Below, piece after piece: positions 1 through 64,000 of a stretch of 64,000 nucleotides of DNA. The stretch lies in contig NZ_JPWF01000007.1 in NCBI RefSeq assembly GCF_003326675.1, positions 62,001-126,000 of the forward strand. Reading direction: 5' to 3'. The position numbers and the translations under genes were made by a program. Each line of letters begins with the position of its first letter. Position 1 is the first letter of the stretch. The notes beneath the pieces are model-generated. The model had not been told where the DNA came from. It did not search any database and saw nothing but the letters and a program-made list of their open reading frames with translations. This DNA is from Thalassospira profundimaris (GTDB taxonomy: Bacteria > Pseudomonadota > Alphaproteobacteria > Rhodospirillales > Thalassospiraceae).

Positions 1-126
1 TTCTTCGAGCAATTTTACGCGCTGGGACACAGCAGACTGGGTTAATCCCAGTTCCCGTGCCGCCTTTTCAAAGCTGCCGTGGCGAATAACCTCGGCACTG
101 GCCTGAAGAAATTTGTAATCCAGCAT
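1..126 (-). CDS. LysR-family regulator, ArgP/LysG type (N-terminus only)
   Basis: The first 42 codons of a minus-strand gene that runs off the left edge. The translation starts [20 protein letters not shown] and continues into a winged-helix HTH ([17 protein letters not shown]), the standard LysR-family DNA-binding start. It is divergent from a LysE-type exporter across about 95 bp, the classic lysG-lysE or argP-argO arrangement in which the regulator senses lysine/arginine and switches on the exporter. The identity as ArgP/LysG is inferred from this context and the N-terminal residues; the effector domain lies outside the window. Confidence 0.85.
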
Positions 127-220
127 CGCATCACCATAATTTTTTCTAATGATACTTTATCATAATTCGATTTTCTTATTGAATTAAATTGCTATCAATC
201 GGGCATCAACCAATTATGGA

Positions 221-856
221 ATGCCTGAAATGCTCCTGACTTACGCGACCGGATTTGGCCTTGGCGGTGGATTGATCATCGCAATTGGCGCACAGAATGC
301 CTTTGTGCTTGGACAAGGATTGCGTCGCAATCATCCCATGATGGTCGCATTGGTATGTGCACTATGCGATGCAATCCTGATTGCAGCGGGTGTTGCCGGA
401 CTGGGTACCCTAATTGCGGCCTATCCGCTTTTGACCAAAATCGCCGCATGGGGCGGCGGCGCATTCCTGATCTGGTACGGGTTTGGTGCGCTGAAACGGT
501 TATTTGAAACCGAATCCCTGTCTGACAGCAGCAACGCCCAAAAGGGTTGGAAAGCCGTCCTTTCGGCCACCTTGGCCGTGACGCTTCTGAACCCGCATGT
601 CTATCTTGATACAGTTGTGATGCTGGGCGGCATTGGCGGACAGTTCCCGGCGGACGAACGACTTGGTTTTGCCCTTGGCGCGATGAGTGCAAGTTTCGTC
701 TGGTTCTTTGCCATTGCACTTGGTGCGGCATGGCTTGCACCCTATGTCGCGCGCCCGATCACATGGAAGATCGTTGATGGCATCACCTGCATCGTGATGT
801 GGCTGGTGGCCTATAGCCTGCTTGCGCCGGAAATTTCCACCCTTCTCGCTTCCTGA
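221..856 (+). CDS. LysE/ArgO-family amino-acid exporter
   Basis: Inner-membrane exporter of the LysE/RhtB superfamily, predicted to export basic amino acids. The 211-residue protein has about six hydrophobic segments. It carries the family signature near the N-terminus (IAIGAQNAFVLGQGLRR, residues ~20-37), closely like ArgO/LysE, and a mid-protein NPHVYLDTVVMLG motif. Two in-frame ATGs (221 and 230) are possible; 230 gives an N-terminus like E. coli ArgO. It is divergent from the ArgP/LysG-like gene at the window edge, which probably regulates it. The substrate (lysine and/or arginine) is inference from the pairing. Confidence 0.88.
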   Translation: MPEMLLTYATGFGLGGGLIIAIGAQNAFVLGQGLRRNHPMMVALVCALCDAILIAAGVAGLGTLIAAYPLLTKIAAWGGGAFLIWYGFGALKRLFETESLSDSSNAQKGWKAVLSATLAVTLLNPHVYLDTVVMLGGIGGQFPADERLGFALGAMSASFVWFFAIALGAAWLAPYVARPITWKIVDGITCIVMWLVAYSLLAPEISTLLAS

Positions 857-879
857 GAATTCAGGGATTGAATGGCTGG

Positions 880-1458
880 TCAGTCACCCATGGCTTCCTT
901 GAAATGGGCGCGGCACACCGGAACATAGCGGTCATTGCCCCCGATCTCGACCTGCGCCCCTTCACGGACCGGATTGCCATTTTCATCAACGCGCAAAACC
1001 ATGCCTGCTTTCCGACCACAATGGCAGATGGTTTTAAGCTCATTGAGCTTATCGGCCCAGGCCAACAGCCATTTCGATCCTTCGAACAATTCGCCCTGAA
1101 AATCGGTGCGAATGCCGTAACAGAGAACCGGTACATTGTGTTTGTCCGCGATATCGGAAAGCTGCCAGACCTGATCCTTGCTCAGGAACTGGGCTTCGTC
1201 GATCAGAACGCAATCGACCTTGCCCTTTTCCATCTGTGCAAGGATCAACTCACACATGTCGGTTTGTGCATCAAACAGCAAAGCCGGGGCTTCAAGACCA
1301 ATACGCGACGCAATCTTGCCTTCGCCAAAACGGTTGTCAAACGCCACCGTCAGCAACAGCGTTTCCATACCGCGTTCACGATAGTTGAAACTCGCCTGAA
1401 GTAAGGTGGTCGACTTGCCCGCATTCATCGACGAGTAATAGAAAAACAGATTGGCCAT
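880..1458 (-). CDS. tdk: Thymidine kinase
   Basis: Type II thymidine kinase (192 aa) that phosphorylates thymidine to dTMP in the pyrimidine salvage pathway in the cytoplasm. The P-loop reads SSMNAGKST (residues ~9-17). The Walker-B/catalytic region is LIDEAQF, and the lasso/zinc-binding part shows CHCG near residue 146 and a C-terminal CRAH, giving the expected three Cys and one His. Length matches the family. It converges with the LysE gene with only 23 bp between the stops. Monocistronic in appearance. Confidence 0.96.
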
Positions 1459-1577
1459 GGATCCCCCCGAAAATCGTTATTGGGGAATAGCCGATCAACC
1501 GGCATTGATCAATATCGCTTTGCTCCGGTTACGGCCCCGAACCGAACGAATTGAAAACAGACGACAAAAATAACGGC

Positions 1578-1608
1578 TTGACCTTCCAGCCACTGGAAGC
1601 CCCATAGT
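1578..1608 (+). promoter_or_regulatory. CueR/MerR-type copper-responsive promoter
   Basis: A -35 TTGACC (1578-1583) and a -10-like CATAGT (1603-1608) are separated by 19 bp. The spacer holds a 7-bp dyad, CTTCCAG-CCA-CTGGAAG. The over-long spacer and the CTTCC/GGAAG dyad are the hallmarks of CueR-type MerR promoters such as E. coli copA. It lies 37 bp upstream of the copper-chaperone-like gene. The regulator itself is not in this window. Confidence 0.75.
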
Positions 1609-1645
1609 TACCCCATCGTGTCCAGCAAACGGAGTACATGGCATT

Positions 1646-1843
1646 ATGAAACTTAAAGTCGACGAAATGAGCTGCGGGCACTGTGCGGCTGCGGTTACCA
1701 AAGCAGTCGAAGGTGCTGCAAATGGCGCCAAGGCCGATATCGACCTGGCAAAAGGTGAAGTAACCGTCACCGGAACCACGGATACGGCCGCTGTGATCGC
1801 GGCCATTGCCGATGTCGGTTATCAAGCGGTTCAAATCTCCTGA
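1646..1843 (+). CDS. Heavy-metal-associated (HMA) domain protein, CopZ-like copper chaperone
   Basis: A 65-residue single HMA ferredoxin-like domain. The Cu(I)-binding motif is MSCGHC (residues ~8-13) and the C-terminal GY loop (VGYQAV) is present. Such free-standing domains deliver copper to P-type ATPases or buffer it in the cytoplasm. The promoter immediately upstream has the architecture of a CueR-controlled copper promoter, which supports copper rather than another metal. A strong terminator follows at once, so the gene is probably transcribed alone. Confidence 0.88.
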   Translation: MKLKVDEMSCGHCAAAVTKAVEGAANGAKADIDLAKGEVTVTGTTDTAAVIAAIADVGYQAVQIS

Positions 1844-1894
1844 GATTTTTCCGCAAGAGACTAGGTCTTTTGGCCTAGCAGACCAATCCTCATA

Positions 1895-1926
1895 CAAAAA
1901 AAGCCGCCCAATCGGGCGGCTTTTTC
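1895..1926. terminator. Bidirectional Rho-independent terminator
   Basis: Stem GCCGCCC (1903-1909), loop AATC, GGGCGGC (1914-1920), flanked by an A-run on the left and a T-run on the right, so it works in both directions. It serves the copper chaperone gene (plus) and gatCAB (minus), which converge here. Confidence 0.92.
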
Positions 1927-1944
1927 TTTGGTCTGATGATTACA

Positions 1945-3399
1945 TCAGCCGAGGATTTTATCGCGCAGCATCTGGTTGACCATGCCCGGGTTGGCTTTAC
2001 CACCCGTGGATTTCATGACCTGACCAACGAACCAGCCCAGCATACGATCCTTGCCATCGCGGATTTCCTGAACCTTATCAGGGTTCGCGGCAATCACTTC
2101 GTCAATGGCGGTTTCGATTGCACCGGTATCGGTGATCTGTTTCAGACCTTTTTCCTCGACGATCTTTTCAGGATCACCGCCGGTTTCGATCATGATTTCA
2201 AAGACATCCTTGGCGATACGGCCAGAAATGGTGTCGTCCGAAATAAGATCGATCAGCTTGCCAAGGTTTTCAGCCGAAACCGGGCTGTCTGCGATACCGA
2301 CTTCTGCCTTGTTCAGCGCACCAAACAGGTTGGTGATCACCCAGTTCGCAGCCAGTTTGCCATCACGGCCATTGGCAACGACTTCGTAGTAATCAGCCTT
2401 TTCCTTTTCGGCAACGAGAACACCGGCATCATATGCCGACAGGCCGTTTTCACGCATGAAGCGGGCTTTTTTCTCGTCCGGCAGTTCCGGCAGCTCTTTT
2501 TCGATTTCAGAGACGAACGCATCATCGAAAACAAGCGGCAGCAAATCCGGGTCCGGGAAATAGCGGTAATCGTGGGCCATTTCCTTGGAACGCATCGAAC
2601 GGGTTTCACCCAGACGCTGATCATACAGGCGGGTTTCCTGAACGATTTCGCCGCCACCCTCGATCACTTCGACCTGGCGTTTTGCCTCGATCTCGATCGC
2701 CTGCATCACGAAACGGATGGAGTTGACGTTCTTGATCTCGCAACGGGTGCCGAACGGCTCGCCCGGACGACGGACCGAAACGTTGGCATCGCAACGCATG
2801 GAACCTTCGTTCATGTTGCCATCGCACGTGCCAAGGTAACGCACAATCGCACGCAGCTTGGTCAGGTATGCGCCCGCCTCTTCCGGGGTGCGGATGTCTG
2901 GCATGGAAACGATTTCCATCAGCGCCACGCCCGAACGGTTCAGGTCGATATGCGAATATTTCGGGTCCTGATCATGCATCGACTTGCCTGCATCCTGTTC
3001 AAGATGCAGACGTTCGATGCCAACCGCCTTGGTCGAGCCATCAGGCATATCAAGAATGATCGTGCCTTCGCCAACAATCGGCTTGTCGAACTGCGAAATC
3101 TGATAACCCTGCGGCAGATCGGCATAGAAATAGTTTTTGCGGGCAAAAACGCTTTCCTTGTTGATCTTCGCCTTAAGGCCCAGACCGGTTTTAACCGCCT
3201 GACGCACACATTCCGCGTTCACAACCGGAAGCATGCCCGGCATTGCCGCGTCAACGAGGCTAACATTCGTGTTAGGATCGTTACCGAACTTGGTCGATGC
3301 ACCGGAAAACAGCTTGGACTGCGAAACCACCTGACAGTGAACTTCCAGACCAACAACGATTTCCCACGGGCCGGTCGAGCCTTCAATCACATAACTCAT
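1945..3399 (-). CDS. gatB: Aspartyl/glutamyl-tRNA amidotransferase subunit B
   Basis: GatB is the tRNA-binding and kinase subunit of the GatCAB amidotransferase. The complex converts Glu-tRNA(Gln) and/or Asp-tRNA(Asn) to the correctly amidated forms. The 484-aa length is normal. The N-terminal [12 protein letters not shown] motif, the PGMLPV stretch and the C-terminal YqeY-like domain ending in [12 protein letters not shown] are all present. It lies 3 bp downstream of gatA as the last gene of the gatC-gatA-gatB operon on the minus strand. Confidence 0.98.
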
Positions 3400-3402
3400 G
3401 GA

Positions 3403-4881
3403 TTAACCCTCCAGCCCGGACGGTTTTGCGGTGAAGTTGGCTGCACCTTCAAGTACGCCACCAACACGCAGAACGGTTTCTTCATCAAACGGCTTGCCAA
3501 TCAACTGCAAACCAAGCGGAAGTCCTTCGGACGACAAACCGGTCGGAAGCGACAGGCCCGGAAGGCCCGCAAGACTTGCCGGAACAGTAAAGACGTCGTT
3601 CAGATACATCTTGACCGGATCGCCTTCGTTCTCACCGATTGCAAAGGCCGCCGACGGTGCCGTCGGTGCCAGAATGGTGTCAACCGTGCCAAAGGCATTG
3701 GCGAAGTCTTCGTAAATGCGACGACGGACTTTAAGAGCCTTGTTGTAATAGGCATCGTAATAGCCAGCCGAAAGCACATAGGTGCCGATCATGATACGGC
3801 GCTGAACTTCCTTGCCAAAACCGGCAGCACGCGACTTCATATACATGTCATCAAGGCTGTCGCCATCATCCATGACACGCTGGCCGTAACGCAGGCCGTC
3901 GTAACGTGCAAGGTTCGACGATGCTTCTGCCGGGGCAACGATATAATAGGTGCCAAGCGCGTATTTGGTGTGCGGCAGCGATACATCGACCACTTCGGCA
4001 CCCGCATCGCGCAGCATCGCAACGCCATCGTCCCACAGCTTGCTGATTTCTTCGGGCATGCCGTCAACGCGGTATTCTTTCGGAATACCGATCTTCATGC
4101 CGCGAATGTCACCCGTCAGGGCTGCTTCGAAATCAGGAACTGCCATCGGTGCCGAGGTGCTGTCCTTTGCGTCGTGACCAGCCATCGAACCCAGCATGAT
4201 TGCCGCGTCGCGAACGGTTTTGGTCATCGGGCCCGCCTGATCAAGCGAGCTTGCAAAGGCAACAATACCCCAGCGCGAGCAACGACCATAGGTCGGCTTC
4301 AGGCCAACGATACCGCAATAGGATGCCGGCTGGCGGATCGAACCACCGGTATCGGTACCGGTTGCCGCAAGCGCCATATTGGCAGCAACTGCTGCCGCCG
4401 AACCACCCGAAGAACCACCAGGAACCAGATCCTTGCCCGATTTGTCTTTCCAAGGGTTGATCACGTTGCCGTAATAGGACGACGTGTTCGAAGAACCCAT
4501 GGCAAATTCGTCAAGGTTGGCCTTGCCGAGCATGACTGCACCGTTATCAAAAAGATTACGGGTAACGGTGGATTCATATTCCGGTTTGAAACCTTCGAGG
4601 ATGTGCGAAGCCGCAGTCGTTTGGACACCTTCGGTACAGAACAGGTCCTTGACCGCAATCGGCAGGCCTTCCATTTTGCCAGCTTCGCCCTTTGCGCGCT
4701 TGGCATCGGATGCCTTGGCCATCTCGATGGCCTTTTCCGGGGTTTCGGTGATGTAAGCGTTCAGGTTGCGATGCGCTTCCATCGATTTCAGGTGTGCTTC
4801 GGTCAGTTCGACCGAGCTATATTCACCTTTTGCAAGCCCGTCACGGGCTTCTGCAAGTGTCAGATTTGTCAGATCAGTCAT
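3403..4881 (-). CDS. gatA: Aspartyl/glutamyl-tRNA amidotransferase subunit A
   Basis: GatA is the amidase subunit of GatCAB that releases ammonia from glutamine or asparagine. The amidase-signature Ser-cisSer-Lys triad can be read: Lys in IAVKDLF (~residue 78), Ser in PGGSSGGSA (~155), and Ser in [11 protein letters not shown] (~180). Length is 492 aa, normal for the family. Its start overlaps the gatC stop by one base (TAATG), so it is translationally coupled to gatC; gatB follows 3 bp downstream. Confidence 0.98.
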
Positions 4882-5171
4882 TATTCAACCACCTTCGGCA
4901 CAACAAAACAGCCAGCATCGGTCATCGGTGCGTTCGAAAGCACTTTTTGCTGGATGTTGCCATCGGTGACTTCGTCCTTGCGCAGCGGCAGGGTCAAATC
5001 AGCAACCGAGGTCAGCGGGTCGCAACCCTCGACATCAACTTCTTGCAGTTCCTCGACGAAATCGAGGATACGGGTCAAATCCCCCGCCAGTTCGGAAAGA
5101 CCTTCTTCTGACACGTTGATACGTGACAGATAGGCAATACGGCGAACTGTTTCCTTATCCAAAGACGACAT
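4881..5171 (-). CDS. gatC: Aspartyl/glutamyl-tRNA amidotransferase subunit C
   Basis: A small 96-residue subunit that wraps around and stabilises GatA. The family pattern is clear: [16 protein letters not shown], then [15 protein letters not shown] and [16 protein letters not shown]-like C-terminal features. It is the first gene of the gatCAB operon. An AAGAGAGA-like ribosome-binding sequence precedes the ATG. The leader upstream contains a hairpin followed by a T-run (listed separately), which could attenuate the operon. Confidence 0.96.
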
Positions 5172-5198
5172 GGATGAAAGTCTCTCTTAAGGAATGAC

Positions 5199-5228
5199 AA
5201 AAAACCCGGCAGACATTTCATCTGCCAG
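5199..5228 (-). terminator. Terminator-like hairpin in the gatCAB leader
   Basis: Read on the minus strand: CTGGCAGA, loop TGAAATG, TCTGCCGG (8 pairs, one wobble), then GTTTTTT. It lies 28-57 bp upstream of the gatC start with no minus-strand gene before it. It is therefore either an attenuator in the gatC leader or a stray terminator-like structure. Its role is inference. Confidence 0.5.
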
Positions 5229-5453
5229 AACTTGAATTACAGCGCGGAAACTAGCACCCTGCCGCCCCTATCGCAAGGGCTGCAAACGGCCTAAATGCGC
5301 GACCTGTGTCATCAGGGCGATCTTGCCCCCTTCACATGCATAAAAATGCCCGCAAGCAACATGAAATGACGTTACAATCGGGCATGTCTGAATTGCGTGC
5401 TTCAACCGGCAATTCGACTGGTGTTTTCCAATCAACACGCCTATAAGGTCGCC

Positions 5454-5978
5454 ATGATTTGTAATGATACTCAGGAATTGCTGCGGTTCTTACCACCAGC
5501 AGCGCGCGTTTTGGGGCTGGACCTTGGCACCAAAACCATTGGCGTGGCCCTTTCAGATGTCGGGCTGCAGATCGCTTCACCTTATGAGCTGATCTCGCGG
5601 AAGAAATTTACCCGCGATATCGCGCAGCTTTCATCGATCGTCGACAAGCAGAATGTCGGTGGCATCATTATCGGCTTCCCGCGTGAACTTGACGGTTCCA
5701 TCGGCAAAGCCTGCCACCGTGTTTATGCCTTTGTCGACGAGATGGAAAAATACATCGATCTTCCGGTTCTGATGTGGGACGAACGCCTTTCGACCAACGC
5801 GGTTGAACGTATCCTGATCGAAGAAGTCGACATGACACGTAAACGTCGTGCGGAAGTGGTCGATAAGACGGCTGCTGCCTATATTCTTCAGGGCGCGCTT
5901 GACCATCTTAACCGTCACACCGATCCGGGCGAAAATGCCGAACCGGACGAAGATGATTTCGACGGTGACGAAGACTGA
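5454..5978 (+). CDS. ruvX: Holliday junction resolvase-like protein / pre-16S rRNA nuclease YqgF
   Basis: RuvX/YqgF family protein with an RNase H-like fold, involved in pre-16S rRNA 5' maturation and possibly in Holliday-junction resolution. Motifs: VLGLDLGTKTIGVALSD near the N-terminus, GIIIGFPRELDGS, and WDERLSTN, containing the conserved acidic residues. I chose the ATG at 5454 because a TAAGG ribosome-binding site lies 7 bp upstream; an upstream in-frame start at 5397 has no support. The acidic C-terminal tail (EPDEDDFDGDED) is an extension. Followed by a strong terminator. Confidence 0.93.
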   Translation: MICNDTQELLRFLPPAARVLGLDLGTKTIGVALSDVGLQIASPYELISRKKFTRDIAQLSSIVDKQNVGGIIIGFPRELDGSIGKACHRVYAFVDEMEKYIDLPVLMWDERLSTNAVERILIEEVDMTRKRRAEVVDKTAAAYILQGALDHLNRHTDPGENAEPDEDDFDGDED

Positions 5979-6005
5979 TTTGTGCGATCTGATCGCGCAA
6001 AGAAT

Positions 6006-6043
6006 TTAAAAGCTGCCTGTTTTTGTTCAGGCAGCTTTTTTTA
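6006..6043. terminator. Bidirectional Rho-independent terminator
   Basis: AAAAGCTGCCTG (6008-6019), 8-nt loop, CAGGCAGCTTTT (6028-6039), then more T's. It ends ruvX (plus) and also covers the stop codon of the convergent VOC gene (minus). Confidence 0.92.
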
Positions 6044-6856
6044 TGCCGATTTGATCACGACCATGATGCCAAAGAATTTGGATGGTGGCAGGATCAGATG
6101 ACCTTTGCTTTGAATGGCACCCAGCGAAATTGCCGCATCGGAAATCTTTGCAAGGTCATCAACAATCAATTCGAACCCGGCAAACCCATCCGTCGGGAAT
6201 TCGGCATCATCAAAACCGTATTTCGCAATCAGCTCGTCACTATGCAGGGCGTCAATCAACTCATTGACGCAAATTGCTTCGTAGAAATCGCGCACAGCAT
6301 CCGCCGCCCAATGACCCAGGATGACTTTGCCAAGCGCCTGCGCGCCATTGGCATGATCCTGATATTGCGGAAAATAGAAATTCTGCGGCGGATGGCGATG
6401 CTGGCAAACAAAGTTCACCGCATGACGCAATAACGGGTGATTGGCAAAGGCCAGTGAAAAGGCAACACCAACCGTTTCACCATCTGGCGTTTTGGCATCC
6501 CGTTCAAAATGAAATACCGGCGGCACCGCGGCACCGGCGGCAATAAACTCTTCCCGATCCTGTTCTGCATCATTTGATTGCAGCGCAAGCATCGACATAC
6601 CCTGACGATGACGCAAATAGTCACGGTTATAAATCGGGAACGAAAATGGTGCCGCCAGATCGGTTTCCGCAATCTTTTCCGGATCAACCACAGCCAGAAG
6701 TTCCAGATACATCCCCTTGAGCTGTATCAGAGCATTGCCTGTTCCAAACGGATGGTTGGCGCGCGGCGTCACGGTAAAGCCGAGCTGCCGATAAGCGGTA
6801 ATCGCCGCATTAAGATCATTCACACACAAAACAAGATGATCAATCTTACGCGACAT
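6041..6856 (-). CDS. VOC-family glyoxalase-like protein
   Basis: A 271-residue vicinal-oxygen-chelate fold protein, closest in style to the Glyoxalase_3 (glyoxalase-like) group. The N-terminus IDHLVLCVNDLNAAITAYRQ and LGFTV are typical of the first VOC module, with a metal-ligand-type His (H7). A second module lies at residues ~135-270. The substrate is unknown. A near-consensus CRP site (6935-6950) sits 41.5 bp before a plausible start of transcription at 6901, suggesting catabolite or CRP-type control. Confidence 0.75.
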   Translation of the reverse strand: MSRKIDHLVLCVNDLNAAITAYRQLGFTVTPRANHPFGTGNALIQLKGMYLELLAVVDPEKIAETDLAAPFSFPIYNRDYLRHRQGMSMLALQSNDAEQDREEFIAAGAAVPPVFHFERDAKTPDGETVGVAFSLAFANHPLLRHAVNFVCQHRHPPQNFYFPQYQDHANGAQALGKVILGHWAADAVRDFYEAICVNELIDALHSDELIAKYGFDDAEFPTDGFAGFELIVDDLAKISDAAISLGAIQSKGHLILPPSKFFGIMVVIKSA

Positions 6857-6907
6857 GGCATCCCCTTATGGAATTGGTGGCGGTTCGGACAGCATTGATT
6901 TGACATC

Positions 6908-6950
6908 AGTTTATCGCAACCGAACTCTTATAGATGTGCTGACTATCACA
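6908..6950 (-). promoter_or_regulatory. Candidate class II CRP-dependent promoter for the VOC gene
   Basis: Site TGTGATAGTCAGCACA (minus strand, 6950-6935) matches TGTGA-N6-TCACA with one mismatch. On the minus strand a TAAACT -10 (6913-6908) puts +1 at 6901, exactly 41.5 bp from the site centre. The same site could also influence the divergent AEC gene, but no good -10 is placed for that direction. Confidence 0.5.
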
Positions 6951-7122
6951 ATTTGCCGCCTCTTACAAAGCAGATCCACCAACCGCACGCACAGCAGATG
7001 AATTACAGTCATCTTATCCAATCGCTTGCAGTGATTACATTTTTGTCGGAAAACATAGGGAAATGCTCGATTGACCGCATGTTGCGGATGGTCCTGATCG
7101 ATCCCAGCCACAAGGCCCGTAA

Positions 7123-8046
7123 ATGATCGCAATTCTTTCAGCCCTGCTTCCGACATTTGCTCTGATTGTTTTGGGCTATGTGCTGCGCCAGAAAAAATTC
7201 CTGCCTGATGCATTCTGGCCGGGCGCAGAAAAACTGACTTACTTTGTGACCTTTCCGGCCTTGCTGTTTTCCAACACAGCCAAAGCAGACCTTGGCAGTC
7301 TGCCATTGCTTGGCATCACGAGTGCCATGCTGGGCACAGTGGCAATCTGCACCGTTCTGATTATGGTCTTGAAGCCGGTCCTTAAGGTGTCACCAGCCGC
7401 ATTTTCGTCGCTTGTGCAAGGCGCTATTCGACCCAACACCTATATCGGTCTCGCGGTTGCCGCAGCCCTTCTTGGGGCATCTGGTCTGACGGTTACAGCC
7501 CTTTGCGTTGCCCTGGTCGTTCCGACAGTGAACGTTATCTCCGTTCTGGCCTGCGCACATTGGGGCGATAATGACCGGACCCCGGGTCTGCTTTCCCTGC
7601 TCCGTGATGTTTCTAAAAATCCGCTTTTGATGGCCTGTGTTCTTGGCAGCCTGTTTAACGTTGCAGGGATTGGGTTACCACCGGTCATCGGTCCATTTCT
7701 GGAAGTTCTTGGACGTTCGGCCCTTCCCATCGGCCTTCTGGCCGTTGGCGCGGGACTTGATTTGACTGCGGCACGCAACGCGGGACTGCCTGTTGGTGTT
7801 TCGACACTTGGCAAGCTGATCATAAGCCCTGCCATCGCAGCGGGGCTATGCCTTTTGCTTGGCCTGCCAAGCATCGAAAGTGCGGCAGTCGTGTTTTATG
7901 CAGCCCTGCCCTGTTCTGCCAGTGCATATGTTCTGGCACGCCTGATGGGCGGTGATGCGCAGATGATGGCAAGTATCATTACGGTTCATACCCTTGTTGC
8001 CATCATCACGATGCCGATCATTGCCGTTCTGATGCATGTGGTTTAG
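7123..8046 (+). CDS. AEC-family (auxin efflux carrier) transporter
   Basis: A 307-residue inner-membrane protein with about ten hydrophobic segments in two inverted halves. Motifs typical of bacterial AEC/MleP-type carriers are present: [14 protein letters not shown] at the N-terminus, a mid-protein [11 protein letters not shown] segment, and [15 protein letters not shown]-like text before the last helices. Members move malate, malonate or other organic acids; the substrate here cannot be read from sequence. Not obviously part of an operon. Confidence 0.86.
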
Positions 8047-8077
8047 GGCGAAGTCCCGTCCTCAACCACACCGAAAA

Positions 8078-8095
8078 CCTGACCGTACAGTCAGG
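8078..8095 (+). other. Hairpin between the AEC gene and pyrB
   Basis: CCTGAC, loop CGTACA, GTCAGG. A 6-bp stem without a T-run, 116 bp before the pyrB ATG. It could be a weak transcript end for the AEC gene or a leader element of pyrB. Confidence 0.35.
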
Positions 8096-8210
8096 AGTTC
8101 CGCATGATTTCACAGCAGTCTTTGGAATATTTACCTTTTCGTCACACCGGCAATTCGCTATGCTCCGCGCGAAATTTTTTCCAGACCATCCAAGGGAAAT
8201 GTGCAACGCC

Positions 8211-9179
8211 ATGAGCGTCATGGGACCAGCGGCGGATGACTATCCGCACCCACACCTCCTCGGTATCGAGGGTCTCACCCCCGGGGAAATCACCCTTATT
8301 CTTGATCGGGCACAGCATTACGCGGAAAAGAACCGTTCTGCTGACAAGACCAGCAATATTCTGGCCGGTGCCACGGTCGTTAATCTGTTCTATGAAAACT
8401 CCACGCGCACGCTGACATCGTTCGAGCTTGCGGCAAAGCGCCTTGGGGCTGCTGTCATCAACATGACAGTCGGAACCAGTTCGGTCAAAAAGGGTGAAAC
8501 CCTGATTGATACGGCAATGACGCTCAATGCCATGAACCCGGACGCCCTTGTCGTGCGCCATGCCGATAGCGGCGCGGTCAAGTTGCTGAGCGAAAAAGTC
8601 AATTGCGCGGTTCTGAATGCCGGTGATGGCCGGCATGAGCACCCGACACAGGCGCTGCTTGATGCATTGACCATCCGCCGTCACAAGGGACGCCTGCATC
8701 GTCTCAATGTTGCGATCTGTGGGGATATTGCCCATTCGCGTGTTGCACGATCCAACATCCTGCTTTTGAATACCATGGGATCGCGTGTGCGTCTTGTCGC
8801 TCCGCCGACCCTGATCCCGTCAAAGATCGAACGCATGGGTGTCGAGATTTTCCATGACATGGAAGAAGGCCTGAAAGATTGTGACATCGTCATGATGCTG
8901 CGTCTTCAGCTTGAACGCATGGAGGGAAGCTTCATCCCCTCTGTCCGTGAATATTTCCATTTCCACGGACTGGACCGCGCCAAACTTGCCAATGCCAAGC
9001 CCGATGCCCTGATCATGCATCCCGGCCCGATGAACCGTGGCGTGGAAATCGACAGCGAAGTCGCAGATGACGTTGAACGTTCCGTCATTCGCGAACAGGT
9101 CGAAATGGGTGTCGCGGTACGTATGGCGGCACTTGAACTGCTTGTGCAGAACCACAGAAAGATGGGAGGCATGGCATGA
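8211..9179 (+). CDS. pyrB: Aspartate carbamoyltransferase catalytic subunit
   Basis: Condenses carbamoyl phosphate with aspartate in de novo UMP synthesis. Active-site motifs: [18 protein letters not shown] (carbamoyl-phosphate site), [10 protein letters not shown] and MHPGPMNRG. About 322 aa from the chosen ATG. In-frame starts at 8160, 8199 and 8211 exist; an AAGGGA at 8192-8197 favours 8211 over 8199. The stop overlaps the next start (ATGA), coupling it to a dihydroorotase-like gene. Such pairs form a dodecameric ATCase-pseudoDHOase complex in pseudomonads. Confidence 0.95.
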
Positions 9180-10498
9180 CCCCCGCCATCCGCGCCAAAG
9201 GCACAGGCAAAAAAGCCTTCATCAATGCCCGTCTGCTTGATCCGGTTGCACAAACCGACGAAATGGGCGGGATTCTGATCGAAGACGCCACCATCGTAAA
9301 ATCCGGTAGCACCGTAACCCGCGAAAGTGTTCCGGGCGGTTTTGAGATCATCGACCTTGGCGGCGCCTGCCTTGCACCGGGTCTGGTTGATATGCGCGCA
9401 CAGCTTCGCGAACCGGGTTTCGAGCATCAAGAAACCATCGAAACCGCGGGTAAATCCGCAGCCATTGGCGGCATAACGACCATCATCGCCCTTCCCAACA
9501 CCGATCCGGTGATTGATGACGTCGCCGGCGTCGAGTTCATCGCACGACGTGCGCGTAAGGTTGGTCTGGCCAAGGTCTTTGCCTATGGTGCCGTATCAAA
9601 GGGCATTGAAGGCAAGGAAATCACGGAAATGGGCCTGCTTCATCAGGCCGGTGCCGTGGCTTTCTGTGACGGGATAAACACGATTGCAAGCGCACGCTTG
9701 CTGCGTCAGGCCCTGTCCTATTCGACCTTCTTTGACGGCATGATTGTTCAGCATCCCGAAGAACCGGAACTTTCCAAGGGTGCCTCGATGAATAGTGGCG
9801 AACTTGCCACCCGTCTTGGCCTGACCGGGGTTTCGCCGCTTGCCGAAGTCATGCAGATCGAACGTGATTTGCGTCTGGTGGAAATGACCGGCGGGCGCCT
9901 TCATTTCGCGCATATTTCAACCGGCGAGTCTGTCGAGGTCATTCGCAAGGCCAAGAAACGCGGCCTTAAAGTCACCTGCGACACTGCACCGTTCTACTTT
10001 GCGCTGAATGAAAATTCGGTTTCCGATTACCGCACATTCGCCAAACTTTCACCGCCCTTGCGATCCGAGGATGACCGTCAGGCGATTGTTGCCGGGCTTG
10101 CAGATGGCACCATTGATGCCATCGCATCCGACCACAATCCGCAAGACGTCGATTCCAAACGCCTGCCCTTTGCACAGGCTGCTGCCGGCGGCGTCGGGTT
10201 CGAGACGCTTTTGCCGATCTCGCTTGAACTCTACCATAATGGCCACATGTCGCTGCTTGACGTCATCACCAAGCTGACCCGTGTGCCGGCTGAACTGGTC
10301 CGCATCAAGGGGGCTGGAACCATTGCCGAAGGCACCCCGGCCGATATTGTGATCTTTGATCCTGATCGTCCGTGGAAAATCGATCCCTACCAGTTCACGT
10401 CAAAGTCCAAAAACTCGCCCTTTGACGGGCGTATGACCCAGGGGCGCGTGCTGCGTACCCTGATTGATGGCCGCGAAGTTTTCACGGAAGGCAACTGA
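9176..10498 (+). CDS. Dihydroorotase-like protein lacking the zinc-binding HxH (PyrC'-type, probably non-catalytic)
   Basis: A 440-residue amidohydrolase-superfamily protein related to type I dihydroorotase. The first metal motif, DxHxH in active enzymes, here reads [10 protein letters not shown] (residues 72-81), with Arg74 and Gln76 replacing both histidines. Other parts are kept: [20 protein letters not shown] and the Asp in ASDHNP. The region normally reading TPHH is TAPFYF. This pattern matches the pseudo-dihydroorotases (PyrC') that serve as structural partners of aspartate carbamoyltransferase. The 4-bp overlap with pyrB supports that. A catalytic PyrC should exist elsewhere. Confidence 0.88.
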
Positions 10499-10499
10499 C

Positions 10500-11156
10500 A
10501 TGGAACTTGATGAAGGCTACAAAGCCATGCTGATGTCCCTGCAAATTGCCACCGTGTGCGGCTATTTGCTTGGATCCATCCCGTTTGGTCTGGTTTTGAC
10601 CCGAATGGCAGGACTTGGCGACATCCGCAAAATCGGATCGGGCAATATCGGTGCAACCAACGTATTGCGCACCGGGCGCAAGGGCCTTGCATTTCTGACC
10701 CTGATCGGGGATGCGGGCAAAGGCGCGTTTGCAGCCCTGCTCTTTACCCATCTTTCGGGTGTTGAACAGGGTATCTTTGCCGGTGGCGCAGCGGTGATTG
10801 GTCATATGTTCCCGGTCTGGCTGCGGTTCAAGGGTGGCAAGGGCGTTGCAACAACGCTTGGCACCCTTGCTGCTGTTAACTGGGTTATGGGCCTGTGTGC
10901 GGCTTTGACATGGCTTGTGATGGCGCTGATTTTCCGCATCTCGTCCCTGTCGGCACTGATTGCGATGATTGCCGCCCCGCTTGCCGCATTCTTTATCGCA
11001 AATGATCCGGGTGCCGGGTGGCTTGGCGTATTTTTGGCCGTCATTGTCTGGGCGGCCCATCACGCCAATATCGGTCGTCTTTTACGCGGTGAAGAACCCA
11101 AGATCGGCCAGAAAAAGAAGCAACCGGAAGAAGATAGCCCGGCCACAGAAAACTGA
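10500..11156 (+). CDS. plsY: Acyl-phosphate glycerol-3-phosphate acyltransferase
   Basis: Integral-membrane acyltransferase that makes lysophosphatidate from acyl-phosphate and glycerol-3-phosphate. The signature motifs are GSIPFGLVLTR, GSGNIGATNVLRTG, and FKGGKGVATTLG. About 218 aa with five to six hydrophobic segments. The ATG at 10500 follows the preceding stop by one base and has GGAAG upstream. Third gene of the pyrB-pyrC'-plsY run. The Lys/Glu-rich C-terminal tail (QKKKQPEED) is cytoplasmic-looking. Confidence 0.95.
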   Translation: MELDEGYKAMLMSLQIATVCGYLLGSIPFGLVLTRMAGLGDIRKIGSGNIGATNVLRTGRKGLAFLTLIGDAGKGAFAALLFTHLSGVEQGIFAGGAAVIGHMFPVWLRFKGGKGVATTLGTLAAVNWVMGLCAALTWLVMALIFRISSLSALIAMIAAPLAAFFIANDPGAGWLGVFLAVIVWAAHHANIGRLLRGEEPKIGQKKKQPEEDSPATEN

Positions 11157-11182
11157 GCCGTCCTTTCGAATAGCTTGACGAC

Positions 11183-11215
11183 ATAACGCCCGGATGATCA
11201 CAATCCGGGCGTTAT
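11183..11215 (+). repeat. Perfect 13-bp inverted repeat overlapping the dprA start
   Basis: ATAACGCCCGGAT (11183-11195), 7-nt spacer, ATCCGGGCGTTAT (11203-11215). It follows plsY but lacks a proper T-run, and its 3' arm contains the A and T of the dprA ATG at 11214. It may act as a weak terminator for plsY or hide the dprA start codon. Confidence 0.6.
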
Positions 11216-12491
11216 GCATTTTAACGATCAACAACCGAACCGATTGGCACAGTCCGAACGCCTTGCCCGAATGCGGCTTGCGCGAAGCACCAATATTGGG
11301 CCAGTGACGTTTCGCAAACTCCTTGAACGGTTTGGCTCGGCGCGCGAAGCCATTGAAATTCTGCCTGATATCACTCGCCATTCCGGTATCAGCCGAAAGA
11401 TCACATTGGCAAGCCGTGATGAGACAGTCGCCGAGATTGAACGAGCCAAGGATTGCAACGCCAAACCGATCATCATTGGTGATCCCGAATATCCGTCACT
11501 TCTGACACGTATCGAAGATGCCCCGCCCTATTTTTACGCCATCGGTCGGTTGGAACTTTTGGCCGGAACGGCAATCGGGATCGTTGGTGCGCGCAACGCC
11601 TCGGCCAACGGATGTGGCTTTGCCCGCAAGATCAGTCACGAACTGGTTTCCGCCGGTTATGTTGTGGCATCAGGCATGGCACGCGGGATTGATGGTGCCG
11701 CCCATAGTGCCGCACTTAATGCAGCACATGAACGCGGCGGTGGCACGATCGCCGTGCTGGGTGGCGGCGTTGATATCGTCTATCCCCGCGAACATCAGGA
11801 ACTTTACGATCAACTTTGTGAACATGGTCTTGTTATTTCGGAAATGCCACCGGGCTTGACGCCACAGGCACGCCATTTTCCAAGACGCAACCGCATCATA
11901 TCGGGATTATCTGCCGGCACCGTCGTGATCGAGGCCGGACGCAATTCGGGATCGTTAATAACCGCACGGTTTGCCGCCGATCAGGGACGCGATGTTTTTG
12001 CGGTTCCGGGATCACCAACCGATCCGCGCGCGGCTGGTCCAAACAGTCTGATCCGTGATGGCGCAATTTTATGCGACTCTGTCGACGTTATTTTGGACGC
12101 ATTAAGGCAGGCTGAGAAAAACACGCAGCTTTTTGAAAGTTTTCATCAGTTCAACACGGATGGGCGCGCCGACAATGTGAACGTATCCCAATCGGGCTAT
12201 GACGACATCATTTCGTCACTGGATCGCGACGCCGAATTTTCAGGCGGCAAAGACCAAGGTCAATCCATTGAAAAACCGGTAAAAATATCAACTTCAAGGG
12301 GCAGTGAAACCGACGTCGATGACGCTGCCAAAATCTTTGATTTGCTGTCATCATCGCCCCTTCTGATTGACGAGTTGATCAGGACGTCAAACATGTCAGC
12401 AAACCGGGTTTCAACAATTTTGATTGAACTTGAACTTGCAGGAAGGGTTGAACGTCACCCCGGAAATAGGGTATCGCGTATCGCCAAATGA
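11214..12491 (+). CDS. dprA: DNA-processing protein DprA
   Basis: Loads RecA onto incoming single-stranded DNA during natural transformation. The 425-residue protein has an N-terminal SAM-like part (RSTNIGPVTFRKLLERFGS), then the extended Rossmann domain with VGARNASANGCGFAR, SGMARGIDGAAH and GRNSGSLITA. It ends in a DprA winged-helix domain (DLLSSSPLLIDELIRTSNM, ~residues 360-420). The start overlaps a perfect inverted repeat. An alternative ATG at 11274 would trim conserved-looking sequence, so I keep 11214. Confidence 0.93.
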   Translation: MHFNDQQPNRLAQSERLARMRLARSTNIGPVTFRKLLERFGSAREAIEILPDITRHSGISRKITLASRDETVAEIERAKDCNAKPIIIGDPEYPSLLTRIEDAPPYFYAIGRLELLAGTAIGIVGARNASANGCGFARKISHELVSAGYVVASGMARGIDGAAHSAALNAAHERGGGTIAVLGGGVDIVYPREHQELYDQLCEHGLVISEMPPGLTPQARHFPRRNRIISGLSAGTVVIEAGRNSGSLITARFAADQGRDVFAVPGSPTDPRAAGPNSLIRDGAILCDSVDVILDALRQAEKNTQLFESFHQFNTDGRADNVNVSQSGYDDIISSLDRDAEFSGGKDQGQSIEKPVKISTSRGSETDVDDAAKIFDLLSSSPLLIDELIRTSNMSANRVSTILIELELAGRVERHPGNRVSRIAK

Positions 12492-12555
12492 GAGTCGCGT
12501 CACACCAAGGCGTGACAAATATTGTTGTGATTTGCCGCAATTTGCGCAATCTGAT

Positions 12556-12584
12556 TTGAAATACAGACACACTATATATATGTG
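12556..12584 (+). promoter_or_regulatory. Possible topA promoter
   Basis: TTGAAA (12556-12561) is followed by an alternating TATATATA tract (12573-12582) with irregular spacing to a best -10. It lies 75-105 bp upstream of topA. An AT-rich alternating tract is topologically flexible, which would suit supercoiling-sensitive control of topA; this is inference only. Confidence 0.35.
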
Positions 12585-12659
12585 CGTCTCACATTCGGGT
12601 TAATTGAAGCACAACATAAATACCGCCCTCGGGCGCAAGAACCGGACACGAAAAACGTA

Positions 12660-15305
12660 ATGAATCTTGTCATCGTCGAATCCCCGGCCAAAGCCAAGAC
12701 GATCAACAAATACCTCGGTGATGATTATAAGGTATTGGCCTCGTTCGGTCATATCCGCGATCTGCCGTCCAAAGACGGTTCGGTTGATACCGACAACGAT
12801 TTTTCGATGGTCTGGGAAACGGATGGACGTTCGGAAAAGCAGATTCGCGAAATCGCATCCGCTGCCCGTGACTCTGACACCATCTATCTCGCGACTGACC
12901 CGGATCGCGAAGGAGAAGCTATTTCTTGGCACATTCTTGAAGTTCTCGAGCAGAAAAAGCTGCTCCGCGGTCGCGATGTTCATCGCGTCGTGTTCCACGA
13001 GATCACCAAGAAGGCCGTCACCGACGCCATTGCCAATCCGCGTGCCCTTAATCAGGAACTGGTCGACGCCTATCTGGCGCGCCGTGCCCTTGATTATCTG
13101 GTGGGCTTTAACCTGTCCCCGGTTCTGTGGCGCAAACTTCCCGGTTCGCGTTCGGCCGGTCGTGTCCAATCGGTCGCACTTCGCCTGATTTGTGAACGTG
13201 AAATTGAAATCGAGGCGTTCAGGCCCGATGAGTACTGGTCGCTCGAAGCTGGTTTTACCGTTCCTGAAGGCAACTTCACTGCACGCCTGACGCATCTTAA
13301 TGGCGAGAAGCTTGATAAGCTGGCCCTTGGCAATGAAGATGCGGCCAAGATCGCCAAGGACAAGGTTGAAAGCCGAAGCTATACGGTATCCAAGGTCGAG
13401 CGTAAGGACGTCAAACGCCGTCCGCAGCCGCCTTTCACCACATCGACCCTGCAACAGGAAGCATCGCGCAAACTTGGCTTTGGTGCGAAGCGTACCATGC
13501 AGCTGGCCCAGCGCCTTTATGAAGGTGTTGATATTGGCGGTGAAACCGTTGGTCTGATTACCTATATGCGTACCGACGCCGTGGTCCTATCGCAGGAAGC
13601 ACTGGCAGCTGCACGTCGTCTTATTTCCAAGGATTATGGCGAGGCCTACCTTCCGCCAAGCGCGCGCAGCTTTGCAAACAAGGCAAAGAACGCGCAGGAA
13701 GCCCACGAAGCTGTCCGCCCGACCGATCTGTTCCGCCGCCCCGATCAGGTGGCGCGCCATCTTGATAAGGACCAGCTGGCTCTTTACACCCTGATCTGGA
13801 AACGTACCGTTGCCTGTCAGATGGAAGATGCCCGGTTCGATCAGGTCGCAGTTGATTTGTCATCCAATGACAATCACGTTGTTCTGCGTGCCAATGGTTC
13901 GGTCGTTAAATTTGACGGCTTCCTGAAACTGTATCAGGAAGGCAAGGATGACGAGGCCGAGGACGAAAATGATCGTCGTCTGCCGCCGCTTAAGGAAGGC
14001 CAGAAACCCGACCTTGGCAAAGTCAGCATCGATCAGCACTTCACCCAGCCCCCGCCCCGCTATACCGAGGCGAGCCTGGTCAAGAAGATGGAAGAACTCG
14101 GCATCGGTCGCCCGTCGACTTATGCATCGATCATTTCGGTTCTTCAGGATCGCAACTATGTGTTGCTTGAACGTCGTCGCTTTGTCGCCCAGGACCGCGG
14201 CCGCCTTGTAACCGCCTTCCTGTCGAAGTTCTTTGAACGCTATGTGCAGTACAACTTCACGGCTGATCTTGAAAACCAGCTTGATGAAATCTCGATGGGC
14301 AATATGGCCTGGAAAGATGTGCTGCGTGATTTCTGGAAATCGTTCAAAGGTAATGTCGACGAGGCAAAGGAACTGAAAATCACCGACGTGCTTGATGCGC
14401 TTCAGGTGATGCTGGAAAACTATCTGTTCCCGGCCCGTGATGACGGCACCGATCCGCATAAATGCCCGAAATGTGCGGATGGCACCCTTAGCCTGAAGCT
14501 TGGCAAATTTGGTGCATTCCTTGGATGTTCGAATTATCCGGAATGTAACTTCACCCGTCCGCTGGTCGCCAATGAAAATGGCGGCGATTCCGAACTTGAT
14601 GCCGGCCCCAAGGTTCTGGGCATCGACAAGGAAACCGGCAAGGAAATCACCCTGCGCAAAGGCCCCTATGGCGTTTATGTGCAGCTTGGTGAAGAAGAAG
14701 AAATCGAAGGCAAGAACGGCAAGCCGAAAAAGGTCAAACCGAAACGGACCTCCCTGCCCAAGGGGCTGGAACCGTCTGTGGTCGACCTGACCAAAGCCGA
14801 AGAATTGCTGACCCTGCCGCGTGTTGTCGGGATTTACCCCGATACCGGCGAGGAAATGAAAGCCAATGTCGGTCGCTTTGGCCCCTATGTTCAGGCAGGC
14901 AGCATCTTTGCGTCCCTTAAGGCCGATGATGATGTTCTGACCATCGGGGAAAACCGTGCGATTGCCCTGATTGCCGATAAACGCGAAAAATCGGGTCAGG
15001 AAATTGGCAAGCACCCAGATGACAACGAACCGATCTTTGTCGCCGTTGGCCGCTGGGGTCCATTTGTGAAGCACAAAAAGACCATTGCCAATATTCGCGA
15101 CGTGGAACGCGACGATATCACCCTTGAGATGGCGATAAAGGCCATCAAGGAAAAGGAAGCCAAGTCGGGCAAAACAACCAAAGCCGCGACCAAGAAAACG
15201 GCAACCAAGACAGCGGCGGCGAAAAAAGCCCCCGCGAAAAAGAAAACAGCTGCAAAGAAACCTGCAGCAAAGAAGACAACCTCGAAAAAGGCGGCGGCGA
15301 ATTAA
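12660..15305 (+). CDS. topA: DNA topoisomerase I
   Basis: Type IA topoisomerase (881 aa) that relaxes negative supercoils. The Toprim domain begins VIVESPAKAKTINKYLG with the catalytic Glu at residue 7, and the DxD motif lies in TDPDREGEAISW. The active-site tyrosine is Tyr302 in ITYMRTD. One canonical four-Cys zinc ribbon (CPKC ... CSNYPEC) is followed by zinc-less C-terminal repeats (LGIDKETGKEI, VGIYPDTGEEM). The last ~40 residues are a Lys/Ala-rich histone-H1-like tail (repeats of AAKKT/PAAKK). The ATG at 12660 matches the conserved N-terminus. Confidence 0.97.
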   Translation: MNLVIVESPAKAKTINKYLGDDYKVLASFGHIRDLPSKDGSVDTDNDFSMVWETDGRSEKQIREIASAARDSDTIYLATDPDREGEAISWHILEVLEQKKLLRGRDVHRVVFHEITKKAVTDAIANPRALNQELVDAYLARRALDYLVGFNLSPVLWRKLPGSRSAGRVQSVALRLICEREIEIEAFRPDEYWSLEAGFTVPEGNFTARLTHLNGEKLDKLALGNEDAAKIAKDKVESRSYTVSKVERKDVKRRPQPPFTTSTLQQEASRKLGFGAKRTMQLAQRLYEGVDIGGETVGLITYMRTDAVVLSQEALAAARRLISKDYGEAYLPPSARSFANKAKNAQEAHEAVRPTDLFRRPDQVARHLDKDQLALYTLIWKRTVACQMEDARFDQVAVDLSSNDNHVVLRANGSVVKFDGFLKLYQEGKDDEAEDENDRRLPPLKEGQKPDLGKVSIDQHFTQPPPRYTEASLVKKMEELGIGRPSTYASIISVLQDRNYVLLERRRFVAQDRGRLVTAFLSKFFERYVQYNFTADLENQLDEISMGNMAWKDVLRDFWKSFKGNVDEAKELKITDVLDALQVMLENYLFPARDDGTDPHKCPKCADGTLSLKLGKFGAFLGCSNYPECNFTRPLVANENGGDSELDAGPKVLGIDKETGKEITLRKGPYGVYVQLGEEEEIEGKNGKPKKVKPKRTSLPKGLEPSVVDLTKAEELLTLPRVVGIYPDTGEEMKANVGRFGPYVQAGSIFASLKADDDVLTIGENRAIALIADKREKSGQEIGKHPDDNEPIFVAVGRWGPFVKHKKTIANIRDVERDDITLEMAIKAIKEKEAKSGKTTKAATKKTATKTAAAKKAPAKKKTAAKKPAAKKTTSKKAAAN

Positions 15306-15353
15306 TCGCCGCCTTCCTTTTCAGGGGTAAATGATTGAAAGGACGCCGCAAAG

Positions 15354-17780
15354 TTGGCGAACGATACAGAAGACAAAAAGCACTTCCCGACGCGGGAAGA
15401 AATTATCGAATTCATCGATATGAGCCCGACCCCGGTCGGCAAGCGCGAGATTGCGCGCGCCTTCAACATCAAGGGCGCAGCGAAGATCGAACTCAAAAAA
15501 ATCCTCAAAGACCTTAAAATTGGCGGCGATGTCGTCAAGGGACGCCGCCGGTTCGACAAACCGGACCGCCTGCCCCCGGTCGAAGTTCTTGAAATTACCG
15601 GCATCGACGATGATGGCGAGGTTCTTGCCAAGCCCAACGTTTGGAAGAACGATTACGAGCCGCCGCAAATCGTTGTGAAATCGATCCGCCGTGGCGGACC
15701 GAGTGCGCCGGGGATCGGTGACAAGATTCTGGCCAAGCTGCGCTATACCGGCAAGCAAACCTATGAAGCCAGCATTATGCGGGTGCTTGGAAGCGGCCCA
15801 CAGCGCGTCTTGGGCCTTTATCGCCCCAATGAGCGCGAAGGCCGTGTTGTGCCCACAGATCGCAAGGATAGCGGCGAGATCGCCGTTCCGCTTGATGATC
15901 ATCCCGATCTTGAAACCGGCGCGCTGGTTCTGACCGAAATTCTACCGGGCAAACATTTTGGTCTTCGCAAGGGGCGCATCACCGAGGTTCTTGGCAATAT
16001 CAACGAACCGAAATCGATCAGTCTTGTGTCGATCCATGCACGCGGCATTCCGTTTGAATTCCCGCCCGAAGTCGAACTTCAGGCACGTGAATCAAAGGCC
16101 ACACCGCTTGGCAAACGCACCGACCTTCGCGACATTCCGCTGGTCACCATTGATGGTGCTGATGCGCGTGACTTTGATGATGCTGTTTGGGCCGAGGCCG
16201 ACCCGGATCCGGCCAACGAAGGCGGCTGGCACATCATGGTCGCGATTGCCGATGTGTCCTGGTATGTGCGTCCGGGAGACGCCCTTGATCGCGAAGCGGT
16301 AAAGCGCGGCAACAGCTGCTATTTCCCGGATCGCGTTGTGCCAATGTTGCCCTTTGAGCTTTCGAACGGGTGGTGTTCGCTTGTCCCCCATGAAGATCGC
16401 GGCTGTATGGCGGTTGAAATGTGGCTTGATAAGCATGGTCACAAACTGCGCCATAAATTCTGTCGCGGAATGATGAAATCCGCAGCCCGCCTGACCTATG
16501 ATCAGGTTCAGCGTGCCATGGACGGTCAGCCCGATGACACGACCGGTCCGCTGGTCGATACCATCATCAAGCCGCTTTATGGCGCCTTCCATGCGTTCCT
16601 TGAGGCACGTAAACATCGCGGTGTTCTGGAACTCGATGTTCCGGAACGCAAGATTGAACTTAATGACAAGGGCCAGATCGTTGCGATTGCCCCGCGGGCG
16701 CGCTTTGACAGTCACAAGCTGATCGAAGAATTCATGATCGCGGCCAACGTTTGCGCAGCCGAGGAACTGGAACGGATCAAGCAGCCCTGTATGTATCGTA
16801 TTCACGATGCACCGAGCGAGGAAAAGCTTGAAGCGCTACGTGAATTCCTTGAAGGAGCTGGCTATCAGCTGAACAAGGCATCGGTTCTGCGTCCGCGTGA
16901 CTTTAACCGCATTCTTGAGATGGCAAAGGACACGCCAGAGTCAGAACTGATCAACACGGTCGTTCTGCGAAGCCAGTCACAGGCCATGTATAGCCCGGAT
17001 AATATCGGGCACTTCGGCCTTGCCCTTAAGAAATATGCGCATTTCACATCACCGATCCGCCGTTATGCCGATCTTTTGGTCCATCGTGCGCTTATCGCCG
17101 GACTGAAACTGGGCGAAGGCGGTTTGCCGCCCGAAGATGGCGAACGGTTCGAACAGATCGGCGAAGACATTTCCGGAACCGAACGCCGGGCCGCCATGGC
17201 CGAACGTGATGCGGTTGACCGGTATGTTGCGGCCTATATGTCCGATAAGGTCGGCGCGGAATTCCCAGGAAAGATTTCCGGGGTGACGCATTTTGGCCTG
17301 TTCATTTCGCTAAATGAAACCGGCGCGGACGGGCTGGTGCCAATTTCGACCCTGCCCGATGATTATTACATCCACGATGCCGCCAGCCATGCGCTGGTTG
17401 GGCAGAACCGCGGCAAGAAGTTCCAGCTTGGAGATACCGTGGTCGTGCGGATCGCGGATGCCGATGCGGCAACCGGGTCACTGGCCCTTCGTCTGGCCGA
17501 ACATGCCGACATCACCGCACGTGATCTGGTTGAACGTCCGCGTGGACGCAAAGGTCAAAGCAAACGGCGTGGCGGAAGCCCCGGCGAGCGTAGCCATCGT
17601 CATGGCAGCAAGCCCGGTTTCCGTTCGCAACCACGCGATGGCAACGGCCCCGGCGGATCATCGGCGACAAAGTCAAAGGGTGGCGCAAAGAAAAAGACCA
17701 CGCCCAAGAAGCAGCGCAAACTGGTTGCCTCCAGCCGGGTGGCACGTTCTGCGGCAAAACGCGGTGACAAACCGCAATAA
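15354..17780 (+). CDS. rnr: Ribonuclease R
   Basis: Processive 3'-5' exoribonuclease for structured RNA. Domains in order: N-terminal winged helix (PTREEIIEFIDMSP, PVGKREIARAFNI), cold-shock domains, RNB catalytic domain with DGADARDFDDAV (residues ~265-280), an S1 domain (~645-725), and a basic Lys/Arg/Gly-rich tail. I assign a TTG start at 15354 because AAAGGA lies 10 bp upstream and the next in-frame ATG would remove conserved helix residues. It lies 48 bp after topA and may be co-transcribed. The strong terminator follows. Confidence 0.95.
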   Translation: MANDTEDKKHFPTREEIIEFIDMSPTPVGKREIARAFNIKGAAKIELKKILKDLKIGGDVVKGRRRFDKPDRLPPVEVLEITGIDDDGEVLAKPNVWKNDYEPPQIVVKSIRRGGPSAPGIGDKILAKLRYTGKQTYEASIMRVLGSGPQRVLGLYRPNEREGRVVPTDRKDSGEIAVPLDDHPDLETGALVLTEILPGKHFGLRKGRITEVLGNINEPKSISLVSIHARGIPFEFPPEVELQARESKATPLGKRTDLRDIPLVTIDGADARDFDDAVWAEADPDPANEGGWHIMVAIADVSWYVRPGDALDREAVKRGNSCYFPDRVVPMLPFELSNGWCSLVPHEDRGCMAVEMWLDKHGHKLRHKFCRGMMKSAARLTYDQVQRAMDGQPDDTTGPLVDTIIKPLYGAFHAFLEARKHRGVLELDVPERKIELNDKGQIVAIAPRARFDSHKLIEEFMIAANVCAAEELERIKQPCMYRIHDAPSEEKLEALREFLEGAGYQLNKASVLRPRDFNRILEMAKDTPESELINTVVLRSQSQAMYSPDNIGHFGLALKKYAHFTSPIRRYADLLVHRALIAGLKLGEGGLPPEDGERFEQIGEDISGTERRAAMAERDAVDRYVAAYMSDKVGAEFPGKISGVTHFGLFISLNETGADGLVPISTLPDDYYIHDAASHALVGQNRGKKFQLGDTVVVRIADADAATGSLALRLAEHADITARDLVERPRGRKGQSKRRGGSPGERSHRHGSKPGFRSQPRDGNGPGGSSATKSKGGAKKKTTPKKQRKLVASSRVARSAAKRGDKPQ

Positions 17781-17803
17781 GGTTTGTGAAAACTTGAATA
17801 CAG

Positions 17804-17836
17804 AAAGGGCGGCCTGATTGCGGGCCGCCCTTTTTC
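17804..17836. terminator. Bidirectional Rho-independent terminator
   Basis: GGGCGGCC (17807-17814), 8-nt loop, GGCCGCCC (17823-17830), then TTTTT; an AAA precedes the left arm. It ends rnr (plus) and can also serve the convergent Hpt gene. Confidence 0.92.
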
Positions 17837-17874
17837 ACATATTCGGAACTTTCAAAGACCGATCACCGACCAGA

Positions 17875-18657
17875 TCACATCATGGTTTCAATGAACTTTG
17901 CCAGATGTTCTGCGGTTTGTTTACCGCGGTTATTGATGATTGAAACATTGCCCGGCAATCCTTCCAGATCAGGATGGCTGGCATCAAAACTGGTCAGAAG
18001 ACCAAGCTTTCTGTCCGAAAGCGTTTTCATCGCAGCAAGGGCACGGATCAATTCGATGCCGCTTAGCCCGTCAAGAACTGCGGCTGTGATGACTGCATCG
18101 GGATGGGATTGCACAACCGTCTCGAAGGCCTCGACTGCGGTGCGTGCAGTAATGGTCCGGAACCCCTTTTCACGCAATTCGCGCTGCAAAAAATGGGCCT
18201 GAACGGCGGTTGCAGTGACAAGAAGGATTTCCTTGTCCTGGGCTGCGGATACCGGGGATTTTTCATCGGCATCGTCCGCCTTTGCACTGCGCGTCGGCAA
18301 GGAGCGCAAAATACGGGTTTCTTCTTCGGCAGGCGGATTTGTACCGCTTTCGATGATTTCGCGAATCCAGCTGGTAAAATCGACCAGTGATGCGGCCTCA
18401 AGATCGTTAATCTCGGTCAGATCCGCAATGTAATCTTCAAGACGATGGGCAATGGCCCCGACAAGCGGAAATCCGAATGAACCAGCCAGTCCTTTGACGG
18501 TGTGCGCTTCACGGCGCAATTCTGCAATTCCGGCTGGTGCTGCGTCCATACCGCCAGCGACACGATCAATGGTTGTCTCAATCCGGTCAATCCGTTCGAT
18601 TGTGTCCTCGATGAAGTCCTGTTTCAGACTGGCAACGATGGCATCCGCATTTCCCAC
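17875..18657 (-). CDS. Hpt-domain protein with a degenerate receiver domain
   Basis: Predicted phosphotransfer protein of a multistep phosphorelay. An N-terminal Hpt domain (residues ~1-110) carries the phosphorylatable His52 in REAHTVKGLAGSFG. A linker follows, then a receiver-like fold (~140-260). Where an active receiver has the phospho-acceptor Asp, this one reads PDAVITAAVLDGLSG, with Ala in that place, so the receiver is probably not phosphorylated. A GTG start at 18657 is chosen because AGGAG lies exactly 7 bp upstream; a TTG at 18684 would swallow that site. No kinase is adjacent, so its partners are unknown. Confidence 0.82.
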   Translation of the reverse strand: MGNADAIVASLKQDFIEDTIERIDRIETTIDRVAGGMDAAPAGIAELRREAHTVKGLAGSFGFPLVGAIAHRLEDYIADLTEINDLEAASLVDFTSWIREIIESGTNPPAEEETRILRSLPTRSAKADDADEKSPVSAAQDKEILLVTATAVQAHFLQRELREKGFRTITARTAVEAFETVVQSHPDAVITAAVLDGLSGIELIRALAAMKTLSDRKLGLLTSFDASHPDLEGLPGNVSIINNRGKQTAEHLAKFIETMM

Positions 18658-18844
18658 TGGGTCACTCCTATGGCAGGTATTCAATTATGCCCAACAACCA
18701 CAAAGTCGCCCATAAGGTGAATAATTCGGGACGATTTTACTTGCTTGCGCTATTGAACATCATGATGATGGCGTACCGTTTCAATGCCCCTTTTTGCCGC
18801 GCGGATCAAGTGCAGGCAAAAAAGAAACAGGAGTTAAGCGCCCC

Positions 18845-19249
18845 ATGACAAAACCCCATGATCCTCACAGTGACGACACCCTTTCCGGGCCGACCGACAG
18901 CGGAAAACGCCTTATGCTTGGCTTGCGTCGCGGTTTTCGTCGCAAATGCCCCAATTGCGGGCACGGGTTTGCTTTTGGCGGTTATCTTAAATTGCGTTCC
19001 GAATGCGATGTCTGCCACCACCCGATCGGTGAATATCGTTGCGATGACGCGCCCCCCTATTTCACGATCTTCATCGTCGGACATATCGTGGTGCCGGGCG
19101 TTTTGATGATGGAACAGTCGATCAAGCCGTCCCTGTTGATGCAGATGTCAATCTGGCTGCCAACCACGGTGTTGCTTTGCCTCGGCTTCCTGCCCTTTAT
19201 CAAGGGTGCAGTCCTTGGCACTCAGTGGGCAATGCGCATCAAAGGATAG
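18845..19249 (+). CDS. DUF983 family membrane protein with zinc-ribbon-like cysteines
   Basis: A 134-residue protein. A soluble N-terminus with a CPNC ... CDVC pair of cysteine motifs (a zinc-ribbon-like knuckle) is followed by two transmembrane helices. This is the DUF983 architecture common in alphaproteobacteria, often found near cytochrome-oxidase assembly or peptidase genes; its biochemical role is not established. The ATG at 18845 has AGGAG 11 bp upstream and is preferred over a TTG at 18794. Confidence 0.85.
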   Translation: MTKPHDPHSDDTLSGPTDSGKRLMLGLRRGFRRKCPNCGHGFAFGGYLKLRSECDVCHHPIGEYRCDDAPPYFTIFIVGHIVVPGVLMMEQSIKPSLLMQMSIWLPTTVLLCLGFLPFIKGAVLGTQWAMRIKG

Positions 19250-19308
19250 TCATTGGCTATCGCATGCATTTCCCCTTAGAATAGGACCCAGGCTTTCAGA
19301 ATTATCGG

Positions 19309-20949
19309 ATGTTGCGATTGGTCTCTTTTGACCCGTACCGGATTGGTTACCCTCCCTTGAAACACAGCGCCCGCCGGTGGCGCCGTATCGGGGCAATGCT
19401 TGGTCTATGCCTTTTGCAGGCAGCATGCAGCACGTCACAGGTCTCGGTCATTACCGCACCAGATGACCCGCAGACACGCGATCTTGTCTCCCAGACGATT
19501 GAACTTGTTGCCACGCGCTATATTGATCCGATCAGCCGTGACCAGATTCTGGTCAATACCCTTGATGGGCTTTCGGAACTTGATGAAAATATCCGGGTGG
19601 GCATCACGCCGGATAGTCTGGTCTTGCAATATGACGGGCGTACAATTCAGACAATCGCCCTGCCCCCAACCAGCTATGAGCAATCCGGCCCCGAAAATGG
19701 TCAGCTTTGGTCGGACATAACCTTACAGGGCCTTGGAACCTACCGGGCTTATTCCCCGGTGCTGCGCGCCAGCAAGACCCTTGATGTGCAGGCAGCACTG
19801 GTCAGTGGCGCAATTCGCAACCTTGATCGTTACAGCCGCTACGAAGGCCCAGCACAAGCCGAAACCGCACGCAACCGTCGTGATGGCTATATCGGCATTG
19901 GCGTCCGTCTGATCGGCGGTGATGGCTATCCTGTGGTCAAACTGGTCCATCCCGATAGTCCCGCAGCCAAGGCAGGCCTGCATCCCGGTGATCAGGTAAT
20001 TTCGGTCAATGGTGCTAATATGTATGGTAAGAACAGCACCCATACCGCCGAACTTCTTCACGGCGAAGAAGGCAGCAGTGTCCGCATCGAGGTCAACGCC
20101 GCCGATAGCGATGTTATCATTCCGATGGAAATCATGCGTGAACGTGTGATTGACCGGACAGTGTTCGCTGAAATTCGTGACAATATCCTGATTGCCAAAC
20201 TGACCAGCTTCAACAGCGCCACGGCCAGTACGCTTAGTGATAACATCCTGAAAGCGCAGCTTTACAAAGGCGGCCTTCGCGGTGTGATCCTTGATTTGCG
20301 CGGCAACCGGGGTGGCTTGCTTCAACAGGGTGTGGCGGTTGCCGATCTGTTTTTACCGAACGGTTCCATCGGCAATACATTTTCACGGGTAACAGCGGCG
20401 CGGCATGTTTTCCGTGCCGAGACCGGGGATATGACCGATGGTGCACCGCTGATCATTTTGATTGATGGACGCACAGCATCCTCGGCCGAACTGGTGGCAG
20501 CGGCCCTGCAGGACCGCAATCGTGCGGTTCTGGTTGGTTCAACCAGTTTTGGCAAGGGATCGGTCCAGGCCATCAATGATTTGCCCAATCACGGTACATT
20601 GACTTTTACCTGGTCGCGCATGACCGCCCCGTCTGGTTATACATTTGACAGAATCGGCCTGTTTCCTGCGATTTGCACGCAGTCCAATGACGATGACAGT
20701 GCGGCTCACAAGGTTTCCAACGCCCTTTCCAAGCGCGAACAAACAGCTTCAACGATGGCCAAGTGGCGCAATCTTGACTACCTCGATGAGAAAAGCCGTC
20801 GGGAACTGCGAGATGTCTGTCCGGCGCATAGCAACAGCGACGCATTTGACGTCGAAGTAGCATTGGAATTGCTGAAAAACAGCCCTGATTACAAGAATCT
20901 CGCCTTTGTGGGACAACAGGAAATCGCCGATACTTTTGATGCGCACTAA
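19309..20949 (+). CDS. S41-family C-terminal processing protease, lipoprotein
   Basis: A periplasmic tail-specific protease of 546 aa. The N-terminus has a basic stretch, a hydrophobic core and a lipobox (LLQAAC, Cys40), so it is probably a lipoprotein. A PDZ domain (~185-275: GIGVRLIGGDGYPVVKLV, GLHPGDQVISVNG) precedes the S41 catalytic domain. The Ser/Lys dyad fits Ser391 in GRTASSAEL and Lys416 in SFGKGSVQ, 25 residues apart as in Prc and CtpA. Targets are unknown. It follows the DUF983 gene by 59 bp. Confidence 0.9.
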   Translation: MLRLVSFDPYRIGYPPLKHSARRWRRIGAMLGLCLLQAACSTSQVSVITAPDDPQTRDLVSQTIELVATRYIDPISRDQILVNTLDGLSELDENIRVGITPDSLVLQYDGRTIQTIALPPTSYEQSGPENGQLWSDITLQGLGTYRAYSPVLRASKTLDVQAALVSGAIRNLDRYSRYEGPAQAETARNRRDGYIGIGVRLIGGDGYPVVKLVHPDSPAAKAGLHPGDQVISVNGANMYGKNSTHTAELLHGEEGSSVRIEVNAADSDVIIPMEIMRERVIDRTVFAEIRDNILIAKLTSFNSATASTLSDNILKAQLYKGGLRGVILDLRGNRGGLLQQGVAVADLFLPNGSIGNTFSRVTAARHVFRAETGDMTDGAPLIILIDGRTASSAELVAAALQDRNRAVLVGSTSFGKGSVQAINDLPNHGTLTFTWSRMTAPSGYTFDRIGLFPAICTQSNDDDSAAHKVSNALSKREQTASTMAKWRNLDYLDEKSRRELRDVCPAHSNSDAFDVEVALELLKNSPDYKNLAFVGQQEIADTFDAH

Positions 20950-20976
20950 AAATGCATTATTTTTTACCAAAATGGC

Positions 20977-21004
20977 TTGACACTCTGGCGATAACCTTTA
21001 TGTT
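20977..21004 (+). promoter_or_regulatory. Sigma-70-type promoter of rpmG
   Basis: A perfect -35 TTGACA (20977-20982), 16-bp spacer and -10 TATGTT (20999-21004), giving a start near 21011 and a 33-nt leader before the rpmG ATG. Confidence 0.7.
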
Positions 21005-21043
21005 CCGCCGCCTGAGATACACCTGAAAACAGGATGCAGAGAC

Positions 21044-21211
21044 ATGGCGAAGCCCGCTTCGATCCTCGTAAAGTTGGTAAGCACCGCAGACACCGGTTAC
21101 TTCTATGTTGTTAAGAAGAACCCGCGGAATACCACCGAGAAATTCCAGTTTCGCAAGTACGACCCGGTCGTGCGTAAGCACGTCGTGTTCAAAGAAGCGA
21201 AAATGAAGTAA
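21044..21211 (+). CDS. rpmG: 50S ribosomal protein L33
   Basis: A 55-residue ribosomal protein of the large subunit. The translation opens [20 protein letters not shown], then has the conserved [18 protein letters not shown] core and ends [11 protein letters not shown]. It has no cysteines, so it is the zinc-independent (C-minus) form. It has its own promoter and a strong terminator, so it is monocistronic. Confidence 0.97.
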
Positions 21212-21245
21212 TCTGGTTCTTCGGAATCCGATTATCGGAAGACTT

Positions 21246-21281
21246 AAAAAAAGACGTGACCTTCGGGTCACGTCTTTTTTT
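21246..21281. terminator. Strong Rho-independent terminator with TTCG tetraloop
   Basis: AAGACGTGACC (21251-21261), loop TTCG, GGTCACGTCTT (21266-21276), with long A and T runs extending the stem on both sides. It ends rpmG and, on the minus strand, the DUF423 gene. Confidence 0.95.
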
Positions 21282-21322
21282 GTTCCCTGCCCCGGATCGG
21301 GCAACCACACAGATCCCGCTGG

Positions 21323-21697
21323 TTATCCGAAACGACGATAGCCTGCTGCTGCCAGCAACAACCACCCGCCAATAAACGCAAAGCCGCCAATCGGAGCCAC
21401 GGCGCCAAATCCGGCTATTCCACTAAAGGCGATGGCATAAAGTGATCCGCAGAAGAACAGGATGCCAACAAGCATGGCATATGCGGCAATCCGCAAGAAC
21501 TTCTCGTCCGGAACATGATGAACCAACCCGGCAATAGCAGCCAGCGCCACGGCATGAACAAGCTGATAATGCGCGCCCTTCTCTACCAGACTTCTAGCAT
21601 AGTCCATTTCACTTCCGGCCATGCCGTGGGCTGCGAATGCACCAATGGCAACTCCCATCGCACCATTCAGGCCAGCCATAACCACTGACAAACGCAT
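21323..21697 (-). CDS. DUF423 family membrane protein
   Basis: A 124-residue protein with four predicted transmembrane helices. It shows the family features near the N-terminus (GAFAAHG) and a Gly-rich PIGGFAFIGGW at the end. The function of DUF423 (YgdD-like) proteins is not known. I chose ATG 21697 because AAGGAA lies just upstream; the longer start at 21727 adds a polar stretch not seen in the family. Confidence 0.88.
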   Translation of the reverse strand: MRLSVVMAGLNGAMGVAIGAFAAHGMAGSEMDYARSLVEKGAHYQLVHAVALAAIAGLVHHVPDEKFLRIAAYAMLVGILFFCGSLYAIAFSGIAGFGAVAPIGGFAFIGGWLLLAAAGYRRFG

Positions 21698-21774
21698 GTC
21701 TTCTTTCCTTTGCGTTATCTCGTTCAATTCGCACAGATTACTCAGTCGATCCGAATTCGGCCATGCGATAACGC

Positions 21775-21806
21775 AAAAAAAATGGCCGCACTAAAAAGTA
21801 CGGCCA
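21775..21806 (-). terminator. Rho-independent terminator of the CRP-linked transcript
   Basis: Minus strand: TGGCCGTAC, loop TTTTTA, GTGCGGCCA (nine pairs, one wobble), followed by eight T's (21782-21775). It lies 120 bp beyond the CRP-like gene, far further than usual, and directly ends the proposed small RNA. Confidence 0.88.
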
Positions 21807-21854
21807 GTAAACTCTCTTGGGGGAGATGTGCCAGGCCATCGAAGTGCCCGTCAC
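21775..21854 (-). ncRNA. Candidate CRP-activated small RNA (~80 nt)
   Basis: Predicted from signals only. A -10 CATACT (21866-21861) puts +1 at the G at 21854, exactly 41.5 bp from the centre of a perfect CRP site. The transcript would end at the terminator at 21775. The stretch has no ORF and contains an unpaired C-rich segment (CAUCUCCCCCAAGAG) before the terminator stem, able to pair with Shine-Dalgarno-like GGGGGAG sequences, as many base-pairing small RNAs do. It could alternatively be just the 3' UTR of the regulator gene. Confidence 0.5.
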
Positions 21855-21860
21855 AAGGCG

Positions 21861-21903
21861 AGTATGCCCCGCGTGCCCGTCTGGTTCTGTGACAGCCATC
21901 ACA
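21861..21903 (-). promoter_or_regulatory. Class II CRP-dependent promoter with perfect CRP site
   Basis: TGTGATGGCTGTCACA (21903-21888) is a perfect TGTGA-N6-TCACA palindrome, 22 bp past the stop codon of the CRP-like gene. A CATACT -10 (21866-21861) gives the -41.5 spacing typical of class II CRP activation. Confidence 0.65.
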
Positions 21904-21925
21904 ATTACGAAGAAATTTTAAGATG

Positions 21926-22606
21926 TTACTGGATTGCCTTACCTAGAAATTCTTCAAGTCGGTGAACATCTGGAACATACAAACCACTATCCACCTTGAT
22001 CACGAGGTCATTGCGGCTCAGAATCCCCATGACACGCGCAACCGTCTCGCGCGAGGTACTTACGCGGCTTGCGACCTCGGAATGGACTGGCACAGGCGAC
22101 AATGTGGCTGCTCCCTCGTCATCGCAGACCTCAAGCGCACGACGCAAAATTTCTGCAATCACACGCTCGTTCGCACCAAGTGTACTGACATCGACAATAC
22201 GGCGCGTCGAGGCACGAACAATCCTTGCCAGCTCGCCAATAACGTTCCAGGCAACCGAGGGATGGCTTTTAACGACCTTCTCAAAGTTCGCCGGGCTCAA
22301 AATACCGACGTCGGTGTCTTCTACGGCAACAACGCCAGCAGACCGTGGTTCACCGTCAATGGCCGACAGCTGCCCGACACAACCGCCTGCACTAAATTCC
22401 TCAAGCGTGATTTCCCGACCGGAAAGAGAATAATTCACAATACGAACCCGTCCCGACAGGATCAGATAAACATCCGAACTGTCAGATTCTGGTTCAATTA
22501 TTTGCGCACCAGCCGCAAATGTCTTGCGATTGATATGACGTTCAACGTCCCCAAGAGCGTCTTCGTCAAGGTCAGCAAAGATGCCGACAACTGATAATCT
22601 GGTCAT
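21926..22606 (-). CDS. CRP/FNR-family transcription regulator (CRP-like)
   Basis: A 226-residue protein with an N-terminal cyclic-nucleotide-binding fold (~1-120) and a C-terminal winged helix. In the effector pocket, EPRSAGV keeps the Arg-Ser pair that binds cAMP in E. coli CRP, while the Glu72 place reads Gln (VGQLS). The recognition helix TSRETVARVM has Arg, Glu and Arg in the same places as E. coli CRP (SRETVGR), so it should read TGTGA half-sites. No Fe-S cysteine cluster of the FNR kind is seen. A perfect CRP site lies 22 bp past its stop. Confidence 0.9.
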   Translation of the reverse strand: MTRLSVVGIFADLDEDALGDVERHINRKTFAAGAQIIEPESDSSDVYLILSGRVRIVNYSLSGREITLEEFSAGGCVGQLSAIDGEPRSAGVVAVEDTDVGILSPANFEKVVKSHPSVAWNVIGELARIVRASTRRIVDVSTLGANERVIAEILRRALEVCDDEGAATLSPVPVHSEVASRVSTSRETVARVMGILSRNDLVIKVDSGLYVPDVHRLEEFLGKAIQ

Positions 22607-22854
22607 TTAACCGTGCTTTTTGTTGCGCTGTTATTTTTATCGAACCGGCAACATTTGCGCTGCCCCTCTTTTGTACTCACTGTCCCGCTTGTAATCATAA
22701 GCAAACAAATTGTTCGTTACAATCTATTGCAATCGTATCAGATCAGCCGACATCGTGATGGACAATGTTATGCTGCATGTGCGAACATACGATCAGATTT
22801 TTCCACCAAGACTTCATCAACATATTTGGTCCTGTTTCCCGTAGGAGACATCGC

Positions 22855-23691
22855 ATGAGTCCAGAACTGGAAATTTTCCGCCGCAGTCCGTCAGGCAAAG
22901 CCAAAAGCAAGCACCCTATTGTTTTCGTCCATGGTGCCTTTACCGGTGCTTGGTGCTGGAATGAACATTTTCTGACATGGTTTGCCGACAAGGGGTTTGA
23001 AACTGTCTCCTTCTCGTTGCGCGGGCATGGCGGCAGCGGCGGCCGCCAGCTCCGCAATCTTGCATCGATTGATGATTATGTCGAAGACCTTGAAGAGGTC
23101 GTTGACACCCTTGGCCAAACACCAGTCCTGATTGGCCATTCGATGGGCGGCTATATCATCCAGAAATATCTTGAACGCCACACAGCCGAGGCCGCAATTC
23201 TGATGGCCTCCGTCCCGCCCGAAGGATTGCTTGCCAGTAATGCCATCATGGCAATGGCACAGCCCGATCTTTATTTCCAGATGGCCTGGCTTCAAGCGAT
23301 CGGCCCGCATACGTTCCTGCGCGATCGACTGGGACGTGCGATGCTGTCCCCTGACATCGCCGAAGATGAAGGCATGATCTATTTCGGGCGCCTTGAAACC
23401 GAAAGTCAGCGGGCATTGATGGATATGATGGGTGCCAACCCGATCTTCCTGTCGGCCGATCAGGTGCCCGCCATGCTGGTGATCGGTGCGCGTGATGACG
23501 AAATCATCCAAAGCGAACTAATCCATCACACGGCAAAGCGGTATCATGCGGATTACGCCCTGGTTGACGACATTCATCATGCGATGATGCTTGATAAAAA
23601 CTGGGAAATGGTCGCCGATACCATGCTGGAATGGCTTCAGGTCAAACTGGTCAGCCAACAGCGCACAAAAGGCAACAAATCCGCTGCCTGA
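22855..23691 (+). CDS. Alpha/beta-fold hydrolase
   Basis: A 278-residue serine hydrolase. The oxyanion loop VFVHGAFTGAWCW and the nucleophile elbow GHSMGGY (Ser ~97) are clear. The acid Asp lies in VIGARDDEII and the catalytic His in DIHHAMM near the C-terminus. The substrate (ester, lactone or other) cannot be told. The ATG at 22855 is supported by TAGGAGA 7 bp upstream. An upstream in-frame ATG at 22765 has no support. Confidence 0.9.
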   Translation: MSPELEIFRRSPSGKAKSKHPIVFVHGAFTGAWCWNEHFLTWFADKGFETVSFSLRGHGGSGGRQLRNLASIDDYVEDLEEVVDTLGQTPVLIGHSMGGYIIQKYLERHTAEAAILMASVPPEGLLASNAIMAMAQPDLYFQMAWLQAIGPHTFLRDRLGRAMLSPDIAEDEGMIYFGRLETESQRALMDMMGANPIFLSADQVPAMLVIGARDDEIIQSELIHHTAKRYHADYALVDDIHHAMMLDKNWEMVADTMLEWLQVKLVSQQRTKGNKSAA

Positions 23692-23787
23692 CACGATCCG
23701 GTTCTGCGCAGCAGCATAACGACCACTTCCCTTCGCGCAATTTTTCTGGGAGCATGATCAGCCTTGCCACAAACCAGGGTTGAGACC

Positions 23788-25572
23788 ATGCCCCACATGA
23801 TAAAACATTCAATATCGGTTTCCATCGTTTCGGCATTTGCAGTGTCGGGTTTACTTGCGCTTGCGGCACTCCCCGCCAGCGCCCAACAGGCGACCGATGC
23901 CATTGCCCCGGAAACCGGGACCAGCAACAGTCAGTCAAATGCGTCCGTTCATGCCCGAAACTGGATGATTTCGGCGGCCAATCCGCTGGCCGTAAAGGCC
24001 GGTGCGGATATTTTGCGTCAGGGTGGCAATGCCATTGATGCCATGGTTACGATCCAAACCATGCTTGGACTGGTAGAGCCGCAATCATCAGGCCTTGGTG
24101 GCGGTGCGTTCCTTGTTTACTTCGATGCGACAACCGGGTCCCTGACAACCATGGACGGTCGCGAAACCGCGCCAATGGCGGCTAATCCCACTCTGTTCCA
24201 GGATGAAAACGGCGAGCCGTTGAAATTCTATGATGCTGTTGTTGGTGGACGATCTGTCGGGACACCAGGTACGCCTGCCCTGTTAAAGACCGCGCATGAA
24301 AAATGGGGGCAACTGGAATGGCCCGCATTGCTAACACCTGCCATCACACGCGCAGAAAACGGGTTTGAAATATCCGAACGCCTTGCGTCCCTGATCGCCA
24401 GTGATCAGGAAAAACTTTCGCGTGATCCTGTTGCGCGAAGCTATTTCTTTGATGCGGCGGGCAAACCGCGAACAGAGGGTTCGCTTCTTCGCAATCCTGA
24501 CTATGCGACCACCCTGCGCGATATGGCGCAGAATGGAACGCAGGGTTTCTATTTCGGAACCATTGCAAAGGACATCGTCGAAAAGGTTCAAGGGGCTTCC
24601 TGGAATCCCGGTGTTCTGTCCTTGCGCGATTTTGCCAGTTATCAGGTCAAGGAACGCAAACCTGTCTGTAGCGGCTATCGTGGATACGAAATATGCGGTA
24701 TGGGGCCGCCGTCATCCGGGGCACTTACCGTTGGACAAATCCTTGGATTGATCGAGCCCTTTGACATTGCCACTCTTGGCCCGGATGCGGCTGAAAGCTG
24801 GCGCTTGATCGGCGATGCATCGCGTCTGGCCTTTGCAGACCGCGGACGTTACATGGCCGATATCGATTTTGTCCCGATGCCGCTTACAGGATTGCTGGAT
24901 AAAGCGTATCTGGCGGAACGTGCCGAGCTTTTGAAAGGCAATACTGCCCTTGGGAGTGTTGATGCAGGTCTTCCGTCGTTTAGCCATGCGATGCGACTGG
25001 TAGATGACGAAGCGATCGAACTTCCCAGCACCAGTCATTTTTCGATTGTCGATAGTTATGGCAACGTCGTTTCCATGACCACCACTGTCGAAAACGGGTT
25101 CGGGTCGCGTTTGATGGTCAATGGTTTCATGCTCAATAACGAATTGACGGATTTCTCGTTCCGCACACACAAGGATGGGGTTCCGATTGCCAATCGTCTT
25201 GAACCGGGCAAACGACCGCGTTCATCAATGGCACCAACCATCGTCATGAAGGATAACAAACCTTTTGTCGCCGTCGGATCGCCCGGGGGATCACGGATTA
25301 TTGGCTATGTCGCACAGTCGGTTATTGCAATGATTGACTGGAAAATGCCGCCACAGGACGCGATCAACATGCCCCATCTGGTCAACCGGTTTGGAACGTT
25401 CGATATCGAAGCTGGTACGAAGGCAGAGGCATTGAAACCGGAACTCGAAGCGATGGGATTCAAAACCAGCGTGCAGGACCTTAATTCCGGCATTCACGCC
25501 ATCATGATTACCGAAAACGGTCTGATCGGCGGTGCAGACCCGCGCCGCGAAGGCATCGTGATCGGCGAATAA
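23788..25572 (+). CDS. ggt: Gamma-glutamyltransferase (gamma-glutamyltranspeptidase)
   Basis: Periplasmic N-terminal-nucleophile hydrolase that cleaves glutathione and other gamma-glutamyl compounds. A signal peptide ends around PASAQQ. The proenzyme self-cleaves before Thr415 in STSHFSIVD, the catalytic Thr of the small subunit. Other family motifs: GGNAIDAM, GLGGGAFLVYFD, GFMLNNELTDF, and GSPGGSRI. About 594 aa from ATG 23788; ATG 23797 and TTG 23764 are alternatives. It ends at a strong terminator. Confidence 0.95.
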   Translation: MPHMIKHSISVSIVSAFAVSGLLALAALPASAQQATDAIAPETGTSNSQSNASVHARNWMISAANPLAVKAGADILRQGGNAIDAMVTIQTMLGLVEPQSSGLGGGAFLVYFDATTGSLTTMDGRETAPMAANPTLFQDENGEPLKFYDAVVGGRSVGTPGTPALLKTAHEKWGQLEWPALLTPAITRAENGFEISERLASLIASDQEKLSRDPVARSYFFDAAGKPRTEGSLLRNPDYATTLRDMAQNGTQGFYFGTIAKDIVEKVQGASWNPGVLSLRDFASYQVKERKPVCSGYRGYEICGMGPPSSGALTVGQILGLIEPFDIATLGPDAAESWRLIGDASRLAFADRGRYMADIDFVPMPLTGLLDKAYLAERAELLKGNTALGSVDAGLPSFSHAMRLVDDEAIELPSTSHFSIVDSYGNVVSMTTTVENGFGSRLMVNGFMLNNELTDFSFRTHKDGVPIANRLEPGKRPRSSMAPTIVMKDNKPFVAVGSPGGSRIIGYVAQSVIAMIDWKMPPQDAINMPHLVNRFGTFDIEAGTKAEALKPELEAMGFKTSVQDLNSGIHAIMITENGLIGGADPRREGIVIGE

Positions 25573-25585
25573 GCTCACGCAACAA

Positions 25586-25623
25586 AAAAGGCAGGTCACA
25601 ACGCGAATGTGACCTGCCCTTTT
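25586..25623. terminator. Bidirectional Rho-independent terminator
   Basis: GCAGGTCACA (25591-25600), 7-nt loop, TGTGACCTGC (25609-25618), flanked by A and T runs. Shared by ggt (plus) and the HAD gene (minus). Confidence 0.92.
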
Positions 25624-25639
25624 AATTGCTTAGTGGTAC

Positions 25640-26314
25640 TTAACGTTCCGAAAGCCAGCCATCCAGCAGATCATGAAGATCGCGGTGATCCTTGGCGACG
25701 AAATGTGCGCCCGCTTCGCGCAAATAGTCTGCTGGTGTGATATCGACCAGACCAACCGTCGTTGCGCCGGATGCCACCCCTGCCCTGACACCATTCTGGC
25801 TGTCATCGACAACGATACATTCCGTGATCGGTACACCCATCTTTTGTGCCGCAAGCAGATAGACATCCGGGTGCGGCTTGGCATTTTCAACGTCATGGGC
25901 CGAACAGATCCGGTCCCCAAAGCGGTCCTTGATGCCGACTTTCCCCAACGAGACTTCCATCTTGTCATGCGGTCCGTTGCTGCCAATCGCCATCGGGATA
26001 CCGTGGTGATCGAGCAAATCCAGAATGGGAGCCAGATCAGGGAATGGTTCCAGATCATTGCGAAACGCCTCAAAGGTTCGCGCATAACATTCCGAAAGCC
26101 AGTTATCAGGCAGTGTGACGTCAAACAGTTCCTTCATCTTGGGCGACACCATCGCAAGTGTGCCCCCAATGAAAAGATCATGGGTTTTCTTCATCGTCAT
26201 GTCGCAGCCATATTCACATAGCTGCTCAGTCAGAACGCGACATGCAAGTGTTTCGGTATCCACCAGAACACCATCGCAATCAAAGATCACGCCCCGAACA
26301 ACCGGTTTCGTCAT
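25640..26314 (-). CDS. HAD-family hydrolase (beta-phosphoglucomutase/phosphoglycolate phosphatase type)
   Basis: A 224-residue haloacid-dehalogenase phosphatase with a helical cap. Motif I is FDCDGVLVDTE (residues 10-20), motif II AIGSNGP, motif III AKPHPDVY and motif IV CIVVDDSQNGVRAG. This is the subclass with variable-cap helices that includes YieH/6-phosphogluconate phosphatase and beta-phosphoglucomutase. The substrate cannot be fixed. It lies 11 bp downstream of the YffB-like gene and is probably co-transcribed with it. Confidence 0.9.
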   Translation of the reverse strand: MTKPVVRGVIFDCDGVLVDTETLACRVLTEQLCEYGCDMTMKKTHDLFIGGTLAMVSPKMKELFDVTLPDNWLSECYARTFEAFRNDLEPFPDLAPILDLLDHHGIPMAIGSNGPHDKMEVSLGKVGIKDRFGDRICSAHDVENAKPHPDVYLLAAQKMGVPITECIVVDDSQNGVRAGVASGATTVGLVDITPADYLREAGAHFVAKDHRDLHDLLDGWLSER

Positions 26315-26325
26315 GTTCGATATCC

Positions 26326-26679
26326 TTACAGACCAGCCAGTTCGGTCCAGCGTTTTTCATCATAGGCAACTGTTCTGGTCGCCCCGAAATCCACGACCGG
26401 ACGTTTGATCACGGTCGGATTGGCGGCAAGGATGGATGCCGCGGCGGCACCGCCCTGCTCCAGCGTTGCCTTGTCGGCATCGGACAAATTGCGATAGCTC
26501 GGCCCGCGTTTATTGATCAGAACGGCACCACCGACTTCTTCAAGCCATCCTTCGATGGTTTTGGCATCAATCCCGTCCGCACGAAAATCATGAAGTTTAT
26601 TGTCAACGCCCTTTGCGTCGAACCATTTAAGGGACTTGCGCACAGTGTCGCAGTTCTTGATGCCATAGATCGTGACCAT
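26326..26679 (-). CDS. Spx/ArsC-fold protein, YffB-like
   Basis: A 117-residue thioredoxin-fold protein of the ArsC/Spx/MgsR superfamily. The N-terminus MVTIYGIKNCDTVRKSLKWF has the single reactive Cys (Cys10) followed by TVRK, as in E. coli YffB. A conserved Arg-Pro (VIKRPVV) lies near residue 92. YffB-type proteins are annotated as arsenate reductase-like, but a real arsenate reductase activity is not shown. It is divergent from dusA. Confidence 0.88.
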   Translation of the reverse strand: MVTIYGIKNCDTVRKSLKWFDAKGVDNKLHDFRADGIDAKTIEGWLEEVGGAVLINKRGPSYRNLSDADKATLEQGGAAAASILAANPTVIKRPVVDFGATRTVAYDEKRWTELAGL

Positions 26680-26822
26680 ATCTAATCCTGTAAATTTTTA
26701 TTGCCGGGATGCAGCCATGCATCACGCAATCGGTTTTGACCCTAAATCCGCTAGCATTTATAAAGACCACACATTATCAACGGCAACCCCCTTCACCCGC
26801 TTTGATGACGAACGGTAGGCAC

Positions 26823-27818
26823 ATGACTGTTAATCGACGTATTTCCGTCGCCCCGATGATGGATTGGACGGATCGACATGATCGCTATTTTTTACGGCTG
26901 ATCAGTCGTCATACGTTGCTCTATACCGAAATGGTCACCACCGGCGCGATCATTCATGGCGGCGTGGATCGGCATTTGCGCTATCACGATGCGGAACATC
27001 CGATTGCGCTTCAGCTTGGCGGCAGCGATCCGGACGATCTGGCACGTGCATGCGAAATTGCCAATCAATATGCCTATGACGAAATCAATCTGAATTGCGG
27101 TTGCCCGTCTGACCGGGTGCAAAACGGTGCATTCGGGGCCTGTTTGATGGGAACGCCCGATGTGGTGGCCGACTGCGTTAAATCAATGATCGCGGCAAGT
27201 GATGCCCCGGTTACGGTCAAAAACCGGATCGGCATTGATGATCAGGAAGATTATCCTTCCCTGAAACGCTTTACCGAAACTGTTGCCAATGCCGGATGCA
27301 AAACATTCATCGTACATGCCCGCAAGGCATGGCTTAAGGGCCTGTCGCCCAAAGAAAACCGTGAAGTTCCGCCGCTTAAATACGATCTGGTTTATCAGCT
27401 GAAGCAAGAATTCCCGGAACTTGAAATCCTGATCAATGGCGGCATCAAGACACTTGATGAAACCGAAGAACATCTGAAACAGGTTGATGGCGTGATGATC
27501 GGGCGCGAGGCCTATCAGAACCCGTATGTTCTGGCCGATGTGGATCGACGTTTTTATGGTGATGATACAACACCCCTGACCCGCCATCAGGTGGTCGAGG
27601 CCATGTTGCCCTATATCGAGCAACATCTGACCGAAGAAAACGCAACGATCGGTCATGTGACCCGCCATATGCTTGGTCTGTTCCAGCAAATGCGCGGTGC
27701 GAAACAATGGCGCCGTTATCTCAGCGAGAATGCCCATCGCAAAGGGGCCGGAACCGATGTGGTCCGTGAAGCCCTGGCACTGGTGCCCGAACGTGATGAC
27801 GAGGCCCTGTCTGCATGA
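26823..27818 (+). CDS. dusA: tRNA-dihydrouridine(20/20a) synthase
   Basis: FMN- and NADPH-dependent enzyme that reduces U20/U20a in the tRNA D-loop. Motifs: VAPMMDWTDRHDRYF at the N-terminus, QLGGSDPDDLA, EINLNCGCPSDRVQNGAFGA with the catalytic Cys, and the FMN-binding NGGIKTLDE. The long insertion HARKAWLKGLSPKENRE is diagnostic for DusA. ATG 26823 aligns with the family start; upstream in-frame starts add unrelated sequence. Its stop overlaps the mnmC start by 4 bp. Confidence 0.96.
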   Translation: MTVNRRISVAPMMDWTDRHDRYFLRLISRHTLLYTEMVTTGAIIHGGVDRHLRYHDAEHPIALQLGGSDPDDLARACEIANQYAYDEINLNCGCPSDRVQNGAFGACLMGTPDVVADCVKSMIAASDAPVTVKNRIGIDDQEDYPSLKRFTETVANAGCKTFIVHARKAWLKGLSPKENREVPPLKYDLVYQLKQEFPELEILINGGIKTLDETEEHLKQVDGVMIGREAYQNPYVLADVDRRFYGDDTTPLTRHQVVEAMLPYIEQHLTEENATIGHVTRHMLGLFQQMRGAKQWRRYLSENAHRKGAGTDVVREALALVPERDDEALSA

Positions 27819-29863
27819 CGGCCAAGGAAGACGGGATAGGCACACCCGATCAGGAAACCGTTGAGGCCGGGTTCATTACCTGGCGCGATGGTAATGTTCC
27901 GTTTTCCCCGCATTTTGGCGATGTTTATTACAATCCCAAAGATGGCCTTGCCGAAACGCGCTATGTGTTTCTCGAAGGCAACAACCTTCCGGCCGCCTGG
28001 CAAGCGAAAGACAGCTTTACGATTGGCGAGACCGGATTTGGCACCGGCCTGAACTTCCTTGCCGCCTGGCAATGCTGGGCACAGGACGCGAACCGTTCAA
28101 GACATCTTCATTTCGTCTCGGTGGAGAAATACCCGCTTTCACGCGATGACATGATCCGCGCTCATCAAAGCTGGCCGGAACTTGCCGAATTTTCCACACA
28201 GCTTGGCGATGTTTGGCCGCATGAAACCATGCTTCCAGGTGTTCATCGCTTTATCCTTGGCGATGGTAAGATCAGCCTTACACTGTTGATCGGGGACGCA
28301 ATTGATTGCTGGTCGGCCTATTCCGGCAATATCGACTGCTGGTTCCTGGATGGTTTCGCACCGTCGCGCAACCCCGATATGTGGCACCCGTCGCTGTTTG
28401 CAGCCTTGGCAAATGCATCCAACCCGGCGGGCGCAACACTTGCTACCTTTACAGCGGCACGCATTGCGCGGGACGGTCTGGAAAGTGCCGGGTTTGTGGT
28501 CAGCAAGCGCAAGGGCTTTGCCTATAAGCGCGACATGATCACCGCGGCCCTTCCCGCGCATCCCGACAAGGATGGTGCGGATAGCCGTCTTTATGAAATT
28601 GCCGAAGATCCATGGTTTAACCTGCCGACTTCCCAAGCGCACAAATCCGTTGCCGTCATTGGTGGCGGCATGGCTGGTGCAGCCTGTGCTGATGCCCTTC
28701 GCAAACGTGATTGCGCGGTCACATTATTTGAAAAACGTGATCAGCTTGCATCCATGGCATCGGGCAACCCGATCGGGATGCTAGAACCCTATTTGACGGT
28801 TGATCATGCGATCACCGGACGATTTTACGAAGCCGGTTACCGATACAGTCACCGGATGGTGAAGCGGCTGGCGGATCGGGGCGACGTCGAAGCCGATTTC
28901 TGCGGTGTGCTTGAACTTGCGACCAGTCCGCGCAAACGTGAACGCCTTGATGGGTTGCTTGCGCGTTTGCATGACAAGCCGGACCTTGTCCGTGCAATGA
29001 ATAGTGATGAGGCAGGCGAGATTTTTGGCCTCTCCGTGCCAATGGACGGAGTTTTCTATCCATCCGCGGGATGGGTGCATCCGCCGTCACTGGTCCATGC
29101 CCTGACCCGTGATATTGATTGCCAGCTTGCAACACATATTACCGACATCCTTGATGGGCCGGATGGGAAAATCCTGCGCGCATCCGATGGGCGTGAATTT
29201 GGTCCGTTTGATTGCGTCGTCATTGCCGGTGCGCTTGAAACAAGTCAGCTTGCCCAAACCGCATGGCTTTCAGATCAGTTAAACCCGGTGCGCGGTCAGA
29301 TCAGCTATTGCCCACAAGAGGTGATTTCGAACGCCTATGATAGCGCTAACATCCGCTGTGTTCTGAGCTATAAGGGCTACCTTACGCCGGAACGAAACGG
29401 CATCCATGTAATCGGCGCGACATTTGGCCGCGATGATGATCAGACAGACATCAGAACTGATGACCATACCTATAATATCAACCAGTTAACCAAAATACTT
29501 CCAGCGATATCGGAACATATTTCTGCGGACAAACTGGATGGACGGGCGGCCCTTCGCACCACAACGGCGGATCATTTACCCCTGATCGGCCCTGCCCCGG
29601 ATTTTGATCGTTATCTTGCGGCCTATCACGATATCGACAAAGGCAAAAAAGGCGCGCGATATATCAATGCGCCCTACCACAAAGACGTGTATATCTGTAC
29701 CGGATTTGGGGCGCGTGGTTTGATCGGTGCCCCGCTTGCCGCCGAAATCCTTGCCAGCGAGATTTGCGCCATGCCCCTGCCTTTGGAAAAAGCCCTGATG
29801 CATGCCCTGCACCCGGCACGCTTTATCATTCGCGGGCTTAAACGTCGGCATATCTCGGCATGA
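27815..29863 (+). CDS. mnmC: Bifunctional tRNA mnm5s2U34 biosynthesis protein MnmC
   Basis: A 682-residue fusion of two enzymes for the tRNA wobble uridine. The N-terminal MnmC2/MnmD methyltransferase (~1-240) has ETGFGTGLNFLAAWQ and WFLDGFAPSRNPDMW. The C-terminal MnmC1 FAD oxidoreductase (~265-680) has VAVIGGGMAGAACADAL, ASGNPIGMLEPYL and TGFGARGLIGAPLAAE. It is translationally coupled to dusA upstream and to an MFS gene downstream, both by ATGA overlaps. Confidence 0.95.
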   Translation: MTAKEDGIGTPDQETVEAGFITWRDGNVPFSPHFGDVYYNPKDGLAETRYVFLEGNNLPAAWQAKDSFTIGETGFGTGLNFLAAWQCWAQDANRSRHLHFVSVEKYPLSRDDMIRAHQSWPELAEFSTQLGDVWPHETMLPGVHRFILGDGKISLTLLIGDAIDCWSAYSGNIDCWFLDGFAPSRNPDMWHPSLFAALANASNPAGATLATFTAARIARDGLESAGFVVSKRKGFAYKRDMITAALPAHPDKDGADSRLYEIAEDPWFNLPTSQAHKSVAVIGGGMAGAACADALRKRDCAVTLFEKRDQLASMASGNPIGMLEPYLTVDHAITGRFYEAGYRYSHRMVKRLADRGDVEADFCGVLELATSPRKRERLDGLLARLHDKPDLVRAMNSDEAGEIFGLSVPMDGVFYPSAGWVHPPSLVHALTRDIDCQLATHITDILDGPDGKILRASDGREFGPFDCVVIAGALETSQLAQTAWLSDQLNPVRGQISYCPQEVISNAYDSANIRCVLSYKGYLTPERNGIHVIGATFGRDDDQTDIRTDDHTYNINQLTKILPAISEHISADKLDGRAALRTTTADHLPLIGPAPDFDRYLAAYHDIDKGKKGARYINAPYHKDVYICTGFGARGLIGAPLAAEILASEICAMPLPLEKALMHALHPARFIIRGLKRRHISA

Positions 29864-31056
29864 TCAAGACCGCCGCCACACAGGATAAAGATCCGGACCG
29901 CTTCAAAACGGCAACCGTTCTTGCGTTGTTTTTCTCCGGCCTGTTTCTGGTTCAGGGAGTGTTTCTGCCCTATTGGCCGGTCTGGTTAAAGGCACAAGGA
30001 CTGTCCGCGGGCGAGATCGGCATTCTATTGTCCCTGCCCAACTGGGTACGCGTCTTTGCCGATCCTTTGATTGCCCAGCGTGCGGATCGCACCGGCAACC
30101 GCAAGACGCCCATGTTGTGGCTGGCCGGGATTTACGCGCTGTCGATCCTGGCTTTTCCGGTATCAAGCAACTTCTGGTGGCTTGCCGCCCTTTCGGTGGT
30201 TATCGGATTTACATTCTCGCCGCTTCTGCCGCTTGGCACGACGATCACGGTTCACGAATGCAAGGCGCGTCAGCTTGATTACGGCCGTGTGCGACTGTGG
30301 GGATCTCTTGCCTTCATCCTTGCATCTTATGGCGCGGGCTGGGTTCTTGACGGAACGTCGGTGGAATGGATCGTCTGGATGTTGTTCATTGCCGGGATTG
30401 TCAATTTTGCGATCACCACCCTCATGCCCGATCCGCAAACCGACCGTCCATTGCGTTCCGGTTCATCGCTGATTTATTTGCTGCGCAAGCCGGTATTTCT
30501 GATCTATCTCGGCTGTATCGGCTTTGCCCAAGGATCGCACGGCACCTATTACAGCTTTGCCTCTGTCCACTGGGAAACCGTTGGCTATTCCCATGAGATG
30601 ATCGGCATCTTCTGGTCGACCGGTGTGGTCGCCGAGATTGTTCTGTTTGCGATTGCCGGTCGTTTCGTGCGCGGGCGTCATCCGGGCATTCTTTTTGCGC
30701 TTGGCGCAACGGCGGGCATCCTGCGCTGGACGGTATTGGGATCAAGCGACGATGTCTGGATGATCTTCCTTGTTCAGCCGCTTCATGCCATGACATTCGG
30801 GATCACCCATCTTGCCGCTGTAAGCTTCATTGCGCGTGCCATCCCGCAACAGCTTGCCACTTCGGCTCAAAGCCTGATGGCGACGTTATCGATGGGTGTG
30901 TTCCTTGGCAGCAGCATCTGGGCATCCGGCCCGCTTTACGGCTATTTCGGTTCGCACGCCTATTACTTCATGGCCGGACTTTCGAGCATTGCGCTTCTGT
31001 TTGCGTTCTGGCTTATGCGAAGCTGGCGTGGTGAAGACCAGACATTTTGTGACTAG
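29860..31056 (+). CDS. MFS transporter (MFS_1-like, HcaT/LacY-related group)
   Basis: A 398-residue inner-membrane carrier with about 12 hydrophobic segments. The N-terminus GLFLVQGVFLPYWPVWLKAQGLS and the DPLIAQRADRTGNRK loop are typical of the MFS_1-like/HcaT nucleoside-phenylpropionate group. The substrate is unknown. Its ATG overlaps the mnmC stop (ATGA), so it is translated with the tRNA-modification genes, though no functional link is obvious. Confidence 0.85.
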   Translation: MIKTAATQDKDPDRFKTATVLALFFSGLFLVQGVFLPYWPVWLKAQGLSAGEIGILLSLPNWVRVFADPLIAQRADRTGNRKTPMLWLAGIYALSILAFPVSSNFWWLAALSVVIGFTFSPLLPLGTTITVHECKARQLDYGRVRLWGSLAFILASYGAGWVLDGTSVEWIVWMLFIAGIVNFAITTLMPDPQTDRPLRSGSSLIYLLRKPVFLIYLGCIGFAQGSHGTYYSFASVHWETVGYSHEMIGIFWSTGVVAEIVLFAIAGRFVRGRHPGILFALGATAGILRWTVLGSSDDVWMIFLVQPLHAMTFGITHLAAVSFIARAIPQQLATSAQSLMATLSMGVFLGSSIWASGPLYGYFGSHAYYFMAGLSSIALLFAFWLMRSWRGEDQTFCD

Positions 31057-31116
31057 CCACCAACAACTTCTATTCTCATTTCATTCTTGCCTCGTTTGAC
31101 CAAAGGGATTGCCCAA

Positions 31117-31974
31117 ATGACCTCCATGCCGTTCTCCCGCAGAATGCGCCGTTGGAAACTCGGTTTGAAGACACTTTTTGGTAGTGATCCTGCGGGTTAT
31201 TTCATCCCTTACCGCTATGCCAGTGAAACGCAAAAGGCCGTCGGACGCCCTTCATACCCTGCAATCGAAGCCATGATGGATCAGGCCGCGCCAACAATGG
31301 TCGAATGGCTTACCAAGGCTGACCGTTATCGGGATGCCTTTGCCGGTTTTGACAATGCCACGCCGCCCGAACCGCGCTGGCAACAAAGCTGGTTCCCGCG
31401 CCTTGACGGGATGATGGCATACACCTTTACGCGCGAAATCAAGCCAAACCGGATTATTGAAATCGGGTCAGGTCATTCCACCCGGTTCTATCACCGGGCG
31501 ATCAAGGATGGCGGCCTTGAAACACAGTTTCATGCCATTGACCCGGCCCCGCGTGCAGATATCGCCAAATTACCGATCACGATTGAACGCACAATCGTGC
31601 AAAAAGCCGATCCTGCGATCTTTGCGACACTGGCGGCGTCCGACATTCTGTCGATTGATTCAAGCCACATCCTGATGCCCGGAACGGACGTGGATTTGCT
31701 GTTTTCCACCGTGATCCCGATCCTCCCCAGCGGCACGATCATCCACATCCATGACATCACCCTGCCCGACGACTATCCGGAAATCTGGCAGTGGCGCGGA
31801 TATAACGAGCAACAAGGCGTTGCGTCGCTTTTGGCAGGAAACGGATTTGAAATTTTGTGGTCAAGTGCCTACGCGACCACGCGGCTTGGCAATGATGTTG
31901 ATCGTTCTATTGCCAAGGACATCCACTTGCCCAAAGGCGCGCACGAAACGAGCCTTTGGCTGCGCAAACGCTAA
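31117..31974 (+). CDS. Class I SAM-dependent methyltransferase (Methyltransf_24 type)
   Basis: A 285-residue protein with a Rossmann methyltransferase core. The SAM-binding loop reads IIEIGSGHSTRFYHRA, and later strands read FHAIDPAPR and ILSIDSSHIL with an IHIHDI metal-like motif near residue 220. These features fit the O-methyltransferase-like Methyltransf_24 group. The substrate is unknown. ATG 31117 has AAAGGG 9 bp upstream; a TTG at 31087 is disfavoured. Followed by a strong terminator. Confidence 0.85.
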   Translation: MTSMPFSRRMRRWKLGLKTLFGSDPAGYFIPYRYASETQKAVGRPSYPAIEAMMDQAAPTMVEWLTKADRYRDAFAGFDNATPPEPRWQQSWFPRLDGMMAYTFTREIKPNRIIEIGSGHSTRFYHRAIKDGGLETQFHAIDPAPRADIAKLPITIERTIVQKADPAIFATLAASDILSIDSSHILMPGTDVDLLFSTVIPILPSGTIIHIHDITLPDDYPEIWQWRGYNEQQGVASLLAGNGFEILWSSAYATTRLGNDVDRSIAKDIHLPKGAHETSLWLRKR

Positions 31975-31995
31975 ATCGCGTTACCGATAGCAAAA

Positions 31996-32026
31996 CAAAG
32001 GGCAGCCAACGGGCTGCCCTTTTTCA
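31996..32026. terminator. Bidirectional Rho-independent terminator
   Basis: AAAGGGCAGCC (31997-32007), loop AACG, GGCTGCCCTTTTT. Ends the methyltransferase gene (plus) and lies 20 bp beyond the end of the minus-strand ABC operon. Confidence 0.9.
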
Positions 32027-32045
32027 TTTATTCTGATGATCAAGA

Positions 32046-33215
32046 TCAGTTCTTGTACGGGTCTGCGGCATCACGCAGGCCGTCGCCAAGGAAGTTGAAC
32101 GCCAACACAACAATCACGACCGGGATCACTGGCATCATCAGCCACGGATAAACCGCAACCGCGTTGATGTTCTGGGCATCATTCAAAAGCACACCCCAAC
32201 TGGTTACAGGTGCTCTAAGCCCAAGCCCCAAGAAGCTGAGTGCTGTTTCACCCAGGATCATATTGGGGATCGACAGGGTGACAGACGCAATCAGGTGACT
32301 TGCAAAGTTCGGTAACAGATGGCGGGCAATAATCCGTTTCGGTTTCGCCCCCATCAAACGGGCGGCAAGCGCGTAATCTTCTTCGCGAAGCGCCAACAGC
32401 TTTGATCGCACGGCACGGGCAAGCCCCGTCCAGTCAATCAGCCCCAGAATGATCGTGATCCCGAAATAGATCAGGATCGGGCTCCAGGTTACCGGCAAGG
32501 CTGCGGATAGAGCCATCCAAAGCGGGATTTCCGGCAAGGAACGGATCACTTCGATGGTCCGCTGTGCCGTTGCATCAACCCATCCGCCGTAATAGCCCGC
32601 AGCCCCACCAATCAGGATGCCCAACAGGAAACTGACCGATATACCGACAAGCCCGATTGTAAGCGACACGCGTGCGCCATAAATCATGCGTGAAAACATG
32701 TCGCGGCCAAGCCGGTCGGTGCCAAACAGGAACAAGGTCCCGTTTTCAGACGGACAGACGAAATGGAAATCCAACTCGACCATGCCCCAGAATTCATATT
32801 CATCCCCGGAACACAGGAAGCGCACCGGTTCAATCCGTTCCGGATTAACGACATAGATCGGCTTAAGCGTTTCCATATCAACCGAGAAATCGGTGCCATA
32901 GGTAAACGGTCCGACAAATTTACCATCATCGAAAAGATGAATGCCCTGTGGCGGATGATGAATGAATTCGGAATTGCGGGTTTCCTGCGCATAGGGCGCA
33001 ATGAATTCCACAATAAAGACCGACGCATACATGATCGCCAGAATGATCAGCGAGAAATATGCAAGACGGTGGCGTTTCAATCGCCACCACATCAGTTGCC
33101 ACTGTGACGCCAGATAGTATTTTTCCTGTTCCGGTGTCAGCGCTTCGCGATCCCAGGGATCAAACGGTGTCTTGTCGACAAAATGCTCGTTGCGCTTGGT
33201 ATCATCGGTACTCAT
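32046..33215 (-). CDS. ABC transporter permease, YejE/OppC-like
   Basis: A 389-residue inner-membrane permease of the dipeptide/oligopeptide class. It has a TM segment at ~45-65 and a ~110-residue periplasmic insertion typical of YejE. The FGTDRLGRDMFSR motif follows, then the DppC-type domain with the EAA loop (DYALAARLMGAKPKRII). Last gene of the long minus-strand operon; its start overlaps the preceding permease stop by 4 bp. The substrate may be peptide, oligosaccharide or opine-like. Confidence 0.92.
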   Translation of the reverse strand: MSTDDTKRNEHFVDKTPFDPWDREALTPEQEKYYLASQWQLMWWRLKRHRLAYFSLIILAIMYASVFIVEFIAPYAQETRNSEFIHHPPQGIHLFDDGKFVGPFTYGTDFSVDMETLKPIYVVNPERIEPVRFLCSGDEYEFWGMVELDFHFVCPSENGTLFLFGTDRLGRDMFSRMIYGARVSLTIGLVGISVSFLLGILIGGAAGYYGGWVDATAQRTIEVIRSLPEIPLWMALSAALPVTWSPILIYFGITIILGLIDWTGLARAVRSKLLALREEDYALAARLMGAKPKRIIARHLLPNFASHLIASVTLSIPNMILGETALSFLGLGLRAPVTSWGVLLNDAQNINAVAVYPWLMMPVIPVVIVVLAFNFLGDGLRDAADPYKN

Positions 33216-34210
33216 TTCGAAATACCTCCCTGCAAGCGAATGCGGGGATCAAGCCAGGCAAGCAAGACATCGGAAATGAACATGCCAACAACAGTCAACA
33301 ACGCCAGGAACATCAGGAATGAACCCGCCAGATACATGTCCTGACTTTGCAGCGCGGTCAGCAACATCGGCCCCGTGGTCGGCAAGGACATCACGACCGA
33401 CACCAGGACCGAGCCCGAAACCACCTGTGGCAGGATATTACCGATATCGGCAATAAACGGATTCAACGCCATGCGCAGCGGATATTTGAACAGAACCTTG
33501 GTCGGGGAAAGCCCCTTGGCGTGGGCAGTGACAACATATTGCTTGCTCAGTTCATCAAGCAAATTGGCCCGAAGACGCCGGATCATGGATGCCGTACCAG
33601 ACGTCCCAATCACGACGACCGGAGCCCAAAGATGTTCCGCAACCGACATCATCTTGGCAAATGACCAGCCCTGATTGATGAATTCCGGGTCCATCAGGCC
33701 ACCAATCGACGTGCCAAAAATGACATTGGCGTAATACAGCAAAATCAGCGCAAACAGGAAGTTGGGCATCGCCAGCCCGAGAAATCCCAAAAGCGTGAAA
33801 CCATAATCGCCCCAGCTATATTGCCGGGTCGCCGAATAAATCCCGATCGGGAAACTGACGATATAAATGAAAATCACGGTGCTGAAATTCAGCACCATCG
33901 ACAGCCACAGACGGTCGCCAACGACATCGGAAACCGGCAAATTATATTCAAAGGAGAAACCAAGATCACCGTGCAATAGCCCCCATGCCCATTCGGCATA
34001 TTGGATATAGATTGGCTGATCCAGACCATATTGCTGTTTCAGGAACTCGATCTTGGCTGGGTCAACGGCCTCGCCCTGCGATTGCAGCTCATTGAGATAG
34101 GTGCTCAGAAAGTCTCCCGGCGGGAGCTGAATGATCACAAAGACCAGCACACTGATCAAAATCAGTGTCGGCACCATTACAAAAAGCCGTCTTGCCAAAT
34201 AGGTCAGCAT
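33212..34210 (-). CDS. ABC transporter permease, YejB/OppB-like
   Basis: A 332-residue permease with six TM segments. The N-terminus MLTYLARRLFVMVPTLILIS and LPPGDFLSTYL are typical for OppB/YejB. The EAA motif is in YVVTAHAKGLSPTKVLFKY. It pairs with the YejE-like permease just downstream (4-bp overlap). The 77-bp gap to the upstream binding-protein gene contains a GGGGGAG ribosome-binding site. Confidence 0.92.
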   Translation of the reverse strand: MLTYLARRLFVMVPTLILISVLVFVIIQLPPGDFLSTYLNELQSQGEAVDPAKIEFLKQQYGLDQPIYIQYAEWAWGLLHGDLGFSFEYNLPVSDVVGDRLWLSMVLNFSTVIFIYIVSFPIGIYSATRQYSWGDYGFTLLGFLGLAMPNFLFALILLYYANVIFGTSIGGLMDPEFINQGWSFAKMMSVAEHLWAPVVVIGTSGTASMIRRLRANLLDELSKQYVVTAHAKGLSPTKVLFKYPLRMALNPFIADIGNILPQVVSGSVLVSVVMSLPTTGPMLLTALQSQDMYLAGSFLMFLALLTVVGMFISDVLLAWLDPRIRLQGGISK

Positions 34211-34287
34211 CGGCGAAATCGCTCCCCCTGTCGTTTTGCTTCCTATCCCTCGAGGATCACAAAACGTCTTGTTTTCACTTCAATAGA

Positions 34288-36219
34288 TTATCGGTCCCAC
34301 CAGAACGTATCCGGACGATAAATGCCAAAGAATGCGCCCGGCTCCCAGCTGTGAATGCCTTTTTCAGGCACGTTGCGCATGTCTTTATCGACGACAACCG
34401 GTTGCGGCACATTCCCGATCAACCCGATCGAGAACATGTTTTCCGAATTGATATCAAGGATCGCCTGCCAGGCTTCTTTGCGGCCTTTTTCATTGCTGGT
34501 CTGCCATTTGTGGTACTGGTCCATCAATTCTTTGGCAGCGGGCATATCGGGTGCCTCACCGGCCTCGCCGTCGGTCTGGTAATACTGACCCCATTTCGGC
34601 CATTGCAAGCTGTCCTGTTGGGCCGGCACATATTCCGACGGTACCGAGTTTGGTGTGGCAAGACCATTATCAACGCCGTTAAAGATCGACATGATGGTTT
34701 CGCCACTATAGGCACGATTGCGCAACACTTCGCGTTGCAGGCCCTTGACGAACATTTTGACGCCGACCTGACGCCAGCTGTCACCAATCAGTTCAAGCAT
34801 GTCATCATGTTCGGGGTTTTCGCCCGTGGTTTCGACAATGATTTCCATTGGCCGACCATCAGGAAGCAATCGAATGCCATCCCCATTGCGTTGCTCGAGC
34901 CCCATTTCATCAAGCAGAGCATTGGCTGCCTTCACATCAAACTTGATGTAATTTTCACGATATTCCGGCTTGAAAAGCGGGCTTTTGGGCAGAACCGTAT
35001 TATTGGTCGGCTGCGCCAGACCAAAGAAGAGAACCCGGTTGATTTCAGTCCGGTTAATCGCAAGCGACAAGGCGCGCCGGAACCGCACATCACGCAGAAC
35101 CGAACGCCAGACCGGATCACTGCATGTCAGGTTCGGATAAAGGGCAGCATATGCCCCGGCCCCGACATCCCACAAACGCACCTGATAATTCTGTTTGGCC
35201 TCGGACTGTTTCAGGAACGTGTAGTCCTTAAGCGACAGAATACGGCTTTGCAGATCAACCTCGCCCGCTCCGACCTTTGCCGGGACGAGTTTCGAGTTCG
35301 AAATATTGAAGATCATCCTGTCGATATAGGGAAGCTGGTTCCCTTCCGGATCAACGCGATGATAATACGGGTTGCGGACAAATACGAAGCGATCAGACGG
35401 CTCTTCTGTAGTGATCAGCCAAGGATCAAGCGACGGACGGTTGATGTTGGACAGCTTGTAGGGGCGGTCCATGTCGGTATGCAAAACCGCCCAGCTGCGA
35501 AGCCCACGTTCATGCACCATCGCTTCGAGCTCGTCCGGATCACGGTATTTTGCGTGAAACTGTTTGAGATAATGCGACGGGCGATAAATGAATGGCGGCA
35601 GGGTCGCCGCAAGCTCGGTCAGGAAGAACGGGTTTGGCTGCGACCAGCTATAGCGCACGGTATATTCATCAAGAATTTCAAACGTTGCCGGCTCGTCGCC
35701 AACAAACAGAAAACGCGGCGGGCCAACCGGGAACAGTTCATCATTATTGGCGACGTCTTCCCAGTAATAGCGGAAATCCTCGGCGGTGAATGGTGCGCCA
35801 TCTGACCATTTGTGGCCCTTGCGCAGATGCAATGTGAAGACATTGCCTTCTTCATTCACATCAAGCGCCTCGAGGATATCGGGCTGCAAATTCAAATCCT
35901 GATCATAGCCGATCAACCGCGCATAACCGTAAACAACCGCCATACGGATATCTTTGGACCGGCCCATGATGGTTACGAATTCGCCGCCATACTTGCCGAT
36001 AGATTTGCCTTCGGCACCGAAATCAATGACCTTTGGATGTTCCGGAAGGCGTTGCAGCATCGGGGGCAAAGTGCCCTTGGCAATTGCATCCTCGAAATAC
36101 GGGATTTCGGCCTGTGCGGAACCGGGCATCATTGCCCCGGCGACAAGGCCGATCCCCAAGGCCAGGCCACCGAACATGCGGCGCGCGGAAACGGTTGAAC
36201 TGGCATAAAGCGTAGTCAT
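34288..36219 (-). CDS. ABC transporter substrate-binding protein, family 5 (SBP_bac_5)
   Basis: A large 643-residue periplasmic binding protein. The signal peptide ends around GSAQA (residue ~37). The SBP_bac_5 pattern is visible: LHLRKGHKWSDGAPFTAEDFRYYWED (parts), VRFRRALSLAINRTEI, and a late GLATPNSVPSEY-like region. Unlike small oligopeptide binders, it is in the long YejA-like size class. The gene order ATPase-SBP-permease-permease differs from E. coli yejABEF. The ligand is unknown; the linked glycan genes make an oligosaccharide or glycopeptide worth testing. Confidence 0.92.
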   Translation of the reverse strand: MTTLYASSTVSARRMFGGLALGIGLVAGAMMPGSAQAEIPYFEDAIAKGTLPPMLQRLPEHPKVIDFGAEGKSIGKYGGEFVTIMGRSKDIRMAVVYGYARLIGYDQDLNLQPDILEALDVNEEGNVFTLHLRKGHKWSDGAPFTAEDFRYYWEDVANNDELFPVGPPRFLFVGDEPATFEILDEYTVRYSWSQPNPFFLTELAATLPPFIYRPSHYLKQFHAKYRDPDELEAMVHERGLRSWAVLHTDMDRPYKLSNINRPSLDPWLITTEEPSDRFVFVRNPYYHRVDPEGNQLPYIDRMIFNISNSKLVPAKVGAGEVDLQSRILSLKDYTFLKQSEAKQNYQVRLWDVGAGAYAALYPNLTCSDPVWRSVLRDVRFRRALSLAINRTEINRVLFFGLAQPTNNTVLPKSPLFKPEYRENYIKFDVKAANALLDEMGLEQRNGDGIRLLPDGRPMEIIVETTGENPEHDDMLELIGDSWRQVGVKMFVKGLQREVLRNRAYSGETIMSIFNGVDNGLATPNSVPSEYVPAQQDSLQWPKWGQYYQTDGEAGEAPDMPAAKELMDQYHKWQTSNEKGRKEAWQAILDINSENMFSIGLIGNVPQPVVVDKDMRNVPEKGIHSWEPGAFFGIYRPDTFWWDR

Positions 36220-38144
36220 ATCGCGATCTCCGTGAAATCGGCACGTTCGGCACGCACAAAATGGTCTTCTGCAAATTGCATCATTTTGGGTGCGCTGGTG
36301 GCGTTAATCGTAAAGGGTGCCGGCCAACGAGACGGATCAGACGCCTTGCCATCGACAATCTTGTCGAAGTCCAGCAAATGGTCCAGATCGGCAAACGGCA
36401 CAGCATTGAGCAAAGCCTGCGTGTAGGGATGCACCGGATTTTTGAACAGCTGTTCACGTGGGGCGGACTCAACAATGCGCCCCGCACACATCACCGCAAT
36501 CCGGTCTGCTATGTAATCCACAACGGCAAGATTGTGGGAAATAAACAGATACGTCAGATTAAGATCGCGCTGTAAATCCTTTAACAAATTCAATATTTGC
36601 GCCTGAACTGACACATCAAGTGCAGATGTCGGCTCGTCAAAGATCAACAGATCCGGCTTAAGACTAAGCGCACGCGCAATCCCGATACGCTGGCGCTGTC
36701 CGCCCGAAAAACTGTGTGGGTAACGGCTTAGAAAACGTGGATCAAGCCCGACAAGATCCATCAGCTCCAGCACCATTTTCTTGCGATACGCCGTATCCCC
36801 GACCCCATGAATAATCATGGGTTCGGCGATGATATCCTGAACCGTCATCCGCGGATTAAGGGAACCGAACGGGTCCTGAAACACAAATTGTATGCGTTTG
36901 CGATACGGATTGAGCTGATCTTCATCAAGCCCGGTCAATTCGGTCATCTGACCGCTTTCACCACGAAACAGGATCGATCCGTCATCGGGCTCCATCGCCC
37001 GCATAATCAGTTTGGAAAGTGTTGTCTTGCCACACCCGCTTTCGCCAACCAGCCCGACACATTCCCCACGATTAACCGTAAGCGACACATCGTCAACCGC
37101 CGGGATCAGGCTTTCTTCGGATTTAAGCCAGTTCCCTTTGCGGGTGGTAAAACTTTTGCTGAGATGACGGACCGCCAAAACCGGTTCACTTGCCATTGCC
37201 GGATGCAGTGCAAGTGATGGCGGGATTTCCTGACTATCGCGCACCGGATCGGCTGGGCGTTCCTCGGCAAGAAGGCTTCCGGTTTTGGGTTTGATTTCGC
37301 GCAGCGGACGCAACCGTTCATCCGGGCCCATATTGAAATGCGGAACAGCAGCCAGAAGTGATTGCGTATATGCATGACCGGGATTGATGAAAACATCATC
37401 TGTCCTGCCGGACTCAACAACACGCCCGTCATACACCACGACCATGCGGTCTGCCATATTGGCCACGACACCCAGATCATGGGTAATCAGCAGAACCGAC
37501 ATTTGCAGTTCGCTTTGTACTTCCTTGATCAGGCGCAGAATTTGCGCCTGAATCGTAACATCGAGCGCAGTGGTCGGTTCATCGGCAACAAGCAATGCCG
37601 GACGGCAGACCATCGCCATGGCAATCATGGCGCGTTGACGCAGGCCACCGGAAAGCTCGAACGGATAGGTTTTAAGCGACCTTTTGGGTTGCGGAAAACC
37701 TATCAGCGTCAGCATTTCAATTGCAAGCTCGTTGGCCTCTGCCCGGCCAACTTTACGATGAAGGCGCACCGCCTCGCAAATCTGATCACCGATGGTATGA
37801 AGCGGTGACAGGGAACTCATCGGTTCCTGGAAAATCATCGAAATCCGGCCACCGCGAATGGCCCGCATTTCGGTCCCGGACCGATCAAGCATCGCAAGAT
37901 CAACGCGCGTGCCCGGTGTTTTGGGATCGGCAAAAATGATCGATCCCTTGGTGATTTGGGCCGACTTTGGCAGCAATCCCATAATGGCTTGGGAAATGGT
38001 GCTTTTGCCGGATCCGGATTCCCCGACCAAGGCGACGGTTTCCTGCGCACCGATGCGAAAGCTTACATTTTCGACCGCCTTGACCCGCATATGCGGCAAG
38101 ACAAATTCAACTTTCAGATCCTTGATACGCAGAATGTCAGTCAT
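36216..38144 (-). CDS. ABC transporter ATP-binding protein, two fused NBDs (YejF-like)
   Basis: A 642-residue protein with two nucleotide-binding domains in tandem. NBD1 (~1-260) has Walker [10 protein letters not shown] and signature [11 protein letters not shown]2 (~310-580) has GESGCGKTT and [15 protein letters not shown]. Both keep the Asp-Glu Walker B ([20 protein letters not shown]). The oligopeptide/dipeptide C-terminal extension follows each. It overlaps both neighbours by 4 bp (the small membrane protein before and the binding protein after), so transport and glycan genes share one translated unit. Confidence 0.94.
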
Positions 38145-38773
38145 GTTCGTTTCGCACCACCATTTGAGCGTTCGGCGGCAGCTGCTTGAACAAGTGTCTC
38201 AGCTTCATCCATACGCATCAGGTTTGTTCTTGTGACGTCGTCTACCAGAATTTGGTTATCTTTCGCCCAATCCCGTGAAATTTCAAGCAGATCGTCAAAT
38301 CCGTCCAGTGTTGATTCTGCGACAATTTTGGCTTCGCCTGCCTGCAAGGTCAGTTCAAACCATCCCTTGTTCCCGTCACGCTTCGTACTGAAATAGCGCA
38401 ACCGGAACTTGGAAAGCTCAGACCAGGCAAAAGCCGTCCCCCCGCGTATTGACGAAAGACGGATGCCATATTCGGACACAAACAGCTTTGACTGGAACCG
38501 AATAAGTGTTCTGGCAAAGTAAAATACGAACAACAAAGCCAAACCGGCCGTCGTCCACTGAATGATTGCCAGCATATCGGGGATCAGTGCAATCACCCCG
38601 CAGATCAGCAAACCGACAATCGATTTCGCCAGATCGGGGGCCATCAATTTGGGTGGGTAAGACATCATCTGAACGTCGCTGTCACCAACCCCGGACGGTT
38701 TGACCGGATCAACAGGCGTCCCCGCACCGGCGTTATGTTCCGGTTCAAGATGATCTTTGGGCCTTAGTGCCAT
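38141..38773 (-). CDS. Hypothetical two-TM protein with PH-like domain
   Basis: I do not recognise a named family. A 210-residue protein: polar N-terminus (~1-45), two close transmembrane segments (~48-88: IVGLLICGVIALIPDML, WTTAGLALLFVFYFA), then a soluble domain. The stretch KLFVSEYGIRLSSIRGGTAFAWSEL resembles bacterial PH (YdbS/bPH-like) domains. An Ala-rich helix closes it. It is locked into the operon: 10-bp overlap with the deacetylase-like gene and 4-bp with the ABC ATPase. Confidence 0.7.
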   Translation of the reverse strand: MALRPKDHLEPEHNAGAGTPVDPVKPSGVGDSDVQMMSYPPKLMAPDLAKSIVGLLICGVIALIPDMLAIIQWTTAGLALLFVFYFARTLIRFQSKLFVSEYGIRLSSIRGGTAFAWSELSKFRLRYFSTKRDGNKGWFELTLQAGEAKIVAESTLDGFDDLLEISRDWAKDNQILVDDVTRTNLMRMDEAETLVQAAAAERSNGGAKRT

Positions 38774-39522
38774 GGAAATACTCCAGGAATTCTAAGCCAG
38801 CTTAATGCTGAATGTTCCATCGAAAACAGATTGTCCAGAAACTTGGTTGTCGCCGCGTCATGAACCAGATGATGGGTCAGGATGCCTGTCGGCTCCTTTC
38901 CATCCACCTGCCCGGTACGACGTGCGGCAAGATGGGCCGTCATCACACCCAATGCGGCATCTTCGCCAACGAACCCGCGTGTTCCACGCCAGTCAATCAC
39001 ATCGACATGGGTGTTGACCTGAAGAAGCCCCTTATAGGGTTCTTCTGATGCCCGCGGATTAAAGGTACTTAACCCGTTAAATCCAAGTGACTGCAAAGAA
39101 GCGGCAACATCATCGGCAATCCGGTTCCATGGCGGCACAATGACCGGCAAGAAACGGCTTCCGAACCGCGACTCTAGAACTGCAAAGCCCTGTCGCAAGT
39201 CGGTAATGACAGCGCCGATATCACGCACGTCATCCAGTTCCTGATTTTTCCGACCTTCGGGCATATGGTTTTGATGCGACCAGCCATGTTGCAAAACCCG
39301 GGTATCGACGGTTTCAACCAACCGTTCAACCAGGTCATCTTGCAGATCACGCGGGATAACAGCAAGTGCAAGCGGCACGCCATAATCTTGCTCAAAGGCA
39401 AGGATTTCCTCAAGTTCCGGGGTAACAGTCACAGCATCGTCATCGCGCCACCATGCCGTGGCAACCCGGCCTTCGGCCTGCCACAGATCAAGTTCGCTGC
39501 GCAAATGATCCCAACTGCTCAT
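38764..39522 (-). CDS. Polysaccharide-deacetylase-like protein
   Basis: A 252-residue cytoplasmic-looking (no signal peptide) member of the NodB/carbohydrate-esterase-4-related fold. The metal motif reads WWRDDDA (Asp-Asp) near residue 26 and the His motif reads HGWSHQNH near residue 80; a later VPPWNRI and a C-terminal THHLVHD follow. This subgroup accompanies glycosyltransferases in alphaproteobacteria. The substrate is unknown, and deacetylase activity is inferred only. It overlaps the neighbouring glycosyltransferase stop (ATGA). Confidence 0.8.
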   Translation of the reverse strand: MSSWDHLRSELDLWQAEGRVATAWWRDDDAVTVTPELEEILAFEQDYGVPLALAVIPRDLQDDLVERLVETVDTRVLQHGWSHQNHMPEGRKNQELDDVRDIGAVITDLRQGFAVLESRFGSRFLPVIVPPWNRIADDVAASLQSLGFNGLSTFNPRASEEPYKGLLQVNTHVDVIDWRGTRGFVGEDAALGVMTAHLAARRTGQVDGKEPTGILTHHLVHDAATTKFLDNLFSMEHSALSWLRIPGVFPWH

Positions 39523-40649
39523 ACCTGTCCCTTAATCATTCCTGCGATAATTGACGCAGTTCTTTGTGCCCCGTCCAGCGCGATTGGAATATCTGCGGGT
39601 GGACGGACGCAATCTATTTGTTTTGCTAATGATTGCGCAGACAGGCCATCAAGATCAAGCAGGGAAATAACCCCTTCTTTTGAAAGAATTTCTGCGCGCT
39701 CTGTTTGTTCGCTTTCGCCCCCCTCGGCAAAGGGCACCATAACCGCCGGTGTCCGGGTCGAAAGCACGTCCATCAGGGTATTATAACCCGCCTGTGACAC
39801 CGATACCGCCGCCCCCGCCATTCGATCACGGAAATCGGGTAAAAACCGGTGCAGGATGATCCCCGATGGCAATGAAGTGGCAATCGCGTCAAAGCGTGAT
39901 GTCGGGAAATGCGGCCCGGTGACAATATGCCAATCATCCTGACCATACTTTTCCGAACAGGCCCGCGCGGCAATTGCCAGTTCGATCAGCTCTGCACCAA
40001 CCGCCCCACCGCCTGCCGATACCAGAACACCGGACCGGGTTTGATCAGGCATCTTACCAATAACAGGCGCAACATATCCGGTATGCGTAATCAGATCAGA
40101 AATCTGTTCGGCGCAGGCAAAACTGCGATCAAACCCGAAAAGCTGCGGGTCACCATGAACAAGAACAGCATCAAGATATTTACGTGCAATGTCGGCCATC
40201 CATTGCGTTTTCGCCGGATCGTTCTTGCGCACCAAAAGATCACGCACTGAACAGATAATTGGAATGCCAGCTGCTTTTGCCGCTTCAAATAGCGGGATCA
40301 GCTCAAACCGAAATGCCCGTCGCCCGAACGGGAACATTTCGATCAGAACAAGCCGTGGTGATGAGACATTAAAGGCGGCAAGCAATTCTTCCTTGCGTTT
40401 TTCCTTCCAGTCATCGCCGAGCGAATTGCCATCGGGATCAACAAGGTTTGAGAAATTGCTGTCTGCTGTTTTACACGGTGAAAGCTGAATAACCGTATCG
40501 GCGGCAAAATCCAGCCCGTCGTCGGGCACACCACCACTTGCCACGGTTACCGACAACCCCTGCTCGCGAATGGCCTGATTGATCAAAGCCATACGCCGGA
40601 CATGGCCTATTCCCAAAAGATGTTGAACATAGACAAAGACATCTGACAT
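39519..40649 (-). CDS. Glycosyltransferase, GT28/MurG-like fold (COG4671-like)
   Basis: A 376-residue GT-B protein. The N-terminal motif LLGIGHVRRMALI and the donor-site loop SQAGYNTLMDVLSTRTPAVMV (in part) match predicted glycosyltransferases related to MurG. The gene 43716-44918 shares the same GxGHxRR and GYNT motifs, so the two are paralogues. The start at 40649 is chosen because it overlaps the phosphatase stop by one base (TGATG). No membrane segment is seen. Confidence 0.82.
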   Translation of the reverse strand: MSDVFVYVQHLLGIGHVRRMALINQAIREQGLSVTVASGGVPDDGLDFAADTVIQLSPCKTADSNFSNLVDPDGNSLGDDWKEKRKEELLAAFNVSSPRLVLIEMFPFGRRAFRFELIPLFEAAKAAGIPIICSVRDLLVRKNDPAKTQWMADIARKYLDAVLVHGDPQLFGFDRSFACAEQISDLITHTGYVAPVIGKMPDQTRSGVLVSAGGGAVGAELIELAIAARACSEKYGQDDWHIVTGPHFPTSRFDAIATSLPSGIILHRFLPDFRDRMAGAAVSVSQAGYNTLMDVLSTRTPAVMVPFAEGGESEQTERAEILSKEGVISLLDLDGLSAQSLAKQIDCVRPPADIPIALDGAQRTASIIAGMIKGQV

Positions 40650-41260
40650 CAGTTGCACTCCGTCCCAGAAACAACAGACACCAGCGGCACATTAAGCTCA
40701 GACACCTTCAAACCGTCCTGTTCTGACCACTCAAACACATGAAGGCATTCCCAATCGAGTTTGTCGGGAATCTTGCCCATCATGTTCCAGGGCCTTGCTG
40801 CGGCATATACCGCACGAATGACGCCTTTGTGGGTAATCGCGCCAAATTGCGGTTCAGTCGATTGTCGCAAGAACCCTTCTACCCTTGCAAGAACATCACG
40901 CGGGCTTTCGCCGCCTTCGGGGCGGAAATCCCATCCGCGATCTTCGTTAACCCGCATGGCGTCCCCAAGCTCGTCGCGCAACTCAGGAAGCCGCCTGCCT
41001 TCCCATGTGCCCCAATTCATTTCGATCAGCGCCGGATTTGGCGTTATCGGCGAAACGGAAAGGGCATCGGCCGTTTCCCGGGTGCGCACCAACGGCGTGC
41101 AATACCAAACAACATCCCGCCAATCCTTTGGCAAACGACGGTTCTGGTAAAACGCAATGCTTTCGGGTCGTAGCGAAATATCGGAATGCCCCTGAATACG
41201 TTTCTCGGCATTCCAGTCCGTCACCCCATGACGCAGCAACGCAAAACGGACGGTCTTCAT
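40649..41260 (-). CDS. Histidine phosphatase family protein
   Basis: A 203-residue phosphoglycerate-mutase-like phosphatase. The catalytic RHG motif is in FALLRHGVTDWNAEKRIQGH (His11), with a second conserved His in GAITHKGVIRA (~145). In this cluster it may remove a phosphate from a sugar-phosphate or lipid-linked glycan; that is inference. ATG 41260 overlaps the upstream glycosyltransferase stop by 4 bp (ATGA); a longer ORF to 41407 lacks support. Confidence 0.87.
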   Translation of the reverse strand: MKTVRFALLRHGVTDWNAEKRIQGHSDISLRPESIAFYQNRRLPKDWRDVVWYCTPLVRTRETADALSVSPITPNPALIEMNWGTWEGRRLPELRDELGDAMRVNEDRGWDFRPEGGESPRDVLARVEGFLRQSTEPQFGAITHKGVIRAVYAAARPWNMMGKIPDKLDWECLHVFEWSEQDGLKVSELNVPLVSVVSGTECN

Positions 41261-42396
41261 GATCCGTCCTTTCCGTAACTGGCGGCAATTTTGCGAAGGG
41301 ACGTACCCAGAATGTTTGCGGCAGCAGACAATGTATGATGCTGTGATGCCTTGGATGCCCCGGCCTGCCCAAATGATCGAAGGGCTGAAACATCCGTTGT
41401 CAGGCAACTTTCAAGCCGATCAGCAAAGGCAACAGCATCACTTTCCGGAACCAGCCACCCCGTCAAGCCGTTTGATACAATCCCGGAAACCCCACCGGCA
41501 TCACCGGCAAGAACCGGCAGTCCGGACGCCTGTGCTTCAAGCATCGCCATACCGAATGCCTCGTTGATGGCTGGCCAGACAAACAAATCCGACTTCGCGA
41601 GAATTTCGCGCGTTTCGGTTGGCACACACAGGCCTGCAAACGAAACCTGATTGGCTGCAATACCCTGATCGTCAAACAGGGTTTCGACCCTGTTGCGGGC
41701 CGGGCCATCCCCGATAATCGTCAGATGCCAGTTGGTGATACCCTTTTTGATCAGCTGGCCCAATGCATCTGCCAGTGCCTTGAATGACGCAAACTTATCC
41801 CCGTCGCGCATCATGGCGGTTGTCACCAGCTTTATTGCATTTGCATCCGGTTGCGGACGTGCCGGCGCACTCCATTGATCAATTCGTGTAAAGGGCGGAA
41901 TGAAATGCAGGACTTCATTAGGACAGATATCACGAAGACATTCCATATCCGACCGGTTCAGCGAAAACACCCCGTCACAGTGACGCAGTGCTGTTTCAAC
42001 CGCCATATGGCTTTGATGCCAAGGGCCACCTGCCCGTTTTGGGGCAAAGGATGCCTCGGCCACGACATATGGGATATCAAGCGTATGGGCGACAATCGGA
42101 CCAATCCAGTCCGGTGCCTTGTAATACAGGTGATAGGTAAACCAGATATCCGGACGCGGACGTGACCCGTCTTGAAATTGCCGTATCAGACGCCCGGCCA
42201 GTTTGGTACCCAGTTCGGCAAGCCGTGCCTGTCGCATGCCGTTGCCATCGGCAACCCGGCTTCTGAAACGTGATGCAATATCGACATTCATTTCCGCCAA
42301 CCGCAACGCATCACACAATAACTGCGCAATTAGCCTGTCACCGGATGGCACCGGATGATCAACAGGTTTAAGCGGTGCGTAAAAGGCGACCTGCAA
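41257..42396 (-). CDS. Glycosyltransferase family 4
   Basis: A 379-residue GT-B retaining glycosyltransferase. The donor-binding EX7E-type region reads NEAFGMAMLEAQASGLPVLAG (in part), preceded by LTIIGDGPARN. No signal peptide or TM segment. It follows the other GT4 by 11 bp and overlaps the phosphatase by 4 bp. The sugar donor and acceptor cannot be read. Confidence 0.9.
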   Translation of the reverse strand: MQVAFYAPLKPVDHPVPSGDRLIAQLLCDALRLAEMNVDIASRFRSRVADGNGMRQARLAELGTKLAGRLIRQFQDGSRPRPDIWFTYHLYYKAPDWIGPIVAHTLDIPYVVAEASFAPKRAGGPWHQSHMAVETALRHCDGVFSLNRSDMECLRDICPNEVLHFIPPFTRIDQWSAPARPQPDANAIKLVTTAMMRDGDKFASFKALADALGQLIKKGITNWHLTIIGDGPARNRVETLFDDQGIAANQVSFAGLCVPTETREILAKSDLFVWPAINEAFGMAMLEAQASGLPVLAGDAGGVSGIVSNGLTGWLVPESDAVAFADRLESCLTTDVSALRSFGQAGASKASQHHTLSAAANILGTSLRKIAASYGKDGS

Positions 42397-42407
42397 TCGC
42401 GTGGCTC

Positions 42408-43697
42408 CTACTGCGCGGCGGGTTGCGTGATTATGCCATCCTGGCGACCGCGGACTTGATCGGGTTGATCTTCGACGCCAAAACGGTGGGCAAGTTCCTT
42501 CATCCCGCGATAGAATGAAAAATCACGACGGACGATTTCATTACCCTTTCGACCCATTTCGACACGCAATGCCGGATCGGAAATGACAAGTTCCAGCGCC
42601 TTGGCCAATTCATCAGGATTGCGTTCCGGAACCAGTTTGCCATTGACCCCGTCCACCAGCAGTTCCGGGATTGCCGAAATCGATGTTGATACCGCGGCAA
42701 GCCCGCAAAGCTGGGCTTCCATCAAAACATTCGGCAGACCATCGCGGTCCCCGTCCTGTTCGATGCGGCTGGCCAGAACAAACAAATCCGATGTCTGGCA
42801 GGCAGCAATCACTTCTTTCTGATCACGCGGACCACGCCAGTCGCATTTGTCCGCAATACCGAGTTCTGAGGCCAATTGTTTGTATTTGCCATCATTGCTG
42901 CCGCCGATATGAACAAACCGCCAATGCAGATCAGCAGGAAGCTTTGCCAGTGCGCGCAGCAAATCGTCATAGCCCTTTTTGCCAACCAGGCGACCAACCG
43001 AAAGGATCGTCACAGGCTTTGTTCCGTCACGCCCGTCGCACATTTCGCGTTGCGGAAGGTCTTCGGGAAAGCGGGAAAAATCCAGCCCGTGATAAAGCAG
43101 ATTAACCTTGTCGGGGGTCTCGGCGAGTTGGCGCAGATATTCGACATTGGCCTTGGTGCAGGTGACCAGCCAATCCATATCACGCAGCTTTTCGCGCATG
43201 TCCCAATCTTCGCTGGTGTAGATATCCTTGGCATGTGCCGAACAGGCCCAAGGCAATCCGCGCATGATCGCGCAATAACGCGCAACAGATGCCGGTGTAT
43301 GCAGGAAATGGGCATAAATCCGGGTGATATCATCGGGCAGTTCTGCCGCCATCACCAATGCTTGGGCAAAGCGTCTTGCACGGTTTGACGTGCGGTCGCG
43401 ATGATAATCCTGCCACCAGATATTAACTGCGCGGCGATATCCCGGAAGCTTGCGCGCCTTAAGCCAAGCCCGCAAAACCCGCATCGGTTCCTGATAAACA
43501 TATTCAGGAAGATAATCGACATCACCAGTAATCCGGTCATTGATCGGATGGCGCTTCTTATCGGTCGGATGACGCAACGAAACAATGCGGTATGGAATAC
43601 CGGCCTGCTGAATTCCCAGAATTTCCTGCGCAATAAAGGTTTCCGACAATCGCGGATATCCCTTCACCACGATTGCAAGACTGTCGCGTGTCATCAA
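42408..43697 (-). CDS. Glycosyltransferase family 4 (WcaL/AmsK-like)
   Basis: A 429-residue GT-B glycosyltransferase. Features: SETFIAQEILGIQQAGIPY at the N-terminus, AHFLHTPASVARY, VGRLVGKKGYDDLLRAL and QDGDRDGLPNVLMEAQLCGL, all in the style of colanic-acid/exopolysaccharide WcaL-type enzymes. It lies 18 bp after the first glycosyltransferase of the operon. Confidence 0.9.
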   Translation of the reverse strand: MMTRDSLAIVVKGYPRLSETFIAQEILGIQQAGIPYRIVSLRHPTDKKRHPINDRITGDVDYLPEYVYQEPMRVLRAWLKARKLPGYRRAVNIWWQDYHRDRTSNRARRFAQALVMAAELPDDITRIYAHFLHTPASVARYCAIMRGLPWACSAHAKDIYTSEDWDMREKLRDMDWLVTCTKANVEYLRQLAETPDKVNLLYHGLDFSRFPEDLPQREMCDGRDGTKPVTILSVGRLVGKKGYDDLLRALAKLPADLHWRFVHIGGSNDGKYKQLASELGIADKCDWRGPRDQKEVIAACQTSDLFVLASRIEQDGDRDGLPNVLMEAQLCGLAAVSTSISAIPELLVDGVNGKLVPERNPDELAKALELVISDPALRVEMGRKGNEIVRRDFSFYRGMKELAHRFGVEDQPDQVRGRQDGIITQPAAQ

Positions 43698-43715
43698 TTC
43701 TGTTCCCGGTGATAG

Positions 43716-44918
43716 TTATTCAGCAGCCATTTGCGGCGGAAGCCAGCGATCAACAAGATCCCCCACACGTTCAAGTCCGCCCATAAGGTTGGGAACTGTC
43801 ACATGTGACGGTTTTGGTTGATTGATCAGGCCATGCAGGGCATCGGCCATTTCACGCGGATCGCGCCCGCCTTCTTCGGTCAGCATTTTGACCAGCCCAA
43901 GCTTTTCGGCCGCCGAAGCCCGAACATATTGTTCAAGGCGCGGCACCGTGCGCGGCACAATCACCGCCGGCTTGTCAAAGGACAGGATTTCACAGAACGT
44001 ATTATATCCGCCCATGGCAATCACACCGGCCGATTTATCCATCAGCATTTCGACATTGGCGTCAAAGGTGATCACCGACAGCTTGTCGATTTTCTCGGCG
44101 CGATCCATGAAGGCCTTTTGTTCTGTCGGCGCCATAAACGGGCCAAGAACCACAAGCGACGGTACGGCAATGGTTGGATCGGTTTCATAGGCACTGATCA
44201 CCCAATCTACCAGATTGACACCATCCCCACCGCCGCCGGTGGTGACAAGGTAATAGGGTTCTTCAAGACCAAGCGCACCATGTTCCGGCGTCGGGCGACG
44301 TGTTGCTGTCCGCGGCAAATAGCCGGTATAGGCCATTTTGTTTTCAACGCCGGGCGGCAGATCAATCCCTTCAAGCGGATTGCAAATTTCCTGCAATCCA
44401 TAGACCCAGATTTCGTCGTACAGATCTGCAAGAGCAGGCACGCACTGTTTGCGGTCCCATTCTTCGCGCAGATTGACCGGATCATCCATCACATCGCGCA
44501 AGCCCATCACAAGACGGGTACGGCGATGGCGCAACATCTTAAGCGTGGATTCCACTTCGCCACGCAGGCCAAGCGGTTCTTTATCCACGATAAAGATGTC
44601 GGGGTTAAAGACATCGGCAGTGTGCTGAATGATCGATTCACGCATCGCCAAAATCTGGTCGACATCAATATTGAGATTAAGCGACGTATATTCGCCATTC
44701 GACAGCTTGATAACGCCGGGAATACGCACGAAGTCGACTCGTGACCGGAATTCAAAGCTGCCAATAATTGGCGATCCCGACAAAATCAGAACAGAAACAT
44801 CATCACGACGTGAAACGAGCGCATGCGCAATCGTACGGCAACGGCGCAGATGGCCGAGCCCAAACGTATCATGACTATAAATTAGAACCCGATAACCAGA
44901 GTTCCCCACGATCGACAT
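43716..44918 (-). CDS. Glycosyltransferase, GT28/MurG-like fold (COG4671-like), first gene of the operon
   Basis: A 400-residue predicted glycosyltransferase of the COG4671 type. It has SHDTFGLGHLRRCRTIAHAL at the N-terminus, a Gly-rich VTTGGGGDGVN loop and the donor-site AMGGYNTFCEILSFDKP. It is a paralogue of the enzyme at 39519-40649. It starts the long minus-strand operon; the next upstream gene (metallo-hydrolase) ends 130 bp away. Confidence 0.85.
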   Translation of the reverse strand: MSIVGNSGYRVLIYSHDTFGLGHLRRCRTIAHALVSRRDDVSVLILSGSPIIGSFEFRSRVDFVRIPGVIKLSNGEYTSLNLNIDVDQILAMRESIIQHTADVFNPDIFIVDKEPLGLRGEVESTLKMLRHRRTRLVMGLRDVMDDPVNLREEWDRKQCVPALADLYDEIWVYGLQEICNPLEGIDLPPGVENKMAYTGYLPRTATRRPTPEHGALGLEEPYYLVTTGGGGDGVNLVDWVISAYETDPTIAVPSLVVLGPFMAPTEQKAFMDRAEKIDKLSVITFDANVEMLMDKSAGVIAMGGYNTFCEILSFDKPAVIVPRTVPRLEQYVRASAAEKLGLVKMLTEEGGRDPREMADALHGLINQPKPSHVTVPNLMGGLERVGDLVDRWLPPQMAAE

Positions 44919-45048
44919 ATATCCGCCCGTCTGCGTAGTTATTCAAACTGTCCCATCCCGTGCACAGGGTGACAGGATATCTTTTATTAGCAAGCATTAC
45001 CGTAATCTGATGATCCGGTTTGCTCATTGTTTTCCAAGCTAATTGCTC

Positions 45049-46623
45049 TCACACTGACCCGATATCGCGCAAGACTTTTTCGAGCAGCTTCTGTCTTTCT
45101 GCTGGCGTCGACATCGACCGTAACTTGTCCGAAAGTGCCGTAATGGTGCCTGCGTACATATTGTGCCAGTCATCACGCGACAGCTCTTCGCCAGAGAGTC
45201 GCGGTTTGTTTTGCGCGATGTGCAGCGTTCCTTTTTTCAGGATCACTGTGTCATCAAGCATCGGCAGGGATATTTTTTCTTCCGGGATGTCAGTGGCCTT
45301 GAGAACTTGCTGGAATGCTGTACGCGCCCCTTCCTCGCCATGGGTCAGGAAAACGCGCTTGGCCACAGGTAGTCTGTCACGCGTCCAGCGCAAGAGCATA
45401 TCCTGATCCGCATGGCCGGAATACACATCAAGGGTTCGAATGCGGGCATGAACTTCGATTTCTTCGCCGTGAATGCGGACATGTTTGGCGCCTTGCTGCA
45501 AGACGCGGCCAAACGATCCGGCAGCCTGAAAACCAACCAGCAGAACCGTGCAATTCGACCGCCACAGATTATTTTTCAGATGATATCGAATTCGACCAGC
45601 ATCACACATGCCACTTGCTGAAATAATGATCGCGCCGCTGGTGATCCGGGCCAGTTGTTTACTGGCATCCACATCGGGAACCATATGGAACTTCGGATGT
45701 TCCAATGCACGCGCATCTTCGGGCTTAAGGTGCCGGGCAAAGACATCGGTCGCGTGCCGGGCAAGCGGACTGTCGACAAAGACATTCGCCTCGGGCAATT
45801 GCCCGCGATTAAACAAATGCGCCAGATCGACCATCAGTTCCTGTGTTCGGGCCACAGCAAAACTCGGGATCACCAGGTTTCCGCCCGCCAACAATGCCTC
45901 GCGGACTTCCTTGCCCAACATCGCACGGCGTTCATCATCGGTGACTTCCGGGCGGTTGCGATCACCATAAGTCGTCTCGACAAACAGATAATCAAGATCG
46001 GACGGGCCTTCGGGGGCCTCGTTAAACACCGCCTCCCCGGTTCCGATATCGCCGGAAAACAGCAAACGGGTCGGCTTTTCATCCTTGCTGCCAGAAGCCA
46101 CCTCTACCTCGATGGAGGCTGATCCCAACAAATGCCCCGCATCCCAGAACCTTGCCCGAACACCTTCGATCACATCCTGCCATTTGTGATATTCAACCGG
46201 TGTCAGCTGCAAAAGCGTTTGTTCAGCATCCTTACGGGTATAGATCGGGGTCACTTCGGGGCGCCCGCGACGCGCATTGCGGCGGTTTAACCGTTCGACT
46301 TCGCTTTCCTGGATATAGCCGGAATCGGGCAACATATAGGTCAACAGATCGCAGGTCGGCTCGGTCGCCATGATCGAATTTGCAAAACCGGCTTTGACAA
46401 GCTTGGGCAACAAGCCCGAATGATCGATATGTGCATGGGTCAACAGAACGGCCGAAATTTCCTCGGCCTTGAACGGAAACGGACCATAGTTCAATTCACG
46501 GACGGTCTTGCTGCCCTGAAACATGCCGCAATCGACCAGAAAACTTCCATGATCTGTTTGCAGCCAATAGCATGAACCGGTCACACCACCTGCTGCACCA
46601 CAAAACGTCACCGATACGGTCAT
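45049..46623 (-). CDS. Metallo-beta-lactamase/beta-CASP/RMMBL-fold hydrolase
   Basis: A 524-residue RNA-processing-type metallo-hydrolase related to archaeal/bacterial CPSF-like nucleases. The metal motif is THAHIDHSG (~residue 57). Further ligands lie in DAGHLLGSA and FSGDIGTGE. The beta-CASP part carries FVDSPLARHATDVF and IISASGMCDAGRI, and the RMMBL end has YSGHADQDML and FLTHGEEGA. RNase activity is inferred from the fold. ATG 46623 is supported by GGGAGAA; the start at 46656 is rejected. Probably co-transcribed after moeA. Confidence 0.9.
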   Translation of the reverse strand: MTVSVTFCGAAGGVTGSCYWLQTDHGSFLVDCGMFQGSKTVRELNYGPFPFKAEEISAVLLTHAHIDHSGLLPKLVKAGFANSIMATEPTCDLLTYMLPDSGYIQESEVERLNRRNARRGRPEVTPIYTRKDAEQTLLQLTPVEYHKWQDVIEGVRARFWDAGHLLGSASIEVEVASGSKDEKPTRLLFSGDIGTGEAVFNEAPEGPSDLDYLFVETTYGDRNRPEVTDDERRAMLGKEVREALLAGGNLVIPSFAVARTQELMVDLAHLFNRGQLPEANVFVDSPLARHATDVFARHLKPEDARALEHPKFHMVPDVDASKQLARITSGAIIISASGMCDAGRIRYHLKNNLWRSNCTVLLVGFQAAGSFGRVLQQGAKHVRIHGEEIEVHARIRTLDVYSGHADQDMLLRWTRDRLPVAKRVFLTHGEEGARTAFQQVLKATDIPEEKISLPMLDDTVILKKGTLHIAQNKPRLSGEELSRDDWHNMYAGTITALSDKLRSMSTPAERQKLLEKVLRDIGSV

Positions 46624-46709
46624 TGCCGGTTCTCCCATGCATAAACAAGGCGACAAGGATCAGGGAATTCCCCTGTCATTGCAATGATATGGATCACTTT
46701 TCAAAAGGC

Positions 46710-47972
46710 TTATTGCAAACCGCGAAGCGGCAAGTACAAGACCGTATCACCCCTTGATACAGCGCCGCAATTTTCGGGTATTTCGATCAATCCGTCGGCC
46801 CAAACCATCGATGACAGCATGCCGGAACTGGTAGACGAAAAAGCCACGGCCTCAAATGCACCATCGTCATTTTGCACTAGACGCGCCCGCAACCATTCTC
46901 GCCGTCCGGTCCCGCGACGGAAATCAAAGCCCGCACGCACCGGCATGCGCACCGGGGCCGTTTGTGATTTTTCTGCCCCCATCACATGGCGCAAAAGCGG
47001 CATCACATAGAGCAACCCGGACACCAGTACCGACACCGGATTGCCCGGCAGACCGATCACCAGACAGTCGCCAATCTTGCCACGCATCAATGGTTTTCCG
47101 GGTTTGATCGCCAATTTCCACGCCGTGATTTCACCCAGATGATCAACAACCGGTTTTAAAAGATCGGCCTTGCCGACCGATACCCCGCCCGATGTCATTA
47201 CCACATCATGCCTTTTCGCTGCATCCCCGATGGCATCGCGCAGCACATCAAAATCATCGGCCAGCAAACCAAGATCGGTCACGTCGCAACCGATATCGCG
47301 CAACATACCGATCATCGCAAAACGGTTGGAATCATAGATACCACCCGGTGGCAACGGATCACCCGGCTTGGCCAGTTCATCCCCGGTCGAAAACACCGCA
47401 ACCTTAAGCGGCTTGGCCACCTTCAGGAAACCACATCCCTGCCCGGCGGCAATGGCAATATCTTGCGGGCGCAGAACCATGCCTGCTTTCAGAACCACAT
47501 CACCGGATTTGATATCTTCCCCGGTCCAACGGATGTTTTGATGCAGCTTGGTCCGGGCAATCACATCTTGGGCGATTTCGATGACGGTTTCATCGTCATT
47601 GGCAATGACATTTTCCTGAATGATGACGCAATCTGCCCCATCGGGAATGGCCGCACCGGTGGCAATGCGGATGGCGGTCCCTTCCGGGATTGTTTCGGCA
47701 TATGGATGCCCGGCAAGTGATACGCCTGCGACCTTCACAGCACCGTCAAGTTTCGCCAGATCGGCAAAACGAAGCGCATATCCATCCATTGCCGAATTAT
47801 CAACAGATGGAACCGAAACGCTGGCAATGACATCTTCGCGCAACACCGCGCCATAGCATGCGGTCAAAGGGCGTTCTTCAACGTCGTCGCGCATGGCGAC
47901 TTCGGCAAATGCGATTTCAAGTGCCTCAGAAAGCGGGGTCAGTCCGGGTTTGATATCTTGCATCTTGGTCAT
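46710..47972 (-). CDS. moeA: Molybdopterin molybdenumtransferase
   Basis: Inserts molybdenum into adenylated molybdopterin. The 420-residue length is normal. Family marks: SVDNSAMDGYALRFADL, GAAIPDGADCVIIQE, FSTGDELAKPG with GGIYDSNRFAMIGML, TSGGVSVGKADLLKPV, KPGKPLMRG and GLPGNPVSVLVSGLLYV. The next gene downstream is the metallo-hydrolase, 86 bp away. A tandem 14-bp repeat lies just upstream of the start. Confidence 0.96.
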   Translation of the reverse strand: MTKMQDIKPGLTPLSEALEIAFAEVAMRDDVEERPLTACYGAVLREDVIASVSVPSVDNSAMDGYALRFADLAKLDGAVKVAGVSLAGHPYAETIPEGTAIRIATGAAIPDGADCVIIQENVIANDDETVIEIAQDVIARTKLHQNIRWTGEDIKSGDVVLKAGMVLRPQDIAIAAGQGCGFLKVAKPLKVAVFSTGDELAKPGDPLPPGGIYDSNRFAMIGMLRDIGCDVTDLGLLADDFDVLRDAIGDAAKRHDVVMTSGGVSVGKADLLKPVVDHLGEITAWKLAIKPGKPLMRGKIGDCLVIGLPGNPVSVLVSGLLYVMPLLRHVMGAEKSQTAPVRMPVRAGFDFRRGTGRREWLRARLVQNDDGAFEAVAFSSTSSGMLSSMVWADGLIEIPENCGAVSRGDTVLYLPLRGLQ

Positions 47973-47973
47973 T

Positions 47974-48001
47974 GCCCGATGTTATGGGCCCGATGTTATG
48001 G
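47974..48001. repeat. Tandem direct repeat, 14 bp x 2, before moeA
   Basis: GCCCGATGTTATGG occurs twice head to tail, filling most of the 38-bp gap between the iron permease stop and the moeA start. Confidence 0.85.
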
Positions 48002-48010
48002 ATAATGGGT

Positions 48011-49810
48011 TCAGGACTCGTTGCTGTGGCCAGGGCGGGATCGTGAAATGGCCCGGCTCAGCATAATCACCGGCACGACACCAACCAGAACAATTGTCAG
48101 CGCCCCAAGGGCCGCCTGTTCTATCATCTCGTCCTTGGCGAACTGATAAACATGGGTCGCAAGTGTATCAAAATTAAAGGGACGCAGGATCAGTGTTGCC
48201 GGAAGTTCCTTCATGCCATCAACAAACACCAAGACCGATGCTGCCAGAATGCCCCCGCGGATCATCGGGAAATGAATGCGCTTTAACGTTCCCCAAGGGC
48301 TTTCACCAAGGGTTCGGGCTGCATCATCCATGCTGGGTCGTACTTTGCCAAGAGCCGCCTCGATGGAGCCATATGATACCGCCATGAAACGCACGGCATA
48401 GGCAAACACCAGTGCGAACACCGTCCCGCTCAGTAACAGGCCGGTCGAGATACCAAACGTATCACGCATGACCGCATCAAGGGCGTTATCAAACCGTGCA
48501 AACGGGATCAGCACCCCGATGGCAAGAACAGCACCGGGCACCGCATAGCCAACCGATGACAAACGCACAAAGAATTTCAGGAATGGCTGCGGGAACAAAC
48601 GCAGCGCATAGGCCATAAACAAGGCACACCCGACAGCAAGTGCAGTTGCAAGCCCCGAGACCAGAAGACTGTTACCGGCAAATTCAAAGAAATCCGCCGT
48701 CCAGCTTTGATCAAAATAGCCGACCGAATAATAAATCAGCACAAGTGACGGAATAACAAAGCCCAACACGATCGGCAGAATGCAAATCGCAAGCGCCCCG
48801 ACCTTGGCCATCGGACCAAGATCATACCCCGGAAGTTCCTGATAGCGGTTCGTCGTATCGTGGAAGCGCTGGCGACGGCGAGAATAACGCTCAATCAGCA
48901 GAAGTGCGATGACAACGGCCAGCATGGTAAGCGCAATCTGAGCAGCCCCGCCGGCATTACCCATGCCAAGCCAGACATTGAAAACACCAGCCGTCAGGGT
49001 ATGAACCGCAAAGAAATCAATCGTGCCGAAATCATTGAGCGTTTCCATCAGGGCGATGACAACCCCAACAACAATTGCCGGACGCGCCAAGGGCAGTGCC
49101 ACAGTGACAAATGAACTCCATGCACTGCGACCCAGAACGCGGGCCGCCTCGATCACACAGATCGATTGCGCCAGAAATGCTGCGCGCGCCAGCATATAAA
49201 CATAAGGGTAAAGCGTCAGGCTAAGGACCATGATCGCCCCGCCCTTGGTACGGATATCGGGGAACCAGTAATCAGCCGCCGATGACCAGCCAAAGATACC
49301 GCGCAACAAACGTTGAACCGGTCCGGCATATTCCAGAAGGTCGGTATAAACATAGGCAACGATATAGGCCGGAACCGCCATCGGCAAAAGCATCGCCCAT
49401 TCAAAGAACCGCTTGCCCGGCAGCTTGCACATGGTCACAACCCATGCCGCCGAAACGCCCAGCAATGTCACACCAATCCCGACGCCCAACATCAGTACCG
49501 CGGTGTTTTTGACGTAACGCGGCAACATGGTCGATGCCAGATGTGGCCAGATATTCTCGGTCGGGAAAAATGCCAGATAGGCAACAGCAATGATCGGTGC
49601 AGCCACCATCATCGCAATGATGAATGCACCGATTAACCAAACCGACGATTGGCCACGCGGCAACCAGCGCATGGCAACATTACCGCCCGGTGTGCGCATT
49701 GGATCAAGCGTTTCGGTAACGGCGGCAGGACGACCGTCGTCATCCTTTTGCGTGTGACATGCGTTGTTCAAGGCGGTTTCCGTCTCAATCGTCGAAGGCA
49801 AATTATGCAA
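48011..49810 (-). CDS. Fe(3+) ABC transporter permease (FbpB/SfuB-like, fused)
   Basis: A 599-residue permease with about 12 TM segments in two homologous halves, typical of iron(III) permeases. EAA-like loops read EAARVLGRSAWSSFVTVALPLARP and DDAARTLGESPWGTLKRIHFP (in part). The N-terminal ~50 residues are polar and may be over-long; ATGs at codons 38 and 47 are options. It follows an Fe3+-binding protein gene by 184 bp. No ATP-binding gene is present beside it. Confidence 0.92.
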   Translation of the reverse strand: MHNLPSTIETETALNNACHTQKDDDGRPAAVTETLDPMRTPGGNVAMRWLPRGQSSVWLIGAFIIAMMVAAPIIAVAYLAFFPTENIWPHLASTMLPRYVKNTAVLMLGVGIGVTLLGVSAAWVVTMCKLPGKRFFEWAMLLPMAVPAYIVAYVYTDLLEYAGPVQRLLRGIFGWSSAADYWFPDIRTKGGAIMVLSLTLYPYVYMLARAAFLAQSICVIEAARVLGRSAWSSFVTVALPLARPAIVVGVVIALMETLNDFGTIDFFAVHTLTAGVFNVWLGMGNAGGAAQIALTMLAVVIALLLIERYSRRRQRFHDTTNRYQELPGYDLGPMAKVGALAICILPIVLGFVIPSLVLIYYSVGYFDQSWTADFFEFAGNSLLVSGLATALAVGCALFMAYALRLFPQPFLKFFVRLSSVGYAVPGAVLAIGVLIPFARFDNALDAVMRDTFGISTGLLLSGTVFALVFAYAVRFMAVSYGSIEAALGKVRPSMDDAARTLGESPWGTLKRIHFPMIRGGILAASVLVFVDGMKELPATLILRPFNFDTLATHVYQFAKDEMIEQAALGALTIVLVGVVPVIMLSRAISRSRPGHSNES

Positions 49811-49994
49811 GAAGCCGGTTTGCTATGTCGTGATAGCCTGCAATGACTGTCAAAGGCAAATGTTCCGGCTCCATCACCCTATAAAGACAATGCTTTCAGG
49901 CACATTAGTCGCCGATTTTCCACCCGCCATGAGCTCAATCAATTTTCCGGTTCATATCAGCCGAAACCGCAAAATCGATTTTTGCCTCCAACGC

Positions 49995-51020
49995 TTATTC
50001 GTTGAACCCGACTTCGTCGATCAAACGGATCGCCGCACCGCGATTTTCCGCAACAACGTTCAATGCCAGTGCATCATGGTTAAAGGTGCCCCATGAACGC
50101 ACCATTTCCGACCAAGCCACCCCCGGCTTGACCGGATATTCGAAATTGATGTCTGCATACATGTGCTGGGCTTCATCCCCCGACAGGAATTCGACCAGTT
50201 TGATCGCATTTTCCTTGTTCGGGGCATGTTTCATCAAGGCAACACCGGAAATATTGACGTGTGTGCCGCGATCCCCCTGATTGGGGAAGACAATACGCGC
50301 CTGCTTTGCGGCCGGTGCCTTGTTCGGATCGTCAAGCATCTTGCCGTAATAATAGGAATTGCCAATCGCCACATCGCAAACGCCCTGGGATACGGCTTCG
50401 ATCTGGTCGATGTCCGCACCTTGCGGCTTGCGCGCAAGGTTGTCCTTAAGCGCGGTCAGCCAGGTTTTGGTATATTCTTCGCCATGATGGGCAATCATCG
50501 AGGCAATCAGGGCGATGTTATAAACATGCATCCCGGAACGGACACAAATGCGTCCCTTCCATTTTGGATCGGCAAGGTCTTCGTAACTCGCGATTGCATC
50601 CGGAGCAACACGGTCAATTGACGTGTAAATCACGCGCGCGCGCGTGGTCAGACCGATCCAGAGATTGTTTTCGTCACGGAACTGACCTGGAATATTTTTG
50701 CTGAGTACGTCACTTGTCAGCGGCTGGGCAATGTCGGCATCAACCGCATCCTGAATACGGCCGATATCAACCGTCAAAAGCAGGTCAGCCGGACTATTAC
50801 GGCCTTCATGCTTGATACGTTCCACAAGGCCGCTTTGCGAGAACAGGGTATTCACACGAATGCCGGTTTCCTCGGTAAACCGTTTGAACATAGGCTCAAT
50901 CAGAAACGGCTGCCGCAAGGAATAGACATTGACTTCTTCTGCTGCTTGGGCGGATTGGATCATGGACAACCCCATAGCCGCTGCGACCAGACCATAGACC
51001 GTTTTGCGCAGAAAAATCAT
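49995..51020 (-). CDS. Fe(3+) ABC transporter substrate-binding protein, copy 1
   Basis: A 341-residue periplasmic iron-binding protein of the FbpA/FutA type. The signal peptide ends SAQAAEE. The start of the mature part is EEVNVYSLRQ, and the iron-ligand tyrosines lie in NSYYYGKM (~residue 235). ATG 51020 has GAGG just upstream; the 51059 start is rejected. It is a close paralogue of the next gene (same EVNVYSLRQ, SPADxLxTVDI, NNLARKPQG, PVKPGVxW stretches). Confidence 0.92.
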   Translation of the reverse strand: MIFLRKTVYGLVAAAMGLSMIQSAQAAEEVNVYSLRQPFLIEPMFKRFTEETGIRVNTLFSQSGLVERIKHEGRNSPADLLLTVDIGRIQDAVDADIAQPLTSDVLSKNIPGQFRDENNLWIGLTTRARVIYTSIDRVAPDAIASYEDLADPKWKGRICVRSGMHVYNIALIASMIAHHGEEYTKTWLTALKDNLARKPQGADIDQIEAVSQGVCDVAIGNSYYYGKMLDDPNKAPAAKQARIVFPNQGDRGTHVNISGVALMKHAPNKENAIKLVEFLSGDEAQHMYADINFEYPVKPGVAWSEMVRSWGTFNHDALALNVVAENRGAAIRLIDEVGFNE

Positions 51021-51220
51021 GAATGCCTCGTGTGGATGCGCTGTGTGATCACACAGCAATTAGGAATGATTTGTATTCGCCGTCCGGGAAATTAAAGGTT
51101 CGGTCCATGATTTTGCAAGTCCGAAAACCACATGGGTGCAATGTAAATGAAACGGGTTTCCGCCCAAAGGGCCCCTATCCCCTTTGGTTTGTCACTTTCG
51201 TGAAGAACGTAAAGCCGAAC

Positions 51221-51250
51221 AAAAAAAGGGATGGCAAACACCATCCCTTT
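51221..51250 (-). terminator. Rho-independent terminator of iron-binding protein copy 2
   Basis: Minus strand: AAAGGGATGG, loop TGTTTG, CCATCCCTTT then more T's (total run of ten with the stem end). It separates the two iron-binding protein genes into different transcripts. Confidence 0.92.
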
Positions 51251-51278
51251 GAAAATCTGCAATCGGATTACCGACAGA

Positions 51279-52295
51279 TTATTCATTATAGCCGATCTGA
51301 TCGACCATCTTGATCGCATCCGGGCTCAGACGGGCAATCTCGGCCAGCGGGAGCTCGTCTGCCTTGAAGGTTCCCCAGGACTTGACGTTTTCCGCCCATT
51401 CAACACCCGGCTTCACCGGGTATTCATAGTTCACTTCGGCGTAAATCTGCTGGGCAACATCACCGGTCAGGAATTCCATCAATTTGACGGCGTTGTCTCG
51501 GTTCGGCGCACTTTTGATCAGGCTCATGCCGGAAATATTCATCGACATGCCACGATCATTCTGGTTCGGGAAGACGATGTTTACTGACTCAGCCCAGGTA
51601 CGCTGTTCTTCATCATCAAGCATCTTGCCGAAGTAATAGGTGTTACCGATGGCAAGATCGCATTCGCCTTCCTTGATCGCCTTTACCTGGCCACGGTCAT
51701 TGCCCTGCGGCTTGCGCGCAAGGTTGTTTTTCAGGCCTTCAAGCCAGGTTTTGGCTTTCTCTTCGCCGTGAACGGCAATCATCGAAGCAAACAGCGCAAT
51801 GTTATAGTCGTGGGTGCCGGAACGGGTGCAAATCTTGCCTTCCCATTTCGGATCCGCCAAATCTTCGTAGGAGGCGATCTCACCTTCTGCCACGCGATCT
51901 TTGGACGCATAAATGGCGCGACCACGCTGGGTCAGCGCGAACCAGTGACCTTCCGGATCACGCAGATGCGCAGGAATGTTCGCATCAATGACGCCATTGG
52001 AAACAGAATCCGTTACGCCGGCATCAACAGCCTGCTGAATACGGCTGATATCAACGGTCATCAGAATATCTGCCGGGCTGTTTGCGCCTTCCTGTTTGAT
52101 ACGCTCGACCAAACCTTTTTCAGCAAAGATCACATTGACCTTAACACCGGTCTGTTCGGTGAATTTTTCAAACAATGGTGCAACCAGAAACTCCTGGCGC
52201 AGGGAGTAGACATTGACTTCCTGTGCGCTGGCAAGAGTTGCCGCAAACGCGGTCATGCCAAATACGGCACCACCGATAACTTTTCTGAATTCCAT
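51279..52295 (-). CDS. Fe(3+) ABC transporter substrate-binding protein, copy 2
   Basis: A 338-residue paralogue of the protein at 49995-51020. Signal peptide ending TLASAQ, mature start EVNVYSLRQEF, tyrosine ligands in NTYYFGKM. It is transcribed alone between its own operator-like promoter region (triple TTGCAA) and a terminator. Presumably it feeds the same permease under iron limitation; that is inference. Confidence 0.92.
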   Translation of the reverse strand: MEFRKVIGGAVFGMTAFAATLASAQEVNVYSLRQEFLVAPLFEKFTEQTGVKVNVIFAEKGLVERIKQEGANSPADILMTVDISRIQQAVDAGVTDSVSNGVIDANIPAHLRDPEGHWFALTQRGRAIYASKDRVAEGEIASYEDLADPKWEGKICTRSGTHDYNIALFASMIAVHGEEKAKTWLEGLKNNLARKPQGNDRGQVKAIKEGECDLAIGNTYYFGKMLDDEEQRTWAESVNIVFPNQNDRGMSMNISGMSLIKSAPNRDNAVKLMEFLTGDVAQQIYAEVNYEYPVKPGVEWAENVKSWGTFKADELPLAEIARLSPDAIKMVDQIGYNE

Positions 52296-52330
52296 TTGAA
52301 CGATCCCTATTGAACGTAACGACGTTTCAA

Positions 52331-52375
52331 CCCCTTAGTTGCAACTCACTTGCAACTGCATTTGCAATTAAGGGG
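52331..52375 (-). promoter_or_regulatory. Candidate iron-responsive operator (triple TTGCAA)
   Basis: TTGCAA occurs at 52339, 52350 and 52362 (spacing 11 and 12 bp, about one helical turn), forming TTGCAA-N5-TTGCAA and TTGCAA-N6-TTGCAA dyads. An outer 14-bp inverted repeat (CCCCTTAGTTGCAA / TTGCAATTAAGGGG, one mismatch) encloses them. It lies 36-80 bp upstream of an Fe3+-binding protein gene. The binding regulator (Fur/Irr-type or other) is inferred from the gene it controls. Confidence 0.6.
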
Positions 52376-52472
52376 TATCCGTCTTCATTTCAATAAAGGT
52401 TCGCCGCCAACACACCACGACTGTGAAGCGCATCACTTATGCGAACTCAGGGATATAAAACCGCTTGGAGCC

Positions 52473-53306
52473 TCAGAGAACGTTAAATGATCCACCACTT
52501 GATGCGCGCCAGGCATCCAGGAATTCCTGATAGGCAGGAATATCCCCTGCCCGTTCTTCAAGCCACCCGACCGTCAGGTTGATGGCGTGATTATAGCCGT
52601 CATGATCGGTCAAACCGGTATGCAGCGCGTGACGCAGATACAACAAATAGGTATTCAGGACGTCGGTTTCGCAATAACGCCGGATGCCATCAATCTCGCC
52701 ATTGTCATACATGTCCGAAACCTTGCTGCCATCGACCCCGGTTTTGCCAGGCAAATCAAGGGCTGCACAAACCTCGTTCATTTTGGTACGTGCAGATGCA
52801 CCGTAATCGGAAAGGACTTCGGCAAGGTCACAATGCCAGTTCGGGGCATAACGCGACGTGTAGTTTTCCCATTTATTTGTTGCCTGATGCAGCCACCGGG
52901 CCGTGACCCCGTGCTTCATCGCGCGGTATTTTAAAACCGGCAAATCAAATCCGCGCCCGTTGAAACTGACCAATCGGGGATACAGTTTCCCGCAATAGGC
53001 AAAGAACCCGTTCACAAGGTCCTTTTCCTCGGATGTCAAATCACCACCGGATCGCAGTTCTTCGATCTCGTACATTTCAAGATCGCCGTCACGCTGGATC
53101 GTTGCGCGCAGGAAACTGATGGCGACCACCTTGTGAAACGGCTGTCGCGGGAACCCGTTGCGGCCACTGGTGATTTCCAGATGATAGTCTTCAAGCATCT
53201 TGCGGCCCGTTTCCGGGCCTGGTGCGGTTTCGCCGGTCAGTTGCGGCAAAACATCGATATCGGGAACGGTTTCGATATCAAAGACGAACAGACTGGAATG
53301 CATCAT
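52473..53306 (-). CDS. 3'-5' exonuclease, DnaQ/PolB-exonuclease-like
   Basis: A 277-residue protein with the DEDD exonuclease fold. Motif I is LFVFDIETVPD (Asp-x-Glu), motif II lies in LVSFNGRGFDLPVL and motif III in RRYCETDVLNTYLLYLR. This is the group annotated as predicted PolB-like exonuclease (DNA_pol_B_exo2), not attached to a polymerase. Function in DNA or RNA trimming is inferred. ATG 53306 is chosen over 53318 because GGGG lies 6 bp upstream. Confidence 0.87.
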   Translation of the reverse strand: MMHSSLFVFDIETVPDIDVLPQLTGETAPGPETGRKMLEDYHLEITSGRNGFPRQPFHKVVAISFLRATIQRDGDLEMYEIEELRSGGDLTSEEKDLVNGFFAYCGKLYPRLVSFNGRGFDLPVLKYRAMKHGVTARWLHQATNKWENYTSRYAPNWHCDLAEVLSDYGASARTKMNEVCAALDLPGKTGVDGSKVSDMYDNGEIDGIRRYCETDVLNTYLLYLRHALHTGLTDHDGYNHAINLTVGWLEERAGDIPAYQEFLDAWRASSGGSFNVL

Positions 53307-53318
53307 CACTGGCCCCAC

Positions 53319-53643
53319 GGATTTGTTTTGCCCAACTTAACGACATGCGCGGCGAAATTCACGGAAATATCCGCATCCATTTATCCAAGTCTACCTGACA
53401 TCTCCTGCCATCCCTGTCAGGAGCAATCGGTAATAATGCCAACATGCAATCGTGATCACGTCACGGTTACCTGACTGACCGGGGGTTGCATCAATTTTAA
53501 ACCCACGGTTAAACTTGCCATACCTGTATCAGGGGCACCGTCTGATCATAATGGGCAATCCGCCACTGATGATCATGGGCCAAACGCCGCAAAGACAGTG
53601 CATTTGATGCGATTCCGGACCGCAACCACGAAGGGACAGAAGG
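53319..53643. other. Intergenic region between the exonuclease and the orphan binding protein
   Basis: 325 bp with no supported gene. It holds the divergent promoters of the two flanking genes. The only structure I see is a repeated TGATCAT (53543-53549 and 53570-53576), each leading into ATGGGC or TGGGC, 68-100 bp before the binding-protein ATG. Confidence 0.6.
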
Positions 53644-54678
53644 ATGAAAACCCTGCCTACCGGAGCCGCAATGCTAATGGCCGTTGGCCTCGCATTTTCC
53701 CCATTCATATCAAGCGCCAAGGCCGACACCGCGTCTTGCGAAATAGACCGGCCGGTGATGTTTGCCGGACTTAACTATGATAGCGCGCTGTTTCACAATG
53801 CCGTGGCACGCTTCATCATCGAAAAAGGATATGGGTGCAAAACGGATGCCCTGCCCGGCGATGTCATTCCGCTTTTGACCGGGGCTGGCAAAGGCGATGT
53901 TGATGTTGTCATGGAAATCTGGCGCGACAATGTGGCCGATGCCTGGAAAAAGGCCGAAGCCGCCGGAACAGTCAGCCAGATCGGCGTCAATTTTGACGAT
54001 GCCATCGAAGGATGGTTTGTGCCGCGCTATGTGATCGAAGGCGATGCAGCGCGCGGGATCGAACCGATGGCACCGGACCTGAAATCGGTTTCTGATCTTT
54101 CAAAATATATTGATCTGTTTTCCGATCCCGAAGAACCCGGCAAAGGCCGTTTTTACAACTGCCCATCGGGTTGGGTTTGTGAAAAAGTCAATTCGGCCAA
54201 GCTACATGCCTATCGGCTTGATGAAAGCTACACCAATTTCCGCCCAGGAACCGGTGCCGCATTGTCTGCGGCTATTGCATCGGCCCATAAACGTGGCAAA
54301 CCGGCCCTTTACTACTACTGGGGACCGACATGGGTGATGGGACTTTATGACAGTTACCGTCTGAAAGAACCGGCTTACGATCCGGCTATTTTCGACGCGT
54401 TGAAAACGGATCCTGAACCGAAAAAGGCAACCGCCTATCCGCAAAGCACGGTCACGGTCGGCGTAAATACCGCATTCATGAAGGCCGCGCCCAGCCTTGT
54501 CACCTTCCTGACCCATTACGAAACCAGTAACGCACTGGTTTCGGAAATGCTGGCTTACATGCAGGAAAACGATGAAAAGCCAGAGGGGGCTGCTCTTTAC
54601 TTCCTGAAACAGAAGCCGGAAATCTGGAAATCATGGGTACCGGATGCGGTTGCCAAGCGGGTTGAAAGCGCGCTTTAG
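53644..54678 (+). CDS. Orphan glycine-betaine-type ABC substrate-binding protein (OpuAC domain)
   Basis: A 344-residue periplasmic binding protein. The signal peptide ends SSAKA. The OpuAC pattern is present: DVDVVMEIWRDN, GRFYNCPSGWVCE (Cys-x6-Cys, like the ProX CNPGWGC loop) and PALYYYWGPTWVMG with the aromatic cage. No permease or ATPase is attached; it ends at its own strong terminator. It may feed one of the two ProVW systems a few kb downstream. Confidence 0.88.
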   Translation: MKTLPTGAAMLMAVGLAFSPFISSAKADTASCEIDRPVMFAGLNYDSALFHNAVARFIIEKGYGCKTDALPGDVIPLLTGAGKGDVDVVMEIWRDNVADAWKKAEAAGTVSQIGVNFDDAIEGWFVPRYVIEGDAARGIEPMAPDLKSVSDLSKYIDLFSDPEEPGKGRFYNCPSGWVCEKVNSAKLHAYRLDESYTNFRPGTGAALSAAIASAHKRGKPALYYYWGPTWVMGLYDSYRLKEPAYDPAIFDALKTDPEPKKATAYPQSTVTVGVNTAFMKAAPSLVTFLTHYETSNALVSEMLAYMQENDEKPEGAALYFLKQKPEIWKSWVPDAVAKRVESAL

Positions 54679-54712
54679 ACCGATCAGATTTCTATAAAGT
54701 GAAACAGCTTAC

Positions 54713-54746
54713 GCAAGGCGCAGTGAAATATCTGCGCCTTGCTTTG
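54713..54746 (+). terminator. Rho-independent terminator
   Basis: A perfect 11-bp stem, GCAAGGCGCAG (54713-54723) / CTGCGCCTTGC (54732-54742), 8-nt loop, short T-run. Ends the orphan binding-protein gene; the MarR gene ends 16 bp further on in the opposite strand. Confidence 0.85.
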
Positions 54747-54757
54747 TGCAGATATGT

Positions 54758-55306
54758 CTATGCGTCTTCATTCGATTGATGTCCGTACTCGTAAAGCTGT
54801 TCTGATGGTTCGTCATCCGCGGTGATAATCCGACCCATGGTCGGCGGACGCGGGTCGACATCATCCGATGCCATCAGGCAGGCAACTTTTTGCAGCGACG
54901 ACAGGATTTTTCCGCGTTCGTGCTGGCCAAGCATTTCATACGACTGCATGAAATGATCATCAAGCAACGGCGGTGTATTGATCAACACCTCCCGCCCCTT
55001 ATCCGTCAGACGGCTATTGACCACACGTTTGTCGTTGGCATTACGCGTGCGAATGATAAAGCCGCGTTCTTCAAGCCGGTTCAGGATCGTTGTTACCGTC
55101 GCCTGACTAAGCGACACGTGGCGCGAAATCTCGCGCACGGTAACCGCACCCAATTCTTCGATCGCCAATAGCACAACAAGCTGCGGAACAGTAAGACCAC
55201 AAACCTTCATCACATGTTTTGAATGAAGGTCTGTTGCGCGAATGATCTGTCGCAGAGCGACCAAAACATCAAGAAACTCCTTACGTCTTGGCTTGTTCGT
55301 TGCCAT
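54758..55306 (-). CDS. MarR-family transcription regulator
   Basis: A 182-residue winged-helix regulator. The core reads LTVPQLVVLLAIEELGAVTV, then ISRHVSLSQATVTTILNRLEERGFIIR for the recognition helix and NDKRVVNSRLTDKG for the wing. It is divergent from proVWX over a 251-bp gap holding a candidate operator palindrome, so it probably controls osmoprotectant uptake. The effector is unknown. Confidence 0.92.
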   Translation of the reverse strand: MATNKPRRKEFLDVLVALRQIIRATDLHSKHVMKVCGLTVPQLVVLLAIEELGAVTVREISRHVSLSQATVTTILNRLEERGFIIRTRNANDKRVVNSRLTDKGREVLINTPPLLDDHFMQSYEMLGQHERGKILSSLQKVACLMASDDVDPRPPTMGRIITADDEPSEQLYEYGHQSNEDA

Positions 55307-55355
55307 ATTCGCACACCTTTCATCATTCGCAGCCGGGTCAACTTAACGCCACTAT

Positions 55356-55371
55356 CATTTGACATCAAATG
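55356..55371. promoter_or_regulatory. Candidate MarR operator overlapping a proV -35
   Basis: CATTTGA-CA-TCAAATG, a 7-bp dyad with a 2-bp centre, overlaps a TTGACA (55359-55364). A second small dyad TCACT-TT-AGTGA (55388-55399) and a -10-like TATAAC (55401-55406) follow. The 251-bp gap between marR and proV contains no other strong signal. Confidence 0.5.
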
Positions 55372-55557
55372 TTTTGAACTGTAACTATCACTTTAGTGAA
55401 TATAACGAGATTTGTGAAACCGTGCGTCGGAACGGCGGATCCCCGCCACCGCGGCACGAGCTTCACATTGAAAAAAAACCGATAAGCATTCTGACCTCGC
55501 CGATATTTTTTCACCGGCGGGAATCGGGCTGTTGTCGCCCAAAATCGACAAGGACTC

Positions 55558-56763
55558 ATGACCGAAAAAATCGTTGTAAAAGACCTGTATAAAGTCTTTG
55601 GCGAGCGTCCTGATCAAGCCATGCAAATGATCAATGACGGCATCGACAAAGACGAAATTTTTGACAGAACCGGACAGACTGTGGGCGTATGTGGCGCCAA
55701 TTTCACCGTCCATGAGGGTGAAATTTTCGTTGTGATGGGTCTTTCAGGTTCTGGCAAATCCACACTGGTTCGATTGCTGAACCGTTTGATCGAACCGACA
55801 TCCGGTCAGGTTCTTTATGATGGCGTCGACATTGCCGCGATGTCCGATGAAGAACTGCGTGCGCTGCGTCGTAGCGACATGGCCATGGTGTTCCAGTCCT
55901 TTGCCCTGATGCCGCATTTATCGGTGATTGATAATGCGGCCTTTGGCCTCGAACTTGCCGGTGTTGACGAGGCAGAGCGCCATGAACGCGCCCTTGCCGC
56001 CCTTGATCAGGTCGGACTAAAGGCACATGCCAATTCATATCCCGACGAACTTTCGGGCGGCATGCAGCAGCGCGTCGGACTTGCCCGTGCATTGGCCAAT
56101 GATCCGGCTGTCATGCTGATGGACGAGGCGTTCTCTGCGCTCGACCCCTTGATCCGAACCGAAATGCAGGACGAACTTTTGACCCTGCAGCGTGAACATA
56201 AACGCACGATCATCTTCATTTCCCATGACCTTGACGAAGCAATGCGGATCGGTGATCGCATCGCCATCATGCAAGGCGGTATCGTTGTTCAGGTCGGAAG
56301 CCCCGAAGAAATCCTGAACAATCCGGCAAACGACTATGTCAAATCGTTCTTCCGTGGCGTGGATGTATCCACGATCCTCAGCGCCAAGGACATTGCCGTT
56401 AAACGTCAGGTCACTGTCATCGAACGCGAAGGTGTTGGTCTTAAAACCGCGATCAACCGCCTGAACAAGGAAGATCGGGAATTTGGCTACGTCGTTGGCG
56501 ACAAAATCGATTTCCACGGTGTGATTTCCATCGACAGTCTTGATGAGGCAATCAAGGCCGGAAAAACCAAACTGTCCGAAGCTTTCCTTCCAGATGTTGA
56601 ACCGATTTCCGGCGACACGCAGGTCTCCGACCTGATCGGCACGGTGGCGCATGCCCCGTGTGGCGTTCCGGTGATCGGAGAAAACGGCAAATATCTGGGC
56701 GTCATAAAGAAGGCCAACCTTCTGGCAACTCTTGACCGGGAAGGAGACGGCATCAATGGCTGA
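55558..56763 (+). CDS. proV: Glycine betaine/L-proline ABC transporter ATP-binding protein
   Basis: ATPase of a ProU-type importer, 401 aa. It has the ProV-specific N-terminus ([19 protein letters not shown]), Walker [10 protein letters not shown] (~residue 65), signature [15 protein letters not shown], Walker [14 protein letters not shown] and the C-terminal tandem CBS module (~280-400) that senses ionic strength in this family. First gene of proVWX; the stop overlaps proW by 8 bp. Confidence 0.96.
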
Positions 56764-57874
56764 TAACAGTAATCCATGGGGCCAAAGCACTGATGCTGGC
56801 ACTGCCGACAGTTCCGCGCCTGCGGCAAACAGCAACCCGTGGGGAAGCACAAGCCCCGATACCGCCGCCAGCGGCCCGGGCGGAAGTGCGGGCGGTGACG
56901 CTGCTGCCTCTTCCACGGACTGGTTGTCAAACGCGGCCCCCGCCCCGGAAAAGCATTTTGACATCCTGCATCCGTTTCAGGATGCAGTCATCCCGTTGGA
57001 TGGCTGGGTCAATGATGGCCTTGAATGGGTTGTCACCCATTTCAGAAGCGTATTTCAGGCCATTCGCTGGCCAATTGATGCGGTCCTGACCGGTGTTGAA
57101 TCCGGCCTTCAGGCAACGCCTGCCATCATCGTCATAATTATCATGGCGCTGATCGCATGGCAGCTTGCCGGTCGCCGTCTGGCCATCGGCACATTGATTT
57201 CGATGGTTGCCGTTGGCTTGATTGGCGCCTGGTCCGAGGCGATGGTTACCCTGTCGCTTGTCATCACGTCGGTATTTTTCTGTGTGGTAATCGGTCTTCC
57301 TACCGGCATATGGCTGGCGCGCAACGAACGTGCCGCCAATGCTGTACGCCCGATCCTTGATGCGATGCAGACAACACCAGCCTTTGTGTATCTGGTACCG
57401 ATTGTGATGCTGTTTGGCATCGGCAATGTACCGGGCGTGGTTGTGACGATTATCTTTGCCCTGCCGCCGCTGATCCGCCTGACCATTCTTGGTATCCGTC
57501 AGGTGCCCGGCGATCTGGTCGAAGCAGCACGTTCGTTTGGTGCAAGCCCGAAACAGCTTCTGTTCCGCGTTCAATTACCCTTGGCGATGCCGACTATTAT
57601 GGCGGGGGTGAACCAGACCCTGATGCTGGCACTTTCGATGGTGGTGATCGCCTCGATGATTGCGGTTGGCGGACTTGGCCAGATGGTTCTGCGCGGCATT
57701 GGCCGTCTTGATATGGGACTGGCCACCATTGGCGGCATCGGCATTGTCCTTCTTGCCATTGTACTGGATCGCATGACCCAGGCACTGGGCCGTGATCAGC
57801 GATCCAAAGGGACACGTCACTGGTACGAAAGCGGCCCGGCAGCGCTGGTCCGTTCGGTCCTTGGCAAAAAATAA
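56756..57874 (+). CDS. proW: Glycine betaine/L-proline ABC transporter permease
   Basis: A 372-residue permease. As in E. coli ProW, a long polar N-terminal extension comes first, with two SNPWG repeats and [10 protein letters not shown], followed by the [19 protein letters not shown] amphipathic stretch and the TM domain. The EAA loop reads [23 protein letters not shown] (in part). The ATG at 56756 has AAGGAG 9 bp upstream and sits inside the end of proV. Confidence 0.96.
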
Positions 57875-57890
57875 CATCCATTACCGGAAT

Positions 57891-57922
57891 AACTGACGGG
57901 GTCATTCCCGGCCCCGTCAGTT
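57891..57922 (+). other. Intercistronic hairpin between proW and proX
   Basis: An 11-bp perfect stem, AACTGACGGGG (57891-57901) / CCCCGTCAGTT (57912-57922), without a real T-run. Such hairpins before binding-protein genes often protect or partly end the transcript and so set the binding-protein excess. Confidence 0.65.
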
Positions 57923-57975
57923 TGAAGAACAGGGGCAGATAACTGCCCATGGCTCATTAAACTCAGGAGAAGCTT

Positions 57976-58992
57976 ATGACGATCCTCAAGAAACTGACAA
58001 CGGGTGCTGCGATTGCTGTTACCGGCTCGATGCTGATGACCGGCGTGGCCTTTGCCGATGCCGCAGTGCCGGGCAAAGGCGTTGAAGTACAGCCGCTTAA
58101 AAGCTCGATTGCCGAAGAAACCTTCCAGACCCTTCTGGTCATGAAGGCCCTTGAAGAACTTGGCTATGACGTCAAACCGATTCAAGAAATTGAATATGCA
58201 GCCGGTCACGTTGCCATTGGTAACGGCGATGCGACCTTCCTTGCCGATCACTGGAACCCGCTGCATGCCGATTTCTACACGGCTGCTGGCGGTGACGAGA
58301 AAATCTATCGCAAAGGTGTTTATTCGCCGGGTGCCCTTCAGGGTTACCTGATCGACAAGAAAACCGCCGACAAATACAACATCACCAATGTCAGCCAGCT
58401 TGCCGATCCTGAAATTGCCAAACTGTTTGACAACAATGGCGATGGCAAAGCCGATCTTTCGGGCTGCAACCCGGGTTGGGGCTGCGAAGGTGTGATCGAA
58501 CATCACCTTGATGCCTATGGCCTGCGTGACACCGTCACCCACAATCAGGGTTCTTATTCTGCCATTATCGCCGACACCATCACCCGTTACAAAGCCGGTG
58601 AATCGATCCTGTATTACACCTGGACCCCGTATTGGGTTTCGGGTGTTCTGGTTCCGGGCAAAGACGTAACCTGGTTGCAGGTTCCGTTCTCGTCGCTTCC
58701 GGGCGAACGTAAAGAAGCTGATACCTCCCTTCCTGATGGTTCGGATTTCGGCTTCCAGGTCAACAATCAGCAGATCATCGCCAACAAGGCATGGGCAGAA
58801 GCCAACCCGGCGGCCGCAAAGCTGTTTGAAGTCATGGAGGTTTCGGCCAACGACATCTCGGCCCAGAACCTGCGTATGCGCGACGGTGAAAAATCTGCCG
58901 AAGACATCGACCGTCATGCAGATGCCTGGATCAAAGGGCATCGTGCGACCTTTGACGGCTGGCTTGAACAGGCTCGTGCGGCTGCGAAGTAA
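57976..58992 (+). CDS. proX: Glycine betaine/L-proline-binding protein
   Basis: A 338-residue periplasmic binding protein. Signal peptide ending GVAFA. Like E. coli ProX it has the CNPGWGCE disulfide loop (~residue 165), [13 protein letters not shown] and [13 protein letters not shown] with the Trp/Tyr residues that cage the quaternary amine. ProX for the proVW upstream. A strong terminator follows. Confidence 0.95.
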
Positions 58993-59035
58993 TTCGCAAG
59001 CCACGTGATCGGATCGCAATCTGATCAGCAGAAAT

Positions 59036-59074
59036 TTAACACCCTGCCAAAGCAATCTGGCAGGGTGTTTTTTG
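59036..59074 (+). terminator. Rho-independent terminator after proVWX
   Basis: ACACCCTGCCA (59039-59049), 8-nt loop, TGGCAGGGTGT (59058-59068), then TTTTTT. It separates proVWX from the second proWV pair. Confidence 0.93.
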
Positions 59075-59198
59075 TTCTTGCAGACCAAAATTTGTCAGGA
59101 GATGTCAGGCATTTTTCGATTTACGGTCGCATGCACCTGACGATCTTGTTAGGCTTCCAGCTCATTGATTTTTTGCGCAGAACGGGCCAGTCACCGCC

Positions 59199-60065
59199 AT
59201 GTTTCCAGAACAATTGAAGGTGCCTTTGGGCAAGTGGGTCAATCAGTTCGTTGATTGGCTGGTGATCAATTATGGTGCTGCTTTCGAGGCCTTTGCCGAC
59301 AGCTTGCTAACCCTGCTTGTCGCACTTGAACAGGTTTTACGCGGTGCGCCCTGGTGGCTGGTTCTGATCGCTATTGCTGCCATCACCTGGCATGCCAGCA
59401 AGAACTGGAAGTTGGTCCTTGGTCTTGTGATTGCGATGTTTATCATCGGCATGCTGGGGCTTTGGGACAAGGCGATGCAGACCCTTGCCCTGATGATCGT
59501 TGCGACGTCTCTTTCGGTCGTGATCGGTATTCCGGTCGGTATTGCAATGGCGATGTCCAATCGTCTGCGCGCCATCATGTTGCCGATCCTGGATACCATG
59601 CAGACGATGCCAAGCTTTGTGTATTTGATCCCTGCCCTGATGCTGTTCGGGTTGGGCAAGGTTCCGGCAATCCTTGCAACTGTGATCTATGCCGCCCCGC
59701 CGGTCATTCGCCTGACCGATCTGGGTATTCGTCTTGTTGATCCGGAAGTTCTTGAAGCATCGCGATCATTTGGTGCCAGCCGCAAGCAAATCCTGTTTGG
59801 CGTGCAACTGCCTCTTGCCCTTCCCAACATCATGGCCGGCATCAATCAGACCACCATGATGTCGATTTCCATGGTGGTGATTGCATCGATGATCGGGGCA
59901 CGCGGACTGGGAGAGCAAGTCTTGATGGGCATCCAGCGCCTTGATGTTGGTGCCGGCATGGAAGCCGGTATCGCCATTGTCCTTTTGGCCGTCGTGTTTG
60001 ACCGAATTGGTCAGGCCTATGGCAAGCGATCCCAACGCACCCCGAACACGGGGGATGCGCAATGA
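59199..60065 (+). CDS. Second ProW-like ABC permease (proline/glycine betaine type)
   Basis: A 288-residue permease homologous to ProW but without the polar N-terminal extension. It starts MFPEQLKVPLGKWVNQFVDWL and has the EAA loop EASRSFGASRKQILFGVQLPLAL (in part). Its stop overlaps the next ATPase start by 4 bp. Weak ribosome-binding site. No own binding protein is linked. Confidence 0.93.
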   Translation: MFPEQLKVPLGKWVNQFVDWLVINYGAAFEAFADSLLTLLVALEQVLRGAPWWLVLIAIAAITWHASKNWKLVLGLVIAMFIIGMLGLWDKAMQTLALMIVATSLSVVIGIPVGIAMAMSNRLRAIMLPILDTMQTMPSFVYLIPALMLFGLGKVPAILATVIYAAPPVIRLTDLGIRLVDPEVLEASRSFGASRKQILFGVQLPLALPNIMAGINQTTMMSISMVVIASMIGARGLGEQVLMGIQRLDVGAGMEAGIAIVLLAVVFDRIGQAYGKRSQRTPNTGDAQ

Positions 60066-61111
60066 GCCATATCGAAATACGCAATATTTTCAAAATCTTT
60101 GGCCCTGATCCGCAATCAGCACTTGAACTTGCAAAATCGGGTTCAGACAAGGACGAAATCCTTGCCAAGACCGGGCATACTGTGGGACTGCATGACGTTT
60201 CCCTATCCATTGAACAGGGGGAGACATTTGTTGTGATGGGCCTTTCCGGATCGGGTAAATCGACCCTGATCCGTCACCTTAATCGTCTGATCGATCCAAC
60301 CTCTGGCACGATTTCATTCAATGGGCAGGATATTCTGTCGATGGATATCCCGACCCTGAATGCGTTCCGGCGGAAATATCTTGGCATGGTGTTTCAACGG
60401 TTCGGGTTACTGCCCCATCGCAACGTGATTGATAATGTTGCCTATGGGCTTGAAATACAGGGAACAGATCGTAAAACCCGCAACGAAGCGGCCAGAAAGT
60501 GGATTGATCGTGTCGGCCTTGGCCGATACGAAGACAAGTTCCCCGATCAACTGTCAGGCGGTATGCAGCAGCGCGTCGGCCTTGCCCGTGCCCTTGCAAC
60601 AGATCCCGAAGTCCTGTTGATGGACGAGGCCTTTTCGGCTCTTGACCCCCTGATCCGATCTGACATGCAGGACGAGCTGATGAAGCTTCAGGCAGAGCTT
60701 CACAAAACCATCGTCTTTATCACCCACGATCTTGACGAGGCCCTTAAAATCGGGGACAGGATCGCAATCCTTAAGGACGGCAAACTTGTGCAGGTTGGAC
60801 GCCCCGAGGAAATCGTCCTTCATCCGGCGGATGACTATGTCCGGACCTTCACCCGTGATGTAAACCGCGCCAAAGTCCTGCGGGCCAAAAGCATCATGCA
60901 GTCAGAACAAAACGTTGCTTTGGAAGATAACAGCCGCCGCATCAATGTGCGTGATACTGCCCGCCTTGAAGACATCCTGCCCATTGCCTTGCAGCAAGAA
61001 CAGGCAATTGTCGTTGTTGATCACAATGACCAACCGGTGGGCCTGATTGATCGTCAACAGATTGGTGCGGCCCTTTCCCCGAGCGACGAAGAAATCAGTA
61101 CAGACCGATAG
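60062..61111 (+). CDS. Second ProV-like ABC ATP-binding protein
   Basis: A 349-residue ATPase of the ProV group. N-terminal EIRNIFKIFGPDPQSALEL, Walker [29 protein letters not shown] and [20 protein letters not shown]. The C-terminal CBS-like region is shorter than in the first ProV (about 70 against 120 residues), so ionic-strength sensing may differ. Its 3' end overlaps the convergent JAMM gene by 17 bp. Confidence 0.94.
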   Translation: MSHIEIRNIFKIFGPDPQSALELAKSGSDKDEILAKTGHTVGLHDVSLSIEQGETFVVMGLSGSGKSTLIRHLNRLIDPTSGTISFNGQDILSMDIPTLNAFRRKYLGMVFQRFGLLPHRNVIDNVAYGLEIQGTDRKTRNEAARKWIDRVGLGRYEDKFPDQLSGGMQQRVGLARALATDPEVLLMDEAFSALDPLIRSDMQDELMKLQAELHKTIVFITHDLDEALKIGDRIAILKDGKLVQVGRPEEIVLHPADDYVRTFTRDVNRAKVLRAKSIMQSEQNVALEDNSRRINVRDTARLEDILPIALQQEQAIVVVDHNDQPVGLIDRQQIGAALSPSDEEISTDR

Positions 61112-61613
61112 CTTCAGACAGCAATTTGCATCGACGGAAATAACGGATGGTTTCACCATCCCGGGGGTTTGACGACTTCTGATGGCGGGCGCGATACATG
61201 CCGCTTTTCAGCACCCCGCTGTGATCCGTTGCGATGATCAACCACAGGAAACCATCAACATCCGCACGCGCGCGATCCGTTGTTGATGGTAGGACATTTC
61301 CATTCGGATGGGAATGGAAACACCCGACCACCATCTCGTCACTACTGCGCACAGCGCGATAGGTATCGATTAAGACCTGAGGGTCGATTTCAAAGGTTTT
61401 GCGCGGATCGGTCGCAACATTACGCGCAACGACAACGCGCTCAATGCGATTGGGGTTTTGCTTTGCCGCGATCAGAAGTCCGCAGCATTCCTCGGGCCAT
61501 TGTAGGGCGGCAAGATCGCGAAGCGCATCGTGCAGAACACTAGACAAATAGACGGTCAAATCACTGGCCGCCCCCTGCCCGTTACCACCCGTGATATTAG
61601 AACAATCCCCCAT
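61095..61613 (-). CDS. JAMM/MPN-domain (Mov34/PAD-1-like) metalloprotease
   Basis: A 172-residue JAB1/MPN-family protein. The catalytic zinc motif is complete: Glu in PEECCGLL (~residue 42) and HSHPNGNVLPSTTDRARAD (HxH...S...D). The bacterial JAMM group cleaves isopeptide or C-terminal tails of ubiquitin-like sulfur carriers and similar proteins. No sulfur-carrier gene is beside it here. It is transcribed towards, and overlaps, the end of the second proV. Confidence 0.88.
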   Translation of the reverse strand: MGDCSNITGGNGQGAASDLTVYLSSVLHDALRDLAALQWPEECCGLLIAAKQNPNRIERVVVARNVATDPRKTFEIDPQVLIDTYRAVRSSDEMVVGCFHSHPNGNVLPSTTDRARADVDGFLWLIIATDHSGVLKSGMYRARHQKSSNPRDGETIRYFRRCKLLSEAIGLY

Positions 61614-61652
61614 GATCGGACCAGTCCCTTTTACCCGCGCAATCGACCTTTG

Positions 61653-62036
61653 TTATTGACCAGTCGCTTCCAGAAGCACGCGACCGATGACCTTTTTATC
61701 GACCAGTGACACAATAACAAGACGTGCACCCATGCCATCCGGGTTCTCGATGTGCAAGATCGCCTGCGTTCCCTGAAGCGTGTAACCAACAAGAAGCTCG
61801 CCCGGTTCGATCTTGATTTTGATATCCCCAAAGGCCGGAATGGAAAGTGCGGTCGGGTTAGGTGCGACTTCTGAAGTCGGTTCTGAACCGGCAACGGGAA
61901 CGGACGGGGTTTGCACACCAGAAGCGCCATCCTGGTCCTTGGCCTTTTTATCCAGTGACAAGCCATAGGCAACAAGTCCGATGCCGATCACAATCAGCAC
62001 ACCCATGAACAGAACCAGGGCCTTTACTACACGCAT
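61653..62036 (-). CDS. Small membrane-anchored protein of unknown function
   Basis: Not recognised. 127 residues: an N-terminal signal-anchor helix (MRVVKALVLFMGVLIVIGIG), a Pro/Ser/Thr-rich linker (VQTPSVPVAGSEPTSEVAP), then a compact beta-rich domain (KIKIEPGELLVGYTLQG ... VSLVDKKVIGRVLLE). It looks like a periplasmic protein anchored in the inner membrane; similar small proteins are frequent in alphaproteobacteria. ATG 62036 is chosen; a longer ORF to 62255 overlaps rluD and adds nothing plausible. Confidence 0.65.
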   Translation of the reverse strand: MRVVKALVLFMGVLIVIGIGLVAYGLSLDKKAKDQDGASGVQTPSVPVAGSEPTSEVAPNPTALSIPAFGDIKIKIEPGELLVGYTLQGTQAILHIENPDGMGARLVIVSLVDKKVIGRVLLEATGQ

Positions 62037-62244
62037 CGTATTTCCAACCGACAAAACTGTTTGAAAGCTGCATATCCCGGTAGCAGTTCCGGATGATGCA
62101 AAACACCTTTCAAGGCCATAGCGACAAGTAAAGACAAATGCAAGATCACCCGGCTGGGAACCAATTAATTTTATTGGAATCCGGCGCAAAAAGGCTACAA
62201 GCTGCACAATACACCACAAACGCAGACCGCCCCGACCAGCAGAC

Positions 62245-63243
62245 ATGACCGACATCGAACATATGCAAGAAGAACTCAGCTATATCGCAACGAATGATGA
62301 CGAAGGCGCGCGCCTGGATAAAGTACTGGCGACGGCATGGCCGGAACAGTCCCGCTCGCGGATCAAAGCTTTGATCGAAGACGGCCATCTTTGTGTCAAT
62401 GGCACAGTCACGCGCAAAATGTCTGCCAAGGTCAAATCCGGTGATGTATTTGATCTTGTGATCCCGCCAGCAGAACCAGCCGACCCTATTGCCGAGGACA
62501 TCAAGCTCGACATTCTGTACGAGGATGATGACCTTCTGGTGATCAACAAACCCGCAGGCATGGTTGTGCATCCGGCCGCCGGAAATGAAAGCGGAACGTT
62601 GGTCAATGCCTTGCTGGCGCATTGCGGTGACAGTTTGTCGGGGATTGGCGGCGTAAAACGCCCGGGTATTGTCCACCGGCTTGATAAGGACACCAGCGGC
62701 GCGATGGTTGTTGCGAAGAACGATACGGCACACCGCGCCCTTTCGACCCTGTTTTCCGAGGACAAGGAAAATATCGACCGTGCCTACCTTGCGGTTGTAT
62801 GGGGTGTGCCACGACCTCTGGAAGGCGATATCGAAGGCAATATTGGCCGCAGTCCGCGCAACCGGAAGAAGATGGCAGTCCTTAGAACTACGGGAAAGTA
62901 CGCACTAACCCACTACAAAACACTCCAAATTCGCGACGACTCGTTAGCATCTCTGGTTGAGTGCCGCCTCGCAACCGGTCGAACCCACCAGATCAGGGTC
63001 CATATGACCCATATCGGGCACTCACTTGTTTGTGATCCGGTCTATGGCAGGAATAAATTTTCACAGAAGTGCAACCAAAAGACGCAAGAATTATTGAACG
63101 CATTCAACAAACAGGCTCTACACGCCAGAACACTGGGGTTTATCCACCCTCGGACCGGCGAATATATATCGACAACAGCCCCCCTTCCTGACGACCTGAA
63201 AGCCCTCATTGAAAGCCTAAACCTATCCCTTGGGGTAGCATGA
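62245..63243 (+). CDS. rluD: Ribosomal large-subunit pseudouridine synthase, RluA family
   Basis: A 332-residue pseudouridine synthase, RluD-like. The N-terminal S4 RNA-binding domain (RLDKVLATAWPEQSRSRIKAL) comes first; the catalytic Asp147 lies in IVHRLDKDTSG; VVWGVPRP and the TGRTHQIRVHMTHIGH motif follow. It precedes rpoH in the same direction, a common alphaproteobacterial pairing. RluD (positions 1911/1915/1917) is likeliest; RluC-type specificity cannot be excluded. Confidence 0.92.
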   Translation: MTDIEHMQEELSYIATNDDEGARLDKVLATAWPEQSRSRIKALIEDGHLCVNGTVTRKMSAKVKSGDVFDLVIPPAEPADPIAEDIKLDILYEDDDLLVINKPAGMVVHPAAGNESGTLVNALLAHCGDSLSGIGGVKRPGIVHRLDKDTSGAMVVAKNDTAHRALSTLFSEDKENIDRAYLAVVWGVPRPLEGDIEGNIGRSPRNRKKMAVLRTTGKYALTHYKTLQIRDDSLASLVECRLATGRTHQIRVHMTHIGHSLVCDPVYGRNKFSQKCNQKTQELLNAFNKQALHARTLGFIHPRTGEYISTTAPLPDDLKALIESLNLSLGVA

Positions 63244-63268
63244 CCTAACCTTTATGGTCGAAAAAATA

Positions 63269-63296
63269 TTGACGACCTCTAATACCCCCGTATAAG
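63269..63296 (+). promoter_or_regulatory. rpoH promoter
   Basis: TTGACG (63269-63274), 16-bp spacer, TATAAG (63291-63296), start near 63303. The spacer ends in a run of C's (ACCCCCG), which recalls sigma-32 -10 elements, so heat-shock autoregulation is possible. Confidence 0.6.
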
Positions 63297-63303
63297 CTTT
63301 AGA

Positions 63304-63327
63304 TGGTGCTAGGGGATAACAGCACCA
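63304..63327 (+). other. 5' UTR hairpin of rpoH
   Basis: TGGTGCT (63304-63310) pairs with AGCACCA (63321-63327) across a 10-nt loop, right at the predicted start of the rpoH transcript and 25 nt before the ATG. It could affect rpoH mRNA stability or translation. Confidence 0.5.
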
Positions 63328-63352
63328 GTGTGAAGCATAACGGGAGGCTTCA

Positions 63353-64000
63353 ATGAAACAGGGAAATGCTCTTCCAGTAATCTCTCAGGATGGTCTGACT
63401 GTTTATCTACAGCGTATCCGCCGTTACCCGATGCTTACCCCAGAACAGGAAACGACGTACGCCTGTAATTTCCGTGACAAAGAATGTGACATGTCTGCGG
63501 AAAAACTGATCACCAGCCATCTTCGACTGGTCGCCAAGATCGCTATGAGCTATCGCGGCTATGGCCTGCCTTTGAATGAATTGATTTCCGAAGGTAATGT
63601 CGGATTGCTGCAATCCGTCAAACGTTTCGACCCTGACAAGGGTTTCCGACTGGCAACCTATGCCATGTGGTGGATCCGCGCAGCCATTCAGGAATACATT
63701 CTGCATTCCTGGTCGCTTGTGAAAATGGGCACCACAGCAGCACAAAAGAAGCTGTTCTTTAATCTGCGCAAACTCAAAAGCCAGATGCAGGCAATTGATG
63801 AAGGTGACTTGCAGCCAGAACAGGTTGAGCTGATCGCAACCAAACTGAACGTCTCGGAAGACGACGTGATCATGATGAACCGCCGTCTGGCTGGTCCTGA
63901 TCATTCTCTCAATGCACCGGTTCGTATTGACGGTGATGGTGAGTGGGTGGATTGGATCGAAAGCGACGACGAGGATCAGGAAACGACCTTTGGCAAGCGC
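63353..64000 (+). CDS. rpoH: RNA polymerase heat-shock sigma factor (sigma-32), partial
   Basis: The first 216 codons of RpoH; the gene runs off the right edge. Region 2 is intact: LITSHLRLVAKIAMSYRGYG, GNVGLLQSVKRFDPDKGFRLATYAMWWIRAAIQEYI (in part), then the RpoH box QKKLFFNLRKLK, which distinguishes sigma-32 from RpoD. GGGAGG lies 7 bp before the ATG. Region 4 is outside the window. Confidence 0.97.
   Translation, partial: MKQGNALPVISQDGLTVYLQRIRRYPMLTPEQETTYACNFRDKECDMSAEKLITSHLRLVAKIAMSYRGYGLPLNELISEGNVGLLQSVKRFDPDKGFRLATYAMWWIRAAIQEYILHSWSLVKMGTTAAQKKLFFNLRKLKSQMQAIDEGDLQPEQVELIATKLNVSEDDVIMMNRRLAGPDHSLNAPVRIDGDGEWVDWIESDDEDQETTFGKR

What the first reader, a model, noticed from the sequence alone, without database searches (positions are those of the whole stretch)
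21775..21903. CRP-activated small RNA downstream of a CRP-like regulator gene
On the minus strand, 22 bp past the stop of the CRP-like gene, lies a perfect TGTGA-N6-TCACA palindrome. A CATACT -10 element puts +1 at 21854, exactly 41.5 bp from the site centre (class II CRP geometry). About 80 nt later comes a 9-bp terminator stem plus eight T's. No ORF lies between. The RNA has an exposed C-rich stretch able to pair with Shine-Dalgarno sequences. The adjacent protein carries the Arg-Glu-Arg recognition-helix pattern that reads TGTGA. Together this looks like a regulator and the small RNA it activates, encoded in tandem. The alternative is that this is only a long 3' UTR.
Basis: partly seen in the sequence, partly recalled or inferred. 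Interest (0 to 1): 0.75.

Follow-up and report, generated by a model that had tools for sequence, protein, structure and literature searches.

The report
CRP-activated small RNA beside its regulator
Next to the gene for a CRP-type regulator, marine Thalassospira bacteria keep a short RNA gene whose switch that regulator should bind; in some related families the same kind of switch instead drives a tiny membrane protein, so one spot seems to have served both roles.

Summary
All 29 Thalassospira-type genomes keep crp-like gene, TGTGA-N6-TCACA, RNA, terminator, DUF423 gene. Site and RNA are conserved; flanks are not. The RNA has an invariant ATCTCCCCCAAGAGA box whose C stretch is predicted open in 23 of 24 distinct sequences. 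Outside the genus, 31 of 62 hand-picked crp-like loci have the site behind the regulator gene (reversed control 0 of 62); 31 of 34 sites have a -10-like hexamer at the class II distance. Of those 31 loci, 18 carry a C-rich box before a terminator, 12 a ~32-codon membrane micro-ORF, one both, two neither. Most likely: a CRP-activated sRNA acting through its C stretch. Promoter and RNA are well supported; transcription, binding and targets are not shown, and two narrow target scans found nothing shared. It is not a member of alpha-r8/MmgR: below the Rfam cut-off, core absent, true copy elsewhere.

The parts
21926..22606 (-). CRP-like regulator gene, 226 aa, cNMP-binding domain and Crp-type HTH with SRETVARV recognition helix
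   Evidence: of the nine HTH-bearing cNMP-domain proteins read in full in this genome, the only one with R-E-x-x-x-R and no FNR-type E-x-x-S-R (L053 has both patterns, REVVSR)
21888..21903 (-). CRP site TGTGATGGCTGTCACA, 22 nt after the crp-like stop
   Evidence: exact TGTGA-N6-TCACA in 29 of 29 genus genomes; mean pairwise identity 0.88
21861..21866 (-). -10-like hexamer CATACT, 21 nt after the site
   Evidence: at this offset 31 of 34 outside sites have A2 and T6; 27 of 29 genus sites begin TA
21775..21854 (-). predicted small RNA, 80 nt, from the inferred +1 at 21854 to the end of the T tract
   Evidence: fold of 21776-21854: -32.6 kcal/mol, z -4.66
21828..21854 (-). 5' hairpin of the RNA
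   Evidence: predicted fold only
21813..21826 (-). C-rich box, hairpin UCUC-CCCCAA-GAGA, proposed pairing segment
   Evidence: ATCTCCCCCAAGAGA exact in 29 of 29; hairpin in the MFE of 16 of 24 distinct sequences, C stretch open in 23 of 24
21783..21806 (-). terminator stem-loop
   Evidence: 10 pairs; 3 have changes on both sides in some genus members, two of these also one broken cell each
21775..21782 (-). T tract, eight T

Best explanation
The interval is a small RNA gene. The neighbouring CRP-like protein, when it holds a cyclic nucleotide, most likely binds the site 41.5 bp upstream of +1 and activates RNA polymerase as at a class II CRP promoter, where the CRP site stands in place of a -35 element. 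The 80-nt RNA ends at its own terminator, which should also end the crp-like mRNA. It presents an open stretch of C residues (in a small hairpin in most species) and most likely pairs with G-rich Shine-Dalgarno regions of mRNAs to lower their translation. Shown by sequence conservation: site, spacing, box, terminator, linkage to the regulator. Inferred: activation by this very protein, ligand, transcription, pairing and targets.
For: Same order of genes in 29 of 29 genus genomes. Islands of conservation: site 0.88, RNA 5' part 0.72, box 0.97, linker 0.86, terminator 0.85, T tract 0.93; 3' UTR before the site, spacer, -10 window, discriminator and the stretch down to DUF423 0.35-0.46. Site behind the regulator gene in 31 of 62 loci outside the genus, 0 of 62 reversed, letter shuffles mean 0.57, at most 5. 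A2 and T6 at offset 21 in 31 of 34 outside sites, at most 5 of 34 at any other offset from 8 to 33. Boxes such as CTCTTTCCCTCAAGAG before a terminator in 18 of these 31 loci, L137 with two tandem copies each behind its own site. Genes after the RNA differ: DUF423, divK-like, LipB-like, convergent ones. The focal helix fits CRP best among nine read; ten class III cyclase matches could supply a ligand. CgrA of Rhodospirillum centenum, a CRP homologue, binds TGTGA-N6-TCACA (PMC4681086, passages).
Against: Two target scans by exact 8-9 nt match found nothing shared across the genus. The -10 is weak (CATACT), its letters are not conserved in the genus (0.46, 0 of 8 invariant), and in the genus A2 plus T6 at offset 21 is met in only 5 of 29, less often than at offsets 8, 16, 22, 25, 27 and 29. 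In 31 of 62 outside loci no site was found; the 62 were picked by hand, so these are not rates. The box hairpin is the MFE in 16 of 24 genus RNAs and in 3 of 5 outside RNAs folded (L133, L162, L163; not L090, L125). The box differs between Thalassospira (CTCCCCCAAGAG) and the others (TTCCCTCAAGAG): their common origin is inferred from place and order. The best R1 hit outside the genus (36.9 bits, L085) is not at a crp-like locus.
Confidence: 0.76

Rival explanations
1. The stretch is only the 3' UTR and terminator of the crp-like gene; the palindrome is chance or a roadblock.
For: It lies right behind the gene in every genus genome, and its terminator should also end the crp-like mRNA.
Against: A 3' UTR needs no CRP site with a -10-like hexamer at the class II distance in 31 of 34 outside sites; the letters between stop codon and site are unconserved (0.45).
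Confidence: 0.06
2. It is a leader or attenuator of the downstream DUF423 gene.
For: DUF423 follows in 29 of 29 genus genomes and was matched in 6 of 62 outside loci (a seventh, L161, looks alike by eye).
Against: The RNA with terminator stands before other genes, or convergent ones, elsewhere; the stretch from T tract to DUF423 start is unconserved (0.43, 1 of 77 invariant). A search for an antiterminator fold was not made.
Confidence: 0.05
3. A CRP-activated RNA that does not pair with mRNAs but titrates a protein or another RNA (sponge).
For: No shared mRNA partner was found; an invariant box could be a protein site. In Caulobacter an RNA sponge answers C-rich sRNAs (PMC12559287, passages).
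Against: An open C-rich stretch is the usual form of anti-Shine-Dalgarno pairing RNAs; the scans tested only exact 8-9 nt matches.
Confidence: 0.15
4. The RNA is a leftover of a micro-protein mRNA and has no function of its own.
For: A like promoter stands before a ~32-codon ORF in eight families outside the genus (f30 with an imperfect site).
Against: 15 of 17 box columns are invariant over the genus, and loci with box and no such ORF occur in six families.
Confidence: 0.06

Closest known systems
CyaR of enterobacteria (CRP activation as cited in PMC8672173, passage; other details recalled)
   Same: activated by CRP; short, terminator-ended; C-rich segment that pairs with Shine-Dalgarno regions (recalled)
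   Different: not next to the crp gene (recalled); not among the five Rfam matches
VcdRP of Vibrio cholerae (dual-function RNA; PMC8672173, passages)
   Same: CRP site in the promoter; 29-aa protein in front of a 3' pairing region with four conserved C and a terminator; the f11 locus L110 has this order
   Different: repressed, not activated, by CRP; 306 nt; VcdP binds citrate synthase; lies between vc2278 and vc2279
alpha-r8 family: MmgR, SisA-D (Rfam RF00519 suhB; PMC12559287, passages)
   Same: alphaproteobacterial; anti-Shine-Dalgarno C-rich stretch; outside the order such RNAs show an AAACT link and a GGCC-type terminator like ours
   Different: core UUUCCUCCCU absent here; 27.8 bits against a cut-off of 41; a member over the cut-off lies elsewhere in the same genome
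AzuCR and SgrST (dual-function RNAs; named in PMC8672173, passages)
   Same: small protein and regulatory RNA in one transcript; the sgrT ORF is kept in only some species
   Different: AzuCR is repressed by CRP, SgrST is activated by SgrR; no sequence comparison was made
CgrA of Rhodospirillum centenum (PMC4681086, passages)
   Same: CRP homologue that binds TGTGA-N6-TCACA
   Different: cGMP-bound, linked to gcyB-gcyC; main text has 0 hits for sRNA, noncoding, non-coding, small protein and 'small RNA' once, in a reference

Membership tests
class II CRP-dependent promoter | CRP site centred at -41.5 | tested here: met
   offset 21 from site to -10 in 31 of 34 outside sites, TA there in 27 of 29 genus sites; +1 itself is inferred
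class II CRP-dependent promoter | cyclic-nucleotide-bound CRP binds and activates | not testable with these tools
   only the helix pattern and cyclase genes
trans-acting small RNA | own promoter and intrinsic terminator, no conserved ORF | tested here: met
   by sequence only:
trans-acting small RNA | conserved unpaired seed | tested here: met
   by sequence and predicted fold:
trans-acting small RNA | conserved mRNA target | tested here: inconclusive
   nothing shared with exact 8-9 nt patterns; looser pairing not tested
alpha-r8 / MmgR / suhB (RF00519) | score over Rfam cut-off (41 bits) | tested here: not met
   27.8 bits
alpha-r8 / MmgR / suhB (RF00519) | 10-mer core UUUCCUCCCU | tested here: not met
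   absent in the RNA; core from PMC12559287; member over cut-off at G000:C46:236917-236991, 50.8 bits
dual-function RNA (VcdRP, SgrST type) | small ORF plus pairing region in one transcript | tested here: not met
   no conserved ORF in Thalassospira; by sequence L110 of family f11 has both
DUF423 leader | linked to DUF423 wherever the RNA occurs | tested here: not met

The most novel reading that the evidence does not exclude
The regulator and this locus are an inherited two-gene unit across an order: a CRP-type protein switches on, right behind its own gene, one ancestral dual-function transcript made of a ~32-aa membrane micro-protein and a 3' C-rich pairing segment. Lineages have since kept the protein (loci in f4, f9, f10, f15, f22, f28, f30), the RNA (Thalassospira f1, f5, f14, f19, f23 and two f11 loci), both (L110 in f11) or neither, so the locus records a coding RNA turning into a pure sRNA several times.
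Probability: 0.42. Interest if true: 0.76.

Novelty: new variant of a known kind. Interest (0 to 1): 0.63.

Why it matters
CRP-controlled sRNAs are well known from enterobacteria and vibrios; here is a candidate in Alphaproteobacteria that travels with its own regulator gene and whose promoter geometry can be read in loci of 12 families. If the shared promoter does drive a micro-protein in some families and an RNA in others, it gives a natural series for asking how coding and non-coding roles of one transcript are exchanged. It also gives this CRP-like protein a predicted, easily tested target.

Tried and rejected
Rfam: five matches at E <= 5 over the locus, all below cut-off, sharing a C-rich segment and terminator. 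Second copies in the own genome: R1 gave one further hit, 22.6 bits, at the end of a gene. The 20 stretches were 17 R1 hits outside the genus and 3 second hits in genus genomes: L090 and L094 proved to be the same locus; L091, L095, L096, L098 look like alpha-r8 (three of them over the cut-off; L095 not scanned); the other 14 were read but not pursued. Class-wide search with R2: 92 of 385 genomes matched at E <= 0.001 (only five of the genomes named in its table belong to the order, three of them matching). Of the 30 loci read, L185, L186 (genus) and L187 (order) have TGTGA-N6-TCACA upstream; L187's hexamer at offset 21 does not fit. Of 27 loci outside the order, three (L195, L196, L209) were cut by contig ends so that my script read the wrong place; 16 of the other 24 show TTTCCTCCC, the alpha-r8 core.

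Another perfect site, L165, lies before a murJ-like gene (by eye) with no RNA-like sequence seen. Targets: TTGGGGGAG-N2-10-ATG matched in 27 of 29 genus genomes; genes were not identified, and no matched string recurred in more than four genomes. TGGGGGAG-N3-10-ATG in four genomes gave 30 matches; 18 open at least 25 codons and were compared, with no cross-genome pair at E <= 1e-4. Micro-proteins: no Pfam or NCBIfam hit at E <= 1 for the five of 13 searched; best match in the own genome E 0.21 inside a long frame. Literature: searches listed nothing that by title or abstract describes this RNA; the library is open-licence only.

The micro-ORF was first found with a K-A motif pattern, which also hit L127 and L140 (no site; dropped); L121 and L134 were added by eye. 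A scan without the motif found 12 of the 13 (not L134, no Shine-Dalgarno match) and also unrelated frames in L105, L142, L162. Codon-position changes (1, 2, 3) favour coding only mildly: 120/121 4, 3, 10; 120/115 12, 9, 22; 116/136 9, 4, 11; 136/126 6, 5, 11; but 116/126 11, 6, 9; and changed codons are mostly non-synonymous in 116/136 (12 of 17) and 116/126 (14 of 19). The case for coding rests on length, start, Shine-Dalgarno and motif. The label 'both' for L105 rests on an unrelated 45-codon frame.

Full report
What is there. On the minus strand the crp-like gene (21926-22606) is followed after 22 nt by TGTGATGGCTGTCACA (21903-21888), then CATACT (21866-21861), and an 80-nt stretch from 21854 to the end of a terminator with eight T at 21775. 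The centre of the site is 41.5 bp from 21854. The site is the only perfect one in the window; the whole genome has 12, against 2 for the reversed pattern. The stretch 21776-21854 folds at -32.6 kcal/mol, z -4.66.

Where the window lies.

Conservation in the genus. A search of 60 genomes (own, 28 others of the genus, 31 of the order) found the interval in all 29 of the genus (others E 2.2e-10 or better); the best order-level match had E 0.039. In all 29 the order is crp-like gene, site, RNA, terminator, DUF423; site TGTGA-N6-TCACA and box ATCTCCCCCAAGAGA are exact in 29 of 29. In G022 (L020) the regulator aligns only to residue 122. Mean pairwise identity by segment: 3' UTR before the site 0.45, site 0.88, spacer 0.35, -10 window 0.46, discriminator 0.37, RNA 5' part 0.72, box 0.97, linker 0.86, terminator 0.85, T tract 0.93, stretch to DUF423 0.43. 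Three terminator pairs show changes on both sides. The C stretch is unpaired in the MFE of 23 of 24 distinct RNAs, mean unpaired probability 0.93; the box hairpin itself is the MFE in 16 of 24, the other eight having other pairings.

The same promoter outside the genus. The crp-like protein has matches at E <= 1e-22 in 233 of 297 order genomes. I fetched 60 loci chosen by hand from the high-scoring list, one per genome and spread over families, and used two more found through R1: 62 in all. Whether each is an orthologue was not tested beyond the match. In 60 of 62 the helix reads RETVAR, in L132 RETVSR, in L153 none was found. Within 330 nt of the stop, 31 of 62 have the site (at most one mismatch, or GTGA-N6-TCAC exact); reversed sequences 0 of 62; letter shuffles mean 0.57, at most 5. 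Measured from the end of each of 34 sites in these loci, the hexamer at offset 21 has A2 and T6 in 31; at other offsets from 8 to 33 at most 5. In the genus, T and A stand at the first two places of that offset in 28 of 29 each, both in 27 (the exceptions are the window, CATACT, and L030, TTATGT), and the mean match to TATAAT is highest there (3.21); but A2 with T6 is met in 5 of 29 only, less than at offsets 8, 16, 22, 25, 27 and 29. The spacing is that of a class II CRP promoter (established knowledge of E. coli CRP). CgrA of R. centenum binds the same palindrome (PMC4681086, passages).

What the promoter drives. In 18 of the 31 loci a box of the kind CTCTTTCCCTCAAGAG, CTTCCCTCAAGAG or CTCCTCCAGAG lies before a terminator (aligned in A2); L137 has two such units in tandem. 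Of five outside RNAs folded, three form the box hairpin (L133, L162, L163) and two do not (L090, L125). In 12 of the 31 the site is followed by an ORF of 29-33 codons, beginning M-x-x-(x)-K-A-F-like (L134: K-T-F, no Shine-Dalgarno match) and mostly hydrophobic; a thirteenth, L108, has a site with two mismatches. L110 has both box and micro-ORF; L122 and L151 neither. Families: box in f1, f5, f11, f14, f19, f23; ORF in f4, f9, f10, f11, f15, f22, f28, f30. On a quick tree of 70 regulators (62 plus 8 genus members) hand-given labels need 17 changes against a shuffled mean of 32.8; the tree cannot tell gain from loss. Membrane location is inferred from the hydrophobic sequences only.

Neighbours. 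The RNA is followed by DUF423 in Thalassospira and, by protein match, in six of the 62 outside loci, but by a divK-like gene in L110, L113, L125, by a LipB-like gene in L130 and by convergent genes in L106, L142 and L149 (names by eye from translations). A DUF423 leader is therefore unlikely.

How it most likely works. CRP-like protein with cyclic nucleotide binds at -41.5 and activates; the RNA ends at the terminator that should also serve the regulator's mRNA; its C stretch pairs with G-rich translation starts. Promoter and RNA rest on conservation, the rest is inference. The genome has ten class III cyclase matches. Of its 15 cNMP-domain matches, nine proteins with an HTH were read in full: the focal helix (RETVAR) is the one that fits E. 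coli CRP best, L053 (REVVSR) fits in part; one match lacks an HTH and five long proteins were seen only at their ends. Two exact-match target scans gave nothing shared, which speaks against long, strongly conserved pairing.

Comparison. CyaR is CRP-activated (cited in PMC8672173). VcdRP joins a CRP site, a 29-aa protein and a pairing region with four C, but CRP represses it (same passages). The alpha-r8 RNAs have UUUCCUCCCU (PMC12559287, passages); the focal RNA scores 27.8 bits against 41 and lacks the core, while all 25 genus genomes searched have a member over the cut-off elsewhere. Outside the order the broad model mostly found alpha-r8-like RNAs without the site (16 of 24 read), so a distant common origin of the 3' ends stays open. 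The best R1 hit outside the genus, L085 (36.9 bits), is not at a crp-like locus and has an FNR-like palindrome upstream instead.

Limits. Counts outside the genus are of hand-picked loci. That the Thalassospira box and the TTCCCTCAAGAG box have one origin is inferred from place and order. No expression data were available. Papers: PMC6413936 (outline, section 14, string search), PMC4681086, PMC8672173 (passages), PMC12559287 (outline, passages); all others only as search listings.

Noticed in passing
L137 (G154:C77): Two tandem copies of the RNA, each with its own CRP site, and before them a third site followed by a terminator without the box.
   Followed up: partly
L085 (G111:C136:8471-8562): Best R1 hit outside the genus (36.9 bits) with an FNR-like palindrome TTGAT-N4-ATCAA starting 35 nt upstream of the hit: perhaps a like RNA under an FNR-type regulator.
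   Followed up: no
G000:C46:236917-236991: An alpha-r8 (MmgR/SisA-type) RNA over the Rfam cut-off in the same genome; all 25 genus genomes searched have one.
   Followed up: partly
L188 (G474, outside the order): A CTTCCCTCAAGAG box with terminator but no CRP site found upstream.
   Followed up: no
L020 (G022:C46): The crp-like protein aligns only to residue 122 though site and RNA are intact; may be a sequencing or assembly fault.
   Followed up: no
L165 (G000:C1:87276-87291): A perfect TGTGA-N6-TCACA in a long gap before a murJ-like gene, a possible second target of the regulator.
   Followed up: partly
L107, L108, L110, L115, L116, L120, L121, L126, L129, L134, L136, L143, L154: An unnamed family of 29-33-aa hydrophobic proteins behind crp-like genes; no Pfam or NCBIfam match for the five searched.
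   Followed up: partly
window 19309-20949: S41 peptidase with PDZ domain, convergent to the DUF423 gene; an S41-like frame, by eye, also lies near the locus in L090 and L094.
   Followed up: no
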